DNA of 64,000 nt, taken from NCBI RefSeq assembly GCF_007421815.1, contig NZ_VLNT01000007.1, positions 122,006 through 186,005 of the forward strand, read 5' to 3'. Under the pieces are notes generated by a model that worked only from the letters and a program-made list of their open reading frames with translations, did not search any database and was not told the DNA's origin. Each line of letters starts with the position of its first letter. The first letter of the stretch is position 1. Origin of the DNA: Aeromicrobium piscarium. GTDB lineage: Bacteria; Actinomycetota; Actinomycetes; Propionibacteriales; Nocardioidaceae. Below, piece after piece: positions 1 through 64,000 of the stretch. A program made the position numbers and the translations under genes.

Positions 1-270
1 GCCCTGTGCGGCGGGTCGGGCGACTTCCTGCTGGCGCGGGCGGACGCCGCGGGCGCCGATGTCTACGTCACCTCGGACCTGCGCCATCACCCGGTGAGTG
101 AGCATCGCGAACGTCCCGGAGCGTGTGCGGTGGTCGACGTGCCGCACTGGGCAGCGGAATGGACCTGGCTGCCGGTGGCCGCGCGCGAGGTCCGAGCCCG
201 TTTGGGCGGTACGGTGGAGACCCACGTCTCGACCATCGTGACTGATCCGTGGTCCGCCACGCTGAGCTGA
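1..270 (+). CDS. Nif3-like dinuclear metal-centre protein, C-terminal part
   Basis: The gene enters from the left edge in frame 1 and stops with TGA at 268-270, leaving 89 residues. The segment LRHHP near residues 27-31 and the C-terminal stretch with DVPHWAAE fit the C-terminal half of the Nif3/YbgI (DUF34) family, whose members form hexamers with a two-metal centre and were long called GTP cyclohydrolase I type 2 homologues; their cellular role is still debated. The next genes (zinc ribbon, histidine phosphatase) follow in the order known from mycobacteria (Rv2230c-Rv2229c-Rv2228c), which supports the call. The N-terminal metal ligands are outside the window. Confidence 0.8.
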   Translation, partial: ALCGGSGDFLLARADAAGADVYVTSDLRHHPVSEHRERPGACAVVDVPHWAAEWTWLPVAAREVRARLGGTVETHVSTIVTDPWSATLS

Positions 271-280
271 GGAGCCTACG

Positions 281-1024
281 CTGAAAGCTGAACCGTCCGC
301 CCAGCAGACCCTGCTCGATCTGCAGGCGAAGGACTCTGTCATCGCCCAGTTGAACCACCGACGTGTCTCGCTGCCCGAGAACGCGCGCATCGGCGAGCTC
401 GATGCGGAGGTCGCGACCCTCGACGGCCGTCGAATCGAGGCCTCCACGCGAGTCTCCGATCTCGAACGCGAGCAGAAGCAGGCCGACCAGGACGTGGAAC
501 TCGTCAAGACCCGCCGTGCCCGCAATGAGGAGCGGCTGAACTCCGGCGCCGTCACCAATCCGAAGGATCTCGAGGGCCTGCAGCACGAGATCGTCGCACT
601 CGATCGTCGCATCGGCACCCTCGAGGATGCCGAGCTCGAGGTGATGGAGGCGCTCGAGGAAGCCCAAGGTCAGCTCGACGAGGTCGTCAAGGCACTGGAG
701 GAGCTTCGCGTTCAACACGATGAGGTCGCCGCTCGCCGCGACACCGCCCTCGGTGAGATCGACGCCGAGCTGTCGGATGCCGAGGCGGGGCGCGGCGCGC
801 TCGCGGCGCGGGTTCCCGATGATCTCCTCGCGCTGTACGAGAAGCTGCGGGCCAACCAGGGCGGGGTCGGTGCCGCGTTGCTCCGCGCCAAGCGCTGCGA
901 AGGGTGCCGGCTGGAGCTCAACGGCGCCGACCTGCGCGAGCTGTCGCAGGCACCGGACGATGAGGTGCTGCGCTGCCCCGAGTGCAGTCGCATCCTGGTC
1001 CGTACGTCCGAGTCCGGGCTGTGA
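281..1024 (+). CDS. Coiled-coil C4 zinc-ribbon protein (Rv2229c-like), apparent CTG start
   Basis: The protein has a long heptad-like helical region (about residues 20-160, rich in E, D, R and L), followed by a zinc ribbon with two CxxC pairs (RCEGC and RCPEC) near the C-terminus. This is the actinobacterial C4-type zinc-ribbon family encoded between nif3 and the phosphatase gene; its biochemical role is unknown. Homology seems to begin well before the first ATG at 350 (LLDLQAKDS is family-like), and no ATG or GTG lies in between. A CTG at 281, six nt after AGGAG (270-274), is the best start and gives 247 residues. The stop overlaps the GTG of the next gene (GTGA). Confidence 0.8.
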   Translation: MKAEPSAQQTLLDLQAKDSVIAQLNHRRVSLPENARIGELDAEVATLDGRRIEASTRVSDLEREQKQADQDVELVKTRRARNEERLNSGAVTNPKDLEGLQHEIVALDRRIGTLEDAELEVMEALEEAQGQLDEVVKALEELRVQHDEVAARRDTALGEIDAELSDAEAGRGALAARVPDDLLALYEKLRANQGGVGAALLRAKRCEGCRLELNGADLRELSQAPDDEVLRCPECSRILVRTSESGL

Positions 1025-1695
1025 CGCCGGCCGGCGACACCGCCGGCCGGAGCGCGCCGGCTCGGGGCTGGAGTGCGCCGTCGAACGAGGCCACCACCCT
1101 GATCCTCGTACGCCACGGCGTCACCGGTCTCACCGAGCGCAAGGCATTCAGCGGTAGCGGAGGCGAGGACCCGGAGCTCACCGCGGCCGGTCACGAGCAG
1201 GCCGTGCGCGCCGCCGACTGGCTGGCCGCCAGGGGTGAGGTCGATGCTGTGGTGACGTCGCCGCTGCGACGCACCCGTCAGACTGCCGAGCATGTGGCCG
1301 GGCGGTTCGGGGTGCGGGCGCTGGTCGAAGAGGACCTGATGGAGACGTCCTTCGGCGACTGGGACGGGTTCACCTTCGGTGAGATCCGCGAGAGGTGGCC
1401 TGCGGAGCTGACGGCGTGGCTGGCGTCGACCGACATCGCCCCGCCCGGCGGCGAGTCCTTCGAGGAGGTCGCGACCCGGGTCGAGCGCGCGAGGGAGCGA
1501 CTGGTGTCCCGGTTCGCGGGGCAGACCGTCGTCGTGGTGACCCATGTCAGCCCGATCAAGCTGCTCGTCGCCCGGGCCCTGGGCGCCCCGATCAGGTCGG
1601 TCTACGCGATGGAGCTGGCGCCCGCGTCGATCAGCACGGTGGCCTGGTGGCGGGACGGCAACGCGAGCCTGCGGGCCTTCAACGCGGTGCCCTGA
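1021..1695 (+). CDS. Histidine phosphatase family protein (CobC/PhoE-like)
   Basis: This is a 224-residue branch 2-H phosphatase. LVRHG near residue 27 supplies the phosphorylated histidine, VVVTHVSP near residue 177 supplies the second catalytic histidine, and SPLRRTRQTA is a conserved family segment. Members remove phosphate from small metabolites or proteins; the substrate cannot be told here. The GTG at 1021 overlaps the previous stop, indicating translational coupling. In mycobacteria the same locus encodes a fusion with an N-terminal RNase HI (Rv2228c). Here only about 25 low-complexity residues precede the phosphatase domain, so the RNase H half is absent. Confidence 0.85.
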   Translation: MTPAGDTAGRSAPARGWSAPSNEATTLILVRHGVTGLTERKAFSGSGGEDPELTAAGHEQAVRAADWLAARGEVDAVVTSPLRRTRQTAEHVAGRFGVRALVEEDLMETSFGDWDGFTFGEIRERWPAELTAWLASTDIAPPGGESFEEVATRVERARERLVSRFAGQTVVVVTHVSPIKLLVARALGAPIRSVYAMELAPASISTVAWWRDGNASLRAFNAVP

Positions 1696-1698
1696 CGG

Positions 1699-2457
1699 TC
1701 AGAGCTCGGCGACGACGAGATCCAGTCGGGAGCCGTCGAGCTCGACCGTCCATCCGAGGTCGCGGAGCGCGTCCGCCAGATCGTCGGGATGCTTGGCATC
1801 GATATCTTCGCTGAGCAGGCGACGGACCACGCGCCCCTTGGTCGCCTTGTTGAAGTGGCTGACGACGCTGCGCTTGCCGTCCTTCTCGTGCAGCACCCGC
1901 ATCGTCGCCGAGGTGACGCCGGCGGGTGGCTTGCCGAGGTTCACGTAGCCTCCCGACCGCAGGTCGACCACGAGGTGGCCGTCGGCGAGCTCCTCGATCG
2001 CGGTGGGGAGGAGCGGCTTCCACCGTGAGGCGACGGTGCCGAGCCGGGGGAGCGAGACCCCGGCGGAGAGCCGATAGGCGGGGATCGGGTCGCCGGGGCG
2101 GACGAGGCCGAAGAGGGCCGAGGTGATCGCGAGGGTCTGATCGGCTCGGGAACGCTCGTCGTCGGTGAAGGAGGCGGGGTCGAGATGCTCGAACAGCACG
2201 CCGGTGTAGACGGTGTCGGCCCGAGCCGTCGGCTCCTCGAGCAGGGCGGAGTTACGGGCTACGGCCTCGGCCTGAGTCGCACCCAGCCCGAGCACTTCCA
2301 TCGCCCGCTGCTCGCGGCCGGAGCAGAGTCTCACCAGCGCCTTGAGCAGTTGCTCGCGCTGCCGGTTCAGCTGCGGCAGGGAGAGCGCGGTCAGATCCAG
2401 GGGTGCGCCGTCGGCCGGGCGGGTCTTGCCCTCGGATGGCGGAAGGAGGATCAGCAC
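1699..2457 (-). CDS. yaaA: YaaA family peroxide-stress protein (UPF0246)
   Basis: A 252-residue protein starting at GTG 2457, with the hallmark N-terminus LILLPPSEGK and the conserved TVYTGVLFEHLD, YRLSAGVSLP and SHFNKATKGR segments spread along its length. The length fits the family. E. coli YaaA lowers intracellular free iron during hydrogen peroxide stress and limits DNA damage; the molecular activity is less well defined, with DNA binding reported for a homologue. It converges with the phosphatase gene with only 3 bp between the stops. The assignment is firm; the physiological role is transferred from E. coli. Confidence 0.9.
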   Translation of the reverse strand: MLILLPPSEGKTRPADGAPLDLTALSLPQLNRQREQLLKALVRLCSGREQRAMEVLGLGATQAEAVARNSALLEEPTARADTVYTGVLFEHLDPASFTDDERSRADQTLAITSALFGLVRPGDPIPAYRLSAGVSLPRLGTVASRWKPLLPTAIEELADGHLVVDLRSGGYVNLGKPPAGVTSATMRVLHEKDGKRSVVSHFNKATKGRVVRRLLSEDIDAKHPDDLADALRDLGWTVELDGSRLDLVVAEL

Positions 2458-2493
2458 CCTGCGAGCCTACCGATGCGCGCAGCCGGCCCACCT

Positions 2494-2646
2494 GGTGGCG
2501 GTAGGCCATCAACCTCACGTCCCCGGTGGCGGTACCTGGTCAACCTCACGTCCCCGGTGGGGGTAGACCATCAACGTCATCGAGGCTCGATGAGGTTGAT
2601 GGTCTACCGCCACTCAGGGCGAGAGGTTGACCAGGTACCGCTCCCG
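2494..2646. repeat. 31-bp periodic inverted-repeat module (3 forward, 2 reverse units)
   Basis: Three direct copies begin with GGTGGCGGTA or a variant at 2494, 2525 and 2556, exactly 31 bp apart. Two reversed copies follow, with GAGGTT cores at 2592 and 2623, again 31 bp apart. The inner and outer arms can pair as a long nested hairpin. It fills the gap between yaaA and the manganese exporter, downstream of the exporter stop, so it may also end that transcript. It belongs to the same architecture as the modules at 22.2, 40.5 and 63.6 kb. Confidence 0.8.
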
Positions 2647-2653
2647 GAGGGTG

Positions 2654-3235
2654 TCAGACGGTTCGGACACCCTCGATGATCAGGATCACGGCGAAGATCG
2701 CGAAGGCGGCCGCCGCACCGTACTTGATGAACTTCTCCGGCAGGCGCTTGCCGAGCAGGAAGCCGACGACGATGGCCAGGGCATCGGCCGCGACCATCCC
2801 GACCGTGCTGCCGATCCACACCCCGAACCAGTCCTCGCGCACGGCCAGCGTGATGGTGGCGAGCATCGTCTTGTCCCCGAGCTCGGCGAGGAAGAAGGCG
2901 ACACCGACGGCGACGAGCGCTTTGCCGGTGCTCTTGCGCGCCTTGTCGGCCTCGTCCTCGGTCAGCTCGTCACCGCGCAGAGTCCAGAGCGCGAAGGCGA
3001 TGAAGGCGACGCCCGCGGCGATCGAGATCCAGCCTTGATAGTCCGAGAACGCCTCACCGACCCAGTAGCCGATGCCCACCGATGCCAGGTGCACGATCGC
3101 GGTGGCGGCGGTGATGCCGATGAGCACATCGCGCGCACGGTACCGGGAGGCGAAGGTCATGGCCATCAGCTGGCTCTTGTCGCCCAACTCGGCCACGAAG
3201 ATCACCACGGTGCTGAGCACCAGTGCTTCCCACAT
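2654..3235 (-). CDS. TMEM165/GDT1 (UPF0016) family manganese exporter
   Basis: A 193-residue, six-helix membrane protein made of two related halves, each with the family signature: AELGDKSQLMAM near residue 15 and AELGDKTMLATI near residue 118. The acidic residues of the two ELGDK motifs line the cation pathway. Bacterial members such as MneA/MneP export Mn2+ to prevent intoxication; eukaryotic members move Mn2+/Ca2+ in exchange for H+. I chose ATG 3235 because GAGGAG sits 8 nt upstream and the longer reading frame runs through the riboswitch and rnpB. Control is by the upstream yybP-ykoY riboswitch and terminator, which fits manganese export well. Confidence 0.92.
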   Translation of the reverse strand: MWEALVLSTVVIFVAELGDKSQLMAMTFASRYRARDVLIGITAATAIVHLASVGIGYWVGEAFSDYQGWISIAAGVAFIAFALWTLRGDELTEDEADKARKSTGKALVAVGVAFFLAELGDKTMLATITLAVREDWFGVWIGSTVGMVAADALAIVVGFLLGKRLPEKFIKYGAAAAFAIFAVILIIEGVRTV

Positions 3236-3236
3236 G

Positions 3237-3270
3237 AAAAAAGCTCCTCGTCCGGGTCCGGACGAAGAGC
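3237..3270 (-). terminator. Riboswitch expression platform: intrinsic terminator overlapping the RBS
   Basis: On the minus strand, a GC-rich stem (arms GCTCTTCGTCCGG and CGGACGAGGAGC) is followed by six U residues and then, one base later, the ATG at 3235. The GAGGAG Shine-Dalgarno lies in the 3' arm of the stem. The same hairpin could therefore stop transcription and hide the ribosome site when the upstream riboswitch is unliganded. The structure is read by eye; ligand dependence is inferred from the yybP-ykoY class. Confidence 0.8.
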
Positions 3271-3310
3271 CGCGTTCGACGAGTCCTCGACCGGACTCGT
3301 GAATACAACG

Positions 3311-3412
3311 ATCCGGTCGAAAGTCTCGTCCGCCAGTGACCTGGCCCGCTGCACCGGACCGGCCGGAGCCGTTCAGTATGTCGACGCAGCGATTGGGGAC
3401 TACTCCCTTTCG
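3311..3412 (-). promoter_or_regulatory. yybP-ykoY manganese riboswitch
   Basis: The minus strand carries the class hallmarks: a 5' GAAAGGGAGTAG element (rc of 3400-3411), a central region with CGTCGACATACTGA, and the 3' element GACGAGACTTTCGACC (rc of 3313-3328), whose ACTTTC pairs with the 5' GAAAG. This is the usual actinobacterial form found in front of UPF0016 genes. Mn2+ bridges the two conserved loops and stabilises the aptamer, turning on the exporter. A GATAAC -10-like element at 3422-3427 (minus strand) may drive it, divergent from the rnpB promoter. Confidence 0.93.
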
Positions 3413-3469
3413 AATCGCCACGTTATCAGGGCGGCGGGCCGCGGTGCACCGTGATCTGGGTCGCACGAG

Positions 3470-3475
3470 TACGAT
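3470..3475 (+). promoter_or_regulatory. -10 element of the rnpB promoter
   Basis: TACGAT lies 8-12 bp before the expected 5' end of RNase P RNA and fits the actinobacterial TAnnnT -10 pattern. No clear -35 is seen. Confidence 0.55.
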
Positions 3476-3482
3476 CGGACTC

Positions 3483-3876
3483 GCGAATGAGCCGGCCGGG
3501 CGGCCGCGGCATCGGTGACGATGTCGAGGAAAGTCCGGACTCCGCAGGGCACGGTGGTGGCTAACGGCCACCCACGGCGACGTGCGGGACAGTGCCACAG
3601 AGAGCAGACCGCCAGCGGCCCCTGTCGATGACAGGGGTGCGGGTAAGGGTGAAACGGTGAGGTAAGAGCTCACCAGCGCGGCGGGCGACCGTCGTGGCTC
3701 GGTAAACCCCACCGGGAGCAAGACCAAGAGGGCCTTCGGGCCTGCGCTGACGGGCGGCCCGTCCGATGTCAGCGGGTAGGTTGCACCGAGGCGCGCAGTG
3801 ATGCGCGTCCCAGATGGATGGTCGCCCCTCGCCTCCGGGCGAGGACAGAATCCGGCTTATAGGCCGGCTCATTCGC
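3483..3876 (+). ncRNA. rnpB: RNase P RNA, class A
   Basis: This is the catalytic RNA of RNase P, which matures tRNA 5' ends. Conserved region I, GAGGAAAGTCCGGACTCC, is at 3526-3543 and conserved region V, ACAGAATCCGGCTTATAGG, at 3845-3863; together they form the P4 pseudoknot. The 5' GAGCCGGCC pairs with 3' GGCCGGCTC to close P1. The length of about 390 nt and the GC-rich helices are typical of actinobacteria. The 3' end is also the attachment site of the element that follows: the last ~29 nt are duplicated at 12994-13022. The RNA end points are estimated from P1. Confidence 0.96.
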
Positions 3877-3878
3877 CC
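3850..3878 (+). repeat. attL core (rnpB 3' end)
   Basis: The 29-bp core begins at the last base of the conserved ACAGAA of RNase P RNA and runs through the P1 3' strand to the CGCCC end. It matches 12994-13022 at 28 of 29 positions (GGCCGG here, GGTCGG at the right end). Integration therefore leaves an intact rnpB 3' end here. Confidence 0.9.
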
Positions 3879-3920
3879 CACGGCCTCTGACCTGCGCAAA
3901 CTCTTCGTGACCCTGCGAGT

Positions 3921-3940
3921 AGTCCGCAGAGAGTCCGCAG
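3921..3940 (+). promoter_or_regulatory. Candidate integrase arm-type binding sites, left end
   Basis: Two direct copies of AGTCCGCAG start at 3921 and 3932, 11 bp apart, between the att core and the integrase stop. A closely similar pair with the same spacing lies at the right end (12858-12877). Arm-site function is inferred from position and duplication. Confidence 0.65.
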
Positions 3941-3945
3941 CAAGG

Positions 3946-5097
3946 TCACGAAGTCTTCTCGGTCGCACCACCTCCTTCGATTCGGTGGCTGAACGCCGCG
4001 TCGACGGCCGCGCGGGTCGTGTCGTCGGAGTCCGGCCACAGGTGGCTGTAGGTGTCCAGGGTCTCGGCGGCACTCGCGTGTCCCAGCCGAGCCTGGACGG
4101 TCTTGACGCTCTCGCCGTGGCGAATCAGCAGTGAGGCGTAGAGGTGTCGCAGGTCGTGAAAGCGCGTGCCCTCGGGGAGGCCGGCGGACTTGACTGCTGG
4201 CCGCCAGACCGCATCGCTGAACCGCGACCGCCGGTAGGGCGCACCCTCCGGGGCGCTGAACACGAGCTGTTCGCCATCGAGGTCGGCGGTGCCGTGCGCG
4301 GCAACGTGAGCAGCCAGCGCGTCGACAACGACCTGGGGGAGCGGGACGTCGCGCACGCTCGCGTCCGTCTTCGGTCGGACCAGCTTCGGCCCCGCTTCGA
4401 GATACTGGAGCTGGCGGTTGACGGTGACCGTGCGACGCAGGAAGTCGATGCGATCGATGGTGAGGCCGAACGTCTCGCCCTGCCGCAGCCCGGTTCCGGC
4501 CGTGAGGGTGACGAGCGCCTTGAGGTGCTCGGGCATCGCCTCGGTGAGCCGGTCGAGCTGATCCATCGTCATCGGGATGACCTTGGACTTCTCCGGCTTC
4601 GGCAAGCGGGTGTCAGCGCATGGGTTGGAGGCGATCTTGCGATCCCTCACCGCCGCAGCGAACACGCCGTGAATCATCCCGTGGACGACCGCGATCGTCC
4701 GGGGCTGAAGCGCCCCGCCGTTCTTCCGGTCGGACTCGGGATCTGGCGTAGCGAGCCGCTGGACCCACGCCTGCACGTCACTCGGTTTGATATTGGCGAT
4801 CGGTACGTCACCGAAGGCCGGATAGACGTGATTGCGGAACTGGCTCTCGGTGCGCTGGCGCGTGGTCTCGCGGTGCGGCTGTGCGCGACGCCATTGCTCG
4901 GCGTACTCCCTCAACGTGGTCTTGCCGGCGTTCGGGTTGACGTACTGCCCGGTGACGATCGAGGTAGTAACTTCGTCGAGCCATCGCTGAGCATCGACCT
5001 TGCGGTCGAAATGCTTCGCGTGCTCCTTGTTGGCGTTGTCCCGGTAGCGGGCGCGCCACTTGCCGTTGGGTCGTTTTGCAATGCTCTTACTCGCCAT
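3946..5097 (-). CDS. int: Tyrosine recombinase (phage-type integrase)
   Basis: A 383-residue integrase with an N-terminal arm-binding region (AP2-like, GKWRARYRD near residue 12), a SAM-like core-binding domain (about residues 60-165) and a C-terminal catalytic domain. The catalytic set is visible: R205 (GTGLRQGE), K243, H314 and R317 (HDLRH), H340 (LGH) and nucleophile Y350 (TLDTYSH). It should catalyse recombination between the element attP and the rnpB 3' end. The stop is 67 bp from the attL core, the usual arrangement. Its ATG overlaps the stop of the CGNR-like gene by one base (TGATG), so the two are cotranscribed. Confidence 0.96.
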   Translation of the reverse strand: MASKSIAKRPNGKWRARYRDNANKEHAKHFDRKVDAQRWLDEVTTSIVTGQYVNPNAGKTTLREYAEQWRRAQPHRETTRQRTESQFRNHVYPAFGDVPIANIKPSDVQAWVQRLATPDPESDRKNGGALQPRTIAVVHGMIHGVFAAAVRDRKIASNPCADTRLPKPEKSKVIPMTMDQLDRLTEAMPEHLKALVTLTAGTGLRQGETFGLTIDRIDFLRRTVTVNRQLQYLEAGPKLVRPKTDASVRDVPLPQVVVDALAAHVAAHGTADLDGEQLVFSAPEGAPYRRSRFSDAVWRPAVKSAGLPEGTRFHDLRHLYASLLIRHGESVKTVQARLGHASAAETLDTYSHLWPDSDDTTRAAVDAAFSHRIEGGGATEKTS

Positions 5098-5945
5098 CAG
5101 CCTGCCTCTCCTTTGGTTCGGGCGGCTCGTCGACGTTCGCGCTGGGACTGGTTCCTGGCATGCTGAGGGCTGCAGAACTTTGCTCCCCGTCGTCCCTCGC
5201 GCTGCGCGGCGCGGCCAATCTGGCGCTTAAACCTTCGACCACAGGTCTCGTCAGCGCAGTAGCTGTAGGGGAGACTCTCGGCCAAGTCGTTGAAGATCAG
5301 GACGCAGGCCACTTCGAACGTTGACGCGATCGCTAGACGTGCGTCGGTCCCCGCAGGGACGACAACTGGATGCACCACTTTGAGCCCCCTATTCAACAAG
5401 TCGGAGAACACTCGCCAGCCCCCGTCCTCAACATCGGCATCCAGGATCTCGCCGTTGAGCCTCTCGTCCGTGTCCCTCAAGTCGAAGGCCCCCGCGTGCT
5501 GCCAAATGGGCCCTACGGGTTCCCCTCGTAGCGCAGCCTCGGCATGGTCAGCCAGCAGGCGAATGAGCGTGACGCCGTGTGCAAGCTGCCGCAGTGATGC
5601 CTGCGTGGACCGGAGACCTGGCACGGGCGCAAACGGAAGATCCATTCGACTCTCGGCCAGCGGGGCTGACGGGTCGACGGGGCTGACGGCGTGTCTCGGA
5701 TCGCCGTAGGACTCTACGAATGACACGAGCTGGTCGGCGTCATCGACATCGAAGTCGAATACCTCCCGGAGGTGCATTTCCCGGGGCGCTTCTCGAGACG
5801 TTTCACCCATTAGCTGCTCGGTGCCGTGTTGCTCGAACCAGTCGATGTGATCCGCGTGGCAGGTGATCGGATCTCTCACGCGGAGTAGCGGAACGGGGAG
5901 GGGGTCGGGCGGACGAAGTGAGTAGCGAAAGTGAGGCTCAGCCAT
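5097..5945 (-). CDS. CGNR-like zinc-finger protein of the element
   Basis: A 282-residue protein with a variable N-terminal region and a C-terminal cysteine cluster, YCADETCGRRF followed by KFCSPQHARN, in an arginine-rich setting. This resembles the CGNR/ABATE-type treble-clef zinc finger common in actinobacterial regulators and small prophages. It probably binds DNA; a role in lysogeny control is suggested by its place upstream of, and coupled to, the integrase and divergent from the early operon. The middle part (about residues 100-220) matches nothing I recognise. The AT-rich promoter region at 5946-6012 lies directly upstream. Confidence 0.65.
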   Translation of the reverse strand: MAEPHFRYSLRPPDPLPVPLLRVRDPITCHADHIDWFEQHGTEQLMGETSREAPREMHLREVFDFDVDDADQLVSFVESYGDPRHAVSPVDPSAPLAESRMDLPFAPVPGLRSTQASLRQLAHGVTLIRLLADHAEAALRGEPVGPIWQHAGAFDLRDTDERLNGEILDADVEDGGWRVFSDLLNRGLKVVHPVVVPAGTDARLAIASTFEVACVLIFNDLAESLPYSYCADETCGRRFKRQIGRAAQREGRRGAKFCSPQHARNQSQRERRRAARTKGEAG

Positions 5946-6012
5946 GCTTCACATCTTGACGGACGATGAATAGCGTTGTCAAAACATAATCGCTACTCAG
6001 GCAGGAGAAGTT
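5946..6012. promoter_or_regulatory. Divergent control region of the element
   Basis: A 67-bp AT-rich gap separates the leftward CGNR-int genes from the rightward early operon. It holds TTGAC at 5956-5960 and GTCAA at 5978-5982 as an inverted pair, TAGCG/CGCTA arms at 5971-5975 and 5991-5995, and a CATAAT hexamer at 5985. GCAGGAGAAG before ATG 6013 is the RBS. This is the likely lysogeny switch; exact promoters are not resolved. Confidence 0.55.
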
Positions 6013-6198
6013 ATGACGCTCCCGAAGTTCCTCACCACAGAGGAGTTGGCCGAGCTGGTGCGCCAACCCCCGGAGACCGTTCGCTACTGGCGTCACGTCG
6101 GGAAGGGACCTGCGTCGTTCAAGCTCGGCCGTCGTGTGTTGTACGAGCGCACTGACGTGGAGGCCTGGATAACCGAGGCGAAGGCGGGTGCCGTGTGA
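6013..6198 (+). CDS. AlpA/MerR-type helix-turn-helix protein, probable excisionase
   Basis: A 61-residue single-domain protein of the helix-turn-helix 17 (excisionase) type: LTTEELAELVRQPPETVRYW forms the HTH, followed by the GPASFKLGRRVLYERTDVEAW wing. Such proteins act as recombination directionality factors or as regulators of element genes. A good RBS (AGGAG) precedes ATG 6013. It is the first gene of the rightward operon and overlaps the next start by four bases. Function as Xis is inferred from size, fold and context. Confidence 0.8.
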   Translation: MTLPKFLTTEELAELVRQPPETVRYWRHVGKGPASFKLGRRVLYERTDVEAWITEAKAGAV

Positions 6199-6647
6199 CC
6201 ACTGAAGTGAAAAGCCGCCCCAGGGGCGAATCTGGGGCGGCGAAGAAGCTCGGAGACGGTGGCTTCACGGTCAACGATACCGATGTTCAGCGTAAGTCGT
6301 TCGCCCTCGCGAAGATTAACGCGGGTCGCGGTCCGATCCCGAAGTACGGTTCGGCGGAGTGGGTGCTGTTGCCCGCCGACGATCCTCGTCGTGAGGCCGC
6401 GATGGCGATCGCTGCCGAGGCCTGGTTCTCCGAGGGTCAGCCCGACGTCATCGCCGGTCGCTTCTTCACCGAGCTGTACGCCGCCAGCAAAGCCGCCAAG
6501 GTCGCCGAGGACGAGGACTACCAGGCTGCCGTGGCTGCGCACCGCGAGTACTGGTCGAAGGCTGCTGCTCGTCGTGCCGGCCGGTATCCGGTTCGGCGTA
6601 CCAGCAATGTGGTGCCGTTGCGGCCGTCCGGTGGCGATGCGGCGTGA
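6195..6647 (+). CDS. Element protein, DUF2742-like
   Basis: A 150-residue protein starting at GTG 6195 in a GTGA overlap with the HTH gene. The segment PKYGSAEWVLLPADDPRREA, about residues 50-70, recalls DUF2742, a family found in small mycobacterial prophages such as phiRv1 and phiRv2. The C-terminal part is basic and ends with the motif VVPLRPSGGDA, which recurs in a related form (VVPLRGEGGDA) at the end of the next protein, a sign of shared ancestry or a common interaction tail. No catalytic residues are recognised. Family membership is tentative. Confidence 0.55.
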   Translation: MTTEVKSRPRGESGAAKKLGDGGFTVNDTDVQRKSFALAKINAGRGPIPKYGSAEWVLLPADDPRREAAMAIAAEAWFSEGQPDVIAGRFFTELYAASKAAKVAEDEDYQAAVAAHREYWSKAAARRAGRYPVRRTSNVVPLRPSGGDAA

Positions 6648-7960
6648 GCGAGGATTTCGAGCTTCAGCGTCAGATGCGGGTGACGTGGGCCGATGGGATC
6701 GAGCCGGAGCCGGTGGTATGGGCCTGGCGTGATGCCGCCGAGGGCCGGATACCGGCGGGGTCGTTGTCGGTGGCCGCTGGCCGTGAGGGGACTGGCAAGT
6801 CGTCGTTCGGTATCTGGCTGGCTGCCCAGATCACCAACGGCCGGTTGCCGGGCTCGTTCGCCGGTCGGCCTCGACGGGTGTTCTACGTCGCGGTGGAGGA
6901 CTCGTGGAGGCACACGCTCGTGCCGCGGCTGCTGGCTGCTGGTGCTGATCTGTCGTTGGTGGGCCGGCTGGATGTGGTCACCGAGATCGGGGACGAGGTG
7001 GTGCTGACGCTGCCAAGCGACAACAGCCTGTTCGAGACCGCCATCGCCGAGCACGACATCGCGCTGGTGGTGATCGACCCACTCATGAGCGTGATCGGTG
7101 GCCGGATCGACACCCACCGTGAACGGGACGTGCGGACCGCGCTCGATCCGTTGGCGAAGATCGCTGACCGGACCGGCTCGGTGGTCCTCGGCATCGCTCA
7201 CTTCAACAAGGGCGCTGGTGCCGACGCCGCGAGTCTGATCACCGGGTCGGGTGCGTTCAAGAACGTCCCTCGTTCGGTGTTCGGATTTGCTCGTGATGAG
7301 TCCGACGAACAGGGTGGCCGGGTCATGTCCCAGGTCAAGAACAGCCTGGGCCGCGACGATCTGCCGAGCCTCGGTTACCGGATCGAGGGCACCACCATCA
7401 CCACCGCCAAGGGTCCGGCCGAGACCGGCACCTTCGTGTTCACCGGCGTGTCCGAGAGGTCGGTCGGAGACGTGCTCCGCGACAGCCGCCTCGACCCCGA
7501 GGAACATGACGAGCGCCGCGATGCAGCCAGCTGGCTAATCGCCTACCTGACCGAGTGCGGCGGTGAGGCACCGTCCAGGGACGTCTTCAAGGCCGGGAAG
7601 GATGCCGGCGGATGGAGCCAGCAGTCGCTGCGGCGGGCCAGGGGCGTGCGGGTCAAGTCGTTCAAGGAGGGGATGAGCGCCGGCTGGGTCTGGAAACTGA
7701 CCGACGCGATCTTGCCCGAAGATGACACGAAGATGACGAAGGTTACAGGGGCCGAGAACCCGGCATCTTCGGCACCTTCGGTGTCACCTTCTACTGCCGA
7801 ACCGCCCGAAGGGTGCACGAAGAGTGCGAAGAGTGCAGAGCCTGAGAGTTCGCACCCTTCGCACCCTTCGGAGCCGGACGTCCTCGACGAGCTGGTGGCC
7901 GGATTCGGTGAGAACTCGAACGTCGTGCCACTGCGCGGCGAGGGAGGCGACGCGTCATGA
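6644..7960 (+). CDS. RepA-like AAA/RecA-fold ATPase
   Basis: A 438-residue protein starting at GTG 6644 (GTGA overlap). The N-terminal 270 residues form a RecA-type ATPase: Walker A GREGTGKSS at 46-54, Walker B LVVIDPL near residue 142, and an HFNKGAG motif near residue 186 typical of RSF1010 RepA-like hexameric helicases and phage-element primase-helicases. A winged-helix-like region (about 290-360) precedes a disordered S/P/E-rich tail. It probably drives replication of the excised element. The tail repeats the VVPLR-GDA ending of the previous protein. Confidence 0.8.
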   Translation: MSEDFELQRQMRVTWADGIEPEPVVWAWRDAAEGRIPAGSLSVAAGREGTGKSSFGIWLAAQITNGRLPGSFAGRPRRVFYVAVEDSWRHTLVPRLLAAGADLSLVGRLDVVTEIGDEVVLTLPSDNSLFETAIAEHDIALVVIDPLMSVIGGRIDTHRERDVRTALDPLAKIADRTGSVVLGIAHFNKGAGADAASLITGSGAFKNVPRSVFGFARDESDEQGGRVMSQVKNSLGRDDLPSLGYRIEGTTITTAKGPAETGTFVFTGVSERSVGDVLRDSRLDPEEHDERRDAASWLIAYLTECGGEAPSRDVFKAGKDAGGWSQQSLRRARGVRVKSFKEGMSAGWVWKLTDAILPEDDTKMTKVTGAENPASSAPSVSPSTAEPPEGCTKSAKSAEPESSHPSHPSEPDVLDELVAGFGENSNVVPLRGEGGDAS

Positions 7961-8088
7961 CCGTATTGCTGACGGACTGCCGGCGCTGCGCCATCGGGCT
8001 CGTCTGCTGCTACCGGGCTCAGCTCGGTGGTGACTCTGCCTGTTGCCCGGACTGCACCCACCGGCTCGAAGGGGTGACTAAGCGGTGA
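7957..8088 (+). CDS. 43-residue cysteine-rich protein
   Basis: A tiny ORF fills the otherwise empty space between the ATPase and the WhiB-like gene with ATGA and GTGA overlaps at its two ends, strong evidence that it is translated. Seven of 43 residues are cysteine (C8, C11, C17, C18, C29, C30, C33), including CRRC and CPDC pairs, so a zinc-binding knuckle is likely. No family is recognised. Confidence 0.7.
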   Translation: MTVLLTDCRRCAIGLVCCYRAQLGGDSACCPDCTHRLEGVTKR

Positions 8089-8387
8089 CAGTCCCCAACT
8101 ACCGGACGACCCCGGCACGGGCGGAAGCACTGGCTGAGCTGTACGTCGCGATCGGCCGAGCTGACGACAAGGGCGAAGTCGTGCCCTGCGTGGCCTCGTC
8201 CTCGGGATGGTGGCTGTCCGATGACGCCGAGGAACAGGAAGCGGCGGCGTGGCGGTGCATGCAGTGCCCGGTGATCACGAGCTGCGCGGGCTACATCGAA
8301 CATCACGGCGAGCTGGCCGGGGTCTGGGCCGGGATCACACAGGGGGATCGCACAAAGAGGACGAGGAAGACGGGAGAACCATCATGA
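8085..8387 (+). CDS. WhiB-like (Wbl) iron-sulfur regulator of the element
   Basis: A 100-residue protein with the Wbl cysteine pattern C35-x22-C58-x2-C61-x5-C67 (CMQCPVITSC) and a GVWAG turn at 79-83, close to the G(V/I)WGG of the family, followed by a basic tail (KRTRK). Wbl proteins bind a [4Fe-4S] cluster and control transcription, often through sigma A; phage-encoded forms can interfere with host WhiB proteins. It starts at GTG 8085 and overlaps both neighbours. The spacing C35 to C58 is within the family range. Target genes are unknown. Confidence 0.8.
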   Translation: MTVPNYRTTPARAEALAELYVAIGRADDKGEVVPCVASSSGWWLSDDAEEQEAAAWRCMQCPVITSCAGYIEHHGELAGVWAGITQGDRTKRTRKTGEPS

Positions 8388-8590
8388 CCGCGCGTTCACA
8401 CACCCGCAGCCGTGAGCGGCGTAAGCGGTTCCGGGCGAACAGTCGCCGGATTGGCCGGGAGCGTCACGAGTTCGTTGAGGTGACGTTCCAGCAACTCGCT
8501 CGAATGCTCGTCGATGAGGGCAAGGCATCGCGAGCGATTCTCGGCCCTCAGATACCCACACATCACAGGAAGCAAGGAGACGACGCATGA
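8384..8590 (+). CDS. Small basic element protein
   Basis: A 68-residue protein, strongly basic at its N-terminus (RSRERRKRFRANSRRIGRER), starting at ATG 8384 in an ATGA overlap with the WhiB-like gene. The basic half suggests nucleic-acid binding; the C-terminal half carries a short helix (VTFQQLARMLVDEG). No family is recognised. The overlaps on both sides support it as a real gene. Confidence 0.6.
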   Translation: MTARSHTRSRERRKRFRANSRRIGRERHEFVEVTFQQLARMLVDEGKASRAILGPQIPTHHRKQGDDA

Positions 8591-8850
8591 CCGAAAGACT
8601 GACTGCCAACGTCAGGCCCGTTGACCACACGCGGAGCTTGCGCGTGCTGTTGGCTTGGCTGACAGGCGACAAGCTCGCGCTGGACTATGTCCTGGAGGAG
8701 GTCATGGACGAACCCGCCGGCGTGCCCGGCCTGCTGTTCGCGCTGACCGGGTTCACTGCCGAGCTGACCGACAAGTGCTTGCCGGATGCCGTTGAGCAGT
8801 TGCGCGCCTCGCTGGCCGCGCAGGTTGGCGACGAGGAGGCCGACCAGTGA
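8587..8850 (+). CDS. Small element protein of unknown function
   Basis: An 87-residue acidic protein starting at ATG 8587 (ATGA overlap) and ending in a GTGA overlap. It appears all-helical, with a LLAWLTGDKLALDYVLEEV segment near residue 20. Nothing in it is recognised. The unbroken chain of overlaps from 6195 to here marks a single polycistronic unit. Confidence 0.6.
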   Translation: MTERLTANVRPVDHTRSLRVLLAWLTGDKLALDYVLEEVMDEPAGVPGLLFALTGFTAELTDKCLPDAVEQLRASLAAQVGDEEADQ

Positions 8851-9038
8851 GCGCCGCAGGGTGGCTGCGCTCGGCTACAACACCGGCCGACGATCCAACA
8901 GAGCGCATCATCGGTACCTCTGGCGAAGGCAGGGTACTGGTGGTCACAGCGACCGACGAGGACGGTGACCCGACCGAGTACACGTGGATGTCCCCGGCCG
9001 TCGCCGACCACTACGACGTGCGGGTGTGGTGGCAGTGA
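8847..9038 (+). CDS. Small element protein of unknown function
   Basis: A 63-residue protein starting at GTG 8847 in a GTGA overlap. It contains a predicted beta-rich core (GRVLVVTATDEDGDPTEYTW) and ends with RVWWQ. It is the last member of the overlapped chain before the repeat-bearing gap that precedes the capsid gene. No family is recognised. Confidence 0.55.
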   Translation: MSAAGWLRSATTPADDPTERIIGTSGEGRVLVVTATDEDGDPTEYTWMSPAVADHYDVRVWWQ

Positions 9039-9058
9039 CTTCGCCAGCGATTGGTGGG

Positions 9059-9295
9059 ATGATGAAGGCAGCGTCGATGAGACAAGACCCTTATCAAGGG
9101 ACGAGGAGCCGCGAGGCCAAGTTCCGAGGAACGAGAGTCGAGGATCGAGTCAACGTCAGAGGTACGGCCAGCGGTAGCCAATCCGTCCGCCTTCTGACCT
9201 CGCCAGATGCAGCAGACGCCAGCGGTAGCCAATCCGTCCGTGATCGAAGCGCACTGGCCGACATCGAACTCCGCCTACGGGCGCAGACTCCATAG
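9059..9295 (+). CDS. Possible short ORF with an internal 17-residue repeat period
   Basis: An ORF of 78 residues from ATG 9059 to TAG 9295. It encodes ASGSQSVR twice, 17 residues apart, because a 22-bp DNA repeat recurs at a 51-bp spacing that keeps frame. It ends 10 bp before the capsid ATG. It could be a remnant of a head-maturation gene, a small structural peptide, or non-coding DNA with a repeat. The RBS is weak and no family is recognised. Confidence 0.3.
   Translation: MMKAASMRQDPYQGTRSREAKFRGTRVEDRVNVRGTASGSQSVRLLTSPDAADASGSQSVRDRSALADIELRLRAQTP
9168..9240 (+). repeat. Two 22-bp direct repeats upstream of the capsid gene
   Basis: CCAGCGGTAGCCAATCCGTC plus two further bases occurs at 9168-9189 and again at 9219-9240, identical, 51 bp apart. 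It may be a protein-binding or packaging-related site, or simply part of a short coding repeat. Confidence 0.8.
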
Positions 9296-9305
9296 GAGAA
9301 CTCTC

Positions 9306-10484
9306 ATGAGCACCATCACGTCACTCGAAGCACAGCGCTCGCAGGTGCTTCTCAAGGGCCAGGCAGTCATCGACCGAGCCAAGGCCGAGAACCGCGATCT
9401 CACCGCGAGCGAGATCAAGCAGGTCGATGAGGTACACGACCTCGTGCGCGGCGAGATCGATCCTGCCATCATCGCCGCGAAGAAGAAGGCCAAGGACTCG
9501 TCCGCGCTGTTCGACGCGATCGGTGCGCTCGGCAACGATGAATCGACCAGCGATGCCTTCCGCTTGTTCGGTCGCGGCGCTAAGTCGCACGCAGCGAACG
9601 TCGCCGAACGAATGCTGGACCGCTCCGCTTTGGGTGACGGCCGCAAGGCACTGTTGACCGGAGCCTCGGTTGAGCTTGATCCTGGTGCCGCCAGCATCAG
9701 CCTCGATATCCACAACGACCCCCGCCTGCCTCTGACATTCCTGGAGCTGCTGCCCGGTGTCCGCCGTGAAGCTGCCCAGTACGTGTACATGCAGCAGGTC
9801 GGCCGCGATAACCAAGCGGCCATTGTCCCGGCGGGTGAAGCCAAGCCGACCAGCATCTACAGTGCCGGACCCAAGCAGGGTTCGCTGCAGGTCTTCGCCC
9901 ACATGTCCGAGCCGATCGACCAGTATCTGCTCAGCGACGTCTCGACACTGAGCAACTTCCTGCAGGCCGAGATGCTCTACGGCCTGCAGGTCGCCGTCGA
10001 GGACGAGGTACTCAACGGCGACGGCAGCGCCGGCCATCTGACGGGCCTGCTGCAGACCTCCGGCATTCAGGTCCAGACCCCGGCCGCTGATGCCCTGACG
10101 ACGCTGCGCGCGGCGGCGACCAAGATCGAGGTGCTGGGCTTCAACGCCAATGCCTTCGTGCTCAACCCGCTTGACTGGGAGGCGATCGAAACCGCCCGCA
10201 ACAGCTCCGGGTCCTTCGACCTCGGTGGCCCGGTGGACCGGGCAGCCCGCACCGTGTGGGGCACCCAGGTCACCCTCTCCACCCGCCTGCCCCAGGGCAC
10301 CGGAGTTGCACTGGACACGCAAGTCGTCTCGGTCGACTACGACTCGACCGGAGTGAAGTTCGAGGCTGGCACTGTTGGCGAGGACTTCTTGCGCAACCAG
10401 ATCCGGTTCCGCAACGAGGGGCGCTTCGGAGTCGCGGTCTATCAGCCCGCTGGCGTCGTTCAGATCACCCTCAGCGACGACTGA
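9306..10484 (+). CDS. HK97-fold major capsid protein
   Basis: A 392-residue phage major capsid protein. Residues 1-75 form a charged coiled-coil (EAQRSQVLLKGQAVIDRAKAE), the fused delta scaffolding domain of HK97-type proteins. The rest has the usual features: PLTFLELLPGVRREA, an E-loop region around VPAGEAKP, VEDEVLNGDGSAGHLTGLL and NAFVLNPLDWEAI. I chose ATG 9306 (AGGAG 8 nt upstream). The delta domain is normally removed by a prohead protease, but no protease gene is visible in the element. With no portal or terminase either, the capsid may depend on a helper phage. Confidence 0.93.
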   Translation: MSTITSLEAQRSQVLLKGQAVIDRAKAENRDLTASEIKQVDEVHDLVRGEIDPAIIAAKKKAKDSSALFDAIGALGNDESTSDAFRLFGRGAKSHAANVAERMLDRSALGDGRKALLTGASVELDPGAASISLDIHNDPRLPLTFLELLPGVRREAAQYVYMQQVGRDNQAAIVPAGEAKPTSIYSAGPKQGSLQVFAHMSEPIDQYLLSDVSTLSNFLQAEMLYGLQVAVEDEVLNGDGSAGHLTGLLQTSGIQVQTPAADALTTLRAAATKIEVLGFNANAFVLNPLDWEAIETARNSSGSFDLGGPVDRAARTVWGTQVTLSTRLPQGTGVALDTQVVSVDYDSTGVKFEAGTVGEDFLRNQIRFRNEGRFGVAVYQPAGVVQITLSDD

Positions 10485-10826
10485 GGGACACGCGGTGTCA
10501 ACGTCACCCTCAGCCGATCCTTTTGACCTTCTCTCGGTGGTAGGGAGCGATGGCCGATAGCGGACCCTTCCAGTCCCCGCAGTGACTCGACCAGCACCGC
10601 AACGATGGGGCCGCCGACCTGGACTCGCTACGAGTCAGGTCGGCGGCCCTGCCACTTCGTTCCTGACCGCGACCCGAGGGGTAGTGGGGGTTCCGATCAC
10701 TGGAGCGGACCCCGGTTCGACTGCCGCCGTCAGTCCTCCTACACACACGGCATTTTTTTGCAACGGACTCCCCGCACTTGACCCAAATGAAGTACGTGCG
10801 ACGGCAGTGTTAGGTACGATCCCAGG
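10485..10826. other. Gap with a strong hairpin; no gene seen
   Basis: The 342 bp between the capsid gene and the lipoprotein gene hold one strong stem (GGGGCCGCCGACCTG at 10607-10621 and CAGGTCGGCGGCCC at 10636-10649), probably the capsid-operon terminator, and an unusual T7 tract (10753-10759). No convincing ORF or RNA gene was found. Confidence 0.6.
10607..10649 (+). terminator. Probable terminator after the capsid gene
   Basis: A 14-bp stem with a short loop lies 122 bp after the capsid stop. It has no U-tract, as is common for hairpin terminators in GC-rich actinobacteria. Confidence 0.55.
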
Positions 10827-11240
10827 GTGATCCGTGCCGCAGCGCTGAGCCTCGTCACTATGCTGCTGGTTGCCGGCTGCGGCACAGACGAGCGGGAAGC
10901 CGACTCCGATACTCAGCAGACACCCTCGACGCCCGCTGAGCCAGATTCTGCTTGGGAGGGGATCGAGGGACAACGTGTCACGCCTTCTGCCTCGTGCTTG
11001 GTCGCGATGCAAGCCGCGGCGGATGAGCCCGACAGCGATCGGGCCGATACCTTGATCAGAACCTCGCTCGATGAATGCTCCGGCGTAGACGAATGGCTTT
11101 CCGCGTTAGATGAACACCCCGGAGCCCTCGGCCTGACCGAGCACGCCGTCATCGGAGCGCTGGACCTTCGCGCGGCGTGCTTCCCATCACCTGATTCCAC
11201 CGTCTGCCAGGACGCGAACGCGCGCGGCGTTACGCCCTGA
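10827..11240 (+). CDS. Element-borne lipoprotein of unknown function
   Basis: A 137-residue protein starting at GTG 10827. The N-terminus MIRAAALSLVTMLLVAGC is a lipoprotein signal with lipobox LVAGC, so the mature protein should be anchored outside the membrane through Cys18. The rest is acidic with five further cysteines that could form disulfides. A TACGAT -10 at 10815-10820 would put the transcript start at the GTG, making it leaderless. Surface lipoproteins on prophages sometimes block superinfection; that is a guess here. No family is recognised. Confidence 0.65.
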   Translation: MIRAAALSLVTMLLVAGCGTDEREADSDTQQTPSTPAEPDSAWEGIEGQRVTPSASCLVAMQAAADEPDSDRADTLIRTSLDECSGVDEWLSALDEHPGALGLTEHAVIGALDLRAACFPSPDSTVCQDANARGVTP

Positions 11241-11297
11241 ACTGATCCCTCCACTCGTCACGTAGGACGAGCCGCGAATGGTCATCGCAGAATGAAC

Positions 11298-11333
11298 GAG
11301 ACCCCGAGGTATTTCCCCTTACCTCGGGGTCTC
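11298..11333. terminator. Bidirectional hairpin terminator
   Basis: GAGACCCCGAGGTA at 11298-11311 pairs with TACCTCGGGGTCTC at 11320-11333. It lies between the converging lipoprotein gene and the minus-strand DUF2188 gene and can serve both. Confidence 0.8.
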
Positions 11334-11346
11334 GTCACGTCAGGGC

Positions 11347-11571
11347 TCAGCCCTTGACGTTGCGCGGATCGTTCCCGTAGGAGTTCTTCGCGCCGATCGT
11401 GCCGTCCTTCTTCTTGATGAAGTGCTCGACCTCATCTCGCTTCGCAGCTGCACGACCATTCGCCTGCTGCTCGGCCTTCGTTCCACCGGCGCTGAACGCC
11501 CGGCTCGAACCTTGACGCCTGCTCTTCCACGTACCGTCTTCGTAGTACGTATCGATGTCACCCTTAGCCAT
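11347..11571 (-). CDS. DUF2188-like small protein
   Basis: A 74-residue basic protein. The features TWKSRRQGSSRAFS, a central Gln/Ala helix (TKAEQQANGRAAAKRDE) and the C-terminal KKDGTIGAKNSYGNDPR match DUF2188, a small family common in plasmids, phages and some chromosomes, with no known function. I chose ATG 11571 because AAAGGAGG lies 8 nt upstream; the longer form from GTG 11580 would place the start inside the RBS region. Confidence 0.8.
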   Translation of the reverse strand: MAKGDIDTYYEDGTWKSRRQGSSRAFSAGGTKAEQQANGRAAAKRDEVEHFIKKKDGTIGAKNSYGNDPRNVKG

Positions 11572-11756
11572 CTCCCTCACCTCCTTTCGCTGGTTTGCGT
11601 TGAGCAGACCACACCGGCACGCTCAAATGCAGATGACACACGGAGGGACCATTCCGCTAACAGCGAACACCGAGTTACAGCAATGTCCGCGTGCGGAGCT
11701 GACCGCGAGAACCTTTTTCGCGGTGTCACGAAAAAGTCCGCCCCGCGCACGCGACA

Positions 11757-11781
11757 TCAATTGCGGTTGCCGCAATTGATC
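11757..11781. repeat. Perfect 11-bp inverted repeat, candidate operator
   Basis: ATCAATTGCGG and CCGCAATTGAT flank a 3-bp centre (TTG). The AT-rich ends and 25-bp size are typical of a dimeric regulator site. No cognate regulator can be named. Confidence 0.7.
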
Positions 11782-11821
11782 ACCCCGGCCCCGCACGTGG
11801 GGCAGGCGCCTCGCCTGACCA

Positions 11822-11882
11822 CCGCGACCCGCTAACCTCGTGACGTTCTTCTCAAACGTACGAAACGGTCAGCGGGTCGCGG
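11822..11882 (-). terminator. 12-bp inverted repeat after the minus-strand operon
   Basis: CCGCGACCCGCT (11822-11833) is repeated inverted at 11871-11882, just beyond the stop of the 11889-12119 gene. The 37-nt loop contains a second small inverted pair (GACGTT/AACGT). Terminator function is inferred. Confidence 0.5.
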
Positions 11883-11888
11883 AAGGTG

Positions 11889-12119
11889 TCATGACCGGAG
11901 CAGCTCGTACCGCTCAGCGCACCTTGGGCAGGTGTTCGGCGTCCCACCCTGGCCCGTCCCGACAGGATCGGCGACTATGCGGCCACGGGCCCCGCATAGG
12001 GCCATGATCTTCACGCCGTCAACGACCGACCGCAGAATGTCGTCCTTGGGGTAGTAGTGGTGGACCTTCTTGCGCTTCGTGGCCGAGGTGGTCCGCTGGG
12101 TGACGGTCGCCGCGCTCAT
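11889..12119 (-). CDS. Small zinc-finger-like protein (DUF3039-like)
   Basis: A 76-residue protein with a basic N-terminus, HHYYPKDD, an ALCGARG motif (C42) and a terminal CPRC pair (C64, C67). The pattern of one cysteine after a short strand and a late CPxC recalls the DUF3039 group of small actinobacterial zinc-binding proteins. Its ATG overlaps the stop of the preceding gene (ATGA). It is the last gene of the four-gene minus-strand operon. Function unknown. Confidence 0.6.
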   Translation of the reverse strand: MSAATVTQRTTSATKRKKVHHYYPKDDILRSVVDGVKIMALCGARGRIVADPVGTGQGGTPNTCPRCAERYELLRS

Positions 12120-12382
12120 GCCACACCTGCCGGGGTGATCGTCCGGACGATGTTGAGGGCCTGCTCGATCAGATACCCGACGGGCAGGTTCAGCGCGGAC
12201 TCGATCGCGACCAGATCGGTGACGGTGAAGCCGTCAATGCCGTCCAGGCCTTCGGCCATGTTGCCCGCGTCGATACCGGACCACTCGACGAGCTGATCCT
12301 CGGTGACCTCCTGAGCGTCCCTCGCGCGGCGGACCTCCGACGCGATCGCCCAGTTCACCGCCTCACGAAACTGAGGACTCAT
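12116..12382 (-). CDS. Small helix-turn-helix-like protein
   Basis: An 88-residue acidic, all-helical protein. Residues 25-75 (VTEDQLVEWSGIDAGNMAEG, then VTDLVAIESALNLPVGYLI) follow the layout of an XRE-type HTH domain, with an SGIDAGNM turn and a LxxIxxALxxP segment. A DNA-binding regulator is likely. It overlaps its neighbours by ATGA on both sides. Confidence 0.6.
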   Translation of the reverse strand: MSPQFREAVNWAIASEVRRARDAQEVTEDQLVEWSGIDAGNMAEGLDGIDGFTVTDLVAIESALNLPVGYLIEQALNIVRTITPAGVA

Positions 12383-12651
12383 GCCGTCTCACCCCGCTCA
12401 ATCCCGTCGAGAACGAACGAAGCGCGGAACAGCGCGTGCCCCAGCTCCCGCAGACCCTCGGCGGTCAGCTCGTCATCGGTCGGTGCGTCGAGGAACGCCA
12501 CCGGGGCTTCATCCCTGACTCCCTGAGCCAGCGAGACCCTGTAGCCCCCAGGCCCCAGCTCGATCACGCCGTTGCACTGCTCATCCTCGGGATGCTCTGA
12601 CAGGAAGTGATCGTCACACCACGATGGGCAGGTCATCGTCGCGGCGCTCAT
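12379..12651 (-). CDS. Small CPxWC-type protein
   Basis: A 90-residue protein whose N-terminus carries CPSWCDDH (C8, C12, H15), a putative metal site seen in many small actinobacterial proteins (DUF6907-like), followed by a GPGGYRVSLAQG strand region and a helical C-terminus. I chose ATG 12651, which overlaps the upstream stop by ATGA, over a longer form. Function unknown. Confidence 0.6.
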   Translation of the reverse strand: MSAATMTCPSWCDDHFLSEHPEDEQCNGVIELGPGGYRVSLAQGVRDEAPVAFLDAPTDDELTAEGLRELGHALFRASFVLDGIERGETA

Positions 12652-12827
12652 GCGACCCACCGCCCGAACTCATCGCGGCCCATCGCAGTCAGGCACTCGC
12701 CTAACTCCGCGCGAGCCTCCGACCTCGACGCGAACCCGCCGAATGTGATCTCGCCGCACTCGCAGCACGCGGCGAAGCCGTCACTGCGAGGAACTGCCTC
12801 GACCTGATGTTGTGTAGCTCGTTCCAT
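12648..12827 (-). CDS. Small cysteine-containing element protein
   Basis: A 59-residue protein with a CCECGEITFGGF segment (C21, C22, C24) and a helical, Arg/Glu-rich C-terminus. ATG 12827 is preceded by AAGGAG at a good distance. It is the first gene of the four-gene minus-strand operon, whose promoter must lie in the 165-bp AT-rich stretch toward attR. No family is recognised. Confidence 0.6.
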   Translation of the reverse strand: MERATQHQVEAVPRSDGFAACCECGEITFGGFASRSEARAELGECLTAMGRDEFGRWVA

Positions 12828-12857
12828 GTCTCCATCTCCTTGCTTCCGATACAGAGC

Positions 12858-12877
12858 TGTCCGCAGACAGTCCGCAA
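12858..12877 (+). promoter_or_regulatory. Candidate integrase arm-type binding sites, right end
   Basis: TGTCCGCAG at 12858 and AGTCCGCAA at 12869 repeat the left-end pair with the same 11-bp spacing and orientation. Next to them CAAAACGGT occurs twice (12875 and 12885), 10 bp apart, possibly accessory or Xis sites. Confidence 0.65.
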
Positions 12878-12993
12878 AACGGTTCAAAACGGTATGCGTC
12901 AGCAAATGCTCACCAACGCCTGAAATCAATGTTTGTGCAGGTCAGAAGGTTTATCCATGGATAACCAACGGTAGTCATCGGAAGCTCATCAAT

Positions 12994-13022
12994 ATCCGGC
13001 TTATAGGTCGGCTCATTCGCCC
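12994..13022 (+). repeat. attR core
   Basis: This is the right-hand copy of the 29-bp rnpB 3' end. It differs from attL at one base (T for C in GGTCGG), which would still pair as G-U in RNase P helix P1. Chromosomal sequence resumes after it. Confidence 0.9.
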
Positions 13023-13074
13023 TTAGGCTCTGACCTGTCCGGAGCTCGCCTGATGTCGTCGGCTGCCTCGCACG

Positions 13075-13156
13075 GAGGATGTGTTTCGGCGGTTGTCATA
13101 GCTACCACGGAGGCACATCCTTCGTGCAACCACGAAAGCACATCGTCCGTCCGGCC
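13075..13156. repeat. Intergenic inverted repeat (GGATGTGC/GCACATCC family)
   Basis: One forward arm (GGATGTG at 13077) is followed by two reversed arms (GCACATCC at 13113 and GCACATCG at 13138), 25 bp apart. Close relatives lie at 40741-40860. The stretch 13023-13271 is otherwise without genes. Confidence 0.7.
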
Positions 13157-13271
13157 CCGTCGCGCCTGACGCCTCCGGTGAGCGGCACGCCCGTGCCCGA
13201 CCCGAGTGGTCCTGGCCTCGCGGGGAGGGCTGCCCAGATCTCGACCATCGCGCCAGCGCCCACCGGGTAGG

Positions 13272-14519
13272 TCAGCCCGCCGTGACTGACCGCAGTGATG
13301 TCGCGATCTGGTCGTAGCCGCGCTGCTCGGCATGTGCCAGTGCCGTCATCCCGTCGTTGTCGGTGATCGACGGATCGGCACCGGCCTCCAGCAGAATGTC
13401 GACGATCCGCTGGTGAGCCTCGCCGCCGTCCCCGAGGATCACTGCCTCCAGCAGGGCCGTCCACCCCAACTGATTCACGTGATCGACATCGATCCCCGTC
13501 TGCACCACACGACGGACGTAGTCCACATGTCCGCGCTCGCTCGCCGGGATCACCGAGACGCCGCCGAAGCGGTTGACGATGGTGAGATCCGGTTCCGCCG
13601 GCAACAGTGTCTCGAGCATCGCGACACTCCCCGTCACCCCGGTGAGGAGCCAGGCCGTGTCGTGACGGTCGTCGAGCACATCGGGATCGGCGCCGAGCGC
13701 CACCAGCACTCGCGCGGCAGCCACGTGGTCGCCGATCGAGGCGTGCAGCAACGCCGTGCGGCCATCCTCGCCCCGCGCATCGATGTCCGCTCCCGCGCGG
13801 AGCGCCCGAGCGACGAGATCCGCATCGCCATCGGCAGCCGCGCGCAACAGGGTCGCATTCGCATCACCCTCCGCGACAGGCGCCGTCGTGGCCTCGAAGA
13901 CGCCCACGAGGCCGGTGAAGCCGCGCTGCCCGGCCAGCTGCGTCGGCGTGAGACCCTGGCGATCCGAGCGACGGTCCGCTGTCGCCCCAGCGGCGATCAG
14001 CACTCGTACGGTCGTCGCGTAGTCCGCATCGTCACGCCCGAGCCACGCCGCCTCGTGGATGGCCTGATAGCCCAGATTGTTGACGTGATCGAGGTCGACA
14101 CCGGTCCGTACCAGATCACCCACCACGTTCGCATGACCGCGCTCGGCGGCCCGGATCAGCGCAGTGCCCTCGAAGGAGTCCAGTGCCGTGACATCGGCCC
14201 CGGCGTCGAGGGCGAGCCGCAGGATGTCGAGATGGCCCTCACTCGCCGCGATCAGGAAGGACGACTGCTGTGTCTCGTCCTGGTGGTCGACGTCCGCCCC
14301 GCGCTCGATCAGATCGGTGACCGCGGGCACGTCGTTCGCCCAGGTGGCCTCGATCAACGCGGTATCGAGGTCCTCCTGGGACAGCTCTTCGGCGGGTGCC
14401 GTGCTCACGGAAGGAATCGTCTCAGCCGGCGGAACGGCGGCCGGCGTCGTGTCCGCACAGGCGGCGAGCAGCGCACCCAGCGCCAGCGTGACGAGCGGGA
14501 AGGAGACCGATGACCTCAT
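13272..14519 (-). CDS. Ankyrin-repeat lipoprotein
   Basis: A 415-residue exported lipoprotein. The signal MRSSVSFPLVTLALGALLAAC ends in lipobox LLAAC; a short P/A-rich linker follows, then two blocks of ankyrin repeats (roughly residues 55-220 and 250-415) with repeating LIERGADVDHQDE and GRTALLHAS-type units. The two blocks look like an internal duplication (HVNNLGYQAIHEAAWLG and HVNQLGWTALLEAVILG). It should act in protein-protein binding outside the membrane; the partner is unknown. I chose ATG 14519; longer frames run into non-coding sequence. It is monocistronic. Confidence 0.85.
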   Translation of the reverse strand: MRSSVSFPLVTLALGALLAACADTTPAAVPPAETIPSVSTAPAEELSQEDLDTALIEATWANDVPAVTDLIERGADVDHQDETQQSSFLIAASEGHLDILRLALDAGADVTALDSFEGTALIRAAERGHANVVGDLVRTGVDLDHVNNLGYQAIHEAAWLGRDDADYATTVRVLIAAGATADRRSDRQGLTPTQLAGQRGFTGLVGVFEATTAPVAEGDANATLLRAAADGDADLVARALRAGADIDARGEDGRTALLHASIGDHVAAARVLVALGADPDVLDDRHDTAWLLTGVTGSVAMLETLLPAEPDLTIVNRFGGVSVIPASERGHVDYVRRVVQTGIDVDHVNQLGWTALLEAVILGDGGEAHQRIVDILLEAGADPSITDNDGMTALAHAEQRGYDQIATSLRSVTAG

Positions 14520-14627
14520 GGGCCAAGCCTCTCGCGGTATCCAGCGGCGCAGCACCGTCGCTCGGCCATCGCGCGATAGCCGAAGGGATGATGCCGAGCG
14601 CGCCGCCTCCGCGTAATCTCGGCTCCC

Positions 14628-15797
14628 ATGGACCAGGTGCGACGCGGTGTGCTCGGTGCCGTCGGCGGCCTCGACCGGTGGCTCGCAGGCGTCACCGCCG
14701 TCTTCGTCCTCGCCGCCACCGTCCGGTACATCGATCGCCACGATCCCGGCCCGGTGCTGGCTGCCGCGGTCGTGCTCACCATCGCGGTGGTGTGGTGGGC
14801 CGCGCGTCATCCCCGCCGGCCTGCCGTCGACGCGGCCTTCGCCATGGTCGTCGTGGCCCTCTGGGCGGGCCTGACCTTCGCTGCCCCCTCCTTCGCCTGG
14901 GTCGCCGTGCCCCTGGCGTTCATCGTCTTGCGGTCACTGCCGCAACCGTCGGGCGGCGCGGTGGTCCTGGCGATGGCCCTCGTCGTCGTCATCGCCGGAT
15001 CGCGTTTGAGCGACCGTTTCGACCCCACGCTGATCGTCGGACCGCTGGGCCTCGCGGGCATCGCCGTCGCCGCATATCACGGGCTGCAGCGTGAGTCCGA
15101 ACGCCGACAGTCGCTCCTCGACGAGCTCACCGCGGCGCAGGAGCTCCTGGTCGCCGAGCAACGCACCGTCGGAGCGTTGCGCGAGCGCACCCGCCTGGCG
15201 CGCGAGATCCACGACTCGGTGGGACAGGGCCTCTCCAGCATCGTGTTGCTGCTCGACGCGGCACGCCGGTCCTGGGAGAGCGACCCGGATCGTGCCCGCG
15301 AGAACGTCACGATGGCCGAGGGCAGTGCGCGGCACGAGCTCGTCGAGGTGCGGCGCGTGATCGGCGACCTCGCACCAGCCGCTATCCACACGGGCGAGCA
15401 GCTGGTCGGCGCGATCGACGCACTGCTGCGCCGCGACGCGCCCCCGGAGATCGAGGTCGAGCTGCGGGTCGACGGCGACCGCGAGTCGCTGGCGCCAGGC
15501 GTCGTCCACACGGTGCTCGCCACCGTGCGGGGCGCCGTCGCCAACAGCGTCGAACACGCGCGGGCGTCGAGGATCGTCGTGACGCTGGTCTTCCACCCCG
15601 GCCGGCTCACCCTGGACGTGCACGACGACGGGCGCGGCTTCGATCCCGCAGGCGTCGGGTCGGCGGGGGAGCGCGGCCGCGGCCTCGGCGGCCTGCGATC
15701 CCGGGCTGAAGAAGGCGGCGGTGAGGTCATGATCGAGTCCACCGTCGGCGAGGGCACCACGGTGAGCCTGCACCTGCCGCTCGAGGAGGACGCATGA
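14628..15797 (+). CDS. NarL-type sensor histidine kinase
   Basis: A 389-residue kinase. About five membrane helices occupy residues 15-150 and no extracellular sensor domain is visible. A HisKA_3 dimerisation domain follows with REIHDSVGQGL (phospho-acceptor His195), then an HATPase_c domain with DDGRGFDP and GRGLGGLRSR. It should phosphorylate the response regulator encoded directly downstream (ATGA overlap). The signal is unknown; the few-residue loops suggest sensing within or at the membrane. TAATCT at 14614-14619, 8 nt before the ATG, suggests a leaderless start. Confidence 0.92.
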   Translation: MDQVRRGVLGAVGGLDRWLAGVTAVFVLAATVRYIDRHDPGPVLAAAVVLTIAVVWWAARHPRRPAVDAAFAMVVVALWAGLTFAAPSFAWVAVPLAFIVLRSLPQPSGGAVVLAMALVVVIAGSRLSDRFDPTLIVGPLGLAGIAVAAYHGLQRESERRQSLLDELTAAQELLVAEQRTVGALRERTRLAREIHDSVGQGLSSIVLLLDAARRSWESDPDRARENVTMAEGSARHELVEVRRVIGDLAPAAIHTGEQLVGAIDALLRRDAPPEIEVELRVDGDRESLAPGVVHTVLATVRGAVANSVEHARASRIVVTLVFHPGRLTLDVHDDGRGFDPAGVGSAGERGRGLGGLRSRAEEGGGEVMIESTVGEGTTVSLHLPLEEDA

Positions 15798-16423
15798 TCC
15801 GGATCGTGCTCGTCGACGACCATCCCGTGGTCCGGGCCGGAGTGCGGGCGCTGCTCGACGGCGAACCGGGGCTCTCGGTCGTCGGTGAGGCGGGCGATGC
15901 ATCATCGGCGATACGTCTGATCGACACCGCCGCACCCGATGTCGTGGTCGTCGACCTCAACCTCGGGGCTGGGGACGACGGCATCGAGCTGACGCGCGCC
16001 GTACGCGCTCGCGTGCCCGCACCCGAGGTGCTGATCCTCACGACCTACGACACCGAGGCCGATGTCGTCCGCTCGCTCGACGCGGGAGCCCGCGGCTATC
16101 TGCTCAAGGACGTCCCTGCCGACGAGCTGTTCTCGGCGATCAGGCGCACGGCGCGCGGCGAACCGGTGCTGGCGGCGCAAGCGGCAGCCACCTTGGTGCG
16201 CCGGTCCACGGCCCCCGAGGGAGCCGTCACCGAACGTGAGGTCGAGGTGCTGGAGCTCCTCGCGCGCGGATCGTCCAATCGTGATCTCGCCCGCGCGCTC
16301 TTCATCTCCGAGGCCACGGTCAAGTCCCACCTCGCGCACCTCTACACGAAGCTCGGGGTCGACAGCCGAGCCGCAGCGGTCTCCGTGGCGATCGAGCGTC
16401 GGATCATCAGGCACCGCGGCTGA
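15794..16423 (+). CDS. NarL/LuxR-type response regulator
   Basis: A 209-residue regulator with an N-terminal receiver domain (DD at 8-9, phospho-acceptor D54 in VVVDLNL, K104 region LLKDVP) and a C-terminal LuxR-type HTH (TEREVEVLELLARGSSNRDLA). It starts at ATG 15794 in an overlap with the kinase stop, so the pair is stoichiometrically coupled. Target genes are unknown; neighbours give no firm hint. Confidence 0.93.
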   Translation: MIRIVLVDDHPVVRAGVRALLDGEPGLSVVGEAGDASSAIRLIDTAAPDVVVVDLNLGAGDDGIELTRAVRARVPAPEVLILTTYDTEADVVRSLDAGARGYLLKDVPADELFSAIRRTARGEPVLAAQAAATLVRRSTAPEGAVTEREVEVLELLARGSSNRDLARALFISEATVKSHLAHLYTKLGVDSRAAAVSVAIERRIIRHRG

Positions 16424-16503
16424 CCTATTCCCGCGCGATGCCGCGAGAAAGGTCACCACCGGCCACCGTGCCGTCTGCCGCGGCGCGAGCTAGCGTCGCA
16501 GAC

Positions 16504-17340
16504 ATGGCTTCTGTACCCACCATCACGCTCAACAACGGGGTCGAGATCCCCCAGCTCGGATTCGGCACCTATCAGGTCCCGCCCGAGGACACCAAGGCCC
16601 GCGTGCTCGATGCCTTCGAGGCCGGCTACCGCCACATCGACACCGCACAGATGTACGGCAACGAGGAGGGCGTCGGCGAGGCCGTCACCGCATCCGGTCT
16701 GGCCCGCGACGATGTCTTCGTGACCAGCAAGCTCAATAACAACAATCACGAGCCTGATCGCGTGCACGCCTCGCTGGACGAGTCGCTGGAGAAGCTGGGC
16801 CTCGAACGCCTCGACCTCTTCCTGATCCACTGGCCGCTGCCGGGCATCGACATCGACTTCGTCGACACCTGGAAGGCCATGGAGGAGGCTTACCGCGCGG
16901 GCAAGACGCGCGCCATCGGCGTCTCCAACTTCCAGGCGCACCATCTTCGCCGGCTGATCGGCGAGACCACGATCATCCCGGCGGTCAACCAGATCGAGGT
17001 GCACCCCTTCCTCACGCAGGACGACCTGCGGGCCGTCAACGCCGAGCACGAGGTCGCCACGGAGGCGTGGTCGCCGCTCGCGCAGGGTCAGGTCTTCGAG
17101 AACGAGGCGATCAACGCCATCGCCGAGAGCATCGGTCGGGCGCCCGCGCAGGTCGTGCTCCGTTGGGCGATCCAGCGCGGCGACATCGTGTTCCCGAAGG
17201 CGTCCTCGCCCGAGCGGGTCGCACAGAACTTCGACCTGTTCGGCTTCGAGCTCTCCGATGCCGATATGGCCTCCATCTCGGCCCTGAACGAGGACCGTCG
17301 CGTAGGCCCCGATCCGGACACCTTCAACTACGTCCCGTAG
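16504..17340 (+). CDS. Aldo/keto reductase (AKR5-like)
   Basis: A 278-residue TIM-barrel NADPH-dependent oxidoreductase. The catalytic set is visible: D and Y in HIDTAQMYGNEEGVG, K in FVTSKLNN, H in FLIHWPLPG; the NADPH region is VFPKASSPERVAQNF. The family (2,5-diketo-D-gluconate reductase/prostaglandin F synthase type) reduces varied aldehydes and ketones, so substrate is open. TAGCGT at 16491-16496 lies 7 nt before ATG 16504, giving a probable leaderless mRNA. A hairpin follows the stop. Confidence 0.9.
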   Translation: MASVPTITLNNGVEIPQLGFGTYQVPPEDTKARVLDAFEAGYRHIDTAQMYGNEEGVGEAVTASGLARDDVFVTSKLNNNNHEPDRVHASLDESLEKLGLERLDLFLIHWPLPGIDIDFVDTWKAMEEAYRAGKTRAIGVSNFQAHHLRRLIGETTIIPAVNQIEVHPFLTQDDLRAVNAEHEVATEAWSPLAQGQVFENEAINAIAESIGRAPAQVVLRWAIQRGDIVFPKASSPERVAQNFDLFGFELSDADMASISALNEDRRVGPDPDTFNYVP

Positions 17341-17359
17341 GAGATCCCTCGCCTTGGAC

Positions 17360-17423
17360 CGAGATGTGCTCCCCGATCGTCAACCCACGCCTAGCCCGGG
17401 TGACGAATGGGGAGCACATCTCG
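17360..17423. terminator. Long hairpin between converging genes
   Basis: CGAGATGTGCTCCCC (17360-17374) pairs perfectly with GGGGAGCACATCTCG (17409-17423) and the stem continues imperfectly inward. It lies between the stops of the reductase and map and probably ends both transcripts; it also resembles the intergenic repeat families of this genome. Confidence 0.7.
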
Positions 17424-17435
17424 GTTCTGGCCGGG

Positions 17436-18290
17436 TCAGGGCAGGGTGAGGACCTCCGCGCCGTCGTCGGTGACGAGGAGGGTGTGCTCGAACTGGGCGG
17501 TGCGGCGGTGGTCGCGGGTGACCGCGGTCCACCCGTCGTCCCAGAGGTCCCACTCGATGGTCCCGAGCGTCAGCATCGGCTCGATCGTGAACGTCATGCC
17601 GGGGACGATCAGGGTGTCGGCGCTCGGATCGTCGTAGTGCGGCACGATGAGCCCGTCGTGGAAGGCCGGTCCCACTCCGTGCCCGGTGAAGTCACGCACG
17701 ACGCCGTACCCGAAGCGGCGCGCGTACGCCTCGATCACGCGGCCGATCACGTTCAGCTGACGACCCGGGCGCACCGCGTTGATCGCGCGTCGCAGCGACT
17801 CTCGCGTGCGCTCCACCAGCAGTCGCGACTCCTCGTCGACCTCCCCGACGAGGTAGGTCTTGTTGGTGTCGCCGTGGACGCCGCCGATATAGGCCGTGAT
17901 GTCGATATTGACGATGTCGCCGTCGGCGAGTGGCCGGTCGTCGGGGATCCCGTGGCAGATCACCTCGTTGATGCTGCTGCACAGGCTCTTGGGATAGCCG
18001 CGGTAGCCGAGGGTCGACGGGTAGGCGCTGTGGTCGAGCAGGAACTCGTGGCCGACGCGATCCAGCTCGTCGGTGGTCACGCCCGGCGCGATCGCGACCT
18101 CGACCGCGTCGAGGGCCTGTGCGGCGATCCTTCCCGCGACGCGCATGGCCTCGATCATCTCGGCATCGCGCACCGAGGGCCCGCGATAGGGGAGCGGCGC
18201 GGCCTGGCCGACGTATTCAGGCAGGTCGATGGACGAGGGGACCGGCCGCTGAGGCGAGACATGTCCGGGCAGGATCGAGGGAGCGAGCAC
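17436..18290 (-). CDS. map: Type I methionine aminopeptidase
   Basis: A 284-residue cytosolic enzyme that removes the initiator methionine. Metal ligands are visible in [19 protein letters not shown] (two Asp), TGHGVG (His), FTIEPML (Glu) and FEHTLL (Glu). The roughly 40-residue N-terminal extension with [16 protein letters not shown] is the proline-rich linker of actinobacterial type Ic enzymes, thought to meet the ribosome. The start is GTG 18290, which matches the usual N-terminus of this subtype. It is transcribed divergently from the channel gene. Confidence 0.95.
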
Positions 18291-18354
18291 CGGGCGATCC
18301 TATCGGGCACGTCATCGGCGAGAATGGTCCGCGATCGCCGACGAAAGGTCCCGT

Positions 18355-19167
18355 ATGCCGCAGGCCGACGCTCTCACCGCCCGTGAGCGGGTCCGCCGCC
18401 TCGTCGACTCCGGTGCCTTCCAGCGCGTGATCGTCGTGCTGATCGTCCTGAACGCCGCCGCTCTGGGCCTGGAGACCTCACCGGAGATCATGGAGCGTTG
18501 GGGCGGCATCGTCGACAGCGTCGCCTGGCTGACGGTCGGGGTCTTCGTCGTCGAGATCGGCCTGCGGATCTTCGCCCACCGGGCTGACTTCTTCCGCGAT
18601 CCGTGGAGCCTGTTCGACCTCTTCGTCGTGGCGATAGCGCTGATCCCGGACTCCGGGGCCTTCGGCGTCCTGCGCGTGCTGCGGGTCCTCCGGGTTCTGC
18701 GGCTGCTGTCGACCGTGCGATCCATGCGACGCGTCGTCGGCGCCCTCATCGCCACCATCCCGGGCATGCTGTCGGTCGGGACGCTGCTGATCATGATCCT
18801 CTACATCGCGGCGGTGATGGCGACGCAGATGTTCGGCGGGGTGGCTCCCGAGGCCTTCGGGTCGCTACCGCGGGCCCTCGTCTCGATGTTCCAGATCATG
18901 ACCGTCGACAACTGGACCGTGGTGATCGGTCCGGTGGTCGAGGTGTACCCCTGGGCCTGGCTCTTCTTCATCGGCTATCTGCTGATCACCGCGTATGTGG
19001 TGTTGAACCTGTTCATCGCCGTCGCTGTGGAGGCCTTGGACCACCAGCGCGGCGACGAGCCCGATGAGACGACGGTGGCCATCACCGAGCTCCGCGACGA
19101 GGTCCACCGTCTGCGCGAGCGACTCGACTCCTCGTCCGGCGACCGCAGCGACGATGCGGCACGATGA
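18355..19167 (+). CDS. Voltage-gated cation channel (single-domain, NavBac-like)
   Basis: A 270-residue protein with six transmembrane helices (S1-S6). S4 carries regularly spaced arginines (RVLRVLRVLRLLSTVRSMRR), the voltage sensor. The pore loop FQIMTVDNWT occupies the place of the TLESWS filter of NaChBac-type sodium channels, with Asp for Glu. S6 is ITAYVVLNLFIAVAVEAL, and a C-terminal coiled coil (ELRDEVHRLRERL) should hold the tetramer. The channel admits Na+ or possibly other cations into the cell. It is divergent from map. Confidence 0.9.
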   Translation: MPQADALTARERVRRLVDSGAFQRVIVVLIVLNAAALGLETSPEIMERWGGIVDSVAWLTVGVFVVEIGLRIFAHRADFFRDPWSLFDLFVVAIALIPDSGAFGVLRVLRVLRVLRLLSTVRSMRRVVGALIATIPGMLSVGTLLIMILYIAAVMATQMFGGVAPEAFGSLPRALVSMFQIMTVDNWTVVIGPVVEVYPWAWLFFIGYLLITAYVVLNLFIAVAVEALDHQRGDEPDETTVAITELRDEVHRLRERLDSSSGDRSDDAAR

Positions 19168-19171
19168 GCCC

Positions 19172-19366
19172 ATGAACGACGTGAAGCCCCAGTACTACTA
19201 CTGCGTCAAGCACCATCGGGTCGAGGGCGAGGACGGCTGCCGCGCGATCGACCGGCTCGGCCCCTATGACACGCGAGAAGAGGCCGAGCGCGCCCTCGAG
19301 ACCGCCGAGGCCCGTAACGAGGAATGGGACAACGACCCGGTCTGGAACGATCCCGAGGACGACTGA
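19172..19366 (+). CDS. Conserved small actinobacterial protein
   Basis: A 64-residue acidic protein with YYYCVKHHRVEGEDGC (two Cys and two His), then LGPYDTREEAERALE, a SPOR-like beta-alpha unit, and an Asp-rich tail (WDNDPVWNDPEDD). Such proteins sit near map or panB in many actinobacteria and are sometimes mislabelled methionine aminopeptidase. Function unknown; the Cys/His set could bind metal. It starts at ATG 19172, 4 nt after the channel stop. Confidence 0.8.
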   Translation: MNDVKPQYYYCVKHHRVEGEDGCRAIDRLGPYDTREEAERALETAEARNEEWDNDPVWNDPEDD

Positions 19367-19390
19367 CCCCGAGGGCCCTCCGGGCGCGAC

Positions 19391-19446
19391 TTTCGCCGGG
19401 CTGTGGCCCCTGGTCGCGTCGCCGCGGGGCCACAACCCGGCAAAAG
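19391..19446. terminator. Long hairpin between converging genes
   Basis: GCCGGGCTGTGGCCCC at 19395-19410 pairs with GGGGCCACAACCCGGC at 19426-19441 (one mismatch). It lies between the stops of the small protein gene and panB and can terminate both. Confidence 0.7.
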
Positions 19447-19463
19447 GTGAACCGGAGCCTCTG

Positions 19464-20333
19464 TCAGCTGTCGAAGGAGTGCTCGGCGGCCGGGAACGTG
19501 CCGCTGGCGACATCGTCCGCGTACTCACGCGCGGCCTCGAGCATCACACCGTGCAGATCCGCGTACTTCTTGACGAATCGCGGCGCACGCCCCGTGTTGA
19601 GGCCCATCGCGTCCTGCCAGACGAGGACCTGCGCATCGCAGCCCGCTCCGGCGCCGATGCCGATCGTCGGGATCGTGAGCTCGGCGGTGACCTGTTGGGC
19701 GATCGGGGCGGGCACCATCTCCATGACCACCGAGAAGGCGCCGGCCTCCTGCACGGCGTGGGCGTCGGCGAGCAGTCGTTCGGCCGCCTCCCCGCGTCCC
19801 TGGACCCGGTAGCCGCCGAGGGCGTGCTCGGACTGCGGCGTGAACCCGATGTGGGCCATCACCGGCACGCCCCCCTCGGTCAGCTTGGAGATCTGGGGCG
19901 CCATCTCCGCACCCCCCTCGAGCTTGACCGCCTGCACGCCGGCCTCCTTCAAGAACCGGACCGCGGTGTCATAGGCCTGCTCGGGTGAGCGCTGGAAGGA
20001 TCCGAAGGGCAGATCTCCGACGACGAGCGCACGCGGCGCGGACCGTGCCACGGCACGGGCGAGCGGGATCAGCTCGTCGACCGTGACCGGCAAGGACGTC
20101 GGATTGGCGAAGACATTGTTGGACGCCGAGTCGCCGACGAGGAGCACGGGGATGCCGGCCTCGTCGAAGACACTCGCCGCGCCTTGGTCGTACGCGGTCA
20201 GCATCGCCCAGCGATGTCCTTCGGCCTTCCACTTCTGAAGATGGTGCGTGCGCACCTTCTTGACCGATGGGTCGGTGGTGGGTCCGCCGCCGTAGGGCGA
20301 GGGCTCCTCGGCAGGGGTCAGTGCGGTGTTCAT
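19464..20333 (-). CDS. panB: Ketopantoate hydroxymethyltransferase
   Basis: A 289-residue enzyme of pantothenate/CoA biosynthesis that adds a hydroxymethyl group from methylene-THF to 2-ketoisovalerate. Landmarks: [24 protein letters not shown], the Mg2+-binding Asp residues, [17 protein letters not shown], the catalytic Glu in VVMEMVPAP, and [28 protein letters not shown] precedes ATG 20333. The N-terminal 28 residues are an actinobacterial extension. In M. tuberculosis panB is also close to glnE-glnA2. Confidence 0.96.
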
Positions 20334-20385
20334 CTGGTGATCTCCTTCTCGCGGCCCCGGGCGGGGTCCACGGACGAGATTCAGA

Positions 20386-22152
20386 CTACAAGTCCTCGCG
20401 CCACCGGTTGGTGATGGGGACGCGCCGGTCGCGACCGAAGTTGCGGCGGCTGATCTTCGGTCCCGGCGGGTACTGACGGCGCTTGTACTCGGCGCGATCC
20501 ACGAGCGTCACGACACGCTGCACGAGTTCTGGGGCGAAGCCCTCGGCCACGACGGCACCGGCCCCGAGGTCGCGCTCGACATAGGCGTCCAGGATGGCGT
20601 CGAGCACGTCGTACTCGGGCAGCGAGTCGGTGTCGAGCTGGCCGGGGCGCAGCTCGGCCGAGGGTGGCTTGCTGATGGCGTTCTCGGGGATAGGCGGCGT
20701 CTCACCGCGCGACTCGGCATAGGCATTGCGCCACCTCGACACCTCCCAGACGAGGGTCTTGGGCAGGTCCTTGATCGGCGCGTAGCCGCCGACCGCGTCG
20801 CCGTAGATGGTCGAGTAGCCCGTGGCGAGCTCCGACTTGTTGCCGCAGGCCAGCACTAGGTGGCCGTGCTGATTGGACAGTCCCATCCAGATGACCGCCC
20901 GGATGCGCGCCTGCAGATTCTCCTCGGCGAGCCCGTCGAGGTGGAGGGCCGCCTGATAGGCGTCGAAGATCGGCGCGATGGCGACGGTGTCGAGCGCGAG
21001 GCCGGTGCGGCGGGCGAGCTCCTCGGCATCGGACCGGGAGTGATCGGTCGACCACTCGCTGGGATTGGAGACGCCGAAGACCCGGTCCGGGCCGAGGGCG
21101 TCGACCGCGATCGCGCCCACGAGGGTGGAGTCGATGCCGCCCGACAACCCCATCAGCACGGAACGGAAGCCGTTCTTGTCCACATAGTCGCGTAGGCCCA
21201 GGACGATCGCCCAGTAGCGTTCGCCGACGTCGTCCCAGCGTTCGGCGACTGTGGGCGCGATCGGCTCATAGGGGGCGACGGGATCGCTGCCGATGATGGA
21301 GCGCTCGACCAGCAGGCCGTGGAAGCGGGTGCCCGGCTCGGGCATGGGGGCGGTCGCCGCCGGCAGGTCCAGATCGACCACGAGCAGCTCGGTCTCGAAC
21401 TGCGCCGCGCGGGCCACGAGCTCGCCGGCGGCATCGACCACGAGGGAGTCGCCGTCGAAGACGAGCTCGTCCTGACCGCCGACGAGGTTGACATAGGCCA
21501 GGGCGCACTCACCCTCCCGCGCCCGGCGCGCGCACAGATCGAGCCGCGCGTCGTCCTTCGCCGCCTCGTAGGGGGAGCCGTTGAGCACGACCAGCAGTCC
21601 GGCCTCGGCGGCCTTCGCGGCGGCCGAGGGTCCGTCCTGCCAGATGTCCTCGCAGATCGCGAGCGCGATGTCGACGCCGCCCACCTGCACGATCTGGGTC
21701 TCGTCGCCCGGGACGAAGTTGCGGAACTCGTCGAACACGCCGTAGTTGGGAAGGTGGTGCTTGTCGTACCGGGTCACGACCCGGCCGCCGGTGATGACCG
21801 AGGCGGAGTTGGTGGGAGCGTTCTTCGGGATGCCGAGCCGGTCGGGCATCGCCTCCAGCTCCCGCGGCTTGGCGCTGTCGAGGTGCCCGAGGATGACGAC
21901 CAGCTCGCCGAGCCCCTCGTCGACGAGGCGTCCGGGCAGCGCGGCGAGGGCCTCCTGGGAGCGGTGGATGAACGACAGGCGTCCGGCGAGGTCCTCGACC
22001 GGGTAACCGGTGAGCGCCATCTCGGGGAAGACGACGACGTGGGCACCACGGGCGGCGGCCTCCCGCGCGGTGCTCACGATGATCTCGGCATTGCCGTCGA
22101 TATCGCCGACGGTGGGATTGACCTGAGCGAGGGCGAGACGCAGTTGGGGCAC
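20386..22152 (-). CDS. nadE: Glutamine-dependent NAD+ synthetase
   Basis: A 588-residue two-domain enzyme that makes NAD+ from nicotinate adenine dinucleotide, ATP and glutamine. The N-terminal nitrilase-type glutaminase (residues 1-270) shows the Glu in [10 protein letters not shown], the Lys in RYDKHHLPN and the Cys in [11 protein letters not shown]. The C-terminal synthetase (about 290-588) has the PP-loop LSGGIDSTL and the conserved [19 protein letters not shown]. Length is slightly short of the 650-680 residues of the mycobacterial type and closer to the alphaproteobacterial/other bacterial form. The start is GTG 22152. Confidence 0.95.
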
Positions 22153-22180
22153 GACACCAGCCTAGGGCTCCCCCAGCGAG

Positions 22181-22296
22181 GGCGGTGACCTACGCACGTC
22201 TCCACTCCATGGGCGGTGGGATAGGCACGTCTCGAGCACACGAAGAGGTGCCTATCGCACCGCTGGCCTGCGGGAGGGGTGCGTAAGTCACCGCCC
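22181..22296. repeat. 31-bp periodic inverted-repeat module (2 forward, 2 reverse units)
   Basis: Forward units begin with GGCGGTG at 22181 and 22212, exactly 31 bp apart; reversed units have GGTGC cores at 22247 and 22278, again 31 bp apart. The outer arms (GGCGGTGACCTACGCAC and GTGCGTAAGTCACCGCC) pair well. It fills the divergent gap upstream of glnA2 and nadE. Confidence 0.8.
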
Positions 22297-22355
22297 CGCG
22301 GGGGTGAGGAGAGGATGCGGGTGCCGGCAGCGCGCCCGAGGCCGTGGCCCACCCC

Positions 22356-22361
22356 TAGACT
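22356..22361 (+). promoter_or_regulatory. -10 element of glnA2, leaderless
   Basis: TAGACT lies 6 nt before the ATG, with no Shine-Dalgarno in between, so the transcript should start at or next to the start codon. Confidence 0.55.
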
Positions 22362-22367
22362 GGCCGC

Positions 22368-23705
22368 ATGGGTAAGCAGGAGGAGTTCGTACTGCGGGCG
22401 CTCGAGGAGCGCGACGTGCGTTTTGTGCGCTTGTGGTTCACCGATGTGCTCGGCTCGCTCAAGTCGGTGGCGATCGCCCCGGCCGAGCTGGAGGGCGCCT
22501 TCGGCGAGGGCATCGGCTTCGATGGCTCGGCCATCGAGGGCTTCGCCCGCGTGCACGAGGCCGACATGCTCGCCAAGCCCGACCCGTCGACCTTCCAGAT
22601 CCTGCCGTGGCGCGGCGAGACACCGGCCACCGCGCGCATGTTCTGCGACATCCTGATGCCCGACGGCAGTTCCTCGTACGCCGACCCGCGCCACGTGCTC
22701 AAGCGCGCGCTCGGCAAGGCGGCCGATGCCGGCTTCACGTTCTACACCCACCCCGAGATCGAGTTCTTCCTGCTCAAGGGCAAGCCCGGCCGCGGGGAGC
22801 AGCCGGTGCCCGTCGACGACAGCGGCTACTTCGACCACACCGCGCAGGGCGGCGGCCAGGACTTCCGGCGCGAGGTCATCACGATGCTCGAGTCGATGGG
22901 CATCTCGGTCGAGTTCAGCCACCATGAGGGCGGACCCGGGCAGCAGGAGATTGACCTGCGGTACGCCGACGCGCTCTCCACGGCCGACAACATCATGACC
23001 TTCCGCACCGTCGTCCGCGAGGTCGCCTTGAGTCAGGGCAAGTGGGCCTCGTTCATGCCCAAGCCGTTCTCGGAGCATCCCGGGTCGGGCATGCACACCC
23101 ACGTCTCGCTCTTCGAGGGCGACGAGAACGCCTTCTACGAGGCGGGCGCGGAGTACCAGCTGAGCAAGACCGGCCGCCAGTTCATCGCCGGAGTCCTGGA
23201 GCACACGCCCGAGATCACCGCCGTCACGAACCAGTGGGTCAACTCCTACAAGCGACTCGCGTGGGGCGGTGAGGCGCCGAGCTACGTGTGCTGGGGGCAC
23301 AACAACCGGTCCGCGCTGGTGCGCGTCCCGATGTACAAGCCGCACAAGAGCGGCTCGGCGCGCATCGAGCTGCGCGCGGTCGACTCGGCGTGCAACCCGT
23401 ACCTCGCGTTCGCGCTCATCCTCGCGGCGGGCCTCAAGGGGATCGAGGGAGGCTACGAGCTGCCGCCGGAGGCGGAGGACAATGTGTGGTCGCTCAGCGA
23501 GAACGAGCGCAAGGCTCTCGGCATCTCGCCGCTGCCGCGCAATCTCGACGAGGCGATCCGCGTCATGGAGACCAGCGAGCTGGTCGCCGAGACGCTCGGC
23601 GAGCACGTCTTCGACTTCTTCCTGCGCAACAAGCGCGCGGAATGGCAGGACTACCGCTCGCAGGTGACCCAGTTCGAGATCGACCGCCTCATGCCGATCG
23701 TCTGA
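22368..23705 (+). CDS. glnA2: Glutamine synthetase type I, GlnA2-like
   Basis: A 445-residue enzyme that makes glutamine from glutamate, ammonia and ATP. Landmarks: FTDVLGSLKSV, GIGFDGSAIEGF, the metal-binding HPEIEFF and HHEGGPGQQEIDLRYADAL, GSGMHTHVSLF, NQWVNSYKRL and the NRSALVRVP loop. The position and the short C-terminus fit the actinobacterial GlnA2 (GSI-alpha type). I do not see the NLYDLPP-type loop whose tyrosine is adenylylated in GlnA1, so it may escape GlnE control although glnE is next door. No glnA1 is in the window. Confidence 0.93.
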   Translation: MGKQEEFVLRALEERDVRFVRLWFTDVLGSLKSVAIAPAELEGAFGEGIGFDGSAIEGFARVHEADMLAKPDPSTFQILPWRGETPATARMFCDILMPDGSSSYADPRHVLKRALGKAADAGFTFYTHPEIEFFLLKGKPGRGEQPVPVDDSGYFDHTAQGGGQDFRREVITMLESMGISVEFSHHEGGPGQQEIDLRYADALSTADNIMTFRTVVREVALSQGKWASFMPKPFSEHPGSGMHTHVSLFEGDENAFYEAGAEYQLSKTGRQFIAGVLEHTPEITAVTNQWVNSYKRLAWGGEAPSYVCWGHNNRSALVRVPMYKPHKSGSARIELRAVDSACNPYLAFALILAAGLKGIEGGYELPPEAEDNVWSLSENERKALGISPLPRNLDEAIRVMETSELVAETLGEHVFDFFLRNKRAEWQDYRSQVTQFEIDRLMPIV

Positions 23706-23709
23706 CGCC

Positions 23710-26610
23710 GTGGAACTGTCTCGTCTCGGATTCCGCTCGCCGGAGGCGGCCGCCGCGCGGCTCGCGGAGATCGACGGGTGCCCCGACGACCTCGTCGAGC
23801 AGGTCGCGCAGGTCGCCGATCCCGACACCTGCCTGGCCTCGCTCGCTAGGATCGCCGAGCACATCGACGGCGGCGCTCCCGCGCTGGTGGCGCTGCTGAG
23901 CGGTGACGAGGAACTGCGTTTGCGCCTGCTGGTCGTGCTCGGCACCAGCGAGGCCCTGGGCGACTTTCTCGCCCGCCATCCCGAGTACGTCACCGACCTC
24001 GCCGAGGGTGAACTGCTGACCCGGCCCGCGACCATCGACGAGTACCGAGTATGGATGCGCACGGCCACGGACGCCGACGAGCTGCGCGTGCAATACCACC
24101 GGGCGCTGCTGCGCATCGCCGCGCGTGATCTGACGGCACTCACGAGCTTCGCCGAGTCTTCCGGAGAGTTGGCCGATCTCGCCATCGCCACCCTGGACGG
24201 CGCGTTGGCGATCGTCCAGGGCGAGGAGGAGAAGTCCGAGCTGACCAGGCTGTCCATCATGGCGATGGGCAAGACCGGCGGCCACGAGCTCAACTACGTC
24301 AGCGATGTCGACGTCATCTTCGTGTACGAGGCGGCCGAGGACGCCGACGACAACGCCGCCCTCGTCGTCGCCACGCGGATGGCCTCGGCGGTCATGCGGA
24401 TGTGCCGCGAGCACACGCCGGAGGGCACCATCTGGGAGGTCGACGCCAACCTGCGGCCCGAGGGCAAGAACGGCCCGCTCGTGCGCTCGCTCGGCAGTCA
24501 CGTCGCCTACTACGAGAAGTGGGCGAGCACCTGGGAGTTCCAGGCCCTGCTCAAGGCCCGCTACGCGGCCGGCGACGCCGAGCTGGCGCAGCGGTATCTC
24601 GACGAGCTGGAACCGATGGTGTGGTTCGCCAGCACGCGCCCGAACTTCGTCTCCGATGTGCGTTCGATGCGCAAGCGCGTCGTGGACAACATCCCGCACA
24701 CCGAGCGCGAGCGGCAGCTCAAGCTCGGCCGCGGGGGACTCCGCGATGTCGAGTTCGCGGTGCAGATGCTGCAGCTCGTGCACGGCCGCGCTGACCCGTC
24801 CGTGCGCGACCGCACGACCGTGCTCGCCCTGCACGCGCTGACCGAGGGCGGCTATGTCGGGCGCCGCGACGGCGCGGCGCTGGAGGAGGCCTACGAGTTC
24901 CTGCGCACGCTGGAACACCGCATCCAGCTGTTCCGTCTCCGCCGCACCCACATCGTGCCCGAGGACTCCGAGGATCTGCGACGGATCGGGCGCAGCATGG
25001 GGTACCGGCAGAACCCGGTCGACAGCCTGACCAAGGAATGGCAGGCGCACCGCCGGGTCGTCAGCCGGCTGCACGAGAAGCTGTTCTACCGTCCGCTGCT
25101 CGACGCGGTGGCGAGCCTGCCGACGGAGGGCTTGCGGCTGACGCAGCTCGCCGCGGAGCAGCGGCTCGCGGCACTCGGCTTCGCCGATCCCGCGGGCGCG
25201 ATGAAGCACATCGAGGCGCTCACGTCCGGGGTGTCGCGTCGTGCGGCGATCCAGCAGTCGCTGCTCCCGGCGATGCTCTCGTGGTTCGCCGAGTCGCCCG
25301 ACCCCGACTCGGGACTGCTGGCGTTCCGCTCGATCTCCGAGGAGCTCGGGGAATCGCACTGGTACCTGCGCAAGCTCCGCGACGAAGGTGTGGCAGCCGA
25401 GCAGCTCGCCAGCCTGCTGTCGTCGAGCACCTATGTCACCCAGCTGATCACGCGGGCTCCCGATGTGGTCGCGCTCCTCGGCGACGACAGCGAGCTCGTC
25501 CCGCACGACCTGGACCGGCTGTCCACCGAGATGGCCCTCGCGGCCAAGCGGCACGACGTCCCCGATGACGCGATCAAGGCGATCCGCCGGGTGCGTCGCC
25601 GTGAGCTCGCCCGGGTCTCGATGGCCGATGTGCTCCGGATGCTCGATGTCGTCGCGGTGGGTGAGGCGCTCACCGCCATCAACACGGCGACCCTGCAGGC
25701 GGCGCTCGATGTGGCGATGGCGGCCTATGAGCAGCAGAAGGGCCCGGTCACGGTCCGCATGGCGGTCGTCCTGATGGGCCGCCTCGGCGGTTTCGAGGCC
25801 GGCTACGGCTCGGACGCCGATGTCATGTTCGTCCACGAGCCGTTGGAGGGTGCGGCCGACTCCGACGCGACCGCCTGTGCCACCTGGGTCGCTCAGACAC
25901 TCCGTCAGCAGTTGGCGGTGGCCGGGGCGGAGCCGCCGCTGCAGGTCGACGCCGATCTGCGGCCCGAGGGCAAGAACGGTCCGCTGGTCCGGTCGCTGGC
26001 CTCCTATGCCGCCTACTACGCCAAGTGGTCAGACACCTGGGAGGCGCAGGCGCTGCTGCGGGCCACCGCGGGTGTCGGCGATGCGGACCTCTGCCGGCGG
26101 TACACCGAGCTCATCGATCCCTTGCGCTACCCCGAGGACGGTCTCAGCGAGCGCGAGATCCGCGAGATCCGCAGGATCAAGGCGCGGGTGGACGCCGAGC
26201 GGCTGCCCCGCGGCGCCAATCCGAACACCCACCTGAAGCTCGGTCGTGGCGGCCTCGCCGATATCGAATGGACGGCTCAGCTCCTGCAGCTCGAGCACGC
26301 CGGTCGCCTGCCGTCGTTGCGGACGACGCGGACGATCGCGGCGATCGACGCGGCCGCGGAGGAGGGCCTGCTGGAGCGCGAGGACGCGGACACCCTCATC
26401 GAGGCATGGACGATGGTCAGCCGGATCCGCAACGGCGTCGTGCTCATGCGCGCCAAGGGCGCGGAGTCGATGGTCGAGGCCAACGACGATCGGGCCCGGC
26501 TGGCTCACCTCATCGGCGACGGCGCGGACCGTTCCGAGGAGCTCGTGGACCAGTACCGCAAGATCACCCGGCAGGCTCGCAAGATCGTCGAGAAGGTGTT
26601 CTGGGAGTGA
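23710..26610 (+). CDS. glnE: Glutamine synthetase adenylyltransferase
   Basis: A 966-residue bifunctional enzyme that adds or removes AMP on glutamine synthetase according to nitrogen status. Two nucleotidyltransferase domains are clear: the N-terminal one with NYVSDVDVIFVYE (near residue 198, de-adenylylation) and the C-terminal one with GYGSDADVMFVHE (near residue 698, adenylylation), each followed by VDANLRPEGKNGPLVRSL-type segments and a helical GlnD/PII-binding region. The start is GTG 23710, 4 nt after the glnA2 stop. Gene order glnA2-glnE matches mycobacteria. Confidence 0.96.
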   Translation: MELSRLGFRSPEAAAARLAEIDGCPDDLVEQVAQVADPDTCLASLARIAEHIDGGAPALVALLSGDEELRLRLLVVLGTSEALGDFLARHPEYVTDLAEGELLTRPATIDEYRVWMRTATDADELRVQYHRALLRIAARDLTALTSFAESSGELADLAIATLDGALAIVQGEEEKSELTRLSIMAMGKTGGHELNYVSDVDVIFVYEAAEDADDNAALVVATRMASAVMRMCREHTPEGTIWEVDANLRPEGKNGPLVRSLGSHVAYYEKWASTWEFQALLKARYAAGDAELAQRYLDELEPMVWFASTRPNFVSDVRSMRKRVVDNIPHTERERQLKLGRGGLRDVEFAVQMLQLVHGRADPSVRDRTTVLALHALTEGGYVGRRDGAALEEAYEFLRTLEHRIQLFRLRRTHIVPEDSEDLRRIGRSMGYRQNPVDSLTKEWQAHRRVVSRLHEKLFYRPLLDAVASLPTEGLRLTQLAAEQRLAALGFADPAGAMKHIEALTSGVSRRAAIQQSLLPAMLSWFAESPDPDSGLLAFRSISEELGESHWYLRKLRDEGVAAEQLASLLSSSTYVTQLITRAPDVVALLGDDSELVPHDLDRLSTEMALAAKRHDVPDDAIKAIRRVRRRELARVSMADVLRMLDVVAVGEALTAINTATLQAALDVAMAAYEQQKGPVTVRMAVVLMGRLGGFEAGYGSDADVMFVHEPLEGAADSDATACATWVAQTLRQQLAVAGAEPPLQVDADLRPEGKNGPLVRSLASYAAYYAKWSDTWEAQALLRATAGVGDADLCRRYTELIDPLRYPEDGLSEREIREIRRIKARVDAERLPRGANPNTHLKLGRGGLADIEWTAQLLQLEHAGRLPSLRTTRTIAAIDAAAEEGLLEREDADTLIEAWTMVSRIRNGVVLMRAKGAESMVEANDDRARLAHLIGDGADRSEELVDQYRKITRQARKIVEKVFWE

Positions 26611-27017
26611 GCTCGATCGATGCCGACACCGCGCGGCAGGTGCTGGACGCACAGCCCTTCAGCCGAATGGTCGGCACCCGGCTCGCCGCGGTGTCCGAGA
26701 CGACGGTGACGCTCGAACTCGAGCCCCGCGAGGATCTGCTGCAGCAGTACGGCTTCGTACACGGGGGAGTGCTGGCCTATCTCGCCGACAATGCGCTCAC
26801 CTATGCCGGGGCCCTCGGCCTCGGGCCGAGTGTGCTCACCAGCGGCATGACCCTCGACTACGTGGCCCCGGCCCGTGCCGAGGGTGTGCTGCGAGCGGTG
26901 GGCACGCTGGTGTCCGCTGGTCGTACGAAGGCCACGGTTCGCTGCGATATCACGCAGGACGACCGCCTGGTCGCCACCGCCCTCGGCACCATCCTCGCCA
27001 CCCGCCGCGACGCGTGA
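26607..27017 (+). CDS. Hotdog-fold thioesterase (PaaI family)
   Basis: A 136-residue single hotdog domain starting at GTG 26607 (GTGA overlap with glnE). YGFVHGGVLAYLADNALTYAG is the central helix with the HGG motif and the acidic residue expected in the active site of PaaI-type acyl-CoA thioesterases, and TLDYVAPARAEG is the second strand region. It should hydrolyse an acyl- or aryl-CoA; the substrate is unknown. Coupling to glnE appears to be genomic rather than functional. Confidence 0.85.
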   Translation: MSSIDADTARQVLDAQPFSRMVGTRLAAVSETTVTLELEPREDLLQQYGFVHGGVLAYLADNALTYAGALGLGPSVLTSGMTLDYVAPARAEGVLRAVGTLVSAGRTKATVRCDITQDDRLVATALGTILATRRDA

Positions 27018-27047
27018 GGGTCAGCCGTCGCGGAGATCATGCTTGCG

Positions 27048-27198
27048 GGCGTGGTCTCGACTCGGCCGTCGTCCGTCGCTCGGGTCCCGCGGTGGTCGAG
27101 TAGCCGAAGGCCGTTCACGGCCGGCGCGCATCGAGGCCACTGTTGCGGGTGTGGTTTCGATACGCTTCCTCGTTCCTCGGTCGCTACTCAACCACCGA
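27048..27198. repeat. Two intergenic palindromic repeats (GTGGTTTCGATACG family)
   Basis: The first copy has arms GTGGTCTCGACTCGGCC (27051) and GGTGGTCGAGTAGCCGAAGG (27091). The second has GTGGTTTCGATACGC (27151) and a reversed arm ending in CTACTCAACCACC (27184-27196). This family, reading GGTTGAGTAGC...GTATCGAAACCAC on the other strand, is widespread between genes of many actinobacteria. It separates two converging transcripts. Confidence 0.8.
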
Positions 27199-27216
27199 CT
27201 GGCCCGCACTCGGTGG

Positions 27217-28443
27217 TCAGCGGGTGAAGGTGAGCTGGCGGACGTCGAGATAGCCGCTGGCGAACCCGGCCTCGGAGTAGGCGAGGTAGAACTCCCACAT
27301 CCGGCGGAAGGTCTCGTCGAATCCGTCGGTACGGATCGTGTCCCAGTTGGTCGTGAAGCGTTCGCGCCAGAGCCGCAGGGTACGGGCGTAATCGGGCTGG
27401 AGGCTGTGCTGGGTGACCAGACGCAGTCGGGTCTGCTGCCCGGTGACCTGCTCGATCGCCTCGACCGACGGGATCAGGCCGCCGGGGAACACGTACTTCT
27501 GGATCCAGCCGAACGAGCGGCGGGTCGCGAGCATGCGCTGATGGGGCATGAGGATCGCTTGGATCGCGACCCGGCCACCGGGTGCCAGCCGGGCGTCGAG
27601 TGTGCGGAAGTAGGTCGGCCAGTACTCCTCGCCCACGGCCTCGATCATCTCCACGCTCACGATCGCGTCATAGGAGCCGTCGACCTCGCGATAGTCCTGG
27701 ATGCGCACCTCGATCCGATCGGACAGCTCCGCCTCCTCGATCCGCTGCCGGGCGAGTTGAGCCTGCTCGTGGCTGAGCGTGATGGTCGTGACCTGAGCCC
27801 CGCGACGTGCCGCCCGGATCGCCAGTGCGCCCCAGCCCGTGCCGATCTCCAGTACGCGAGAGTCCTCGCCGACCCGGGCGGCGTCGAGGATGCGCTCCAT
27901 CTTGCGCTCTTGCGCCGTCTCGAGGGACTCATCGGAGCGCTCGAAGGAGGCCGCCGAATAGGACATGGTCGGATCGAGGAAGTTCTCGAAGAGATGATTC
28001 GAGAGGTCGTAGTGGGCCTCGATATTGTTCCGCGAGCCGGCGGTGGTGTTGCGCTGCTGCTCCGGCAGGTTCTCGTCCACGAAGCGGCGGAAGCGCTGCA
28101 GCCATTCGGGAACCAGGCGGGTCAGCCGGCTGGCGAACGGGGTGAGCAGATCACCGAGGTCCGAGCCCGGCCCTGTGGTCCATTCGCCGGCCATGTACGC
28201 CTCGCCGAGGCCGATCTTGGTGTCCGTGCCGAGCCGGGCGAACAGAGCCTGCGGCCGGACCACGCGCAGCTCGGGGGAGCCGGATCCGCCCGCGCCCCAG
28301 ACGGTGCCGTCGGGGAAGGTCACGCGCACCGGCAGCTGGCTCACGGACGTCCGCAGGATCGCGCGTGCGGCGGCGGCGCGGACGGGCGCTTTGGGGATGT
28401 GCGCGAGTGCGGGAAAGCGCGGACCGACGGTGATCGCAGTCAT
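27217..28443 (-). CDS. Cyclopropane-fatty-acyl-phospholipid synthase-like methyltransferase
   Basis: A 408-residue SAM-dependent enzyme acting on double bonds of membrane phospholipid acyl chains. The N-terminal lipid-binding part (KIGLGEAYMAGEW) precedes a methyltransferase core with SAM motif VLEIGTGWGALAI, and conserved NIEAHYDLSNHLFENFLDPTMSYS and VEMIEAVGEEYWPTYF segments. The product could be a cyclopropane or a methyl-branched chain. Its ATG overlaps the DUF1365 stop (ATGA). It is the last gene of the five-gene lipid operon. ATG 28443 was preferred to an upstream in-frame start because of the overlap and homology. Confidence 0.9.
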   Translation of the reverse strand: MTAITVGPRFPALAHIPKAPVRAAAARAILRTSVSQLPVRVTFPDGTVWGAGGSGSPELRVVRPQALFARLGTDTKIGLGEAYMAGEWTTGPGSDLGDLLTPFASRLTRLVPEWLQRFRRFVDENLPEQQRNTTAGSRNNIEAHYDLSNHLFENFLDPTMSYSAASFERSDESLETAQERKMERILDAARVGEDSRVLEIGTGWGALAIRAARRGAQVTTITLSHEQAQLARQRIEEAELSDRIEVRIQDYREVDGSYDAIVSVEMIEAVGEEYWPTYFRTLDARLAPGGRVAIQAILMPHQRMLATRRSFGWIQKYVFPGGLIPSVEAIEQVTGQQTRLRLVTQHSLQPDYARTLRLWRERFTTNWDTIRTDGFDETFRRMWEFYLAYSEAGFASGYLDVRQLTFTR

Positions 28444-29186
28444 GAGACGACCTCCTGATGTGATTCCTGGTCCCGCGACGGGCGCGGGACGATGGGGAGA
28501 CGTTTGAGCCACAGCACGATGCCGTGAACCCGGATGAGGGCGCTGACGCGCCAGGTCATGAGGGGATGAGTGAGCGCTGTGCGCAGTAGCTCACCGAGGG
28601 TGTAGGGGCGCAGCGTTCCGTGGAAGCCCGCACTGAACGGCGGCTCGCCCTCGCGGTGCAGCGTGATGGTGGTCGTGACCGTGGTCGGACCGATCCGGCA
28701 GCGCACCTCGTAGCGGCCCTGCAGGTCGTAGAAGGGCGAGACGTAGAAGTCCTTCTCGACCTCGGCTCGACCCTTCTCGTCGGGGAAGAGCACATAGGCA
28801 TGCCGTTCGCCGTAGGTGTTGTGCACCTCGGCGACCACGCAGCGCACCGTGTGGGAGCGGCGATCGATCACCCAGTACACCGACAGCGGGTTGAAGACGT
28901 GCCCGAGGGAACGGGCGGCCGCGAGCATCAGGATGCGGTCGTCCCTCGCGTCGACCCCGTGCTCGGCCAGCAGCGCCCGGATATTGGCGGCGATCGTCGA
29001 GGATGGATCGCCGAGGTGGTCGCGCGTGCGGAAGGATGCGAGCGGCCGCAGCCAGCGGGGGAGGCGGGGCAGCTCGTCGACGTCGACGAGCCATTGGTAC
29101 AGCCGGTGCCGCAAGGCGTGCCGTTTCGGGGTGCGGCGCACGTGGCTGACCTGCCCGATGACGAGCGCCGGAATCGTTCCGCTCAC
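28440..29186 (-). CDS. DUF1365 protein of the lipid operon
   Basis: A 248-residue protein of COG3496. Landmarks: GQVSHVRRTPKRHALRHRLY, ILMLAAARSLGHVFNPLSVYWV, NTYGERHAYVL and KDFYVSPF. The family nearly always lies between a COG2907 FAD oxidoreductase and a Cfa-like methyltransferase, as here, and is thought to take part in modifying unsaturated acyl chains; its chemistry is not established. The start is GTG 29186, overlapping the upstream stop (GTGA). Confidence 0.9.
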   Translation of the reverse strand: MSGTIPALVIGQVSHVRRTPKRHALRHRLYQWLVDVDELPRLPRWLRPLASFRTRDHLGDPSSTIAANIRALLAEHGVDARDDRILMLAAARSLGHVFNPLSVYWVIDRRSHTVRCVVAEVHNTYGERHAYVLFPDEKGRAEVEKDFYVSPFYDLQGRYEVRCRIGPTTVTTTITLHREGEPPFSAGFHGTLRPYTLGELLRTALTHPLMTWRVSALIRVHGIVLWLKRLPIVPRPSRDQESHQEVVS

Positions 29187-30424
29187 CACGACACCCCCAC
29201 GTGCTCGGCAGCGGCGACGCCGGAGCGACAGCCGTCCTCGTGGAAGCCCCACCCGTGGTAGGCGCCCGCATAGGTGGTCACCGGCGTGGACAGCTCGCTC
29301 AGCCGGCCCTGAGCGGCGACGGATGAGGGCGTGTAGACCGGGTGGGTGTACGTCATCCGCGCGATCGTCGACCCCGGCGCCGGTCGGGTGCCGTCATTGA
29401 GGGTCACGAGATAGGGGCGCGACTCGTCGATGCCCTGCAGACGATTCATCCAATAGGTGACGACGGGGGGATGGTCGCCGCCCGAGCATCCGTCCATCCG
29501 GTAGTTCCATGCGGACTTCGCGTCCCGCGCGTCGGGGAGGACCGAGGAGTCGCGGTGCAAGGTCACCTCGTTGCGTGAATAGCCGAAGGCACCCAGGACG
29601 TCCTTCTCCTCGGGCGTGGGATCGGCGAGCAGGCTCAGTGCGTCATCGGCATGCGTGGCGATGACGACGCGGTCGACGTGGTCGACGCCGCGGTCGGTCG
29701 TGATGTCGGCGCCGCCGGCCGTCGGGCGGGCGATGGCGCGCACCGGCGTGCCGGCGGCACTGCCCTCCAGGCGGTCCACGATCGCGTCGACATAGGTCCG
29801 CGATCCGCCCTCGACGGTGAACCACTGCGGCGAGTCGCGCAACGACAGGAACCCGTGGTGGTGCAGGAAGGTGAAGAGATACCGGGCGGGGTAGTCCAGT
29901 GCGGTCGCGGTGCCCGACGACCAGACACAGGCGACCACCGGGATCGCATAGTGCTGGACGAAGTAGTCGCCGAAGCCGTGTCGGCTGAGGAAGGAGCCGT
30001 AGGTGAGGTCGTCATCGGTCTCCAGCAGAGCCAGGGCCGCGCGCTGGAAGCGCTTGACGTCGAGCAGCATCCGGACGAAGCGCGGGTCGACGAGCCGGCG
30101 TCGCTGCGCGAGGATGCCGCGAGCCCCTCGGCCACCGGCGTACTCCACGCCGCATCCCTCGCAGCGGATGCTCATCGACATCTCGGTGGGCTGCACCGCG
30201 ATGCCCAGTTCGGTGAAGAGCCGCCGCAGCAGTGGATAGGTGCGGTCGTTGTGGACGATGAACCCGGTGTCCACACGGTCGGTGCCGACCGTGTGGGTGT
30301 GCGCGTGGCCGCCGAAGCGGTCGTCGGCCTCGTAGAGGGTCACGTCGTACCGATCGCGCAGCAGATAGGCGGCCGTCAGCCCCGATATCCCGGCGCCGAC
30401 GACCGCGACCGTCTCCTTGCTCAT
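29183..30424 (-). CDS. FAD-dependent oxidoreductase, COG2907 (amine-oxidase fold)
   Basis: A 413-residue flavoprotein with dinucleotide-binding GAGISGLTAAYLL at residues 10-22, the conserved HTHTVG and VDTGFIVHNDRTYP segments, CVWSSGTA, and a late YAGAYHGWGFHEDG FAD-contact region. Members of COG2907 are tied to Cfa-like methyltransferases and, in Rhodobacter, to formation of unusual fatty acids under singlet-oxygen stress. It probably oxidises or desaturates the acyl chain. ATG 30424 is 35 nt after the desaturase stop. Confidence 0.88.
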   Translation of the reverse strand: MSKETVAVVGAGISGLTAAYLLRDRYDVTLYEADDRFGGHAHTHTVGTDRVDTGFIVHNDRTYPLLRRLFTELGIAVQPTEMSMSIRCEGCGVEYAGGRGARGILAQRRRLVDPRFVRMLLDVKRFQRAALALLETDDDLTYGSFLSRHGFGDYFVQHYAIPVVACVWSSGTATALDYPARYLFTFLHHHGFLSLRDSPQWFTVEGGSRTYVDAIVDRLEGSAAGTPVRAIARPTAGGADITTDRGVDHVDRVVIATHADDALSLLADPTPEEKDVLGAFGYSRNEVTLHRDSSVLPDARDAKSAWNYRMDGCSGGDHPPVVTYWMNRLQGIDESRPYLVTLNDGTRPAPGSTIARMTYTHPVYTPSSVAAQGRLSELSTPVTTYAGAYHGWGFHEDGCRSGVAAAEHVGVSW

Positions 30425-30459
30425 ATCGGGAGTTCGGAGACGGTCGCGGTACGGATGGG

Positions 30460-31791
30460 TCACACGGTCAAGTGTTCCCGATCGTCCTGCTCTGCGCGCG
30501 CTGCAGCGGCGGCGCGCTTGGCGCGGCGCAGTGCCTTGGACTCCGGGGAGTTGCCGACCTTGTACGGATCATCGGGCTTGTGCGAGAGCTTGTGCAGCTG
30601 GCGGGCGACGCTGCCGATCTGACGGCTGAGCCGGCCGGAGTTGTAGCGCAGGCCGTACTTGTCGACCAGGTGCTTCACGTCGACCGAGACCTCGCGGTAG
30701 CGGCGAGCGGGGATATCGGGGAACAGGTGGTGCTCGATCTGGTGGCTGAGATTGCCGGTCAGGACGTGGAACAGCGGCGTGCCCGAGATATTCGCCGAGC
30801 CGAGGATCTGGCGCAGGTACCACTGGCCGCGGGTCTCGTTCTTGGCGTCCTCCTCCTGGAAGGTCTCGACCTCGGCGGGGAAGTGCCCGCAGAAGATGAC
30901 CAGGAAGGTCCAGATGTTGCGGATGATGTTGGCGACCACATTGGCGCCCAGGACCGCGAGCGGCACCCACCAGGCGGTGACGAAGGCGAGGGGCAGCGAC
31001 AGCAGCGGGAAGAGCGCGTAGTCCTTGAACACCTGGCGGCGGATCTTGGCATACGCACGCTTCTTGCGGGCCTGGAACTCCTTCTTGGAGAGGCGCCCGG
31101 AGAGGTACTCGTCGAGCTCGACGCCGTGGTACATGACGCCCCACTCGAAGACGAGCATGAGGATGAAGGCCAGCGGCAGATTGAAGCGGTGGCTGGGATA
31201 CCACGGCTGGTCGCTGTCGATGCGGAACATGTTGTAGCCGATGTCCCGGTCCATGCCGTGGATATTCGTGTACGTGTGGTGGATGTAGTTGTGGCCGTGC
31301 TTCCACTCGCTGGCGGGGGCCACGTTGTCCCACTCGTAGCGCTTGCCGTCGACCAGCGGATCGTTCATCCAGTCGTACTGGCCGTGCATGACATTGTGGC
31401 CGATCTCCATGTTCTCGATGATCTTGGCCAAGCCGAGCAGCACGATGCCGGCGACGAGCATCCCCACCCAGGCGAAGGTCGCGACCGGGAGCAGGAGTGG
31501 AAAGGAGAACAGCGTGATCCGGCCCAGCACCTCGAAGGATCGCTGGACCTTGATGACGCGACGGATGTAGTCGGCATCGGTCTGGCCGAGGTCGTCGAGC
31601 ACGCGCTGGCGCACCTCATCGAGTTCGCGACCGAACTCCTCGAGCTGCTCATAGGACATGTAGTCCAGGCCGATGGTCGACGGGCGGGTGGGATCGTCCT
31701 CGGCGACGAGCGGCACGGGGGCCCGGTTGTGGTCGCTGGCGCTGAGCGGCTCGATCGGAGCGGGCTTGGTACGGCGTCGGAGCAGTTTCAT
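30460..31791 (-). CDS. Membrane acyl-CoA/acyl-lipid desaturase (DesA3-like)
   Basis: A 443-residue di-iron membrane desaturase. The three histidine boxes are visible: HNVMH, HNYIHHTYT and HQIEHHLFP, with four hydrophobic helices around them (e.g. FPLLLPVATFAWVGMLVAGI and LPLAFILMLVFEWGV). It should introduce a cis double bond into a fatty acyl chain using O2 and electrons from the reductase encoded 10 bp upstream, like M. tuberculosis DesA3 with Rv3230c. ATG 31791 was chosen; the longer frame reads through the reductase gene. Confidence 0.92.
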   Translation of the reverse strand: MKLLRRRTKPAPIEPLSASDHNRAPVPLVAEDDPTRPSTIGLDYMSYEQLEEFGRELDEVRQRVLDDLGQTDADYIRRVIKVQRSFEVLGRITLFSFPLLLPVATFAWVGMLVAGIVLLGLAKIIENMEIGHNVMHGQYDWMNDPLVDGKRYEWDNVAPASEWKHGHNYIHHTYTNIHGMDRDIGYNMFRIDSDQPWYPSHRFNLPLAFILMLVFEWGVMYHGVELDEYLSGRLSKKEFQARKKRAYAKIRRQVFKDYALFPLLSLPLAFVTAWWVPLAVLGANVVANIIRNIWTFLVIFCGHFPAEVETFQEEDAKNETRGQWYLRQILGSANISGTPLFHVLTGNLSHQIEHHLFPDIPARRYREVSVDVKHLVDKYGLRYNSGRLSRQIGSVARQLHKLSHKPDDPYKVGNSPESKALRRAKRAAAAARAEQDDREHLTV

Positions 31792-31801
31792 CGGATTCCT
31801 C

Positions 31802-32893
31802 TCACAGATCGACGGCGACATCGCCGACGGGGATCTGGACACAGGGCTTGATGGTCTCGTCGGTATCGGCGCAGATCTCGCCACTGATGACGTGGCGGAC
31901 GGCGCCGTGCAGCTTCTTGACCGCGCAGGTGTTGCAGACACCCATGCGACAGCCGTAGGCAGGGGAGAGACCGGCTGCTTCGGCCTGCTCCAGGATCGTG
32001 GTGCCGGTGTTCTCGGCGCGGGTGCCGCTGGCCTCGAAGGTGACCTCGCCGGTGGCGTCGGCGGCATCCAGGTCGACGGCGGGGACCTTGAAGTACTCCA
32101 TCCGCAGCTGGTCGCTCGCGCCCAGCTCGGTGTAGGTGTCCCGGACGGTGGCGATGAGCCCGGCCGGACCGCAGACATAGGTCAGGGTGTCGGACGGATC
32201 GATGCCGAGGTGCTTGAGATGATCGACGGTGAAGCGCCCGGTGAGCTCGGCGCCCGCCTCCGGCTCACGCGTGTAGATGCGGACCATGCGGACATTCGGA
32301 GCACCGGCGAGGCGGTCGAGCTCGTCGCTGAACATCTCGTCGTCGCGGGAGCGGGCGTAGTGCACGAAGACGATCTCGCCGTCGTGCTCGCGGTCCAGCA
32401 GGGTCTTGAGCATGCTCATGACGGGGGTGATGCCCGAGCCGCCGCTGACCAGCAGGACGCGCTCGGGGACCTCGTCGGGCAGGACGAACTCGCCCTGGGC
32501 CTGCGACATGTAGATGATCGTGCGATCGGCGAGCCGGCCGCCGTGCAGGAACTGCGACACGAAGCCGTCGGGGTGGGCCTTGACCGAGACGCTGATGAGT
32601 CCGTCGCGGCGTTCGGCCGAGTCCGAGAGTGAGAAGCAACGCACGCGACGGGTGCCGTCGACCTCGACGCCGAACTCGACGTGCTGGCCCGGCGTGAAGC
32701 CCTTCCAGGCGCCATTGGGGCGCAGCCACACGGTGCTGGCCGCGCCGGTCTCGGCCTCCACGCGCACGACGCGCGCACGTACGGCATCGGCGGTCCACAT
32801 CGGATGGAGGTACTCGAGGTAGTGGTCGACGGTGTGCGGCGACGTCAGGCGCGCGACCGGCGCTGAGGCCAAGATGCGGCGGACGGCTCCCAC
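31802..32893 (-). CDS. Ferredoxin reductase-like electron donor of the desaturase (Rv3230c-like)
   Basis: A 363-residue protein fusing an FAD/NAD(P)H reductase module (RRVRCFSLSD for FAD; LLVSGGSGITPVMSML and YVCGPAGLI for NADPH) to a C-terminal plant-type 2Fe-2S ferredoxin (YGCRMGVCNTC followed by C in IKPCV). It should pass electrons from NADPH to the desaturase. The start is GTG 32893 with AGAGGAG upstream. It is the first gene of a five-gene operon, and a GTGAAC/GTTCAC palindrome lies 37-54 nt upstream of the GTG. Confidence 0.92.
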   Translation of the reverse strand: MGAVRRILASAPVARLTSPHTVDHYLEYLHPMWTADAVRARVVRVEAETGAASTVWLRPNGAWKGFTPGQHVEFGVEVDGTRRVRCFSLSDSAERRDGLISVSVKAHPDGFVSQFLHGGRLADRTIIYMSQAQGEFVLPDEVPERVLLVSGGSGITPVMSMLKTLLDREHDGEIVFVHYARSRDDEMFSDELDRLAGAPNVRMVRIYTREPEAGAELTGRFTVDHLKHLGIDPSDTLTYVCGPAGLIATVRDTYTELGASDQLRMEYFKVPAVDLDAADATGEVTFEASGTRAENTGTTILEQAEAAGLSPAYGCRMGVCNTCAVKKLHGAVRHVISGEICADTDETIKPCVQIPVGDVAVDL

Positions 32894-32929
32894 GGCGACT
32901 CCTCTCTGACAGCGGCGATGTCACGGTTG

Positions 32930-32947
32930 CGTGAACATCTGTTCACT
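32930..32947 (-). promoter_or_regulatory. DesT/FabR-like operator of the lipid operon
   Basis: On the minus strand the site reads AGTGAACAGATGTTCACG, a perfect GTGAAC/GTTCAC palindrome with a 4-bp centre. It closely resembles the AGTGAACGCTTGTTGACT operator of the unsaturated-fatty-acid regulator DesT of Pseudomonas. Its place just upstream of the desaturase operon supports a repressor role. Confidence 0.7.
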
Positions 32948-33007
32948 CAACATACGGGGTCATGAGCACTGCTGGCAAGAAGACACACTGAGAAAGCCGT
33001 CACAGGT

Positions 33008-33023
33008 GTTCACTGAAGTGGAC
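33008..33023. promoter_or_regulatory. Second, weaker AGTGAAC-type palindrome
   Basis: GTTCACT and AGTGGAC, with one mismatch between arms, lie 62 bp further from the operon in the same divergent gap. It could be a second regulator site for the lipid operon or for the PucR gene. Confidence 0.4.
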
Positions 33024-33157
33024 CGGTCGATGGTCGGCCGGGCATGGCGCGCGGCCGGATCGGCATTGGACGCAGACGTCCGGGGTTCTTAGGCTTACGC
33101 CATCCTCAGACCATCGATGGACGGGAGCGTGCGTTGACCTCTCCGGGAGTTCCGGCT

Positions 33158-34324
33158 GTGGCGCGCCACGACGGCGGTGACCTGTTCGATCTGGCCGGCC
33201 GCCTGGCGGGCGAGGTGGGCGCGCCCATCACGATCGAGGATCCGCAGACGGTGGTGCTCGCCTACTCCGTGGGATCGCAGGACGTCGATGAGGCCCGCGT
33301 GGGCACCATCCTCGGACGCCGGATCCCCGACCGCTATCGCACCGCGCTCGCCGAGGCCGGGGTCTTCGACCGGCTCGCCTCCTCCGACGAGGTCATCGTC
33401 GTCGAGCTGGATCGGTTGCGGATGGTGCCGCGCGCGGTGGTAGCGGTGCGCGACCGCGACGGGCGACTGCTGGGGTCGATCTGGGCGGCCGTGAGCGAGC
33501 CCCCGAGTCCTGGGCAGGTCGATGCGCTCCGAGCGGCGGTGCCGGCAGTGGCCCGTCGGCTCCGCCGGGCGCGGTATGCCGCCGAGCCCGACCGGCAGGT
33601 GCGAGCCGAGCTGCTCGAGGACCTCCTCACCGGAGACGCGCGGGCCGGGAGCCTCGTGCCGATGCTTGCCATGCGCGGTCCGTGGCGGGTCGCGGTGGTC
33701 CGTGGGGGAACGGAGTCGGGTCCCCGCCAGATCCATGCCGCGCTCGACGCCCATCTCGCCGCGATGGCCCCGTCTGCCCTGTGCGCGGCCCTCGGACGCG
33801 ATGTCTACGCGCTGCTGAGCGCCCCCGATGCCATGCGCCTGCTGAACGACTTCGTCCTACGCTATGAGCGACGCGACCACGTCGCGGTCGGCATCGGATC
33901 GCTTGCGGAGCACGCGGAGCAGCTGTCCGCATCGCGGGCCGCGGCCGAGGACGTGGTGGAGAGCCTCTGGCGGCGGGGGCGCACGGGGACCGTCGCGACC
34001 TTGGAGGCCGCCTTCGCCGATGTGCTGGTCGACCGGGTCGCGCCCTTCCTGGCCGCCCATCGCGGGGCAAGCCCGCTGACCCGGCTGATCGACCACGACG
34101 AGCAGCACGACTCCGGCCTGGTCGACGTGGTCCGGGCAGTCTTGGAGTGCCAGGACATCGCTGGAGCCGCGCAGGCGCTGCACGTGCATCCGAACACCGT
34201 GCGTAACCGGCTGCGGCGCGCCGCGGAGCGCTGCGACGTGCGCCTCGACGACCCCGACACGAGACTGGCGCTCAGCATCGCCTTGCGGCTGCACGATCGG
34301 GACCGTCGCTCCGACGCCCCCTGA
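33158..34324 (+). CDS. PucR-family transcriptional regulator
   Basis: A regulator of about 388 residues: an N-terminal PucR/GAF-like sensing region (GAPITIEDPQTVVLAYS near residue 20), a central GGDEF-like linker domain, and a C-terminal PucR HTH (AGAAQALHVHPNTVRNRLRRA). PucR proteins often activate amino-acid or purine catabolism. The following D-amino-acid dehydrogenase and alanine racemase genes are the likely targets. GTG 33158 (GGGAG 8 nt upstream) was preferred; TTG 33134 is an alternative. TAGGCT at 33090 may be its -10. Confidence 0.85.
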   Translation: MARHDGGDLFDLAGRLAGEVGAPITIEDPQTVVLAYSVGSQDVDEARVGTILGRRIPDRYRTALAEAGVFDRLASSDEVIVVELDRLRMVPRAVVAVRDRDGRLLGSIWAAVSEPPSPGQVDALRAAVPAVARRLRRARYAAEPDRQVRAELLEDLLTGDARAGSLVPMLAMRGPWRVAVVRGGTESGPRQIHAALDAHLAAMAPSALCAALGRDVYALLSAPDAMRLLNDFVLRYERRDHVAVGIGSLAEHAEQLSASRAAAEDVVESLWRRGRTGTVATLEAAFADVLVDRVAPFLAAHRGASPLTRLIDHDEQHDSGLVDVVRAVLECQDIAGAAQALHVHPNTVRNRLRRAAERCDVRLDDPDTRLALSIALRLHDRDRRSDAP

Positions 34325-34416
34325 CCGCTCCGGGTTGTCCGATCGCACAAGCGAGCCGCGGAACGATGGGCGTCAGCGCACTGACAGCCCGGGCCGCCGG
34401 CGGGGATGCTGAGGCC

Positions 34417-35652
34417 ATGTCACAGCATCCCGATCAGGTCATCGTCGTCGGGGCGGGGATCGTCGGCCTCTCCACGGCGTGGTTCCTGCAGCAGCGAGGC
34501 GTCGAGGTCACGGTGGTGGAGCGCGACGCCGTCGCCGCCGGCTCGTCCTGGGGCAACGCCGGCTGGCTCGCTCCGGCCCTGACGATGCCGCTGCCCGATC
34601 CGGCGATCCTCTCCACGGGGGTGCGGGCGGCGTTGAGCCCCTCCTCGCCGGTGTACGTGCCCTTCGCGGTCGATCCCCGACTGTGGCGCTTCCTCGCCGG
34701 ATTCCTCCGGCACTGCACGCCGCGCCGATGGCGGAGCGCCATGAGCGTGTTCAATGAGGCCAATGCCCAGGCCCTCGCCGCCTATGACGAAGTCCCCGGC
34801 GCGCCGACCAAGTCCGCTGAACCCTTCCTGGCCGCCTTCGACTCCGCTCAGGACCGTCAGGTGCTCGTGGACGAGTTCGCCCACGCGGGAGGGACGGTCG
34901 ACTACGAGCTGCTGGACGCCGACGCCGTGCACCGGCTCGAACCGCTGCTCTCGCGGGAGGTCACCCACGGCATGCGGATCCATGACCAGCGCTTCATCAA
35001 CCCCGGCGATTACATCGGCGCCCTCGCCGACGCGGTCATCGCCGCGGGCGGCTCGATCCGCACCGGTGCGGATGTCCAACGGATCCTCGATACCGGCAAC
35101 GGCGCCGAGGTGCGCCTGGCGAGCGGTGAGTCGCTGCGCGCCGACCGGGTCGTGATCGCCAACGGCGCCTGGATGAGCGATCTCGCCCGGTCCTTCGGTG
35201 TCAAGGCGGTCGTCCAGGCCGGACGCGGCTACAGCTTCACGGTCCGTCCCTGGCGCGTGCCGTCAGGTCCGGTCTACTTCCCCGCACAGCGGGTGGCGTG
35301 CACGCCGCTGGGCGACGCCGCGGCGGGACTGCGGGTCGCGGGCATGATGGAGTTCCGCTCGCCCGATGCGCCGCTGGATCCGCGACGCATCGACGCCATC
35401 GTGGCGGCGGCGGGCCGGATGTTCGAGGGCGTCGACTGGTCCTCGCGGACCGATGAGTGGGTGGGCTCGCGTCCGTGCACTGCCGACGGCCTGCCGCTGG
35501 TCGGAGCGACCTCCTCGCCGAGGGTGTTCGTTGCCGGTGGGCACGGGATGTGGGGCGTGGCGCTGGGTCCCTTGACCGGCAGATTGCTGGCCGAGCAGAT
35601 CACCACCGGGGTCGCTCCCGGCCTGCTGCGGGCCTTCGATCCGCTGCGATGA
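34417..35652 (+). CDS. dadA: D-amino-acid dehydrogenase-like FAD oxidoreductase
   Basis: A 411-residue DAO-fold flavoprotein: VIVVGAGIVGLSTAWFL at residues 9-25, GSSWGNAGWLAPALTMPLPDP (a DadA signature), GMRIHDQRFINPGDY, and the C-terminal GSRPCTADGLPLVG and GGHGMWGVALGP. It should oxidise D-alanine or similar to the 2-oxo acid, passing electrons to the respiratory chain. The stop overlaps the start of alanine racemase (ATGA), which supports L-alanine to D-alanine to pyruvate. A different D-amino acid or proline-like substrate is possible. Confidence 0.85.
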   Translation: MSQHPDQVIVVGAGIVGLSTAWFLQQRGVEVTVVERDAVAAGSSWGNAGWLAPALTMPLPDPAILSTGVRAALSPSSPVYVPFAVDPRLWRFLAGFLRHCTPRRWRSAMSVFNEANAQALAAYDEVPGAPTKSAEPFLAAFDSAQDRQVLVDEFAHAGGTVDYELLDADAVHRLEPLLSREVTHGMRIHDQRFINPGDYIGALADAVIAAGGSIRTGADVQRILDTGNGAEVRLASGESLRADRVVIANGAWMSDLARSFGVKAVVQAGRGYSFTVRPWRVPSGPVYFPAQRVACTPLGDAAAGLRVAGMMEFRSPDAPLDPRRIDAIVAAAGRMFEGVDWSSRTDEWVGSRPCTADGLPLVGATSSPRVFVAGGHGMWGVALGPLTGRLLAEQITTGVAPGLLRAFDPLR

Positions 35653-36788
35653 GCCCACTGCCCGCTCCACAGGCATCCGCGGAGGCGCTGATCGACCTGG
35701 AGGCCTACCGAGAGAATCTGCTGCGTATCGGCCACCTCGTGGGGTCCGCCGAGCTGATGGCCGTGCTCAAGGCCGATGCCTATGGCCACGGCATGGAGGC
35801 GTGTGCGCGGGTCCTGCCCGAAGCGGGGGTCACTTCCGCCGGGGTCGCGACACCGGCGGAAGCCCTGACCTTGCGGCGCAGCATGGCTGAGGGCAGCGTG
35901 ATGTGCTGGTTGACGACTCCCGCCGACGATCTGGCGCCGGCGATCGCGGCCGGTGTCGAGCTGTCGGCCTCCGGGATCGCCGAGCTCGATCAGCTCGCCG
36001 ACGCCGCCGGCAGGGCCGGCCGGCGGGCATCGGTCCATCTCAAGATCGACACCGGGATGAGCCGCGCCGGTGCGCCGCTCGGCCTGTGGCGCGACCTGGT
36101 GCGCGGGGCGCTGTCCTGGCAGGACCGCGGACGGATCGAGGTGGTCGGCATCTGGACCCATCTGGCGTGTGCCGACGACCCGACTGATCCACGTACCGAC
36201 CGCCAGGCCGTCGTCTTCGACGAGGCGGTGGCTGAGGCCCGCGAGCTGGGGGCCGACCCGCGGTGGACGCATCTGGCGAACTCCGCCGCGGCGCTCTCGC
36301 GACCGGATCTGCGACGCGATCTCGTGCGGGTCGGGTTGGCCTCCTATGGTGTGAGCCCGCAGCCCGAGCACCGGTCGGCCGCGTCCTGGGGGCTGCGTCC
36401 GGTGATGACCGTGCGCGCCGTGGTCGCTCAGGTCAAGCGGCTGGCCGCGGGGGACCACGTGTCCTATGGGAACTCCTGGCGGGCCGACCGCCCCACGACG
36501 GTGGCGCTGGTGCCGGTCGGCTACGCCGACGGCATCCCTCGCCAGCTGTCGAATCGCGGCCGGGCGGCATTGCGGGGCCGCGTACACCGGATCATCGGAC
36601 GCGTCTGCATGGATCAGCTGGTCCTGGACCTCGGCGACTCGACTGCCGAGCGTGGCGACGTGGTGACCTTGTTCGGTGCCGGCGAGGCCGCGCCGAGCGC
36701 CCAGGAATGGGCCGACGCAGCGGACACCATCGGCTACGACATCGTCAGCGGGGTACGCGGACGGATCGTCCGTCGCCAGCTGGGGTGA
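35649..36788 (+). CDS. alr: Alanine racemase (catabolic setting)
   Basis: A 379-residue PLP enzyme. The PLP lysine is in AVLKADAYGHG (near residue 41), LKIDTGMSRAG is the conserved barrel strand, and the C-terminal domain carries YGNSWR and RVCMDQLVLDLG. It interconverts L- and D-alanine. The overlap with dadA and the PucR gene upstream point to alanine catabolism rather than cell-wall supply, so a second biosynthetic alr elsewhere is likely. Confidence 0.93.
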   Translation: MSPLPAPQASAEALIDLEAYRENLLRIGHLVGSAELMAVLKADAYGHGMEACARVLPEAGVTSAGVATPAEALTLRRSMAEGSVMCWLTTPADDLAPAIAAGVELSASGIAELDQLADAAGRAGRRASVHLKIDTGMSRAGAPLGLWRDLVRGALSWQDRGRIEVVGIWTHLACADDPTDPRTDRQAVVFDEAVAEARELGADPRWTHLANSAAALSRPDLRRDLVRVGLASYGVSPQPEHRSAASWGLRPVMTVRAVVAQVKRLAAGDHVSYGNSWRADRPTTVALVPVGYADGIPRQLSNRGRAALRGRVHRIIGRVCMDQLVLDLGDSTAERGDVVTLFGAGEAAPSAQEWADAADTIGYDIVSGVRGRIVRRQLG

Positions 36789-36862
36789 CTCCGTCAGGCG
36801 GATCGGCCCTCCAGCCCACGGACGGAACCTTCGCTGCGCGGCACGCGCTGGCAGCCGGATGA

Positions 36863-36890
36863 GGTGAGCTCCACCGCCGCGGAGCTCACC
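36863..36890. terminator. Hairpin between alr and the meta-pathway operon
   Basis: GGTGAGCTCC (36863-36872) pairs with GGAGCTCACC (36881-36890). It lies between converging stops and can serve both directions. Confidence 0.75.
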
Positions 36891-36920
36891 CGTCGACTGC
36901 GCCCTGGCTCTCGATGAGTC

Positions 36921-37931
36921 CTACGGCGTGCCCGCCAAGGTGAGGGCGACGTCGATGATCATGTCCTCCTGGCCGCCGACGAGTCCTCGCTGGCCGCATT
37001 CGGTGAGGATGTCGCGAACGTCGACCCCGTAGCGCGCCGAGGCGTTCTCCGCGTGCCGTAGGAAGGAGGAGTAGACACCCGCATAGCCGAGGGTCAGCGT
37101 CTCCCGGTCGACCCGGACCGGTCGGTCCTGCAAGGGGCGGACGAGGTCATCGGCGGCGTCCTGCAGCCCGAAGAGGTCGCAGCGGTGCTCGAAGTCCGAG
37201 AGGTTCGCGACCGCGATGAAGGCCTCGATCGGGCAGTTCCCGGCCCCGGCGCCGTGCCCGGCGAGGGAGGCGTCGACGCGGAAGACGCCGTTCTGGACGG
37301 CGACGACGGAGTTCGCCACCGAGAGTGAGAGATTCTCGTGGGCGTGGATGCCGATCTCGGTGGCCGGGTCGAGCACGTCGCGATAGGCGCGGACGCGGGC
37401 CTCGACATCGGCCATGGTCAACCGTCCGCCGGAGTCGGTGATGTAGACGCAGTGGGCGCCGTAGGACTCCATCAGCTTGGCCTGCTCGGCCAGCTTCTCG
37501 GGCGGGGCCATGTGCGAGAGCATGAGGAAGCCCGAGACGTCCATGCCGATCTCGCGGGCTGCGGCGATGTGCTGGGCGGAGATATCGGCCTCGGTGCAGT
37601 GCGTGGCGATCCGCACGGAACGCACGCCCAGGTCCCAGGCGGTCTTCAGCTCGTGGATCGTGCCGACTCCGGGCAGCAGCAGCGTGGTGAGCCGGGCGTT
37701 ACCGATCACCTCGGCGGCGGCCTCGATCCATGCCCAGTCGCTGTGCGATCCAGGCCCGTAGTTCAGGGACGATCCGGCGAGACCGTCGCCGTGGGCGACT
37801 TCGATCGCGTCGACTCCGGCGGCGTCGAGGGCCGCGACGATCCGTCGGACGTCGGCGGGATCGATGCGGTGGCGGACGGCGTGCATCCCGTCGCGCAGGG
37901 TGACGTCCTGGACGAAGATCGGCGAGCTCAT
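36921..37931 (-). CDS. 4-hydroxy-2-oxovalerate aldolase
   Basis: A 336-residue DmpG/BphI/HsaF-type aldolase that splits 4-hydroxy-2-oxovalerate (or a homologue) into pyruvate and an aldehyde. The N-terminal metal/substrate motif [28 protein letters not shown], and the metal-binding [12 protein letters not shown] are present, as is the C-terminal DmpG communication domain ([15 protein letters not shown]). Its ATG overlaps the dehydrogenase stop (ATGA); the two enzymes form a channelling complex that passes the aldehyde directly. Confidence 0.95.
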
Positions 37932-38872
37932 CGGGCGACTCCCTGCTGTGAACGGATGGCGATCTGCTCCGCGACCTGGACGCCGGCGGAGGTCATGATG
38001 TCGAGATTGCCCGCATAGGCCGGTAGATAGTCGGCGGCCCCCTCGACCTCGAGGAAGACCGACACCTGATGTGTCGGGCGCCGGGCGCCCGGCTCGAGGA
38101 GGGTCTGGACAGGCTGGTCGGCGGGGACGGGGCTGACCTGCACCTGCTGTTTGAGCCGGTATCCCGGCACATAGGCGGCGACCGCGGCCACCATCGCCTC
38201 GACGGACGAGCGGATGCTCTCGGTCGGATCGCCGTCCTCGGCCCCGATGAGCGCGAAGACCGTGTCGCGCATGATGAGCGGCGGTTCGGCGGGGTTGAGG
38301 ATGATGATCGCCTTGCCGCGGGTCGCGCCGCCGACCGAGACGATGGCCGACGAGGTGGTCTCGGTGAACTCGTCGATATTGGCGCGGGTGCCGGGTCCGG
38401 CGCTGCGGGAGGCGATCGAGGCGACGATCTCGGCGTAGCCGACATCGGCGACCTGGCTGATGGCCGCGACGATGGGAATCGTCGCCTGGCCGCCGCAGGT
38501 CACCATGTTGACATCGGGGGCGTCGAGGTGCTGCTCGAGGTTGACCGCCGGCACGACATACGGGCCGATCGCGGCAGGGGTGAGGTCGATCATGCGCTTG
38601 CCCGGCAGAGCCTCGGCGTTGGCGACGTGGGCCTTGGCGCTGGTCGCGTCGAAGACGATGTCGATCTGGTCGGCATCGGGCAGCGCGAGGAGCCCGGCCA
38701 CGCCCTCGTGCGTGGTGGCCACGCCGTGGCGCCGGGCGCGGGCGAGCCCATCGGAGTCGGGGTCGATGCCGACCATCGCGCTCATCTCGAGGTGGTGCGA
38801 ACGCAGCACCTTGATCATCAGGTCGGTGCCGATATTGCCCGATCCGATGACGGCGACCTTGGTTCTCTGCAT
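37928..38872 (-). CDS. Acylating acetaldehyde dehydrogenase
   Basis: A 314-residue DmpF/BphJ/HsaG-type enzyme that converts acetaldehyde (or propanal) to the acyl-CoA with NAD+ and Co[20 protein letters not shown] is the NAD fold and [10 protein letters not shown] holds the catalytic cysteine. I chose ATG 38872, which gives the family length; the open frame continues upstream only as an artefact across the hydratase and IclR genes. It sits between hydratase and aldolase in pathway order. Confidence 0.95.
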
Positions 38873-38880
38873 GGTGGTCC

Positions 38881-39687
38881 TTACTGGGCGGAGGAGGGAC
38901 TGAAGCCGATGGTGACCTCGCCGAGGCCGGAGAGCGTCGCGGTCACGGTGTCGCCGGGTCCGACGGCGTGCATGGGGCCGAGGGCGCCGGACAGGACGAC
39001 CTCCCCGGCGCGGAGAGGCGCTCCGAGGCCGCGCACCTGGCGGGCCAGCCAGACGACGGCCTCGATCGGATCGCCGAGACAGGCGGTGCCGTCGCCGGAG
39101 GAGACCTCGGTGCCGTCGACCGTCATCCGCATCGTCACCTCGCGCGGCTCGACCTCGTCCAAGGAGCGGTGTCCGGTGCCGAGGACGTAGGCGCCCGCCG
39201 AGGCATTGTCGGCGACGGTGTCGCCGAAGGTGATGTCCCAGTTCGCGATCCGGCTCCCACAGATCTCGAGCGCGGGATGGACCCGGCCGATGGCGGCGCG
39301 GACCTGCGCGGCGTCCAGGGGCCCCTCGGCCAGATCGGCATCCAGAACGAAGGCCACCTCGGCCTCGACCTTGGGCTGCATGACCTGCGCGAAGTCGATC
39401 GTGGCGCCGTCGTCGTAGGCCATGTCCTCGAACAGCACACCGAAGTCGGGACGGTCCACACCGAGCTGGCGCTGGACCGCCGGGGAGGTCAGGCCGATCT
39501 TGCGCCCGACGACCGTCACACCGGCCGCGAGCCGGTCGGCGTTCACCAGCCGCTGCGTCGCGTACGCGGCCGAGATGTCGTCGCTGCCGATGAGATCGCG
39601 CACCGGGGTGGTGGGCCGGCCGGTGCGCAGCGCTCCGCGCAGTCGATCCGCCGCCTCGGCGATCCCGGTCGAGGGTGTGTTGTCCAT
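38881..39687 (-). CDS. 2-oxopent-4-enoate hydratase
   Basis: A 268-residue DmpE/HpaH-type hydratase that adds water to 2-hydroxypenta-2,4-dienoate. Landmarks: [20 protein letters not shown], the metal-binding [15 protein letters not shown], and [26 protein letters not shown]. It is the first gene of the three-gene lower meta-cleavage operon, transcribed away from the IclR regulator. No ring-cleaving dioxygenase or hydrolase is in the window, so the upper pathway must be elsewhere (aromatic or steroid origin is open). Confidence 0.93.
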
Positions 39688-39737
39688 GGAGCTCAGCCTG
39701 CTGGGCGGCGCCTCGGCGGGTCCATCTCGGCGTTCCA

Positions 39738-39754
39738 CTCAGCGGTACGCTGAG
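39738..39754. promoter_or_regulatory. Candidate IclR operator overlapping the iclR-type -10
   Basis: CTCAGCG and CGCTGAG flank a 3-bp centre, a perfect 17-bp inverted repeat in the 70-bp divergent gap. It contains TACGCT (39745-39750), 7 nt before the regulator ATG, so binding would block a leaderless regulator transcript and could control the hydratase operon. Confidence 0.6.
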
Positions 39755-39757
39755 CGC

Positions 39758-40528
39758 ATGACGCACGAGCTGGACACGGTCCTGGGCAAGGTCATGGCGA
39801 TCCTGGAGGCGTTCTCGGCCACCGAGACCCAGGTCAGCCTCGCCGAGCTCGCCCGGCGCACCGACCTGCCGAAGACCACCGTCCACCGGGTCGCCGGCGA
39901 CATGACGCGGCACCGATTGCTCGAGCGGACCTCCGCGGGCTACCGGCTCTCGGGGACGCTCTTCGAGCTCGGGATGCGAGCGGCGGTGGAGCGCGGGCTG
40001 CTGGAGGTCGCCATGCCCTTCCTTCAGGACCTCTACGAGCGCACCCACGAGATGGTGCACCTCGGTGTGCTCGACGGCCACGAGGTGGTCTACGTGGCCA
40101 AGATCGGCGGCCACCGGCAGGCGCGCTCGCCGTCGCGGACCGGCGGCCGCATGCCGCTGCACTGCACCGCGATCGGCAAGGCCCTGCTGGCCTACGGCGA
40201 TGCCGAGCTGCGGCGGAGCGTGCTGGAGTCCCCGTTGCCGCGCCGCACACCCCGGACCGTGGTGGCGCCCGGGCTGCTGGCGAGCCAGCTCGTGGCCGTG
40301 GTCGAGACCGGCGTGGCCTTTGAACGGGAGGAGTCGACGACGGGCCTGCTGTGCGTGGCCTCCGCGGTGCTCGATGTCGATGGGCGCGGCGCGGTCGCGG
40401 CGATCAGCGTCACGGGCCCTGTGGGCCGGTTCAGGCCCGAGGCCCATGTCTCCTCGGTGAAGGCGGCCGCCTCCGGGCTCGGCAGCGTGCTCGCTCGCCG
40501 GAGCGGGGAGGCGAGACCTCCCGCCTAG
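39758..40528 (+). CDS. IclR-family transcriptional regulator
   Basis: A 256-residue regulator: winged HTH at residues 10-70 ([19 protein letters not shown]) and an IclR effector domain from about residue 80 ([37 protein letters not shown]). The family commonly controls aromatic-acid and related catabolic operons, which suits the divergent hydratase-dehydrogenase-aldolase genes. ATG 39758 is only 4 nt after the putative operator. Confidence 0.9.
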
Positions 40529-40538
40529 TGACGTGGGT

Positions 40539-40719
40539 GGGCGGTGACCTGCGCACCCCTCCCTCGGCGGGGCGGTGACCTGCGCACCCCTCCCTCGGCG
40601 GGGCGGTGACCTGCGCACCTCTCCCTCGGCGGGGCGGTGACCTGCGCACCTCTCGATCGAGTTGAGACGTGCGTAGCCCACCGCCCCGCTTGTGCAGAGG
40701 TGCGTCACTCACCGGGAGG
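40539..40719. repeat. 31-bp periodic inverted-repeat module (4 forward, 2 reverse units)
   Basis: Four almost identical direct units with GGCGGTGACCTGCGCACC cores recur exactly every 31 bp (the first C of GGCGG at 40542, 40573, 40604 and 40635). Two reversed units follow with TGCGT cores at 40670 and 40701, again 31 bp apart. The core is the same as in the module at 22.18 kb. No ORF is supported. Confidence 0.85.
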
Positions 40720-40740
40720 TATCGGCCGGGCCGCTGCTGA

Positions 40741-40860
40741 CGGAGGATGTGCTTTCGTGGCTGCTGGGGCAACCGCAGACGCACATCCTGCGTCGGCCGC
40801 TCACGAAGGATGTGCCTGGGTGGTCGCTATGGCAACCACGAAAGCACATCTTTCGTGCGG
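40741..40860. repeat. GGATGTGC/GCACATCC intergenic repeats, two hairpins
   Basis: Alternating forward (GGATGTGC at 40745 and 40808) and reversed (GCACATCC at 40781, GCACATCT at 40844) arms form two related hairpins of a family also present at 13075. The stretch between the 31-bp module and the TetR gene (40720-40951) has no gene. Confidence 0.7.
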
Positions 40861-40951
40861 GCGAGCAGAGCCAAGCCCCGACACTCTCGCCGACGCTGTC
40901 GCAGGGCTATGCAGGGGCGGGGCCCGCGTACCAACCATCTACTGTGGGGGC

Positions 40952-41581
40952 ATGTCCGATTCGGCCGCGCTTTCACGCCAGGAGCAGAAGGAGCGCACCC
41001 GTGCGGCCCTGCTCGATGCGGCGCTCGAATTGAGCCAGCGCAGCGGCTTCGCGCAGATCAGCCTGCGGCAGGTCGCTAAGGAGGCCGGGGTCGTGCCGGC
41101 GGCCTTCTACCGGCACTTCGCGTCGATGGACGATCTCGGGCTCGCTCTGGTCGAGCGATCCTTCGCCACGCTGCGGCGGATGATCCGCGATGCGCAGCGC
41201 GACCCGGATGTCTTCAACCGGATCATCGATGCCGCCGCGGACGTGCTGGTCGAGGCGGTCAAGGAGCACAAGGCACACTTCGCCTTCGTGGCTCGTGAGC
41301 GGGTCGGCGGGTCGGCCGCGGTGCGTGAGGCGATCGCCCACGAGCTCGACCTCTTCGTGTCCGAGCTCTCGGTGGTGCTCGCGCGGCTGCCCAATATCGA
41401 GAACTGGAGCAGCGACGACGTCCACATGGTGGCCCGGCTGTTCGTGCGCAATATGGTCGCGAATGCCGAGGAGGTCGTCGAGATGCCCGACGGACGGCCT
41501 GACCTGGAGGCGCAGATCAAGGAAGGCGCGCGCCGGCAGATGCGCCTCATCGTCCTCGGCTTCGAGAAGTGGCACAGCTGA
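40952..41581 (+). CDS. TetR regulator, FabR-like
   Basis: A 209-residue regulator whose N-terminal HTH contains the segment AGVVPAAFYRHFASMDDLG, very close to the DNA-recognition region of FabR/DesT-type regulators of unsaturated fatty-acid synthesis. The C-terminal half is helical and would bind an acyl-CoA or acyl-ACP. The AGTGAAC palindrome upstream of the desaturase operon at 32.9 kb is the natural target in this window. TACTGT at 40940-40945, 6 nt before the ATG, indicates a leaderless transcript. Confidence 0.8.
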   Translation: MSDSAALSRQEQKERTRAALLDAALELSQRSGFAQISLRQVAKEAGVVPAAFYRHFASMDDLGLALVERSFATLRRMIRDAQRDPDVFNRIIDAAADVLVEAVKEHKAHFAFVARERVGGSAAVREAIAHELDLFVSELSVVLARLPNIENWSSDDVHMVARLFVRNMVANAEEVVEMPDGRPDLEAQIKEGARRQMRLIVLGFEKWHS

Positions 41582-41639
41582 TACATCGCCCACCGGCCGG
41601 CCCCGACGCGCTGCGGGACGGATGCGCGCTGCGGGACCG

Positions 41640-41684
41640 ATGATGATGCAGTGCGGTCGTCATGGCAGCCGGAAAGCATCATCG
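41640..41684. repeat. Hairpin downstream of the TetR gene
   Basis: GATGATGC at 41642-41649 pairs with GCATCATC at 41676-41683; a GCGCTGCGGGAC direct repeat (41608 and 41626) lies just before. This may terminate the TetR transcript. Confidence 0.5.
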
Positions 41685-41770
41685 TCCGTCCGGCGTTCGC
41701 CGCGGGGACCGCTCCGAAGTGTCGGGACAACCCGATCGTCATCGGGCCTTCCCGTTCCTAGGGTTGAGAC

Positions 41771-43072
41771 ATGGCCGAGACCGTGACACCGCCGACGACA
41801 GCGCCGACCACTCTCGCGCCCCCACGGGGCGCCCGTCGGGTGCTGCTCGAGACCGCCTACGGCCTGAGCGCGATCGTGCTCGGCATCGTGGCGCTGGTGC
41901 TGGTGCTCTCCCTGACCGCACTCGGACTGGCGCTGATCGTGGTCGTCGGCGGGGTCCTCGTCCTGGCGCTGGCCGCCATCGTGGCGCGGGGCTTCGCCGC
42001 GGCAGAGCGGCAGCGGCTGCGGTCCATGCTGGGCCGTGAGGCGCCCACGCCCCGCTACCTGCGGTCCCGCCCGGACGACGGTCTCTGGCGCCGCTGCCTC
42101 ACACCGCTGCGGGACCCGCAGACCTGGCTCGACATCGTCTGGGGCGTGATCGGCTGGATCACCGGGACCTTCGCCTTCGCTCTGACCGTCGTCTGGTGGG
42201 TCGGCGCGCTCGGCGGACTCACCTACTGGTTCTGGCAACGCTGGATCCCGGTCGACGATGAGGGAACCGGTCTGGCCGAGCTGCTCGGCCTCGGCGAGGG
42301 CCGCGCGGCCGAGAGCTGGCTGAACCTGGTGCTCGGCGTCCTGTTCCTGGTGACGCTGCCGCTGGCGGTCCGGGCCGGTGCGCTGCTGCACGCGAGCCTG
42401 GCTGCGGTGCTGCTGTGCAGTCGCGCCGAGCTGCAGGGCGAGGTCGCGCGCGCGGAGGACGGGCGTGCGGCCGCCCGCGACGCCGAGGCCGAGTCCCTGC
42501 GCCGGCTCGAACGGGACATCCACGACGGGCCGCAGCAGCGCCTGGTCCGGCTGACGATGGACCTCGGGCGCGCCAAGCGGCAGGTGTCGGAGGACCCGGA
42601 GCTGGCGGCGCAGCGGATCGACGACGCGCTCATGCAGGCGCGGGAGACCGTGGCCGAGCTGCGGTCGCTCTCGCGTGGCATCGCGCCGCCGCTTCTGGTC
42701 GACCGGGGCCTGTCGGCGGCGGTACGGGAGCTGGCGGTGCAGAGCATCGTGCCGGTGACCGTGACGACCCGGGCGGTGGACGGGCTGGCGCCGCACGTCG
42801 AGACCGCCGCCTATTTCGTCGTGGCCGAGGCGCTCGCCAATGTCGGCAAGCACAGTGGTGCGTCGTCCGCGAGCGTGACGGTGGCCGCGGACGGCGACGA
42901 CCTCCTCGTCCGGGTCGAGGATGACGGCATCGGGGGAGCGCACCCGGCCAAGGGGCTCGGCCTGGCGGGGCTCCGGCAGCGGCTCGCGGCCGTCGACGGC
43001 GCCCTGGAGGTGTCCTCTCCCGAGGGCGGGCCGACGGCGGTCGTCGCGCGGATCCCCGTGGACCGCCGATGA
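41771..43072 (+). CDS. Sensor histidine kinase, NarL type with membrane sensor domain
   Basis: A 433-residue kinase. A membrane sensor region (residues 25-215, four to six helices such as LVLVLSLTALGLALIVVVGG, WLDIVWGVIGWITGTFAFAL and LVLGVLFLVTLPLAV) matches the actinobacterial putative-sensor domain. HisKA_3 follows with RDIHDGPQQRL (His251), then HATPase_c with NVGKHS, EDDGIGGA and GLGLAGLRQR. It is coupled to the response regulator by ATGA. TAGGGT at 41759-41764, 6 nt before the ATG, suggests a leaderless start. Confidence 0.93.
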   Translation: MAETVTPPTTAPTTLAPPRGARRVLLETAYGLSAIVLGIVALVLVLSLTALGLALIVVVGGVLVLALAAIVARGFAAAERQRLRSMLGREAPTPRYLRSRPDDGLWRRCLTPLRDPQTWLDIVWGVIGWITGTFAFALTVVWWVGALGGLTYWFWQRWIPVDDEGTGLAELLGLGEGRAAESWLNLVLGVLFLVTLPLAVRAGALLHASLAAVLLCSRAELQGEVARAEDGRAAARDAEAESLRRLERDIHDGPQQRLVRLTMDLGRAKRQVSEDPELAAQRIDDALMQARETVAELRSLSRGIAPPLLVDRGLSAAVRELAVQSIVPVTVTTRAVDGLAPHVETAAYFVVAEALANVGKHSGASSASVTVAADGDDLLVRVEDDGIGGAHPAKGLGLAGLRQRLAAVDGALEVSSPEGGPTAVVARIPVDRR

Positions 43073-43707
43073 GGATCGTGATCGCGGACGACTCGGTCCT
43101 GCTGCGCGAGGGGCTTCAGCTGGTCCTCGCCGACGCCGGCCACAAGGTCGTCGCCGCCGTCGGTGACGGACCCGCCTTCGTGACCGCGATGCTCGACGAG
43201 CGCCCGGACCTCGGGATCGTCGACGTCCGGATGCCCCCGAGCCACAGCGACGAGGGGTTGCGCGCGGCCGTGGAGGTGCGCCAGTCGCGTCCCGAGGCCC
43301 GACTGCTGGTGCTCTCGCAGTACGTCGAGTTGTCCTATGCCGACGAGCTGCTGGCCACGGGCGACGCGGGCGTCGGCTACCTGCTCAAGGACCGGGTCAG
43401 CGACCTCGACATGTTCTTCGAGGCACTTGCCAATGTGGCGGACGGGGGGACCGTTCTCGATCCGCTCGTGGTGCGTCAGCTGATGGGCCGCAACCACGAC
43501 CCGCTGGCCGGTCTCACCCCGCGCGAGCGCGAGGTGCTCTCGGGCATGGCGGAGGGCAAGTCGAATGCGGCGATCGCCGCGGCGTTGTTCGTCTCGGTCG
43601 CTGCGGTCGAGAAGCACACCCAGCGGATCTTCGCCAAGCTCGACCTCTATCCCGATGACGACGCGGCGCATCGTCGGGTCAGCGCCGTCCTGCGGTTCCT
43701 GCGCTGA
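43069..43707 (+). CDS. NarL/LuxR-type response regulator
   Basis: A 212-residue regulator: receiver domain with DD at 7-8 and phospho-acceptor D52 (GIVDVRMPP), lysine in YLLKDRV, and a LuxR-type HTH (TPREREVLSGMAEGKSNAAIA). It is the cognate partner of the overlapping kinase. Similar pairs in actinobacteria control cell-envelope or stress genes; no target can be named here. Confidence 0.93.
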   Translation: MRIVIADDSVLLREGLQLVLADAGHKVVAAVGDGPAFVTAMLDERPDLGIVDVRMPPSHSDEGLRAAVEVRQSRPEARLLVLSQYVELSYADELLATGDAGVGYLLKDRVSDLDMFFEALANVADGGTVLDPLVVRQLMGRNHDPLAGLTPREREVLSGMAEGKSNAAIAAALFVSVAAVEKHTQRIFAKLDLYPDDDAAHRRVSAVLRFLR

Positions 43708-43740
43708 CGGCGTACGCGACACACGAGGCACCTCCGCCCT

Positions 43741-43754
43741 GTGACCGGGGTCAC
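43741..43754. promoter_or_regulatory. Palindrome upstream of the phosphotriesterase gene
   Basis: GTGACCGGGGTCAC is a perfect 14-bp inverted repeat 47 bp before ATG 43801; GATAGT at 43763 could be the -10. It is a plausible operator of the two-gene operon. Confidence 0.5.
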
Positions 43755-43800
43755 TGGCGTGCGATAGTCATCGCATCGTCCTGCCTGCGAAGGAGTGCTC

Positions 43801-44781
43801 ATGTCCGAGATCCAGACCGTCCGAGGGCCCGTCGACACCGCCGAACTCGGTGTCACCCTGATGCACGAGCATGTGTTCGTGCTGAGCCCGGAGATCCAGG
43901 CCAATTTCCCCGAGGAATGGGGGTCGGAATCCGAGCGGGTCGAGGACGCCGTCGCCAAGCTCCAGCGCGCGTACGACGCCGGGGTGCGGACGATCGTCGA
44001 TCCGACCGTGATCGGGCTCGGGCGTTACATCCCGCGGATCCAGGAGATCGCGGCGAGGGTGCCGATCCAGCTCATCGTCGCGACGGGGGTCTACACCTAT
44101 GAGGACGTGCCGCACTACTTCCACTACCGCGGACCGGCGCTGAACGACGCCGTCGGTGCCGAGGTGCCCGAGCCGATGGTGGACATGTTCCTCAGCGACA
44201 TCCGCGAGGGCATCGCCGGTACCGGGGTCAAGGCCGGCATGCTCAAGTGCGCCATCGACGCCCCGGGCGCGACGCCCGGTGTCGAGCGGATCATGCGCGC
44301 GATCGCCGCGGCCCACCACCAGACGGGCACGCCAATCACCGTGCACACGCACCCCGACACCAAGGCAGGCCTGGAGGTCAAGCGGATCCTGTGCGACGAG
44401 GAGGGTGTCGATCCGCGGCGCATCGTGCTCGGACACAGCGGCGACACCACGGACGTGGACCACCTCGCCGAGCTGGCCGACCTGGGCTTCGTGCTGGGCA
44501 TGGACCGCTTCGGCATCAACCTCGACACCACCTTCGAGGCCCGTGCCGACACCCTCATCGCGATGGTCGAGCGGGGGTACACCGACCAGATGGTGCTCTC
44601 CCAGGACGCCTCCTGCTATATCGACTGGGTCGATCCGGAGGTGATGGCCTTCCTGCCGCAGTGGCACTACACGCACCTGTTCGAGGACGTCTTCCCGTAT
44701 GTGCTGGAGCGCGGGGTCACGCAGGAGCAGATCGACACGATGCTCAACGACGTGCCCCGTCGGTTCCTCGAGGGGCGGTGA
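43801..44781 (+). CDS. Phosphotriesterase-family metal hydrolase (lactonase-like)
   Basis: A 326-residue amidohydrolase-fold enzyme. Metal ligands: HxH in LMHEHVFV, the bridging carboxylated lysine in GMLKCAID, His in TVHTHPDT and LGHSGDTTD, and Asp in LSQDASCY. Members act as lactonases (PLL) or as esterases of unknown substrate; organophosphate cleavage is a side activity. AAGGAG precedes ATG 43801. The acyl-CoA ligase starts 5 nt after the stop, suggesting hydrolysis of a lactone or ester followed by CoA activation. Confidence 0.9.
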   Translation: MSEIQTVRGPVDTAELGVTLMHEHVFVLSPEIQANFPEEWGSESERVEDAVAKLQRAYDAGVRTIVDPTVIGLGRYIPRIQEIAARVPIQLIVATGVYTYEDVPHYFHYRGPALNDAVGAEVPEPMVDMFLSDIREGIAGTGVKAGMLKCAIDAPGATPGVERIMRAIAAAHHQTGTPITVHTHPDTKAGLEVKRILCDEEGVDPRRIVLGHSGDTTDVDHLAELADLGFVLGMDRFGINLDTTFEARADTLIAMVERGYTDQMVLSQDASCYIDWVDPEVMAFLPQWHYTHLFEDVFPYVLERGVTQEQIDTMLNDVPRRFLEGR

Positions 44782-44785
44782 CCCG

Positions 44786-46294
44786 GTGTCCTTCAACCTG
44801 GCGACGATGCTGCGCGAGTCCGCTGTCGCGACCCCGGACAAGCCCCTCGTCCATATCGGTGACCAGTCGCTGACCTTCGCCCAGGTCGACGGGGCCTCGG
44901 GCCGGTTCGCGGCGACCTTGCTGGCCCGTGGCTTCGCTCCCGGCGAGGCGGTGGCCGTGCAGCTGCCGAATGTGCCGCAGTTCCTGATCGCCTACTTCGG
45001 CATCCTCAAGTCCGGCCTGCGGATGGTGCCGCTGAACCCGCTGCTCACGCCCCGCGAGATCGCCTACTTCCTGTCCGACAGCGGGGCGCGGGCGCTGGTG
45101 ACCTACGAGTCCTTCGCGGAGGCGGCGCTCGGCGGGGCGGCCGGTGTCGATCACGAGGTCGGCGTCTTCGTGGTCGGTGGTGAGGCGCAAGGTGCCGAGC
45201 CCTTCGAGCGACTCCTCGCCGAGGAGGACACCGGCGATATCCGGGCGATGTCGCCCGATGACACCGCGGTGATCCTCTACACGAGCGGCACCACGGGACA
45301 GCCCAAGGGCGCGGAGCTCACGCACTTCCAGCTCTATATGAACTGCACGGTGGCTGGGGAGCTGTTCGAGCTGCGTCCCGATGACGTGTCGATGGCGGTG
45401 CTGCCGCTGTTCCACGTCTTCGGGCTGTCGAGTGTCCTGAACATCTCGGTGCGGTTCGGCGCCTCGATGGTGCTGGTGCCGCGTTTCGAGGCGACAGCGG
45501 TGCTCGACGCGATCGAACGGCATCGGGTCACGATCTTCTCCGGTGTGCCGACGATGTACTTCGCCTTGCTGCAGGAGGAGGTGGCGGGTCGTGATCTGTC
45601 GAGCCTGCGTTCGGCGGTCTCGGGCGGGGCCTCGATCCCCGGCGAGGTGATCCGCGCCTTCGAGGAGAAGTTCCCCGGCGTGGTCGTCCTGGAGGGCTAC
45701 GGCCTGTCGGAGACCGCGAGCACGACGACCTTCAATGTGAGCGCCGCCGAGCGTAAGGTGCTCTCGATCGGCAAGCCGATCTGGGGTGTGGAGGTCAGGA
45801 TCCTCGATCCCGAGGGCACCGAGCTGCCGCCGGGGGAGGAGCATGTCGGTGAGATCGTCATTCGCGGGCACAACGTGATGAAGGCCTACTTCAACCGCCC
45901 GGAGGCGACCGCGGCCGCGCTGCGGGACGGTTGGTTCCGCACCGGCGATCTCGGCTATCGCGACGAGGAGGGCTACTTCTTCGTCGTAGACCGGCTCAAG
46001 GACCTCGTCATCCGCGGCGGGTACAACGTGTACCCGCGTGAGGTCGAGGAGGTGCTCTACGAGCATCCCGCGATCGCCGAGGCCGCGGTGGTCGGCCGCC
46101 CCGACGAGCGGCTCGGCGAGGAGATCCTGGCCTTCGTGGCGCTCTCGCCGGGGGCGGAGGCTGCGCCCGAGGAGATCGTCGAGTTCTGCCGTGAACGGTT
46201 GGCGGCCTATAAGTACCCGCGTGAGGTGCGGATCATCGACGCCCTGCCGAAGGGGGCGACCGGCAAGATCCTCAAGCGGGAGTTGAACCGTTAA
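44786..46294 (+). CDS. Long-chain acyl-CoA synthetase-like ligase
   Basis: A 502-residue ANL-superfamily enzyme that activates a carboxylate with ATP and CoA. Motifs: the P-loop YTSGTTGQPKGAELTH, GYGLSETAS, FRTGDLGYRDEEG, and the hinge/catalytic-lysine region DLVIRGGYNVYPREVEE to PKGATGKILKREL. The family acts on medium to long fatty or aryl acids. The start is GTG 44786 with GGGGCGG upstream. A perfect palindromic terminator follows. Partner of the phosphotriesterase-like gene. Confidence 0.92.
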   Translation: MSFNLATMLRESAVATPDKPLVHIGDQSLTFAQVDGASGRFAATLLARGFAPGEAVAVQLPNVPQFLIAYFGILKSGLRMVPLNPLLTPREIAYFLSDSGARALVTYESFAEAALGGAAGVDHEVGVFVVGGEAQGAEPFERLLAEEDTGDIRAMSPDDTAVILYTSGTTGQPKGAELTHFQLYMNCTVAGELFELRPDDVSMAVLPLFHVFGLSSVLNISVRFGASMVLVPRFEATAVLDAIERHRVTIFSGVPTMYFALLQEEVAGRDLSSLRSAVSGGASIPGEVIRAFEEKFPGVVVLEGYGLSETASTTTFNVSAAERKVLSIGKPIWGVEVRILDPEGTELPPGEEHVGEIVIRGHNVMKAYFNRPEATAAALRDGWFRTGDLGYRDEEGYFFVVDRLKDLVIRGGYNVYPREVEEVLYEHPAIAEAAVVGRPDERLGEEILAFVALSPGAEAAPEEIVEFCRERLAAYKYPREVRIIDALPKGATGKILKRELNR

Positions 46295-46318
46295 CCGCTG
46301 AATCGGTCGACGTCGAGA

Positions 46319-46346
46319 AGGGGCCAGCCGGATCCGGCTGGCCCGT
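46319..46346. terminator. Bidirectional terminator
   Basis: GGGCCAGCCGGATCCGGCTGGCCC (first arm GGGCCAGCCGGA, second its exact complement, 46321-46344) is a perfect 24-bp palindrome between converging genes. Confidence 0.8.
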
Positions 46347-46365
46347 TCTGGATCATCGGCGCAGG

Positions 46366-47106
46366 TCAGCCGGTGTGCGTTGCCGCAGACCCGATGACCT
46401 CGGCGAGGTCGCGGGCGCGGCTCCACATCGGCCAATGGCCCGTCGGGAGATCGATGGCGTCGATGGTCCGGAGTTTCGCGACCTCGGCGAACAGAGGATG
46501 TCCTTCTCGAGCCAGGTCCAGGACCTGCGCGCTCGATATCGAGCAGCACACCAGCGTGGTCGGGACATCATGGCGGGCATCATTCGTGAGCTCGACGGTC
46601 TGGCGCAGCACGGGGCCCGGCTCGGGGACTGCCCTGGAGCGGAACTGGTCGAGGGCCTCCGTGCTCAGGCCGTCGAGGCTCGCCTGCTGTGAGAGGACCT
46701 CGAAGGGCGGAAGGGGAAGCTCGGCCATGTCCTCGGGGAAGTCCGCGGCGAAGGCGCTTCCGGTCGCCATCGGGCCGGAGTCGACCCACACCACGCGATG
46801 GACGAGCTCAGGATGCCGGTCGAGGACGAGGCTGACGGGGGCATTGGCTCCGCTGTGAGCGACGAGGGTCGCGGGCTGCTCCTTCGAGACATCGAGTCGG
46901 GCGAGGGGGTCGGTGATTGCTCGGGCTTGGTCGTCGAGGGTCCTGGTCGTACGAGCGGGGTCGTCCCCGTCGAGGCCGGGAAGCGTGATCGCGGCGGCGC
47001 GAGCGTGGTCGGTCTCCAGATGGTCGAGGACCTCGTCCCAGGCCCAGGCGCCGAGCCAGTGGCCGGCGACGAGGACGATGATCGGGTTATTCGTTTCGGT
47101 TGCCAT
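46366..47106 (-). CDS. Alpha/beta-hydrolase
   Basis: A 246-residue esterase-like enzyme. Landmarks: oxyanion region AGHWLGAWAW, nucleophile serine in VAHSGAN, and the C-terminal catalytic histidine in PTGHWPMW. The layout resembles plant-type methylesterases (MES/hydroxynitrile lyase group). The substrate is unknown. It is divergent from a WYL regulator across a 73-bp gap, the usual arrangement of a regulator and its target. Confidence 0.85.
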   Translation of the reverse strand: MATETNNPIIVLVAGHWLGAWAWDEVLDHLETDHARAAAITLPGLDGDDPARTTRTLDDQARAITDPLARLDVSKEQPATLVAHSGANAPVSLVLDRHPELVHRVVWVDSGPMATGSAFAADFPEDMAELPLPPFEVLSQQASLDGLSTEALDQFRSRAVPEPGPVLRQTVELTNDARHDVPTTLVCCSISSAQVLDLAREGHPLFAEVAKLRTIDAIDLPTGHWPMWSRARDLAEVIGSAATHTG

Positions 47107-47179
47107 GACAACACTCTCGTAGTCCCTGCGGACAACGGGATGTCACTATCTATGTCATGAATGTGCCGAGGTCCGAGCG

Positions 47180-47869
47180 GTGAAACGCGCCGAACGGCTC
47201 CATGCCCTCTCCGAGATGCTGCGCCGCAGCGGCGCGCGAGGCGTCTCCGCCGAAAGGCTGGCGAGGGAGTTCGAGGTCTCCGCGCGCACGGTCAAGCGGG
47301 ATCTCGATGCGCTGGAGAAGAGCGGCACGCCGATCTGGTCTCGTCCCGGCCCAGGTGGTGGATATGGGGTGACCGCAGGCACCTCCCTGCCGCCGGTCAG
47401 CCTGTCCTCGGCGCAGGCTGTGGCGCTCATGGCGGCCGTGTCGGCCGCACCCGATACCCCCTACGCGGATCTGGCGGCGGCCGGGGTTCGGAAGATCGTG
47501 GATGTCCTCGATCCCAGGACCCGAGGGCGTGCCGATCAGCTGGCCGACCGCATCTGGGTCGACGCACCTCCCTCAGCCTCGCGGGCCGTCAGGTCGGCGC
47601 TGGAGGAGGCGATGGTCGAACAACGGGTGATCCGCATCCGGTACACCTCGCGAGGGGGCGCCGCGACCACCCGTGATGTCGAGCCTGTGCTGTTCGCCTC
47701 CAGAAGCGGCCAGTGGTACCTGGTCGGCTGGTGCCGACTGCGCGACGCGATGCGGTGGTTCACGGTCTCGCACATCGAGCGGGCCAGCGTCACTAAGAGC
47801 CTTTGTACGGGCCACACCGTCCACGAGGTCGGAGTGCCCCCGGTGAACGCCAAGCCGGTGCACGGCTGA
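47180..47869 (+). CDS. HTH-WYL transcriptional regulator
   Basis: A 229-residue YafY-type regulator: an N-terminal HTH_11 domain (VSAERLAREFEVSARTVKRD) and a C-terminal WYL domain (RIRYTSRGGAATTRDVEP, WYLVGWCRLRDAMRWF), which binds a ligand or single-stranded nucleic acid. Start at GTG 47180. It probably controls the divergent hydrolase. The second, WCX subdomain is very short, so the protein is smaller than the usual 320 residues. Confidence 0.88.
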   Translation: MKRAERLHALSEMLRRSGARGVSAERLAREFEVSARTVKRDLDALEKSGTPIWSRPGPGGGYGVTAGTSLPPVSLSSAQAVALMAAVSAAPDTPYADLAAAGVRKIVDVLDPRTRGRADQLADRIWVDAPPSASRAVRSALEEAMVEQRVIRIRYTSRGGAATTRDVEPVLFASRSGQWYLVGWCRLRDAMRWFTVSHIERASVTKSLCTGHTVHEVGVPPVNAKPVHG

Positions 47870-47876
47870 CGGGAGG

Positions 47877-49826
47877 TCAGTGGTCCGCGGACACCTCGGC
47901 CGGGTCCTTCGCGAGCTCGATGTCGAAGCGGATGCTTTCGACGCCGACGACGAGTTTGCGTGAGGCGGCATCGCGGCTGCTGGGCCGGACGGCCGTGACC
48001 ACATAGGGCCCCGCGCCGGGCAGTGGCACGCGATAGCGTCCGTGTTCGTCGCACCTCGTGGTCTGGACGAGTCCGCCGGACCCGTGGGCGAGGGCCACGG
48101 TCGCGTCGCCACAGGGTTCGCCCGCGTGGGTGACGCAGCCGTGGAGGGTCAGCTCCTCGCCGAGGCGCAGCACCGGCCCTGCCCCGTGTCCGGCGTAGTC
48201 GACGACCCGGGACGCGGGGCTCCAGCCAAGGGCGTTCACGGTGAAGACATAGGTGCCCGCTCCCGGGAGGACGACGGAGTAGCAGCGGTCCGGTCCGGTG
48301 GGGCTCCAGTCGACCTGGTCGCCATCGAGGGTCAGGACCGACACGAGGGAGGGGCGCTCGCGTTCAGAGCCGGGGAAGACCACCTCGCCGCGCACGACGA
48401 CCTCCTGCCCCTGCGCCTCGCTGCCGCGGGCGGCGGAGGTGGTCGGGCGGGCGGCCGGGATGGCCAGGGCGAGGAAGACCGCGATCGTGGCGATGACGGC
48501 GGACGTCCAGGCCACCGCATCGATGCCGGCACGGGTCGGCAGGAGGGTCCCGCCGACCTCGGCGACGCTCGCCGCGAGGATCGCCGCGCAGCCCGCGCTC
48601 GCGACGGAGGATCCGAGGGTGCGGACGAGGGTGTTGAGGCCGTTGGCCGACGCGGTCTCGGTGATCGGCACGGCGCTCATGATGAGGGTGGGCAATGAGG
48701 CGAAGGCGATCGCGGTGCCGGCGCCGACCACGGTCGAGCCGATGATCACCTGGAGGACCGATTCGGAGAAAGGCACGCGGGCGGCGTAGCCGACGGCCAT
48801 GACCCCTGCGCCGAGGATCAGGGTGAGACGCCCGCCGATGCGATCGAGGAGGCGGCCGGTGATCGGCGCCATCGCGGCCATCACCAGGCCCATGGGAATC
48901 ATCGCGAGACCGGCTGTGCCGGCGTCGAGCCCGAGTCCGGCCCCGCTGGCGACGGGCAGTTGCAGCGACTGCGTCGTCAGCATCATATTGGCGAACATCG
49001 CGAAGCCGACGAAGAGCGAGGCGATATTGGTGGTCAGCACGGTGCGCTGGCGGGCGATCCGCAGGTCCACCATCGGCTGGCTGCGGCGCAGCTGGGTGGG
49101 GAACCAGATCACCAGGGTGAGCGCCGAGAGGCCGAGGAGTCCGAGCACGAGCGGGCTGTCCCAGCCCCACTGTCCGGCCTTCGTGAGCGGGAGCAGGAGG
49201 GCGACGATGGCGATCGAGAAGAGGATCGCGCCGAGGATGTCGAAGCGACCCGATGTGCGCACCGAGGACTCGTCGATGAACAGGGCGATCGTGATGACGA
49301 GCACGAGCCCGGCCACGGCGCTGAACCAGAAGATCGAGTGCCAGCCCAGGTGCTGGTAGAGCACGCCGGACAGCGGCAGGCCGAGGCCGGAGCCGATGCC
49401 CATGGTGGCGCTCATCAGGGCGACCGCCGTGCCCACGCGCTCCTTCGGCAGCTCGTCGCGCAGGATGCTGATGCCCACGGCGATCAGCGAGGCCGCGAAG
49501 CCCTGCATGGCCCGGCCGAGGATGAGCATCGCGAAGCCGGCCTCGAGGGCACAGATCACCGAGCCGATCACCATGATCGTGAGCACGACCATGAGCATCC
49601 GGCGTTTGCCGTACATGTCGGCCATGCGGGCGACGATGGGCGTGGACACCGCGGAGCAGAGGATGGTGGCGGTGATCAGCCAGGAGGCGTCCTCGGTGGT
49701 GACATCGAGCAGTCCGGGGAGGTCGGCGATCAGCGGGATGATCAACGTGAACTGCATCGCCGAGACGAGACCGCCGCAGGAGATGACGGCGATGGTCACC
49801 CACGGTGGCACTCGATGGGCGAACAC
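47877..49826 (-). CDS. DHA2-type MFS drug exporter with C-terminal carboxypeptidase-regulatory-like domains
   Basis: A 649-residue protein. Residues 1-460 form a 14-helix major-facilitator exporter of the EmrB/QacA type; motif A is ARMADMYGKRRML, motif C is MGIGSGLGLPLSGVLY. After a short linker, residues 470-649 carry two Ig-like CarboxypepD_reg units (HGCVTHAGEPCGDATVAL and DEHGRYRVPLPGAGPYVV are typical strands), an unusual addition to a transporter. I chose GTG 49826 (TGGAGG 5 nt upstream); an upstream GTG at 49868 is less likely. It is probably a proton-driven drug or metabolite exporter. The AT-rich palindrome upstream suggests dedicated repression. Confidence 0.85.
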   Translation of the reverse strand: MFAHRVPPWVTIAVISCGGLVSAMQFTLIIPLIADLPGLLDVTTEDASWLITATILCSAVSTPIVARMADMYGKRRMLMVVLTIMVIGSVICALEAGFAMLILGRAMQGFAASLIAVGISILRDELPKERVGTAVALMSATMGIGSGLGLPLSGVLYQHLGWHSIFWFSAVAGLVLVITIALFIDESSVRTSGRFDILGAILFSIAIVALLLPLTKAGQWGWDSPLVLGLLGLSALTLVIWFPTQLRRSQPMVDLRIARQRTVLTTNIASLFVGFAMFANMMLTTQSLQLPVASGAGLGLDAGTAGLAMIPMGLVMAAMAPITGRLLDRIGGRLTLILGAGVMAVGYAARVPFSESVLQVIIGSTVVGAGTAIAFASLPTLIMSAVPITETASANGLNTLVRTLGSSVASAGCAAILAASVAEVGGTLLPTRAGIDAVAWTSAVIATIAVFLALAIPAARPTTSAARGSEAQGQEVVVRGEVVFPGSERERPSLVSVLTLDGDQVDWSPTGPDRCYSVVLPGAGTYVFTVNALGWSPASRVVDYAGHGAGPVLRLGEELTLHGCVTHAGEPCGDATVALAHGSGGLVQTTRCDEHGRYRVPLPGAGPYVVTAVRPSSRDAASRKLVVGVESIRFDIELAKDPAEVSADH

Positions 49827-49913
49827 GGCTGCCTCCAGACGGTGAGGGGTTTCAGGTGAACCGTACACCGGTGCCTGCGGGCGCCTCGCAGTCTCCCCAT
49901 TCGCGATAAAAAC

Positions 49914-49930
49914 ATTAATTAGTAATTAAT
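49914..49930. promoter_or_regulatory. AT-rich perfect palindrome, candidate operator
   Basis: ATTAATTA-G-TAATTAAT is a perfect 17-bp inverted repeat in an otherwise GC-rich genome, in the divergent gap between the exporter and the sugar operon. A consensus -35 TTGACA (49932-49937, plus strand) follows directly. Shape and size suit a MarR- or TetR-type dimer; no such gene is adjacent. Confidence 0.65.
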
Positions 49931-49960
49931 CTTGACATGGGCCGTGTCCGTCATCACACT

Positions 49961-49979
49961 GGTGTCCGAAGGTGACACC
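49961..49979 (+). promoter_or_regulatory. Candidate operator of the sugar operon
   Basis: GGTGTC and GACACC form a 19-bp inverted repeat 19 bp before ATG 49998, followed by a further GTGACAC. It resembles GntR/FadR-type sites and may bind the GntR regulator encoded within the operon. Confidence 0.5.
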
Positions 49980-49997
49980 CGTGACACAAGAGGACAC

Positions 49998-50981
49998 ATG
50001 CGCGAAACGATCAAGATCTCCGCTGCCGGCCTGCTGGTGCTGGCGATGGCCGTCCTGGCGGGCTGCGGGCAGCAGGTGGGAGCGAACGGACGGGTCGGCG
50101 TGGTCTACCTCAACGCCGAGGGCTACTACGCGGGCGTACAGCGCGGCCTGGAGGCGACCTTCGACGCCGCCGATCGCGACCCGCAGCTCATCGCCACCAA
50201 TATCCAGTCCGATGCGTCCCGCGAGAGCACCTTCGTCGACACGATCTCCTCGGTGCAGGCCGATGCCCTGATCCTGTCGCCGGCCTCGGCGACGGCGTCG
50301 ATCCCCGCGATCCGGCTTGCACACGACAACGATGTTCCGGTGATCTGCTACAACACCTGCATCGAGGACGAGGCCGCCGAGAAGTACGTCTCGGGCTACA
50401 TCCTCGGCGATCCGACGGAGTTCGGGGCGGCGTCGGGCCGCCAGATGGGCGACTACTTCATCGAGCAGGGCATCGACGATCCGCAGGTCGCGGTCGTCAA
50501 CTGCGAGCAGTTCGAGGTCTGCATCCAGCGCCGCGAGGGCTTCGAGGCGGCGCTGCTCGAACGTGTGCCCGGTGCGCAGATCGTCGCCAACCAGGAGGGA
50601 CTGACCCTCGACGCCGCCGTCGAGCGGGCCGAGCAGATCCTCACCGCGCATCCGGATGTCGACGCCTTCTACGGCGAGGCGGGGTCGCAGATGATCGGCG
50701 CGGTCCGGGCCATCGGCGCCCGCGGGCTGGAGGGCGAGGTCGTGGTCTTCGGCGGCGACATGAGCACCCAGGCGGCGCAGATGCTCCATGACAACTCGAT
50801 CCTCAAGGGCGTCACCGATATCTCCGGCATCAAGGTCGGCGAGCTCGCGGCGGAGACCGCCTTGCAGATCCTCGCTGGTGACGAGCCCGACGAGTTGGTG
50901 ATCCCCGCTCCGATCGACGAGTACGCGACCGCCGACTCCGGAGCGGACTGGATCGACACCCACCCCGATGGCATCCCGTGA
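49998..50981 (+). CDS. Sugar ABC transporter substrate-binding lipoprotein
   Basis: A 327-residue periplasmic-binding-type-1 protein. The signal peptide ends in lipobox VLAGC (Cys24 region), so it is anchored outside the membrane. The fold matches ribose/galactose-type binding proteins (VGVVYLNAEGYYAGVQRGLE, NDVPVICYNTCI, VAVVNCEQFEVCIQRREGFE). Three pairs of cysteines are unusual for the family. It should capture the sugar used by the operon, probably galactose or a galactoside/galactonate. ATG 49998 was chosen for the signal peptide. Confidence 0.9.
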   Translation: MRETIKISAAGLLVLAMAVLAGCGQQVGANGRVGVVYLNAEGYYAGVQRGLEATFDAADRDPQLIATNIQSDASRESTFVDTISSVQADALILSPASATASIPAIRLAHDNDVPVICYNTCIEDEAAEKYVSGYILGDPTEFGAASGRQMGDYFIEQGIDDPQVAVVNCEQFEVCIQRREGFEAALLERVPGAQIVANQEGLTLDAAVERAEQILTAHPDVDAFYGEAGSQMIGAVRAIGARGLEGEVVVFGGDMSTQAAQMLHDNSILKGVTDISGIKVGELAAETALQILAGDEPDELVIPAPIDEYATADSGADWIDTHPDGIP

Positions 50982-51021
50982 TCGCCGCGCCCCGTCCGTC
51001 CCTACGACCGAGGAAGAACCC

Positions 51022-52527
51022 GTGAGCACAACGACTGACACGATCGTCGCGGACGTTCGTGGTCTCACCAAGCACTACGCGGGCGTGCAGGCGCTCACCG
51101 ATGCCGATGTCACGATCCACACCGGCGAGGTGCGGGCCCTGCTCGGACGCAACGGCGCCGGCAAGTCCACCCTCATTCGCCTGCTCGCCGGTGTCGAGAC
51201 CCCGGATGCCGGTGCGGTGCGGATCGCCGGCGAGCAGCTCGACGGAGGCGTTCGCCGGGCCGCCGAGCTCGGCGTGGAGACCGTGCACCAGGAGCTGAGC
51301 CTCGTCCCGCAGCTGACGGTCGCCGAGAACATGTTCCTCGGCGCCTGGCCGCGCAGCGGAGGACGGGTCGACTACGCGCAGATGGCGCGGTCCGCCCGCG
51401 AGGTGCTCCACGAGCTCGGCCTCGCGATCGACGTGCACACCACCGTCGGCCAGCTCTCGATCGCCGAACAGCAGCTCGTCGAGATCTGCCGTGCCGTGCG
51501 ACGCTCGCCGCGCCTGCTCATCCTCGACGAGCCCACCAGCGCGCTGGCTGCCGGCGAGGTCGCCGTCGTGCTGCGCACGGTGCGCCGCATCGCCGAGACC
51601 GGTGTCGCCGTGATCTACGTCAGCCACCGGCTGGACGAGATCCGCCAGGTGGCCACCAGCGCGACGGTCATGCGCGACGGCCGTGTGGTCGAGACCGTGG
51701 ACCTCGAGGATGTCTCGACGGCGCGGGTGGTCGAGCTCATGCTGGGCGACGCGGCCCAAGAGCAGCGCCGCCCCGATCTGCGCCCCATCGACCGGACCGC
51801 CGAACCGCTGCTGAGCGTGCGCGATCTCGTCGTCGCTCCGAAAGTGGAGGACGTCGGCTTCGATGTCTATGCGGGCGAGGTCCTCGGACTCGCCGGGCTC
51901 ATGGGCTCTGGGCGCAGCGAGACCCTGCGCGCCGTCGCCGGCTTCGATCCGATCGGCGCGGGGGAGGTCCACGTCGCCGGACGGCGCGTCGGGTCCGTGA
52001 CGGCCCGCGGGATGAAGCGGCTCGGGATCGGCATGACACCGGAGGATCGCAAGAGCAGCGCGATCGTCCCGCTGCTCGGCGTCGACGAGAATCTCGTCCT
52101 CGCCGACTACCGCCAGGTCAGCTCCGGGCCAACGATCAGCTGGAATCGGCTGCGCCAGGCCGCCCGCGGCCTCATCGACCGGCTGTCGATCTCCACGGCG
52201 CGTTCGTCCACTCCCATCGTCAACCTCAGCGGCGGTAACCAGCAGAAGGCCGTGATCGGGCGCTGGTTGCATGCCGGGAGCCGGGTGCTGCTGCTCGACG
52301 AACCGACCCGCGGTGTCGACGTCCAGGCCAAGGACGAGATCTACCGCCTCATCCGGCAGCTGGCCGACGAGGGCGCTGCCGTCGTCTTCGTCTCCGGTGA
52401 GCTCGAGGAGCTTCCCCTCGTCTGCGATCGCGTCGTCGTCATGCGCCACGGGCGCGTCGCCGGCGAGCTGACCGGCGACGAGATCACGACCGACGCGGTC
52501 GTCGCGGCCGCCATGACCACCGACTGA
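51022..52527 (+). CDS. Sugar ABC transporter ATPase (RbsA/MglA-type)
   Basis: A 501-residue duplicated ATPase with two nucleotide-binding domains. First half: Walker A GRNGAGKST, signature-like QLSIAEQQLVEI, Walker B LLILDEPTSAL. Second half: degenerate Walker A GLMGSGRSE, signature LSGGNQQKAVIGRWL, Walker B VLLLDEPTRGVDV. This is the layout of simple-sugar importers. GTG 51022 (GAGGAA upstream) was preferred; ATG 50968, inside the previous gene, is an alternative. Overexpressed partner genes follow closely. Confidence 0.93.
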   Translation: MSTTTDTIVADVRGLTKHYAGVQALTDADVTIHTGEVRALLGRNGAGKSTLIRLLAGVETPDAGAVRIAGEQLDGGVRRAAELGVETVHQELSLVPQLTVAENMFLGAWPRSGGRVDYAQMARSAREVLHELGLAIDVHTTVGQLSIAEQQLVEICRAVRRSPRLLILDEPTSALAAGEVAVVLRTVRRIAETGVAVIYVSHRLDEIRQVATSATVMRDGRVVETVDLEDVSTARVVELMLGDAAQEQRRPDLRPIDRTAEPLLSVRDLVVAPKVEDVGFDVYAGEVLGLAGLMGSGRSETLRAVAGFDPIGAGEVHVAGRRVGSVTARGMKRLGIGMTPEDRKSSAIVPLLGVDENLVLADYRQVSSGPTISWNRLRQAARGLIDRLSISTARSSTPIVNLSGGNQQKAVIGRWLHAGSRVLLLDEPTRGVDVQAKDEIYRLIRQLADEGAAVVFVSGELEELPLVCDRVVVMRHGRVAGELTGDEITTDAVVAAAMTTD

Positions 52528-52554
52528 CCCCCTCAGCAGAACGAGAGAGCAGAC

Positions 52555-53556
52555 ATGACTACCACCACCGCATCGGCCGCCCCGGCCCGCGACCGCGGAT
52601 CCTGGCTGCAGGGCACGCGCCTCAACGAGATCGGCCTCGTCGTCGCCATCGCCGTGCTCTACGTCGTCCTCGGCGTCACCGCCGCGGGCTTCCTCAACAC
52701 CGGCAACCAGCTCGGCATCCTGCGCGATGCCGCCACGATCGGGATCGCCGCGTGGGGCGTCACGCTGGTCATCATCGCCGGTGAGATCGACATCAGCATC
52801 GGCCCCGCGGTCGCCTTCGCGTCCGTCCTGGTCGCGATGGGCAGCGCCGACTGGGGGCTCGGAGTCGTCGGGGCGATCGTGCTGACCCTGCTGGCGGGGA
52901 TCGCCTGGGGTGCCGTCGCCGGCTGGCTGCGTGCCCAGTTCGGGGTGCCATCGTTCATCACCACACTCGGCCTCTGGAGCGTACTCGGCGGTCTGGGCCT
53001 CTACCTGACGAGCGCGCTCCCGGTCGTGCTCCCGCAGAGCGATCTGCTGGACCTGCTGGGCGGCTCGATCCTGGGCGTGCCCACCGCGGCGATCGTCATG
53101 CTCGTGCTCTTCGGCGTCTTCGTCTACATCGCCAAGTACACCGCCTACGGACGCGCGATCTACGCGATCGGCGGCAACGCATCGGCGGCGATGCTCGCCG
53201 GTATCAGCCTCACGCGGGTCCGCGTCATCCTCTTCGCCACCACCGGCCTGCTGTCGGCCATCACCGGCATCCTGCTCGCGGCCCGTCTCGGCGCCGGCTC
53301 GGGAAGCGCGGCCAGCGGTCTGGAGTTCGATGTCATCGCCGCCGTGGTGATCGGCGGCACGGCCCTCGCGGGTGGCCGCGGATCGCTGCTGGGCACCCTG
53401 CTCGGCGTCATCTTCATCACCGTGATCGGCAACGGGCTCGTCCTGCTCGGTGTCGACTCGTTCCTGCAGGACGTCATCCGCGGCGTGATCATCGTCGGCG
53501 CGGTGCTGATCAATGTGTGGGCCGGCCGCCGGGGCACCGCCACGCGAACGAGCTGA
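52555..53556 (+). CDS. Sugar ABC transporter permease (RbsC-type)
   Basis: A 333-residue membrane protein with about ten helices (e.g. IGLVVAIAVLYVVLGVTAAGF). The conserved permease segments VTLVIIAGEIDISIGPAVAF and GTALAGGRGSLLGTLLGVIF are present, as in RbsC/MglC/XylH. It forms the channel with the ATPase encoded upstream. ATG 52555 follows GAGAGAG. One permease gene is enough since it would form a homodimer. Confidence 0.93.
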   Translation: MTTTTASAAPARDRGSWLQGTRLNEIGLVVAIAVLYVVLGVTAAGFLNTGNQLGILRDAATIGIAAWGVTLVIIAGEIDISIGPAVAFASVLVAMGSADWGLGVVGAIVLTLLAGIAWGAVAGWLRAQFGVPSFITTLGLWSVLGGLGLYLTSALPVVLPQSDLLDLLGGSILGVPTAAIVMLVLFGVFVYIAKYTAYGRAIYAIGGNASAAMLAGISLTRVRVILFATTGLLSAITGILLAARLGAGSGSAASGLEFDVIAAVVIGGTALAGGRGSLLGTLLGVIFITVIGNGLVLLGVDSFLQDVIRGVIIVGAVLINVWAGRRGTATRTS

Positions 53557-53574
53557 GAAGGAGAGGATCGTCCC

Positions 53575-54648
53575 ATGACCACCACGATTCCGAGCACGAT
53601 GACCGGGGTCTACCTGCCGGGCACGTCGAGCACCGAGCGTCGCGAGGTCCCCGTCCCCACGCCCGGCCCGGGCCAGGTGCTCGTGCATGTCGGAGCCTCA
53701 GGCATCTGCGGCAGCGATATCGGCTACATCTACCGCGGCTACAAGACCCACAAGGGGGTGGACGGACCCGCGTATCGCGGCGTCGTCAGCGGGCACGAGC
53801 CGTCAGGCCGCATCGTCGCGGCGGGCGAGGGAGTCCGGCGCTTCGGCGTCGGCGACCGCGTGATCGTCTACCACATCGCGGGCTGCGGCCTGTGCGACAA
53901 CTGCCGTCGCGGGTTCTACATCTCCTGCAGCTCCGAGGCGCGAGCCGCCTACGGCTGGCAGCGCGATGGAGGGAACGCCTCCTATGTGTTGGCCGAGGAG
54001 CGGACCTGCGTGCCGTTGCCCGATGAGCTCTCGTATGTCGACGGTGCGCTGATCGCCTGCGGATTCGGTACCGCCTATGAGGGACTGCGGCGTATCCGGG
54101 TCAGCGGCGAGGGGGATCTGCTCGTGGTCGGCCTGGGCCCGGTCGGCCTGGCGGCCGGCATGCTCGGCCGGGGCATGGGGGCTCGGCGCGTGGTCGGCCT
54201 CGAGCCGAGCACGGGGCGCCGGTCCTGGGCCGAAGGGCTCGGGGTCTTCGACGCGACCTTCCATCCCGAGGAGCTGTCCGCCGCGATGGATCTGACCGGC
54301 GGCCGCGGATACGGCTTCACGATCGATGCCTCGGGCACCGCCCCCGGCCGCTCGTCGGCCCTCGACGGGGCAGCCGAGTGGGGGCACGTCTCGCTGGTCG
54401 GTGAGGGCGGCGAACTGGTGACCGAGGTGTCGGACACCCTGCTGCACAAGCAGTTGACGCTGCACGCCTCCTGGGTGACCTCGCTTCCGGCGATGACGGA
54501 GCTGGCGGAGAATCTCGTGTCCTGGGGGCTGCGTCCCGAGGCCATCGTGAGCGACCGTTTCGCCCTGGAGGACTCCGATGCCGCCTTCGCGCTCGCGGCG
54601 GGGGCCAGCGACGGCAAGGTGGTCTTCGTGGCGGACGGAGACGTGTGA
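53575..54648 (+). CDS. Zinc-dependent alcohol/sugar dehydrogenase (MDR)
   Basis: A 357-residue medium-chain dehydrogenase. Catalytic zinc ligands are in ICGSD and GHEPS; the structural zinc site is GCGLCDNCRRGFYISC (four Cys). The NAD(P) fold has VVGLGPVGLAAGML. Related enzymes oxidise polyols or sugars (sorbitol, galactitol, idonate). In this operon it could oxidise galactose, galactitol or a derivative. GAAGGAGAGG precedes ATG 53575. Exact substrate unknown. Confidence 0.88.
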   Translation: MTTTIPSTMTGVYLPGTSSTERREVPVPTPGPGQVLVHVGASGICGSDIGYIYRGYKTHKGVDGPAYRGVVSGHEPSGRIVAAGEGVRRFGVGDRVIVYHIAGCGLCDNCRRGFYISCSSEARAAYGWQRDGGNASYVLAEERTCVPLPDELSYVDGALIACGFGTAYEGLRRIRVSGEGDLLVVGLGPVGLAAGMLGRGMGARRVVGLEPSTGRRSWAEGLGVFDATFHPEELSAAMDLTGGRGYGFTIDASGTAPGRSSALDGAAEWGHVSLVGEGGELVTEVSDTLLHKQLTLHASWVTSLPAMTELAENLVSWGLRPEAIVSDRFALEDSDAAFALAAGASDGKVVFVADGDV

Positions 54649-55874
54649 CCACGGCAGTGCTTCCCTCCGTCTCGGTCGACCGTGCCGCTGGTCGGCCGGA
54701 GGTGGTCTGGCTGGACAACGGCATCCTGCGGCTCGGTGTCGTGCCGGCGGCCGGGGGACGCCTGCTGAGCGTCGCGCTGCACGGGCACGAGACCCTGTGG
54801 CGCAACGCGGATCTGCTCGATGACGACCTGCATCCCCGCGACGGCCACCGGATCGAACCGCACGACGGCCCGATGAGCGCGTGGTCGAACTACGGCGGCG
54901 ACAAGACCTGGCCGGCCCCGCAGGGGTGGTCAGGACCCGGGGAGTGGGCGGGACCGCCCGATCCGGTGCTCGACTCCGGTCCGTACGCGTGGTCGACGGA
55001 TATCGGAGTCGACGGTGCCGCCGTCCTCACGATGACGAGTGCCGATGATGCTCGTTCCGGACTGCGTCTGCAGCGGGAGATCGTGCTACGACCGGGTGAG
55101 TCGGCCTATGAGCTCACGCTGCGAGGGACCAATGTGTCCGACGGGCCGGTGAGCTGGTCGCTGTGGAATGTGACCCAGCGCGCCGCCGACGCGCCCGGCA
55201 GCGGCGGCGTGTGGGTCGGGGTGGCGCCCGATGACGCGCGAACCGTCGAACTGGCTATCGGCACGGGTGCTCCTTCGGCTGAGGTGGCCGCCCCGGGCAT
55301 CGTCTATCTCGCCCATCAGGATGTCGTCGGCAAGCTCGGCTTCCCGACCGCCACCGGATGGCTGGCCCACGCGGCCGGCGGATCGACCACCACCCAGGTG
55401 GTGCCGGTCGACGAGGGCGGCGAGTATCCCGACGGCGGTTCTCGCGTCGAGGTGTGGATGGAGCATCCGCTGGAGCAGCCCATCGCGCACCTGGGCGATC
55501 TCCTGCCGCCGGCCCGCATCGTCGAGGTCGAGGTGCTCTCCCCGCGGCGCACGATCGAACCGGGCGGACAGCTCGAAATCTCGGTGCGGTGCGCGTCCGC
55601 CGACGGTGAGCGGCCCGTGCGCTCGGTGGCGTTCGCCGGACACTGGAGCGCGCCATCGGCACAGGGTGACGGCCGCTTCGCGGTCGCCTTCCACGCCTAT
55701 GTCAACGGCACGCTCTACGTGGGTGACGATGACCAGCGGATCGGCGAGATCGCTGCCGGTCAGGTGACCGAAGTGCTCGTTACCGCGGCGCTGCTCGGCC
55801 GGCGTGCGGTCGTGATCCGCCACGAGGACGGACGACGTGTCGACGCGGGACGACTGCCGGAGGGGGGCCGATGA
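54645..55874 (+). CDS. DUF4380 protein, aldose-epimerase-like
   Basis: A 409-residue protein starting at GTG 54645 (GTGA overlap). It has a galactose-mutarotase-like beta-sandwich layout: GILRLGVVPAAGGRLLSVALHG near the start, then WSNYGGDKTWPAPQGW, a DUF4380 signature. Such proteins are thought to bind or epimerise sugars. In a galactose-oxidation operon, a mutarotase supplying the beta anomer to the dehydrogenase would make sense, but catalytic residues have not been checked. Confidence 0.75.
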   Translation: MTTAVLPSVSVDRAAGRPEVVWLDNGILRLGVVPAAGGRLLSVALHGHETLWRNADLLDDDLHPRDGHRIEPHDGPMSAWSNYGGDKTWPAPQGWSGPGEWAGPPDPVLDSGPYAWSTDIGVDGAAVLTMTSADDARSGLRLQREIVLRPGESAYELTLRGTNVSDGPVSWSLWNVTQRAADAPGSGGVWVGVAPDDARTVELAIGTGAPSAEVAAPGIVYLAHQDVVGKLGFPTATGWLAHAAGGSTTTQVVPVDEGGEYPDGGSRVEVWMEHPLEQPIAHLGDLLPPARIVEVEVLSPRRTIEPGGQLEISVRCASADGERPVRSVAFAGHWSAPSAQGDGRFAVAFHAYVNGTLYVGDDDQRIGEIAAGQVTEVLVTAALLGRRAVVIRHEDGRRVDAGRLPEGGR

Positions 55875-56623
55875 GCGAGCGAAGGTTGGGAGTGAGCCGC
55901 ACCGCTGTCGTGACCGGGGCCGCCCGAGGTATCGGGGAGGCGACCGCGCGCCGGCTCGCCGATGCGGGATGGAAGGTCGCCCTGCTGGATCGCGACCCCC
56001 TCGTCACCCAGACGGCGGAGCGGATCGGAGCGGCGGCCCGCGGCTATGTCAGCGATGTCGCCTCGGCCGAGGACTGGGCGGCGACCATCGACCGGGTGCG
56101 CGACGAGCTCGGCGAGGTCGACGACCTCGTTTCCAATGCCCTCGTCACGGATCCGACGCCTCTGCACGAGATGGACCCGGAGTCCTGGCAGCGCCAGCTC
56201 GATGTGAATCTCACGGGAGCGTTCCATGGGGTGCGGGCCTGTCTCCCGGGGCTGCGGCGCCACCGCGACGGACGGATCGTCATCGTGTCCTCCGTGCACG
56301 CGGCATTCGGTCTTCCGGACGTGCCCGGATATGCCGCGACCAAGGCCGGGCTGACGGGGCTGACGCGCCAGCTCGCGGTGCAGTACGGCGGCGAGGTGCG
56401 GGTCAACTGCGTCGTCCCGGGCCCGATCCGCACGGCGCAGTGGGACCGGCTCAGCGAGGACGACCTTCGCCGCAGCGCGGCGGAGACGGTGATGGGCAGG
56501 ATCGGCGAGCCGTCGGAGGTCGCCGGGGTGATCGCCTTCCTGCTCGGCGACGAGGCGGGCTTCGTGACCGGCTCGACCGTGACGGTCGACGGCGGCTGGA
56601 GCATCACCAAGAACTCGTCGTGA
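55871..56623 (+). CDS. Short-chain dehydrogenase/reductase, probable sugar dehydrogenase
   Basis: A 250-residue SDR with cofactor motif TGAARGIG, catalytic Ser in IVSSVHA and YAATK (Tyr/Lys), and C-terminal GSTVTVDGGWS. The NNAG motif is changed to VSNAL. In the context of lactonase and galactonate dehydratase it is a good candidate for galactose 1-dehydrogenase (giving the lactone), though the MDR enzyme could also fill that step. ATG 55871 overlaps the previous stop. Confidence 0.88.
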   Translation: MSERRLGVSRTAVVTGAARGIGEATARRLADAGWKVALLDRDPLVTQTAERIGAAARGYVSDVASAEDWAATIDRVRDELGEVDDLVSNALVTDPTPLHEMDPESWQRQLDVNLTGAFHGVRACLPGLRRHRDGRIVIVSSVHAAFGLPDVPGYAATKAGLTGLTRQLAVQYGGEVRVNCVVPGPIRTAQWDRLSEDDLRRSAAETVMGRIGEPSEVAGVIAFLLGDEAGFVTGSTVTVDGGWSITKNSS

Positions 56624-56651
56624 CCATGCGATACCGACTGAAGGAGCAGAT

Positions 56652-57368
56652 GTGAGCGGATACCGCGGACGCGGAGTGCACGGCAGCACCGTCGAGGTGC
56701 TCGGCGCGCGGATCGTCGACGGCTCCCTCGGCCCCGGCGAGGTCCTCGATCTCGCCGCGATCGGCGCGGAGTTCGACGTATCGCTCACGGCGCTGCGCGA
56801 GGCGATCAAGGTGCTGACCGCCAAGGGACTGCTGGATGCGCGGCAGAAGCGCGGCACGTTCGTGCGGCCGCGTAGCGAGTGGAATGTGCTCGACAGCGAT
56901 GTCATCCGCTGGCGTCAGCAGTCCGGTGACGCCGCCGCGGTCTTGCGCGATCTCGCCGAGGTGCGCACGGCGATCGAGCCCGAGGCGGCCGCGCTTGCCG
57001 CCCAGCGCCGGGACGAGCGCGACCTCCAGGCGTTGCGCGATGCCCTCGCGGCGATGGACGCCGCACGCGACAAGCTGCCGCGCGATGCCGCGGACGCCGA
57101 TCTGCAGTTCCACCAGGCGCTGCTCGATGCGACGCACAACGAGCTCTTCGCGCAGATGCGGATCTTCGTCGAGCCCGCGCTGTACATCCGCGATGAGCTG
57201 GTGCACGACCACGCCGTGAGCGATCCGCTGCCGAGCCACCGCAGGGTGGTCGACGCGGTCGAGGCGGGGGACGTCGTCGAGGCGCGGGCGGCGGCGCTCG
57301 CGCTGTTGGAGCAGAGTGTCGAGGACGTCGTGCGCGTGCTCGACGAGGAACAGGGGGGAGACGCGTGA
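56652..57368 (+). CDS. GntR/FadR-family regulator (DgoR-like)
   Basis: A 238-residue regulator: N-terminal winged HTH (ILDGSLGPGEVLDL-like layout, VSLTALREAIKVLTAKGLL) and a C-terminal FCD ligand domain with the metal-binding set D/H (LQFHQALLDATHNELF and two late His). FadR-type regulators such as DgoR respond to galactonate. It is encoded inside the operon, which indicates autoregulation. The start is GTG 56652, with AAGGAG upstream; it overlaps the dehydratase start. Confidence 0.88.
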   Translation: MSGYRGRGVHGSTVEVLGARIVDGSLGPGEVLDLAAIGAEFDVSLTALREAIKVLTAKGLLDARQKRGTFVRPRSEWNVLDSDVIRWRQQSGDAAAVLRDLAEVRTAIEPEAAALAAQRRDERDLQALRDALAAMDAARDKLPRDAADADLQFHQALLDATHNELFAQMRIFVEPALYIRDELVHDHAVSDPLPSHRRVVDAVEAGDVVEARAAALALLEQSVEDVVRVLDEEQGGDA

Positions 57369-58513
57369 AGATCACGCGCATCGAGACCTTCGCGGTGCCG
57401 CCGCGCTGGGTGTTCTGCCGGGTCGAGACCGATGACGGTCTGGTGGGCTGGGGCGAGCCGGTGGTCGAGGGACGGGCCGCGACGGTCCGCACGGCCGTGG
57501 AGGAGCTCTCCGGTCTGCTCCTCGGGGAGGACCCTCGCCGCATCGAGCACCACTGGCAGCGCCTCACCAAGGCCGGCTTCTACCGAGGCGGTCCGGTCCT
57601 GTCCAGCGCCGTCGCGGGTCTGGACCAGGCCCTCTGGGACATCCTCGGCCAGTCGCTGGGGGTGCCCGTGCACGCGCTGCTGGGCGGCGCGGTCCGCGAC
57701 CGGGTGCGGGTCTACGGCTGGATCGGCGGGGACGAGCCACGTGCGGTCGCCGCGGCCGCGCGCGGTCAGGTCGAGGCCGGGCTGACGGCGATCAAGATGA
57801 ACGCGACCGGTCGCTGGGATCGCCTCGCGACCCCGGCGGGCCTGCGCGAGGTCGCGGGCCGTGTCGAGCAGGTCCGCGCGGCCGTGGGCGATGACATCGA
57901 TGTGGCGGTGGACTTCCACGGCCGGGTCGGCCCCGCCGACGCGCGACGGCTGTTGCACGCGATCGAGCCGTACGCGCCGGTCTTCGTCGAGGAGCCCGTG
58001 CTGCCGGAGCTGGCGATGCACCTGCCGGAGATCGTGCGGTCCTCGGTGGTGCCGATCGCGACGGGGGAGCGGCTGTTCGACCGGGCGAGCTTCCGCACGG
58101 TCCTGGACGCCGGCGTGGCCGTCGCGCAGCCGGATCTCTCGCATGCCGGGGGGATCTCGGAGGTCCGGCGGATCGCCGCGCTCGCTGAGACGTATGGCGC
58201 GCTGCTGGCCCCGCACTGTCCGCTCGGGCCGGTGGCTCTGGCATCGAGCCTGCAGGTCGCCTTCGCGACCCCCAACTTCCTGCTGCAGGAGCAGTCGATC
58301 GGCATCCACTACAACGACGGGTCGGCCGAGCTGCTCGACTACGTCGTCGATAGGAAGCCGTTCGCCTTCCCCGGTGGCTCGATCGAGCGCTGGGAGCGGC
58401 CCGGCCTCGGCATCGAGGTGGACGAGGCCGCGGTGCGAGCCGCCGATGCGCGCGGGCACGACTGGAAGGGTCCGGTGTGGGAGCACCCGGACGGATCATT
58501 CGCCGAGTGGTGA
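57365..58513 (+). CDS. dgoD: D-galactonate dehydratase
   Basis: A 382-residue enolase-superfamily enzyme that dehydrates D-galactonate to 2-keto-3-deoxygalactonate. Family markers are very clear: KMNATGRWD, DFHGRV (Mg2+ Asp), FVEEPVLPE (Mg2+ Glu), ATGERLF (Glu), the catalytic His in PDLSHAGGISE, PHCPLGPVALASSLQ, and LQEQSIGIHYNDG. This sequence set is specific to DgoD rather than to mandelate racemase or gluconate dehydratase. It fixes the likely sugar of the operon. GTG start at 57365 (GTGA). Confidence 0.93.
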   Translation: MKITRIETFAVPPRWVFCRVETDDGLVGWGEPVVEGRAATVRTAVEELSGLLLGEDPRRIEHHWQRLTKAGFYRGGPVLSSAVAGLDQALWDILGQSLGVPVHALLGGAVRDRVRVYGWIGGDEPRAVAAAARGQVEAGLTAIKMNATGRWDRLATPAGLREVAGRVEQVRAAVGDDIDVAVDFHGRVGPADARRLLHAIEPYAPVFVEEPVLPELAMHLPEIVRSSVVPIATGERLFDRASFRTVLDAGVAVAQPDLSHAGGISEVRRIAALAETYGALLAPHCPLGPVALASSLQVAFATPNFLLQEQSIGIHYNDGSAELLDYVVDRKPFAFPGGSIERWERPGLGIEVDEAAVRAADARGHDWKGPVWEHPDGSFAEW

Positions 58514-58526
58514 GAGGACGCGAGGA

Positions 58527-59159
58527 ATGAGCGAGCGCGAGGGCTTCGTCGAGAGACTGGCCGAGCACCGTCTGCTGGGGATCATCCGGGGCACCGACCC
58601 GGACGCGAGCATCGCGACGGCCTTGGCCCTGGCCGAGGAGGGGGTGCGGCTGTTCGAGGTGTCGCTGACGAGTGCCGATGCGTTGCGGGTGCTGCGCGAG
58701 GTGCGGGCGGCCGTCGGCGACGATATCGAGCTGGGGGCGGGCACGGTACTCACTCCCGAGCAGGCGGATGCGGCCCTGGAGCACGGTGCGACCTATATCG
58801 TGACGCCCGCCGTGGCCCCGTCGGTCGCGTACTCGGTGGGACTGGGCGTCCCGGTCGTGTGCGGTGCGCTGACGCCGACCGAGGTGGTGACGGCCGTCGG
58901 GCTCGGCGTGGATGCCGTCAAGATCTTCCCCGCCAACGTCGCCGGACCTCGCTATCTGAAGGATCTGCGGGCGCCGTTCCCCGATGTGCCCTTCGTGCCC
59001 GTGGGTGGTGTGGGGGCCCAGGAGGTCCCGGAGTATCTGGCGAACGGTGCGGTGGCGGTCGGCGTCGCGAGCCCGTTGTGCGGCGACGCGCCCGATGGCG
59101 GTGACCTGGAGGAGTTGCGGGGGCGCGCCCGCGACTTCCTGGACCAGGTCGCCCGATGA
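58527..59159 (+). CDS. dgoA: 2-dehydro-3-deoxy-6-phosphogalactonate aldolase
   Basis: A 210-residue KDPG/KDPGal aldolase. Active-site features: Glu in LFEVSLTS, the GAGTVLTPEQAD phosphate/substrate segment, the Schiff-base lysine in AVKIFPAN, and FVPVGGVG. It splits the phosphorylated keto-deoxy sugar into pyruvate and glyceraldehyde 3-phosphate. The E. coli DgoA partner of DgoD is of the same type. ATG 58527 follows GAGGA. Confidence 0.92.
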   Translation: MSEREGFVERLAEHRLLGIIRGTDPDASIATALALAEEGVRLFEVSLTSADALRVLREVRAAVGDDIELGAGTVLTPEQADAALEHGATYIVTPAVAPSVAYSVGLGVPVVCGALTPTEVVTAVGLGVDAVKIFPANVAGPRYLKDLRAPFPDVPFVPVGGVGAQEVPEYLANGAVAVGVASPLCGDAPDGGDLEELRGRARDFLDQVAR

Positions 59160-60097
59160 CCGGGACGACCGCCGGCGTGGAGGTGCTGACGGCCGGTGAG
59201 ACGATGACCGCGATCCGGTGCGATCAGCTGCTTCGCCTCGGTGGTCGGGCGAGTGTCTCGATCGCCGGAGCGGAGAGCAATGTGGCGATCGCGATGGCGC
59301 GGCTCGGTCACCGGGTGGCGTGGTCGGGGCGGGTCGGAGGCGACGAGTCCGGCGAGTTGATCCTGCGGACGCTCGCAGCAGAGGGCGTCGACACGAGCAC
59401 GGTGGTGCGCGACGACGCGGCAGCCACGGGACTGTTGATCTTCGAGCAGCGGCTGCCCGATGTCACGCGCGTCGAGTATCACCGTGCGGGGTCCGCCGGG
59501 TCGCGGTGGCGGGTCGCGGATGTGGATGCCGCGCTGGCCCTGGCACCTCGGCTCGTGCACGTGACGGGCGTGACGGCGGCGTTGTCGGCGACGACGCGCG
59601 ACGCGCTGGCGCTGTTGGTGCGGCGGGCGCGGGAGGGTGGCGCGGTCGTCAGCCTGGACGTCAACTTCCGTTCGCGATTGTGGTCCCGCGACGAGGCGGC
59701 GCCGGTGCTGCGAGAGCTGGCCGGGTACGCCGATATCGTCATCGCTTCGCCGGACGAGCTGGAACTGCTGGGCTCCGATGCCCGCGCGCTCGTCGCAGCC
59801 GGGGCACGCGATGTGGTGGTCAAGCACGGTGCCGAGGGCGCTACGGCGATCACCGAGGAGGGTGAGGAGTCAGTGGCGGCGCACCGGGTCCGGGTCGTCG
59901 ACTCGATCGGTGCGGGCGATGCGTTCAGCGCCGGCTACCTGTCGGCTGTGCTCGACGGTGCCGGTGTCGGTGAGCGGCTGCGGCGAGGCACCGCTCTCGG
60001 CGCCTTCGCGGTGGCCAGCGCCGGTGACTGGGAGGGGCTGCCTACCCGCGATGAGCTCGACCTGGTCAGTGTCGGTGAGGGAGCGGCGATCCGATGA
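59156..60097 (+). CDS. PfkB-family 2-keto-3-deoxy-sugar kinase
   Basis: A 313-residue ribokinase-fold kinase with the ADP/phosphate motif DSIGAGDAFSAGYL (catalytic Asp) and the N-terminal GGRASVSIAGAESNVAIAMARLG substrate motif. It resembles KdgK; here it should phosphorylate 2-keto-3-deoxygalactonate for the aldolase encoded just before. E. coli uses the unrelated DgoK for this, so a PfkB enzyme is a substitution. ATG 59156 overlaps the aldolase stop. Confidence 0.88.
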   Translation: MTGTTAGVEVLTAGETMTAIRCDQLLRLGGRASVSIAGAESNVAIAMARLGHRVAWSGRVGGDESGELILRTLAAEGVDTSTVVRDDAAATGLLIFEQRLPDVTRVEYHRAGSAGSRWRVADVDAALALAPRLVHVTGVTAALSATTRDALALLVRRAREGGAVVSLDVNFRSRLWSRDEAAPVLRELAGYADIVIASPDELELLGSDARALVAAGARDVVVKHGAEGATAITEEGEESVAAHRVRVVDSIGAGDAFSAGYLSAVLDGAGVGERLRRGTALGAFAVASAGDWEGLPTRDELDLVSVGEGAAIR

Positions 60098-60954
60098 GCG
60101 CCGTCTCAGGTCCCTGGCAGGCCGTGGATGATCGTCGCTGCGAGCTCGGCGAGGGTGCGCGCTGGCTCTCGTCGGGGCGGTTCGTCTTCGTCGACCTGCT
60201 GGCCGGACGGTTGTTCTCGACCAGCGGCGAGCCGGGAGCGGGGGCCCATGAGGAGCTCGCGCTCGACGTGCCACTGGGCGCGGTGGCCGAACACGGTGAC
60301 GGATGGATCGTCGCGGCGGGCGAGGGCGTCGTCGTGCTCCGCGAGGGCGAGCCGACCTGGCTCGCCCGTCCTGCCGCTGATGCGGCGGTCGCGATGCGCA
60401 TGAACGATGGGGTCGCCGATGTCCGCGGCCGGTTCTGGGCCGGCGCGATGCCCTATGACGGCGAGCCGGGCACCGGGTTCCTTCTGCGGGTCGATCCCGA
60501 CGGCTCCGTGCATCGGGTGCTCGACGGGTTGACGATCCCCAACGGGCCGGCGGTGACGCCCGATGGCTCGCGACTGTTCCTCGCCGATACCCCGACGGGC
60601 TGGGTCCGCGCCTACGATGTCGACCCGGTGACCGGCGATCTCGGCCCGGCACATGACTTCGCCCATGTGGAGGATGGCGGGCCGGATGGGATGGTCGTGG
60701 ATGCCGAGGGATGTGTGTGGTCGGCGATCTGGGGCGCCGCTCAGTTGCGGCGCTTCGGGCCCGATGGAGTGCTGCGCGAGGTGATCGAGGTGCCGGTGCA
60801 GCAGCCGACGAGTATCGCACTGAGCGGTACAGGTCCGGGACGGATCCTCGTGACCTCCGCGACCCACGGGTTGGACGATCCGGGTGAGCTCGACGGTTGC
60901 ACGATCACAGCGACCACCGATGTCCGGGGGATCGCCGCGGCTTCCTTCGGCTGA
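60094..60954 (+). CDS. SMP-30/gluconolactonase family lactonase
   Basis: A 286-residue six-bladed propeller. Metal-binding markers: Glu in CELGEGARW, Asn in MRMNDGVADVRGRFWAG, Asn in IPNGPAVTPDG, and Asp in GPDGMVVDAEG. It should open the sugar lactone made by the operon's dehydrogenase to the aldonate. It ends the eleven-gene unit and starts at ATG 60094 in an overlap. Confidence 0.9.
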   Translation: MSAVSGPWQAVDDRRCELGEGARWLSSGRFVFVDLLAGRLFSTSGEPGAGAHEELALDVPLGAVAEHGDGWIVAAGEGVVVLREGEPTWLARPAADAAVAMRMNDGVADVRGRFWAGAMPYDGEPGTGFLLRVDPDGSVHRVLDGLTIPNGPAVTPDGSRLFLADTPTGWVRAYDVDPVTGDLGPAHDFAHVEDGGPDGMVVDAEGCVWSAIWGAAQLRRFGPDGVLREVIEVPVQQPTSIALSGTGPGRILVTSATHGLDDPGELDGCTITATTDVRGIAAASFG

Positions 60955-61020
60955 GCCGGCGTTTGCCGCGCGGGGCGACGGGGTACGTCCGGGACACCAC
61001 CGAGACGAGAGGAGTCGCCC

Positions 61021-62112
61021 ATGCGATTGGACACCGTCAAGCCGGTCTTCGAGCACGACGGACCCTTCGTGACCGTCTACACCGAGGTCGGCCGTGACAG
61101 CGAGGATGCCGTGTCTCAGCTCGAGGCACGGTGGACGACGATCTCACACGAGCTGGAGAGCGCGGAGCTGTCCTCGGACCTCATCGCCGAGATCGGGCGT
61201 CGTGTGCAGGAGAACACGCATCTGCCCGGGGACGTGGGTCGCACGGTGCTCGCCACCTCCGATGAGATCGTGTTCGACGACGTGCAACCCGGTCATACCC
61301 ACTGGCCGGAGGTGGCCGATGTGGCTCCGTTGCCGCAACTCGCGGGGTGGATCGCCGCGGGGGATGCGGCCAGGTCCTTCCTGCTGGTGGTGGCCGATCG
61401 CGTCGGCGCCGATCTCTCGATCCATCGCGCGGTCCCGGGCCCGGCGGATGAGGAGGCCTCCGTCGAGGGGGAGGACTTCTACATCACCAAGGTCGCCGAG
61501 GGCGACTGGGCGCAGAAGCAGTACCAGCGGACTGCCGAGAACAACTGGGTGCACAATGCCCGGCTGGTGGCGGACGAGGCGCGCAGTCTGGCGCGCCGCC
61601 ACGGCACCAGGGTGACGCTCGTCGCGGGGGAGACGAGGGCGCGAGCGGAGGTGCTCCGTGCCCTGCGCGAGGAGGACGAGGCCACGGTGGCGCCGCTCAT
61701 CGAGATCGAGTCCGGCGGCCGCGCGGCGGGGTCCTCCGAGACCGCGCTGTGGAACGAGATCCGTGAGGCGATGACCCATCTAGAGGGTGAGGACGATGCC
61801 GAGGTGGGCGCGCAGCTCGACGAGGCGCTCGGACGAGGTGAGGGCGCGGCGACGGGCCTGAACGATGTGGCCGACGCGCTGGCTCAGTCGCGGGTCGACC
61901 GGCTCGTGCTCGATCTCGCCGAACTGGAGGGCCGGACCATCGCGACGGATCGTCTCGACGGCGTGCCGCTGCCGGCCGGTGCGCGGGCCGAGACCGAGTT
62001 GCCGGCCGATCGTGCGCTGGTGGCCGCGGCAGCGCTCACGGGTGCGTCGGTGACGCTGCTCTCGTCCGCGATGAGCCACGGCGGAGTCGCCGCACTGCTG
62101 CGGTGGGCCTGA
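61021..62112 (+). CDS. Vms1/eRF1-like protein (bacterial archaeo-eukaryotic release factor family)
   Basis: A 363-residue protein of the Vms1/Rv2629 type: a beta-rich N-terminal region (VTVYTEVGRDSEDAV), an RNase H-like middle domain of the eRF1 domain-2 type (residues 125-240, ending in VTLVAGETRARAEVL), and a C-terminal helical/eL30-like part (LVLDLAELEGRTIATDRL). Eukaryotic Vms1 cleaves peptidyl-tRNA on stalled ribosomes; related bacterial proteins are linked to hibernation or stress, with no fixed role. GAGAGGAG precedes ATG 61021. Confidence 0.8.
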   Translation: MRLDTVKPVFEHDGPFVTVYTEVGRDSEDAVSQLEARWTTISHELESAELSSDLIAEIGRRVQENTHLPGDVGRTVLATSDEIVFDDVQPGHTHWPEVADVAPLPQLAGWIAAGDAARSFLLVVADRVGADLSIHRAVPGPADEEASVEGEDFYITKVAEGDWAQKQYQRTAENNWVHNARLVADEARSLARRHGTRVTLVAGETRARAEVLRALREEDEATVAPLIEIESGGRAAGSSETALWNEIREAMTHLEGEDDAEVGAQLDEALGRGEGAATGLNDVADALAQSRVDRLVLDLAELEGRTIATDRLDGVPLPAGARAETELPADRALVAAAALTGASVTLLSSAMSHGGVAALLRWA

Positions 62113-62127
62113 GCCGGAGCTGTTCGT

Positions 62128-63012
62128 ATGGGTGTCGTCGTGATCGGCGAGATCTGCCGCGATCTCGTGCTGCAGGTCACCGAGCATCCCGGTCCCGATG
62201 CGTCGGCCGCGGTCCTGGAACGCCGGGAGATGCTCGGTGGGAAGGGCGCTAACCAGGCGGTCGGGCTCGCGCAGCTCGGCGAGACGGTCGAGCTGATCGG
62301 CGTCGCGGGTGAGGACGAGGTGGGAGCTGAGTGTCTGGAGCAGCTCGCCGCCGATGGTGTCGGGATCCGCGGGGTCGCGCGACGGGGGAGCACCGCCTTG
62401 ATGGTCACCACGGTCGACGGCTCCGATGACCGCCGGTTGTTCGAGCAGCGGCCGGCTACCGCACTGGTGACCGAGGCCGATGTCATCGATGCTCTCGCCG
62501 GGGTCAGCGCGACCGATACGGTCTCGATCCAGCTGCAGCAACCCGCAGCGCCGGCGCTGGCAGCCGTCCGCGCGGCCAAGCGGGTGGGAGCGACGGTGGT
62601 CGCCGATGGCGTGGTCGAGGGACGGAGCCGCGACGAGCTGCTTCCCGGGGTCGACGTGCTGCGGGCCGATGGGAAGGAAGCGGCGATCCTCGGGGGCGAA
62701 CCGATCGAGGAGGTCGCGAAGGCCGCCGCGCTCGGCCGTCAGCTGGTGGCCGAGGGGCCCGGGCTGGTGGTCCTCGCCGTTCCCGGTGTTGGCGATCTCC
62801 TGGTCTGGTCGCAAGGAGATCACCTTCTGCCGCTGGCCGATGTCTCCGTGGTGGATCGAACGGGTGCCGGCGATGCCTTCGTCGCCGGGCTCGTGCATGG
62901 CATGCGACAGGGCGGTGGGGCGGTCGACATCGGGCGGTTGGCGACGGCGGCTGCCGCCGCGACGGTTCAGCGACTGGGCGGCCGTCCCGATCTCACCGGG
63001 TTATGTTCCTAG
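62128..63012 (+). CDS. Ribokinase-like PfkB carbohydrate kinase
   Basis: A 294-residue kinase with GGKGANQAVGLAQLG (PfkB motif 1) and VDRTGAGDAFVAGLVHG (motif 2, catalytic Asp). The N-terminus and GGKGANQ are closest to ribokinase, but the lid region is short and the substrate cannot be fixed. It is 15 nt after the Vms1-like stop. A clear -10 for the following gene (TATGTT at 63002) overlaps its end. Confidence 0.85.
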   Translation: MGVVVIGEICRDLVLQVTEHPGPDASAAVLERREMLGGKGANQAVGLAQLGETVELIGVAGEDEVGAECLEQLAADGVGIRGVARRGSTALMVTTVDGSDDRRLFEQRPATALVTEADVIDALAGVSATDTVSIQLQQPAAPALAAVRAAKRVGATVVADGVVEGRSRDELLPGVDVLRADGKEAAILGGEPIEEVAKAAALGRQLVAEGPGLVVLAVPGVGDLLVWSQGDHLLPLADVSVVDRTGAGDAFVAGLVHGMRQGGGAVDIGRLATAAAAATVQRLGGRPDLTGLCS

Positions 63013-63016
63013 CATC

Positions 63017-63610
63017 ATGACGAAGCTGAGCGAGTTGCGCGAGGAGATCGCCGGGTGCCGCCGTTGCGAGCTGTATCGCGAGGCTACGCAGGCGGTGACA
63101 TCGGTGGGGAACACCCGGGCGCGGATGATGCTGGTCGGGGAGCAGCCCGGGGATCGCGAGGACGTGGAGGGCGAACCGTTCGTCGGACCGGCCGGTCGTG
63201 TGCTGGATGCGGCACTGCGGTCGGCGGGTATCGAGCGGTCGGACGCCTACCTCACCAATGCCGTGAAGCACTTCCGCTTCGAGCGGCGCGGCAAGCGACG
63301 GATCCATCGCAAGCCGGCCGTCGAGCACATCGAGGCGTGCCATCCGTGGCTGGAGGCCGAGGTCGCGATCGTGCGGCCGCGGGTCGTCGTCTGCCTCGGT
63401 GCGACGGCGGGTCGCGCCGTCCTCGGTCGTCCGGTGCGTATCGGCGAGGAGCGCGGCGGGCTCATCGAGGACGTCGATGAGACGGGTGGTGCGGCCGTCG
63501 TCATCACGACCCATCCGTCGTCGTTGCTGCGGTTGCGCGACCGGGGCGACTACGACGCCGAGCTGGAGCGTCTGGTCACCGATCTGCGCCTGGCGGCCTC
63601 CGCCCTCTGA
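63017..63610 (+). CDS. udgX: UdgX-type uracil-DNA glycosylase
   Basis: A 197-residue family-4-like glycosylase with motif A GEQPGDREDVEGEPFVGPAG and the diagnostic UdgX loop KRRIH at 93-97. In mycobacterial UdgX the histidine of this loop attacks the abasic sugar and leaves the enzyme covalently bound to the DNA. Cysteines C14, C17, C108 and C126 fit the [4Fe-4S] cluster, and THPSSLLR is the second motif. ATG 63017 was chosen. It may take part in SOS-linked uracil repair. Confidence 0.92.
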   Translation: MTKLSELREEIAGCRRCELYREATQAVTSVGNTRARMMLVGEQPGDREDVEGEPFVGPAGRVLDAALRSAGIERSDAYLTNAVKHFRFERRGKRRIHRKPAVEHIEACHPWLEAEVAIVRPRVVVCLGATAGRAVLGRPVRIGEERGGLIEDVDETGGAAVVITTHPSSLLRLRDRGDYDAELERLVTDLRLAASAL

Positions 63611-63624
63611 ACTTCCTGTGCCCT

Positions 63625-63710
63625 GGGCGGTGAGTATGCGTCCGTTCTCATCTCCGGCCGGTGCGTCAGCGTCCGTTGGGATCTTCAGAAGGGACGCTCA
63701 CCCACCGCTC
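63625..63710. repeat. 31-bp periodic inverted-repeat module (2 forward, 1 reverse unit)
   Basis: CGGTG recurs at 63628 and 63659 and GCGTCCGTT at 63638 and 63669, both exactly 31 bp apart, followed by one reversed arm (GGGACGCTCACCCACCGC, 63691-63708). It begins 14 bp after the udgX stop and may end its transcript. Confidence 0.75.
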
Positions 63711-63768
63711 CGGCCGGGCGGTGTGTGCTCCACAGGCGGCCACCCGATTCCCGACCTAGGCTCGATCC

Positions 63769-64000
63769 ATGAGTGCTGTTCGCACCGCTGCCCGGCTTCT
63801 GCTGGGAGCGTTCATGGTCACGGCGGGCACGTTGCATCTGACGACGCAGCGTGAGGAGTTCCAGGCACAGGTGCCGGACTGGTTCCCGGTCGACGAGGAC
63901 CTCACAGTGCTCGGCTCGGGAGTGGTGGAGATCGGTCTCGGGGCGGCGTTCATCGCGGCCCCGCGTCGCAAGCGCCTGGTCGGCGGGCTGCTGGCGGCGT
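63769..64000 (+). CDS. DoxX-like membrane protein, N-terminal part
   Basis: The first 77 residues of a protein that runs off the right edge. A first helix (ARLLLGAFMVTAGTLHL), a short loop with QVPDWFPVDED, and a second helix (VEIGLGAAFIAA) match DoxX-like membrane proteins of unknown role. TAGGCT at 63757-63762, 6 nt before ATG 63769, indicates a leaderless transcript. Confidence 0.7.
   Translation, partial: MSAVRTAARLLLGAFMVTAGTLHLTTQREEFQAQVPDWFPVDEDLTVLGSGVVEIGLGAAFIAAPRRKRLVGGLLAA

Follow-up and report, generated by a model that had tools for sequence, protein, structure and literature searches.

A lone capsid gene in an integrative element at the RNase P RNA gene of Aeromicrobium piscarium: a probable phage satellite

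The element and its genes

The window, by which we mean the whole 64,000-nucleotide stretch of Aeromicrobium piscarium DNA that was analysed, carries an intact class A RNase P RNA gene, rnpB, at 3488..3875 of the forward strand (Rfam RF00010, 278.5 bits, model positions 1-367), which is full length and single-copy in the genome. The 3' end of this gene recurs as a direct repeat with 28 of 29 positions identical (attL, 3850..3878; attR, 12994..13022; both on the forward strand), and the repeats flank an element of 9,144 bp. Because the left repeat is the 3' end of rnpB, the element sits at that end and leaves the gene whole; it was inserted there by site-specific recombination, and the duplicated rnpB end claimed in a preliminary description of this DNA is borne out. 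GC content is 64.5% within the element and 69-70% outside. Congeners were searched for an exact empty site; in the nearest one rnpB is joined to DNA matching window position 16,400, and as 13,023-16,400 is also missing there, this congener offers no clean junction.

At the left end lies the gene for a tyrosine integrase of 383 aa (3946..5097, reverse strand; PF00589, 1.2e-22; phrog_1, 1.4e-74), whose kin in the family are 50-67% identical, the six that were read all being at rnpB. It is followed on the same strand by a 282-aa protein (5097..5945) with a C-terminal CGNR-like Cys motif, judged by eye only, and without a match in Pfam, PHROG or PADLOC; locus comparison shows that relatives carry a Cro/C1-type repressor at this position. 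Eight forward-strand genes then run from 6013 to 9038 with 4-bp overlaps between neighbours, which confirms the tiny coupled genes described earlier. They encode an excisionase-like HTH protein (6013..6198; PF12728, 1.1e-12; phrog_66, 1.1e-9), orf150 (6195..6647; cluster F14, conserved in loci L030 and L070), a RepA-like AAA_25 replication ATPase of 438 aa (6644..7960; PF13481, 1.1e-29; phrog_10729, a DNA polymerase/primase family, 1.7e-59), the tiny Cys-rich orf43 (7957..8088), a WhiB-like regulator (8085..8387; PF02467, 2.7e-8; cluster F03, in 8 loci), orf68, by its sequence a small basic protein without a PADLOC match (8384..8590), orf87 (8587..8850) and orf63 (8847..9038). An RHS hit of orf63 in Pfam (E 0.02) was taken to be fortuitous and dropped. 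The small protein orf87 belongs to a family, F06, that recurs directly upstream of the capsid gene and is also found in L029, L030, L060, L061, L064 and L081; its model predicts four helices (pLDDT 71), a fold match was sought without success in the PDB and among viral models, and it was not found in the phage collection.

After a gap of 267 bp comes the gene for an HK97-type major capsid protein of 392 aa (9306..10484, forward strand; Phage_capsid, PF05065, 9e-23), the start of which we placed at 9306 and not at the upstream ATG at 9207. The integrase, RepA-like ATPase, WhiB protein and single capsid gene are thus all as first described. Further to the right are two cargo genes, one for a possible lipoprotein (10827..11240, forward; signal/lipobox-like N-terminus by eye, no family, weak coding score) and one for a DUF2188 protein, the candidate defence protein PDC-S16 (11347..11568, reverse; PF09954, 4.3e-14; PADLOC, 1.2e-17). 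Four more reverse-strand genes complete the element, encoding a DUF3039 protein (11889..12119; PF11238, 5.1e-9), the weakly repressor-like orf88 (12116..12382; phrog_4583, 2.3e-4), orf89 (12379..12648; weak DUF6907 match, 0.0038) and orf59, a short Cys-containing open frame (12648..12827).

Prophages carry terminase, portal, tail and lysis genes, whereas no called gene of the element matched a terminase, portal, protease, tail or lysis family in Pfam or PHROGs, and tblastn with three annotated phages likewise returned no such match; the same queries do detect such genes in genuine prophages carried by relatives. The earlier statement that terminase, portal, protease and tail genes are lacking therefore stands. 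Neither a TerS (Pfam/PHROGs) nor a TraB/FtsK translocase or relaxase (Pfam) was recognised among the called genes. Of the features by which PICIs are defined (PMC6092414), the element has a specific attachment site with its own integrase and excisionase (the rnpB repeats, the integrase and the HTH protein), and the AAA_25/primase-type ATPase gene would provide a replication module of its own. PICI attachment sites are also described as never being used by prophages; no prophage was seen at rnpB in the 29 congener rnpB loci read or in the six rnpB elements inspected, a small sample.

The capsid protein and its clade

The capsid protein (model pLDDT 79) matches the capsids of HK97, phiXacJX1 and D3 in the PDB, and residues K180, N364 and E371 correspond to the HK97 cross-link triad K169, N356 and E363. 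This triad is kept in every untruncated lone capsid, while 4 of the 21 phage capsids compared have lost it. The N-terminus has delta-like helices in the model, and a lone capsid homologue with a delta-type N-terminus is a feature that the element shares with satellites of the SaPIbov5/Ccm type. An encapsulin identity was considered and rejected, as phage capsids lead both the sequence and the structure matches and the delta-like helices at the N-terminus suit a phage head.

The lone capsids form one clade (support 100/100 in a first tree and 100/99 in another to which the nearest phages were added) that spans at least 10 actinobacterial genera and includes the capsids of Mycobacterium loci L076-L079. 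Searches of viral contigs and phage records with the window's capsid and those of L061, L066, L072 and L081 returned mostly true phages, L081 and L082 being the only ones to fall within the clade. The clade is old, and its members occur, rare exceptions aside, in small elements that lack terminase, portal and tail genes. These genes are absent nearby in all 21 relatives from species genomes, 17 of which were read for 10 kb on each side; a protease is present in two. Among the integrated elements that could be sized, 11 of 12 measure 6.9-9.9 kb: besides the window's 9,144 bp, the att-bounded sizes are 8,971, 7,983, 8,888, 9,013, 9,845, 6,869, 9,047, 8,738, 7,330 and 7,140 bp, the last from a second lineage, with one outlier of 14,748 bp. 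The att-bounded relatives are mostly at tRNA 3' ends, and non-integrated forms also exist, namely the circular 8,293-bp contig L081 and a 6.8-kb plasmid unit in Rhodococcus. Two siblings have small-terminase genes (L029, PF23931, 3e-16; L063, PF05119, 1e-16), and L055 carries HNH.

It could be argued that such an element is a prophage remnant that has lost all but its integrase, replication and capsid genes. Gordonia and Arthrobacter phages have homologous capsids, and one sibling, L075, does look decayed, with integrase and capsid broken. However, a single capsid clade extends across many genera with every element lacking the same genes, the att repeats are clean, and integrase, capsid and ATPase show none of the pseudogene-like decay that had been named as a check, with dN/dS of 0.095-0.36 in the closest pairs indicating purifying selection. 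The other check was for a full phage at the same site: six relatives at rnpB have an integrase of the same subfamily, and none of them is a full phage of which the window's element would be an eroded copy. Decay is already contradicted by these observations and we consider it very improbable; judged from its genes, the element reads as an intact satellite rather than an eroded prophage.

A satellite that would bring its own capsid

The element is probably a functional integrative phage satellite in which the capsid protein is the sole virion gene product, and a compact satellite encoding its own capsid protein, as first suggested, remains the best-supported reading. Dependence on a helper is our inference, as is the idea that the capsid protein may build a shell alone or join that of the helper. 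Upon infection by a tailed phage, the element would excise, replicate with its own ATPase and express the WhiB-orf87-capsid module. The capsid protein, with its own delta-like scaffold, could then form or co-form a small head around the helper portal, to be matured by the helper protease, filled by the helper TerL and joined to helper tails; in some siblings packaging would be directed by a TerS of their own. With a small head, the element of 7-10 kb would have an advantage over the helper genome. The search proposed earlier for a matching complete prophage elsewhere in this genome found none: family searches for the tested TerL, portal and capsid families (PF05065, PF03354, PF04860, PF03237, PF20441) matched only the element's own capsid, and a helper would therefore need to arrive from outside.

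Among the closest known parallels is SaPIbov5, a cos-type SaPI whose Ccm is likewise a lone HK97-fold capsid homologue with a delta domain and for which no satellite protease has been identified (PMC8569155). The best reading by analogy is that our element would function like this Ccm-bearing island, supplying its own capsid subunit. The two differ in host phylum, regulators and integration site, with no Stl-type system identified in the window's element, and for Ccm cryo-EM has shown a place in the pentamers beside the helper CP. Gram-positive PICIs otherwise have no phage structural or lytic genes, although PmCI172, like SaPIbov5 and the window's element, encodes one capsid protein (PMC6092414). 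The capsid-forming PICI, given as an example in the preliminary description, does not fit: cf-PICIs also have their own capsid protein, but with it a full head and packaging set of protease, portal, connectors and TerS/TerL (PMC10690885), none of which is found here. The Streptomyces satellites MulchRoom and MiniFlayer are actinobacterial and capsid-encoding too, but have full packaging and head modules and no primases (PMC10690885), unlike the replication ATPase and single capsid of our element. Likening it to a phiRv1-like relic was right as to kind but finds no support as to decay. Small integrated Mycobacterium elements with an integrase and a major capsid gene in a phage-like region, phiRv1 and phiRv2 included, have been published as candidate PICIs (PMC10654092), so the present element represents a variation on a type already described. 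It differs from them in genera, in its tyrosine integrase at rnpB (phiRv1 has a large serine integrase) and in its WhiB-orf87-capsid module; phiRv1 and phiRv2 are likened here by description.

The satellite reading has to reckon with pWTY27, a 14.3-kb Streptomyces replicon with a lone capsid of the same clade and the closest described plasmid member, whose authors remarked only on plasmid-phage gene transfer (PMC3583192). This plasmid differs in being conjugative (TraA/TraB), so that the presence of a capsid gene does not by itself imply transfer in capsids. One alternative is that the lone capsid poisons or diverts the assembly of incoming phages, the element serving as an island of phage defence and spreading along another route; the related capsid gene on conjugative pWTY27 and the candidate defence gene DUF2188/PDC-S16 in the window's element would suit such a role, and satellites often interfere with their helpers (PMC6092414). 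Nevertheless, this seems unlikely to us, considering that triad and delta-like domain are kept beyond the needs of a simple poison, that in two siblings the capsid comes together with TerS, which serves packaging, and that element sizes fall in a narrow range. The plasmid also lends itself to another view, in which a domesticated capsid is cargo of an integrative conjugative or mobilizable element (AICE/IME type). The RepA/integrase backbone resembles actinobacterial integrative elements, and L144, a sibling likewise located at rnpB, has a TrwC relaxase. With neither an FtsK/TraB nor a relaxase gene recognised by Pfam or PHROGs among the called genes of the window's element, we regard this as quite improbable.

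If the satellite reading holds, single-capsid satellites, known from staphylococci and mycobacteria, would also make up a broad family in actinobacteria whose capsids form a clade of their own, and many of the small 'incomplete prophages' of actinobacterial genomes may be complete satellites. Should the single capsid protein make small heads, it would offer a minimal natural system in which to study the control of shell size by one protein, and soil actinobacteria would have a means of gene transfer that programs for finding prophages would score as decay. A wider idea, which we regard as doubtful, is that every satellite of an actinobacterial family contributes a single phage gene that determines a dimension of the virion: a dedicated, monophyletic capsid protein would be enough, together with orf87, for a small cross-linked shell fitted to genomes of 7-10 kb, and in kin at the same rnpB site a lone tape-measure-like protein would set helper tail length, with single ruler parts swapped on a shared integration backbone. 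In rnpB siblings of the same integrase subfamily, a tape-measure-like gene (three siblings) or a relaxase (one) replaces the capsid gene, an arrangement that is new here.

Boundaries and gene content of the element

The RNase P RNA gene, rnpB, is intact at window 3488-3875 and a search of the genome itself found it to be the only copy. The preliminary description noted a duplicated 29-bp rnpB 3' end, and this is confirmed, with the last 29 bases repeated at 12994-13022 with one mismatch and a spacing of 9,144 bp. GC content is 64.5% within the element vs. 69-70% in the surrounding DNA. In the nearest congener, rnpB is directly followed by DNA matching window 16,400, and window 13023-16400, the stretch with an ankyrin-repeat gene on the right side of the element, is likewise missing. 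A second, partial rnpB (~200 nt of the 3' half) was observed in two congeners (L116:6723-6989 and L117:6744-7014), 3.9-4.2 kb downstream and enclosing ordinary genes but no integrase; the L116 copy is 94% identical to the first.

The left part of the element encodes a tyrosine integrase and, next to it, a 282-aa protein, both on the minus strand. A rightward run of eight genes (excisionase-like HTH, orf150, AAA_25 ATPase, orf43, WhiB, orf68, orf87, and orf63) has 4-bp overlaps throughout, and an HK97-type capsid gene (392 aa) lies downstream of orf63 across a 267-bp gap. DUF2188 and DUF3039 lie in the right-hand cargo block together with small genes and a weak repressor-like gene; the DUF2188 protein matches the candidate defence family PDC-S16 (1.2e-17). 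The integrase, ATPase, WhiB, coupled small genes, and single capsid gene described initially are all present. The reported lack of terminase, portal, protease, and tail genes also holds, as Pfam and PHROGs searches of each called gene, and tblastn with genes annotated in the phages Lton, TinaLin, and Shoya, found nothing above noise in the element for these or for connector and lysis genes; identical queries detect such genes next to capsids in relatives' prophages. A matching complete prophage was sought in the rest of this genome and none was found: PF05065 gives no second capsid, and PF03354, PF04860, PF03237, and PF20441 give no match, thus no resident helper was seen.

Lone capsids and the question of decay

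The best matches of the element capsid are not phages, which reach ~30% at most, but small replicons, namely Streptomyces pWTY27 and a 13.6-kb Rhodococcus plasmid in which a 6.8-kb unit is present as a near-perfect dimer. Searching 84,980 species genomes with an alignment of lone capsids (those with no terminase, portal, or tail genes nearby) found 21 loci in Rhodococcus, Gordonia, Jongsikchunia, Arthrobacter, Streptomyces, Mycobacterium, Propionibacterium, Actinomyces, Occultella, Arsenicicoccus, and others, a sample biased to the lone clade yet not selected for missing neighbours. None of the 21 has terminase, portal, or tail matches near the capsid, and a protease lies beside or fused to the capsid in two. 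Contig ends cut four of the loci; in the other 17 the flanks were covered to 10 kb in each direction. The order integrase, HTH, replication gene, WhiB, orf87-like gene (family F06), capsid recurs. In a Propionibacterium element (L062:9410-11140) capsid protein and prohead protease are fused in one frame, and one Jongsikchunia kroppenstedtii genome carries two different clade-capsid elements (L066 and L074).

Twelve integrated elements are bounded by direct repeats, mostly at tRNA 3' ends, spaced ~6.9-9.8 kb apart in 11 and 14.7 kb in one. A viral-collection contig is circular (8,293 bp, 127-bp end overlap). Such molecules show that excised or plasmid forms exist among relatives, which does not imply packaging.

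The element is not a product of decay, and the relic reading offered initially was not borne out; integrase, capsid, and ATPase show no pseudogene-like erosion. Lone capsids form one supported clade in two trees (100/100 and 100/99), the latter tree built with the closest phages of family members added. This is accompanied by dN/dS of 0.095-0.36 in the closest pairs, more distant pairs being near saturation and left out of the argument. Positions matching HK97 K169 (cross-link lysine), N356 (asparagine), and E363 (catalytic glutamate) are kept in all lone capsids that are complete in this region; cross-link positions are lost in 4/21 phage capsids. One sibling, L075, looks broken. The clade contains one other row, a viral-collection contig (L082:3591-9217) that also has tape-measure-like and adaptor-like genes and may be a satellite that has gained tail parts. 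L036 and L039, loci of family relatives, are a separate second lone lineage.

A candidate satellite role

In HK97, capsid protein that carries the delta domain needs neither portal nor protease for assembly. The predicted structure of the element capsid has delta-domain-like N-terminal helices and matches the HK97 prohead and relatives. Ccm of SaPIbov5 is a lone delta-bearing capsid homologue that takes the place of the helper capsid protein in pentamers, giving small T=4 heads, with no protease known in the satellite (PMC8569155). The window element has the parts for a Ccm-like role and would work like a Ccm-type satellite; cf-PICIs, in contrast, encode the whole head (PMC10690885). Upon helper infection, the element may excise, replicate, and be packaged, in a shell that would be either pure element capsid protein or mixed. 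Redirected packaging fits the small-terminase genes of two siblings (PF23931, 3e-16; PF05119, 1e-16) and the HNH endonuclease of one sibling. Mycobacterium elements with integrase and capsid, including phiRv1/phiRv2, were earlier named candidate PICIs (PMC10654092), therefore this kind is already known and we call the element a variant within it. The strict PICI definition admits no structural genes and the element carries a capsid gene; it is a candidate PICI-like satellite.

The rnpB integration backbone

Close kin of the integrase in family relatives are also at rnpB. The analysis covered six elements of this type (L119, L138, L140, L141, L143, and L144), including one of 14.1 kb from the same genus (L119), and none has the capsid gene. 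Tape-measure-like genes occur in L138 (780 aa, PHROG E 8e-11), L140 (1217 aa, 3e-75), and L143 (1084 aa, 6e-11), all three with neither capsid nor portal; a minor tail gene is also present in L143, and L138 has a weak TerL-like match. These three could be satellites setting helper tail length. The 9.3-kb L144 element encodes a TrwC relaxase (L144:2990-6727), so there the integrase backbone serves a conjugation-mobilised element. With tape-measure-like genes in some elements and a relaxase in another, one integration backbone thus carries varied transfer-related parts.
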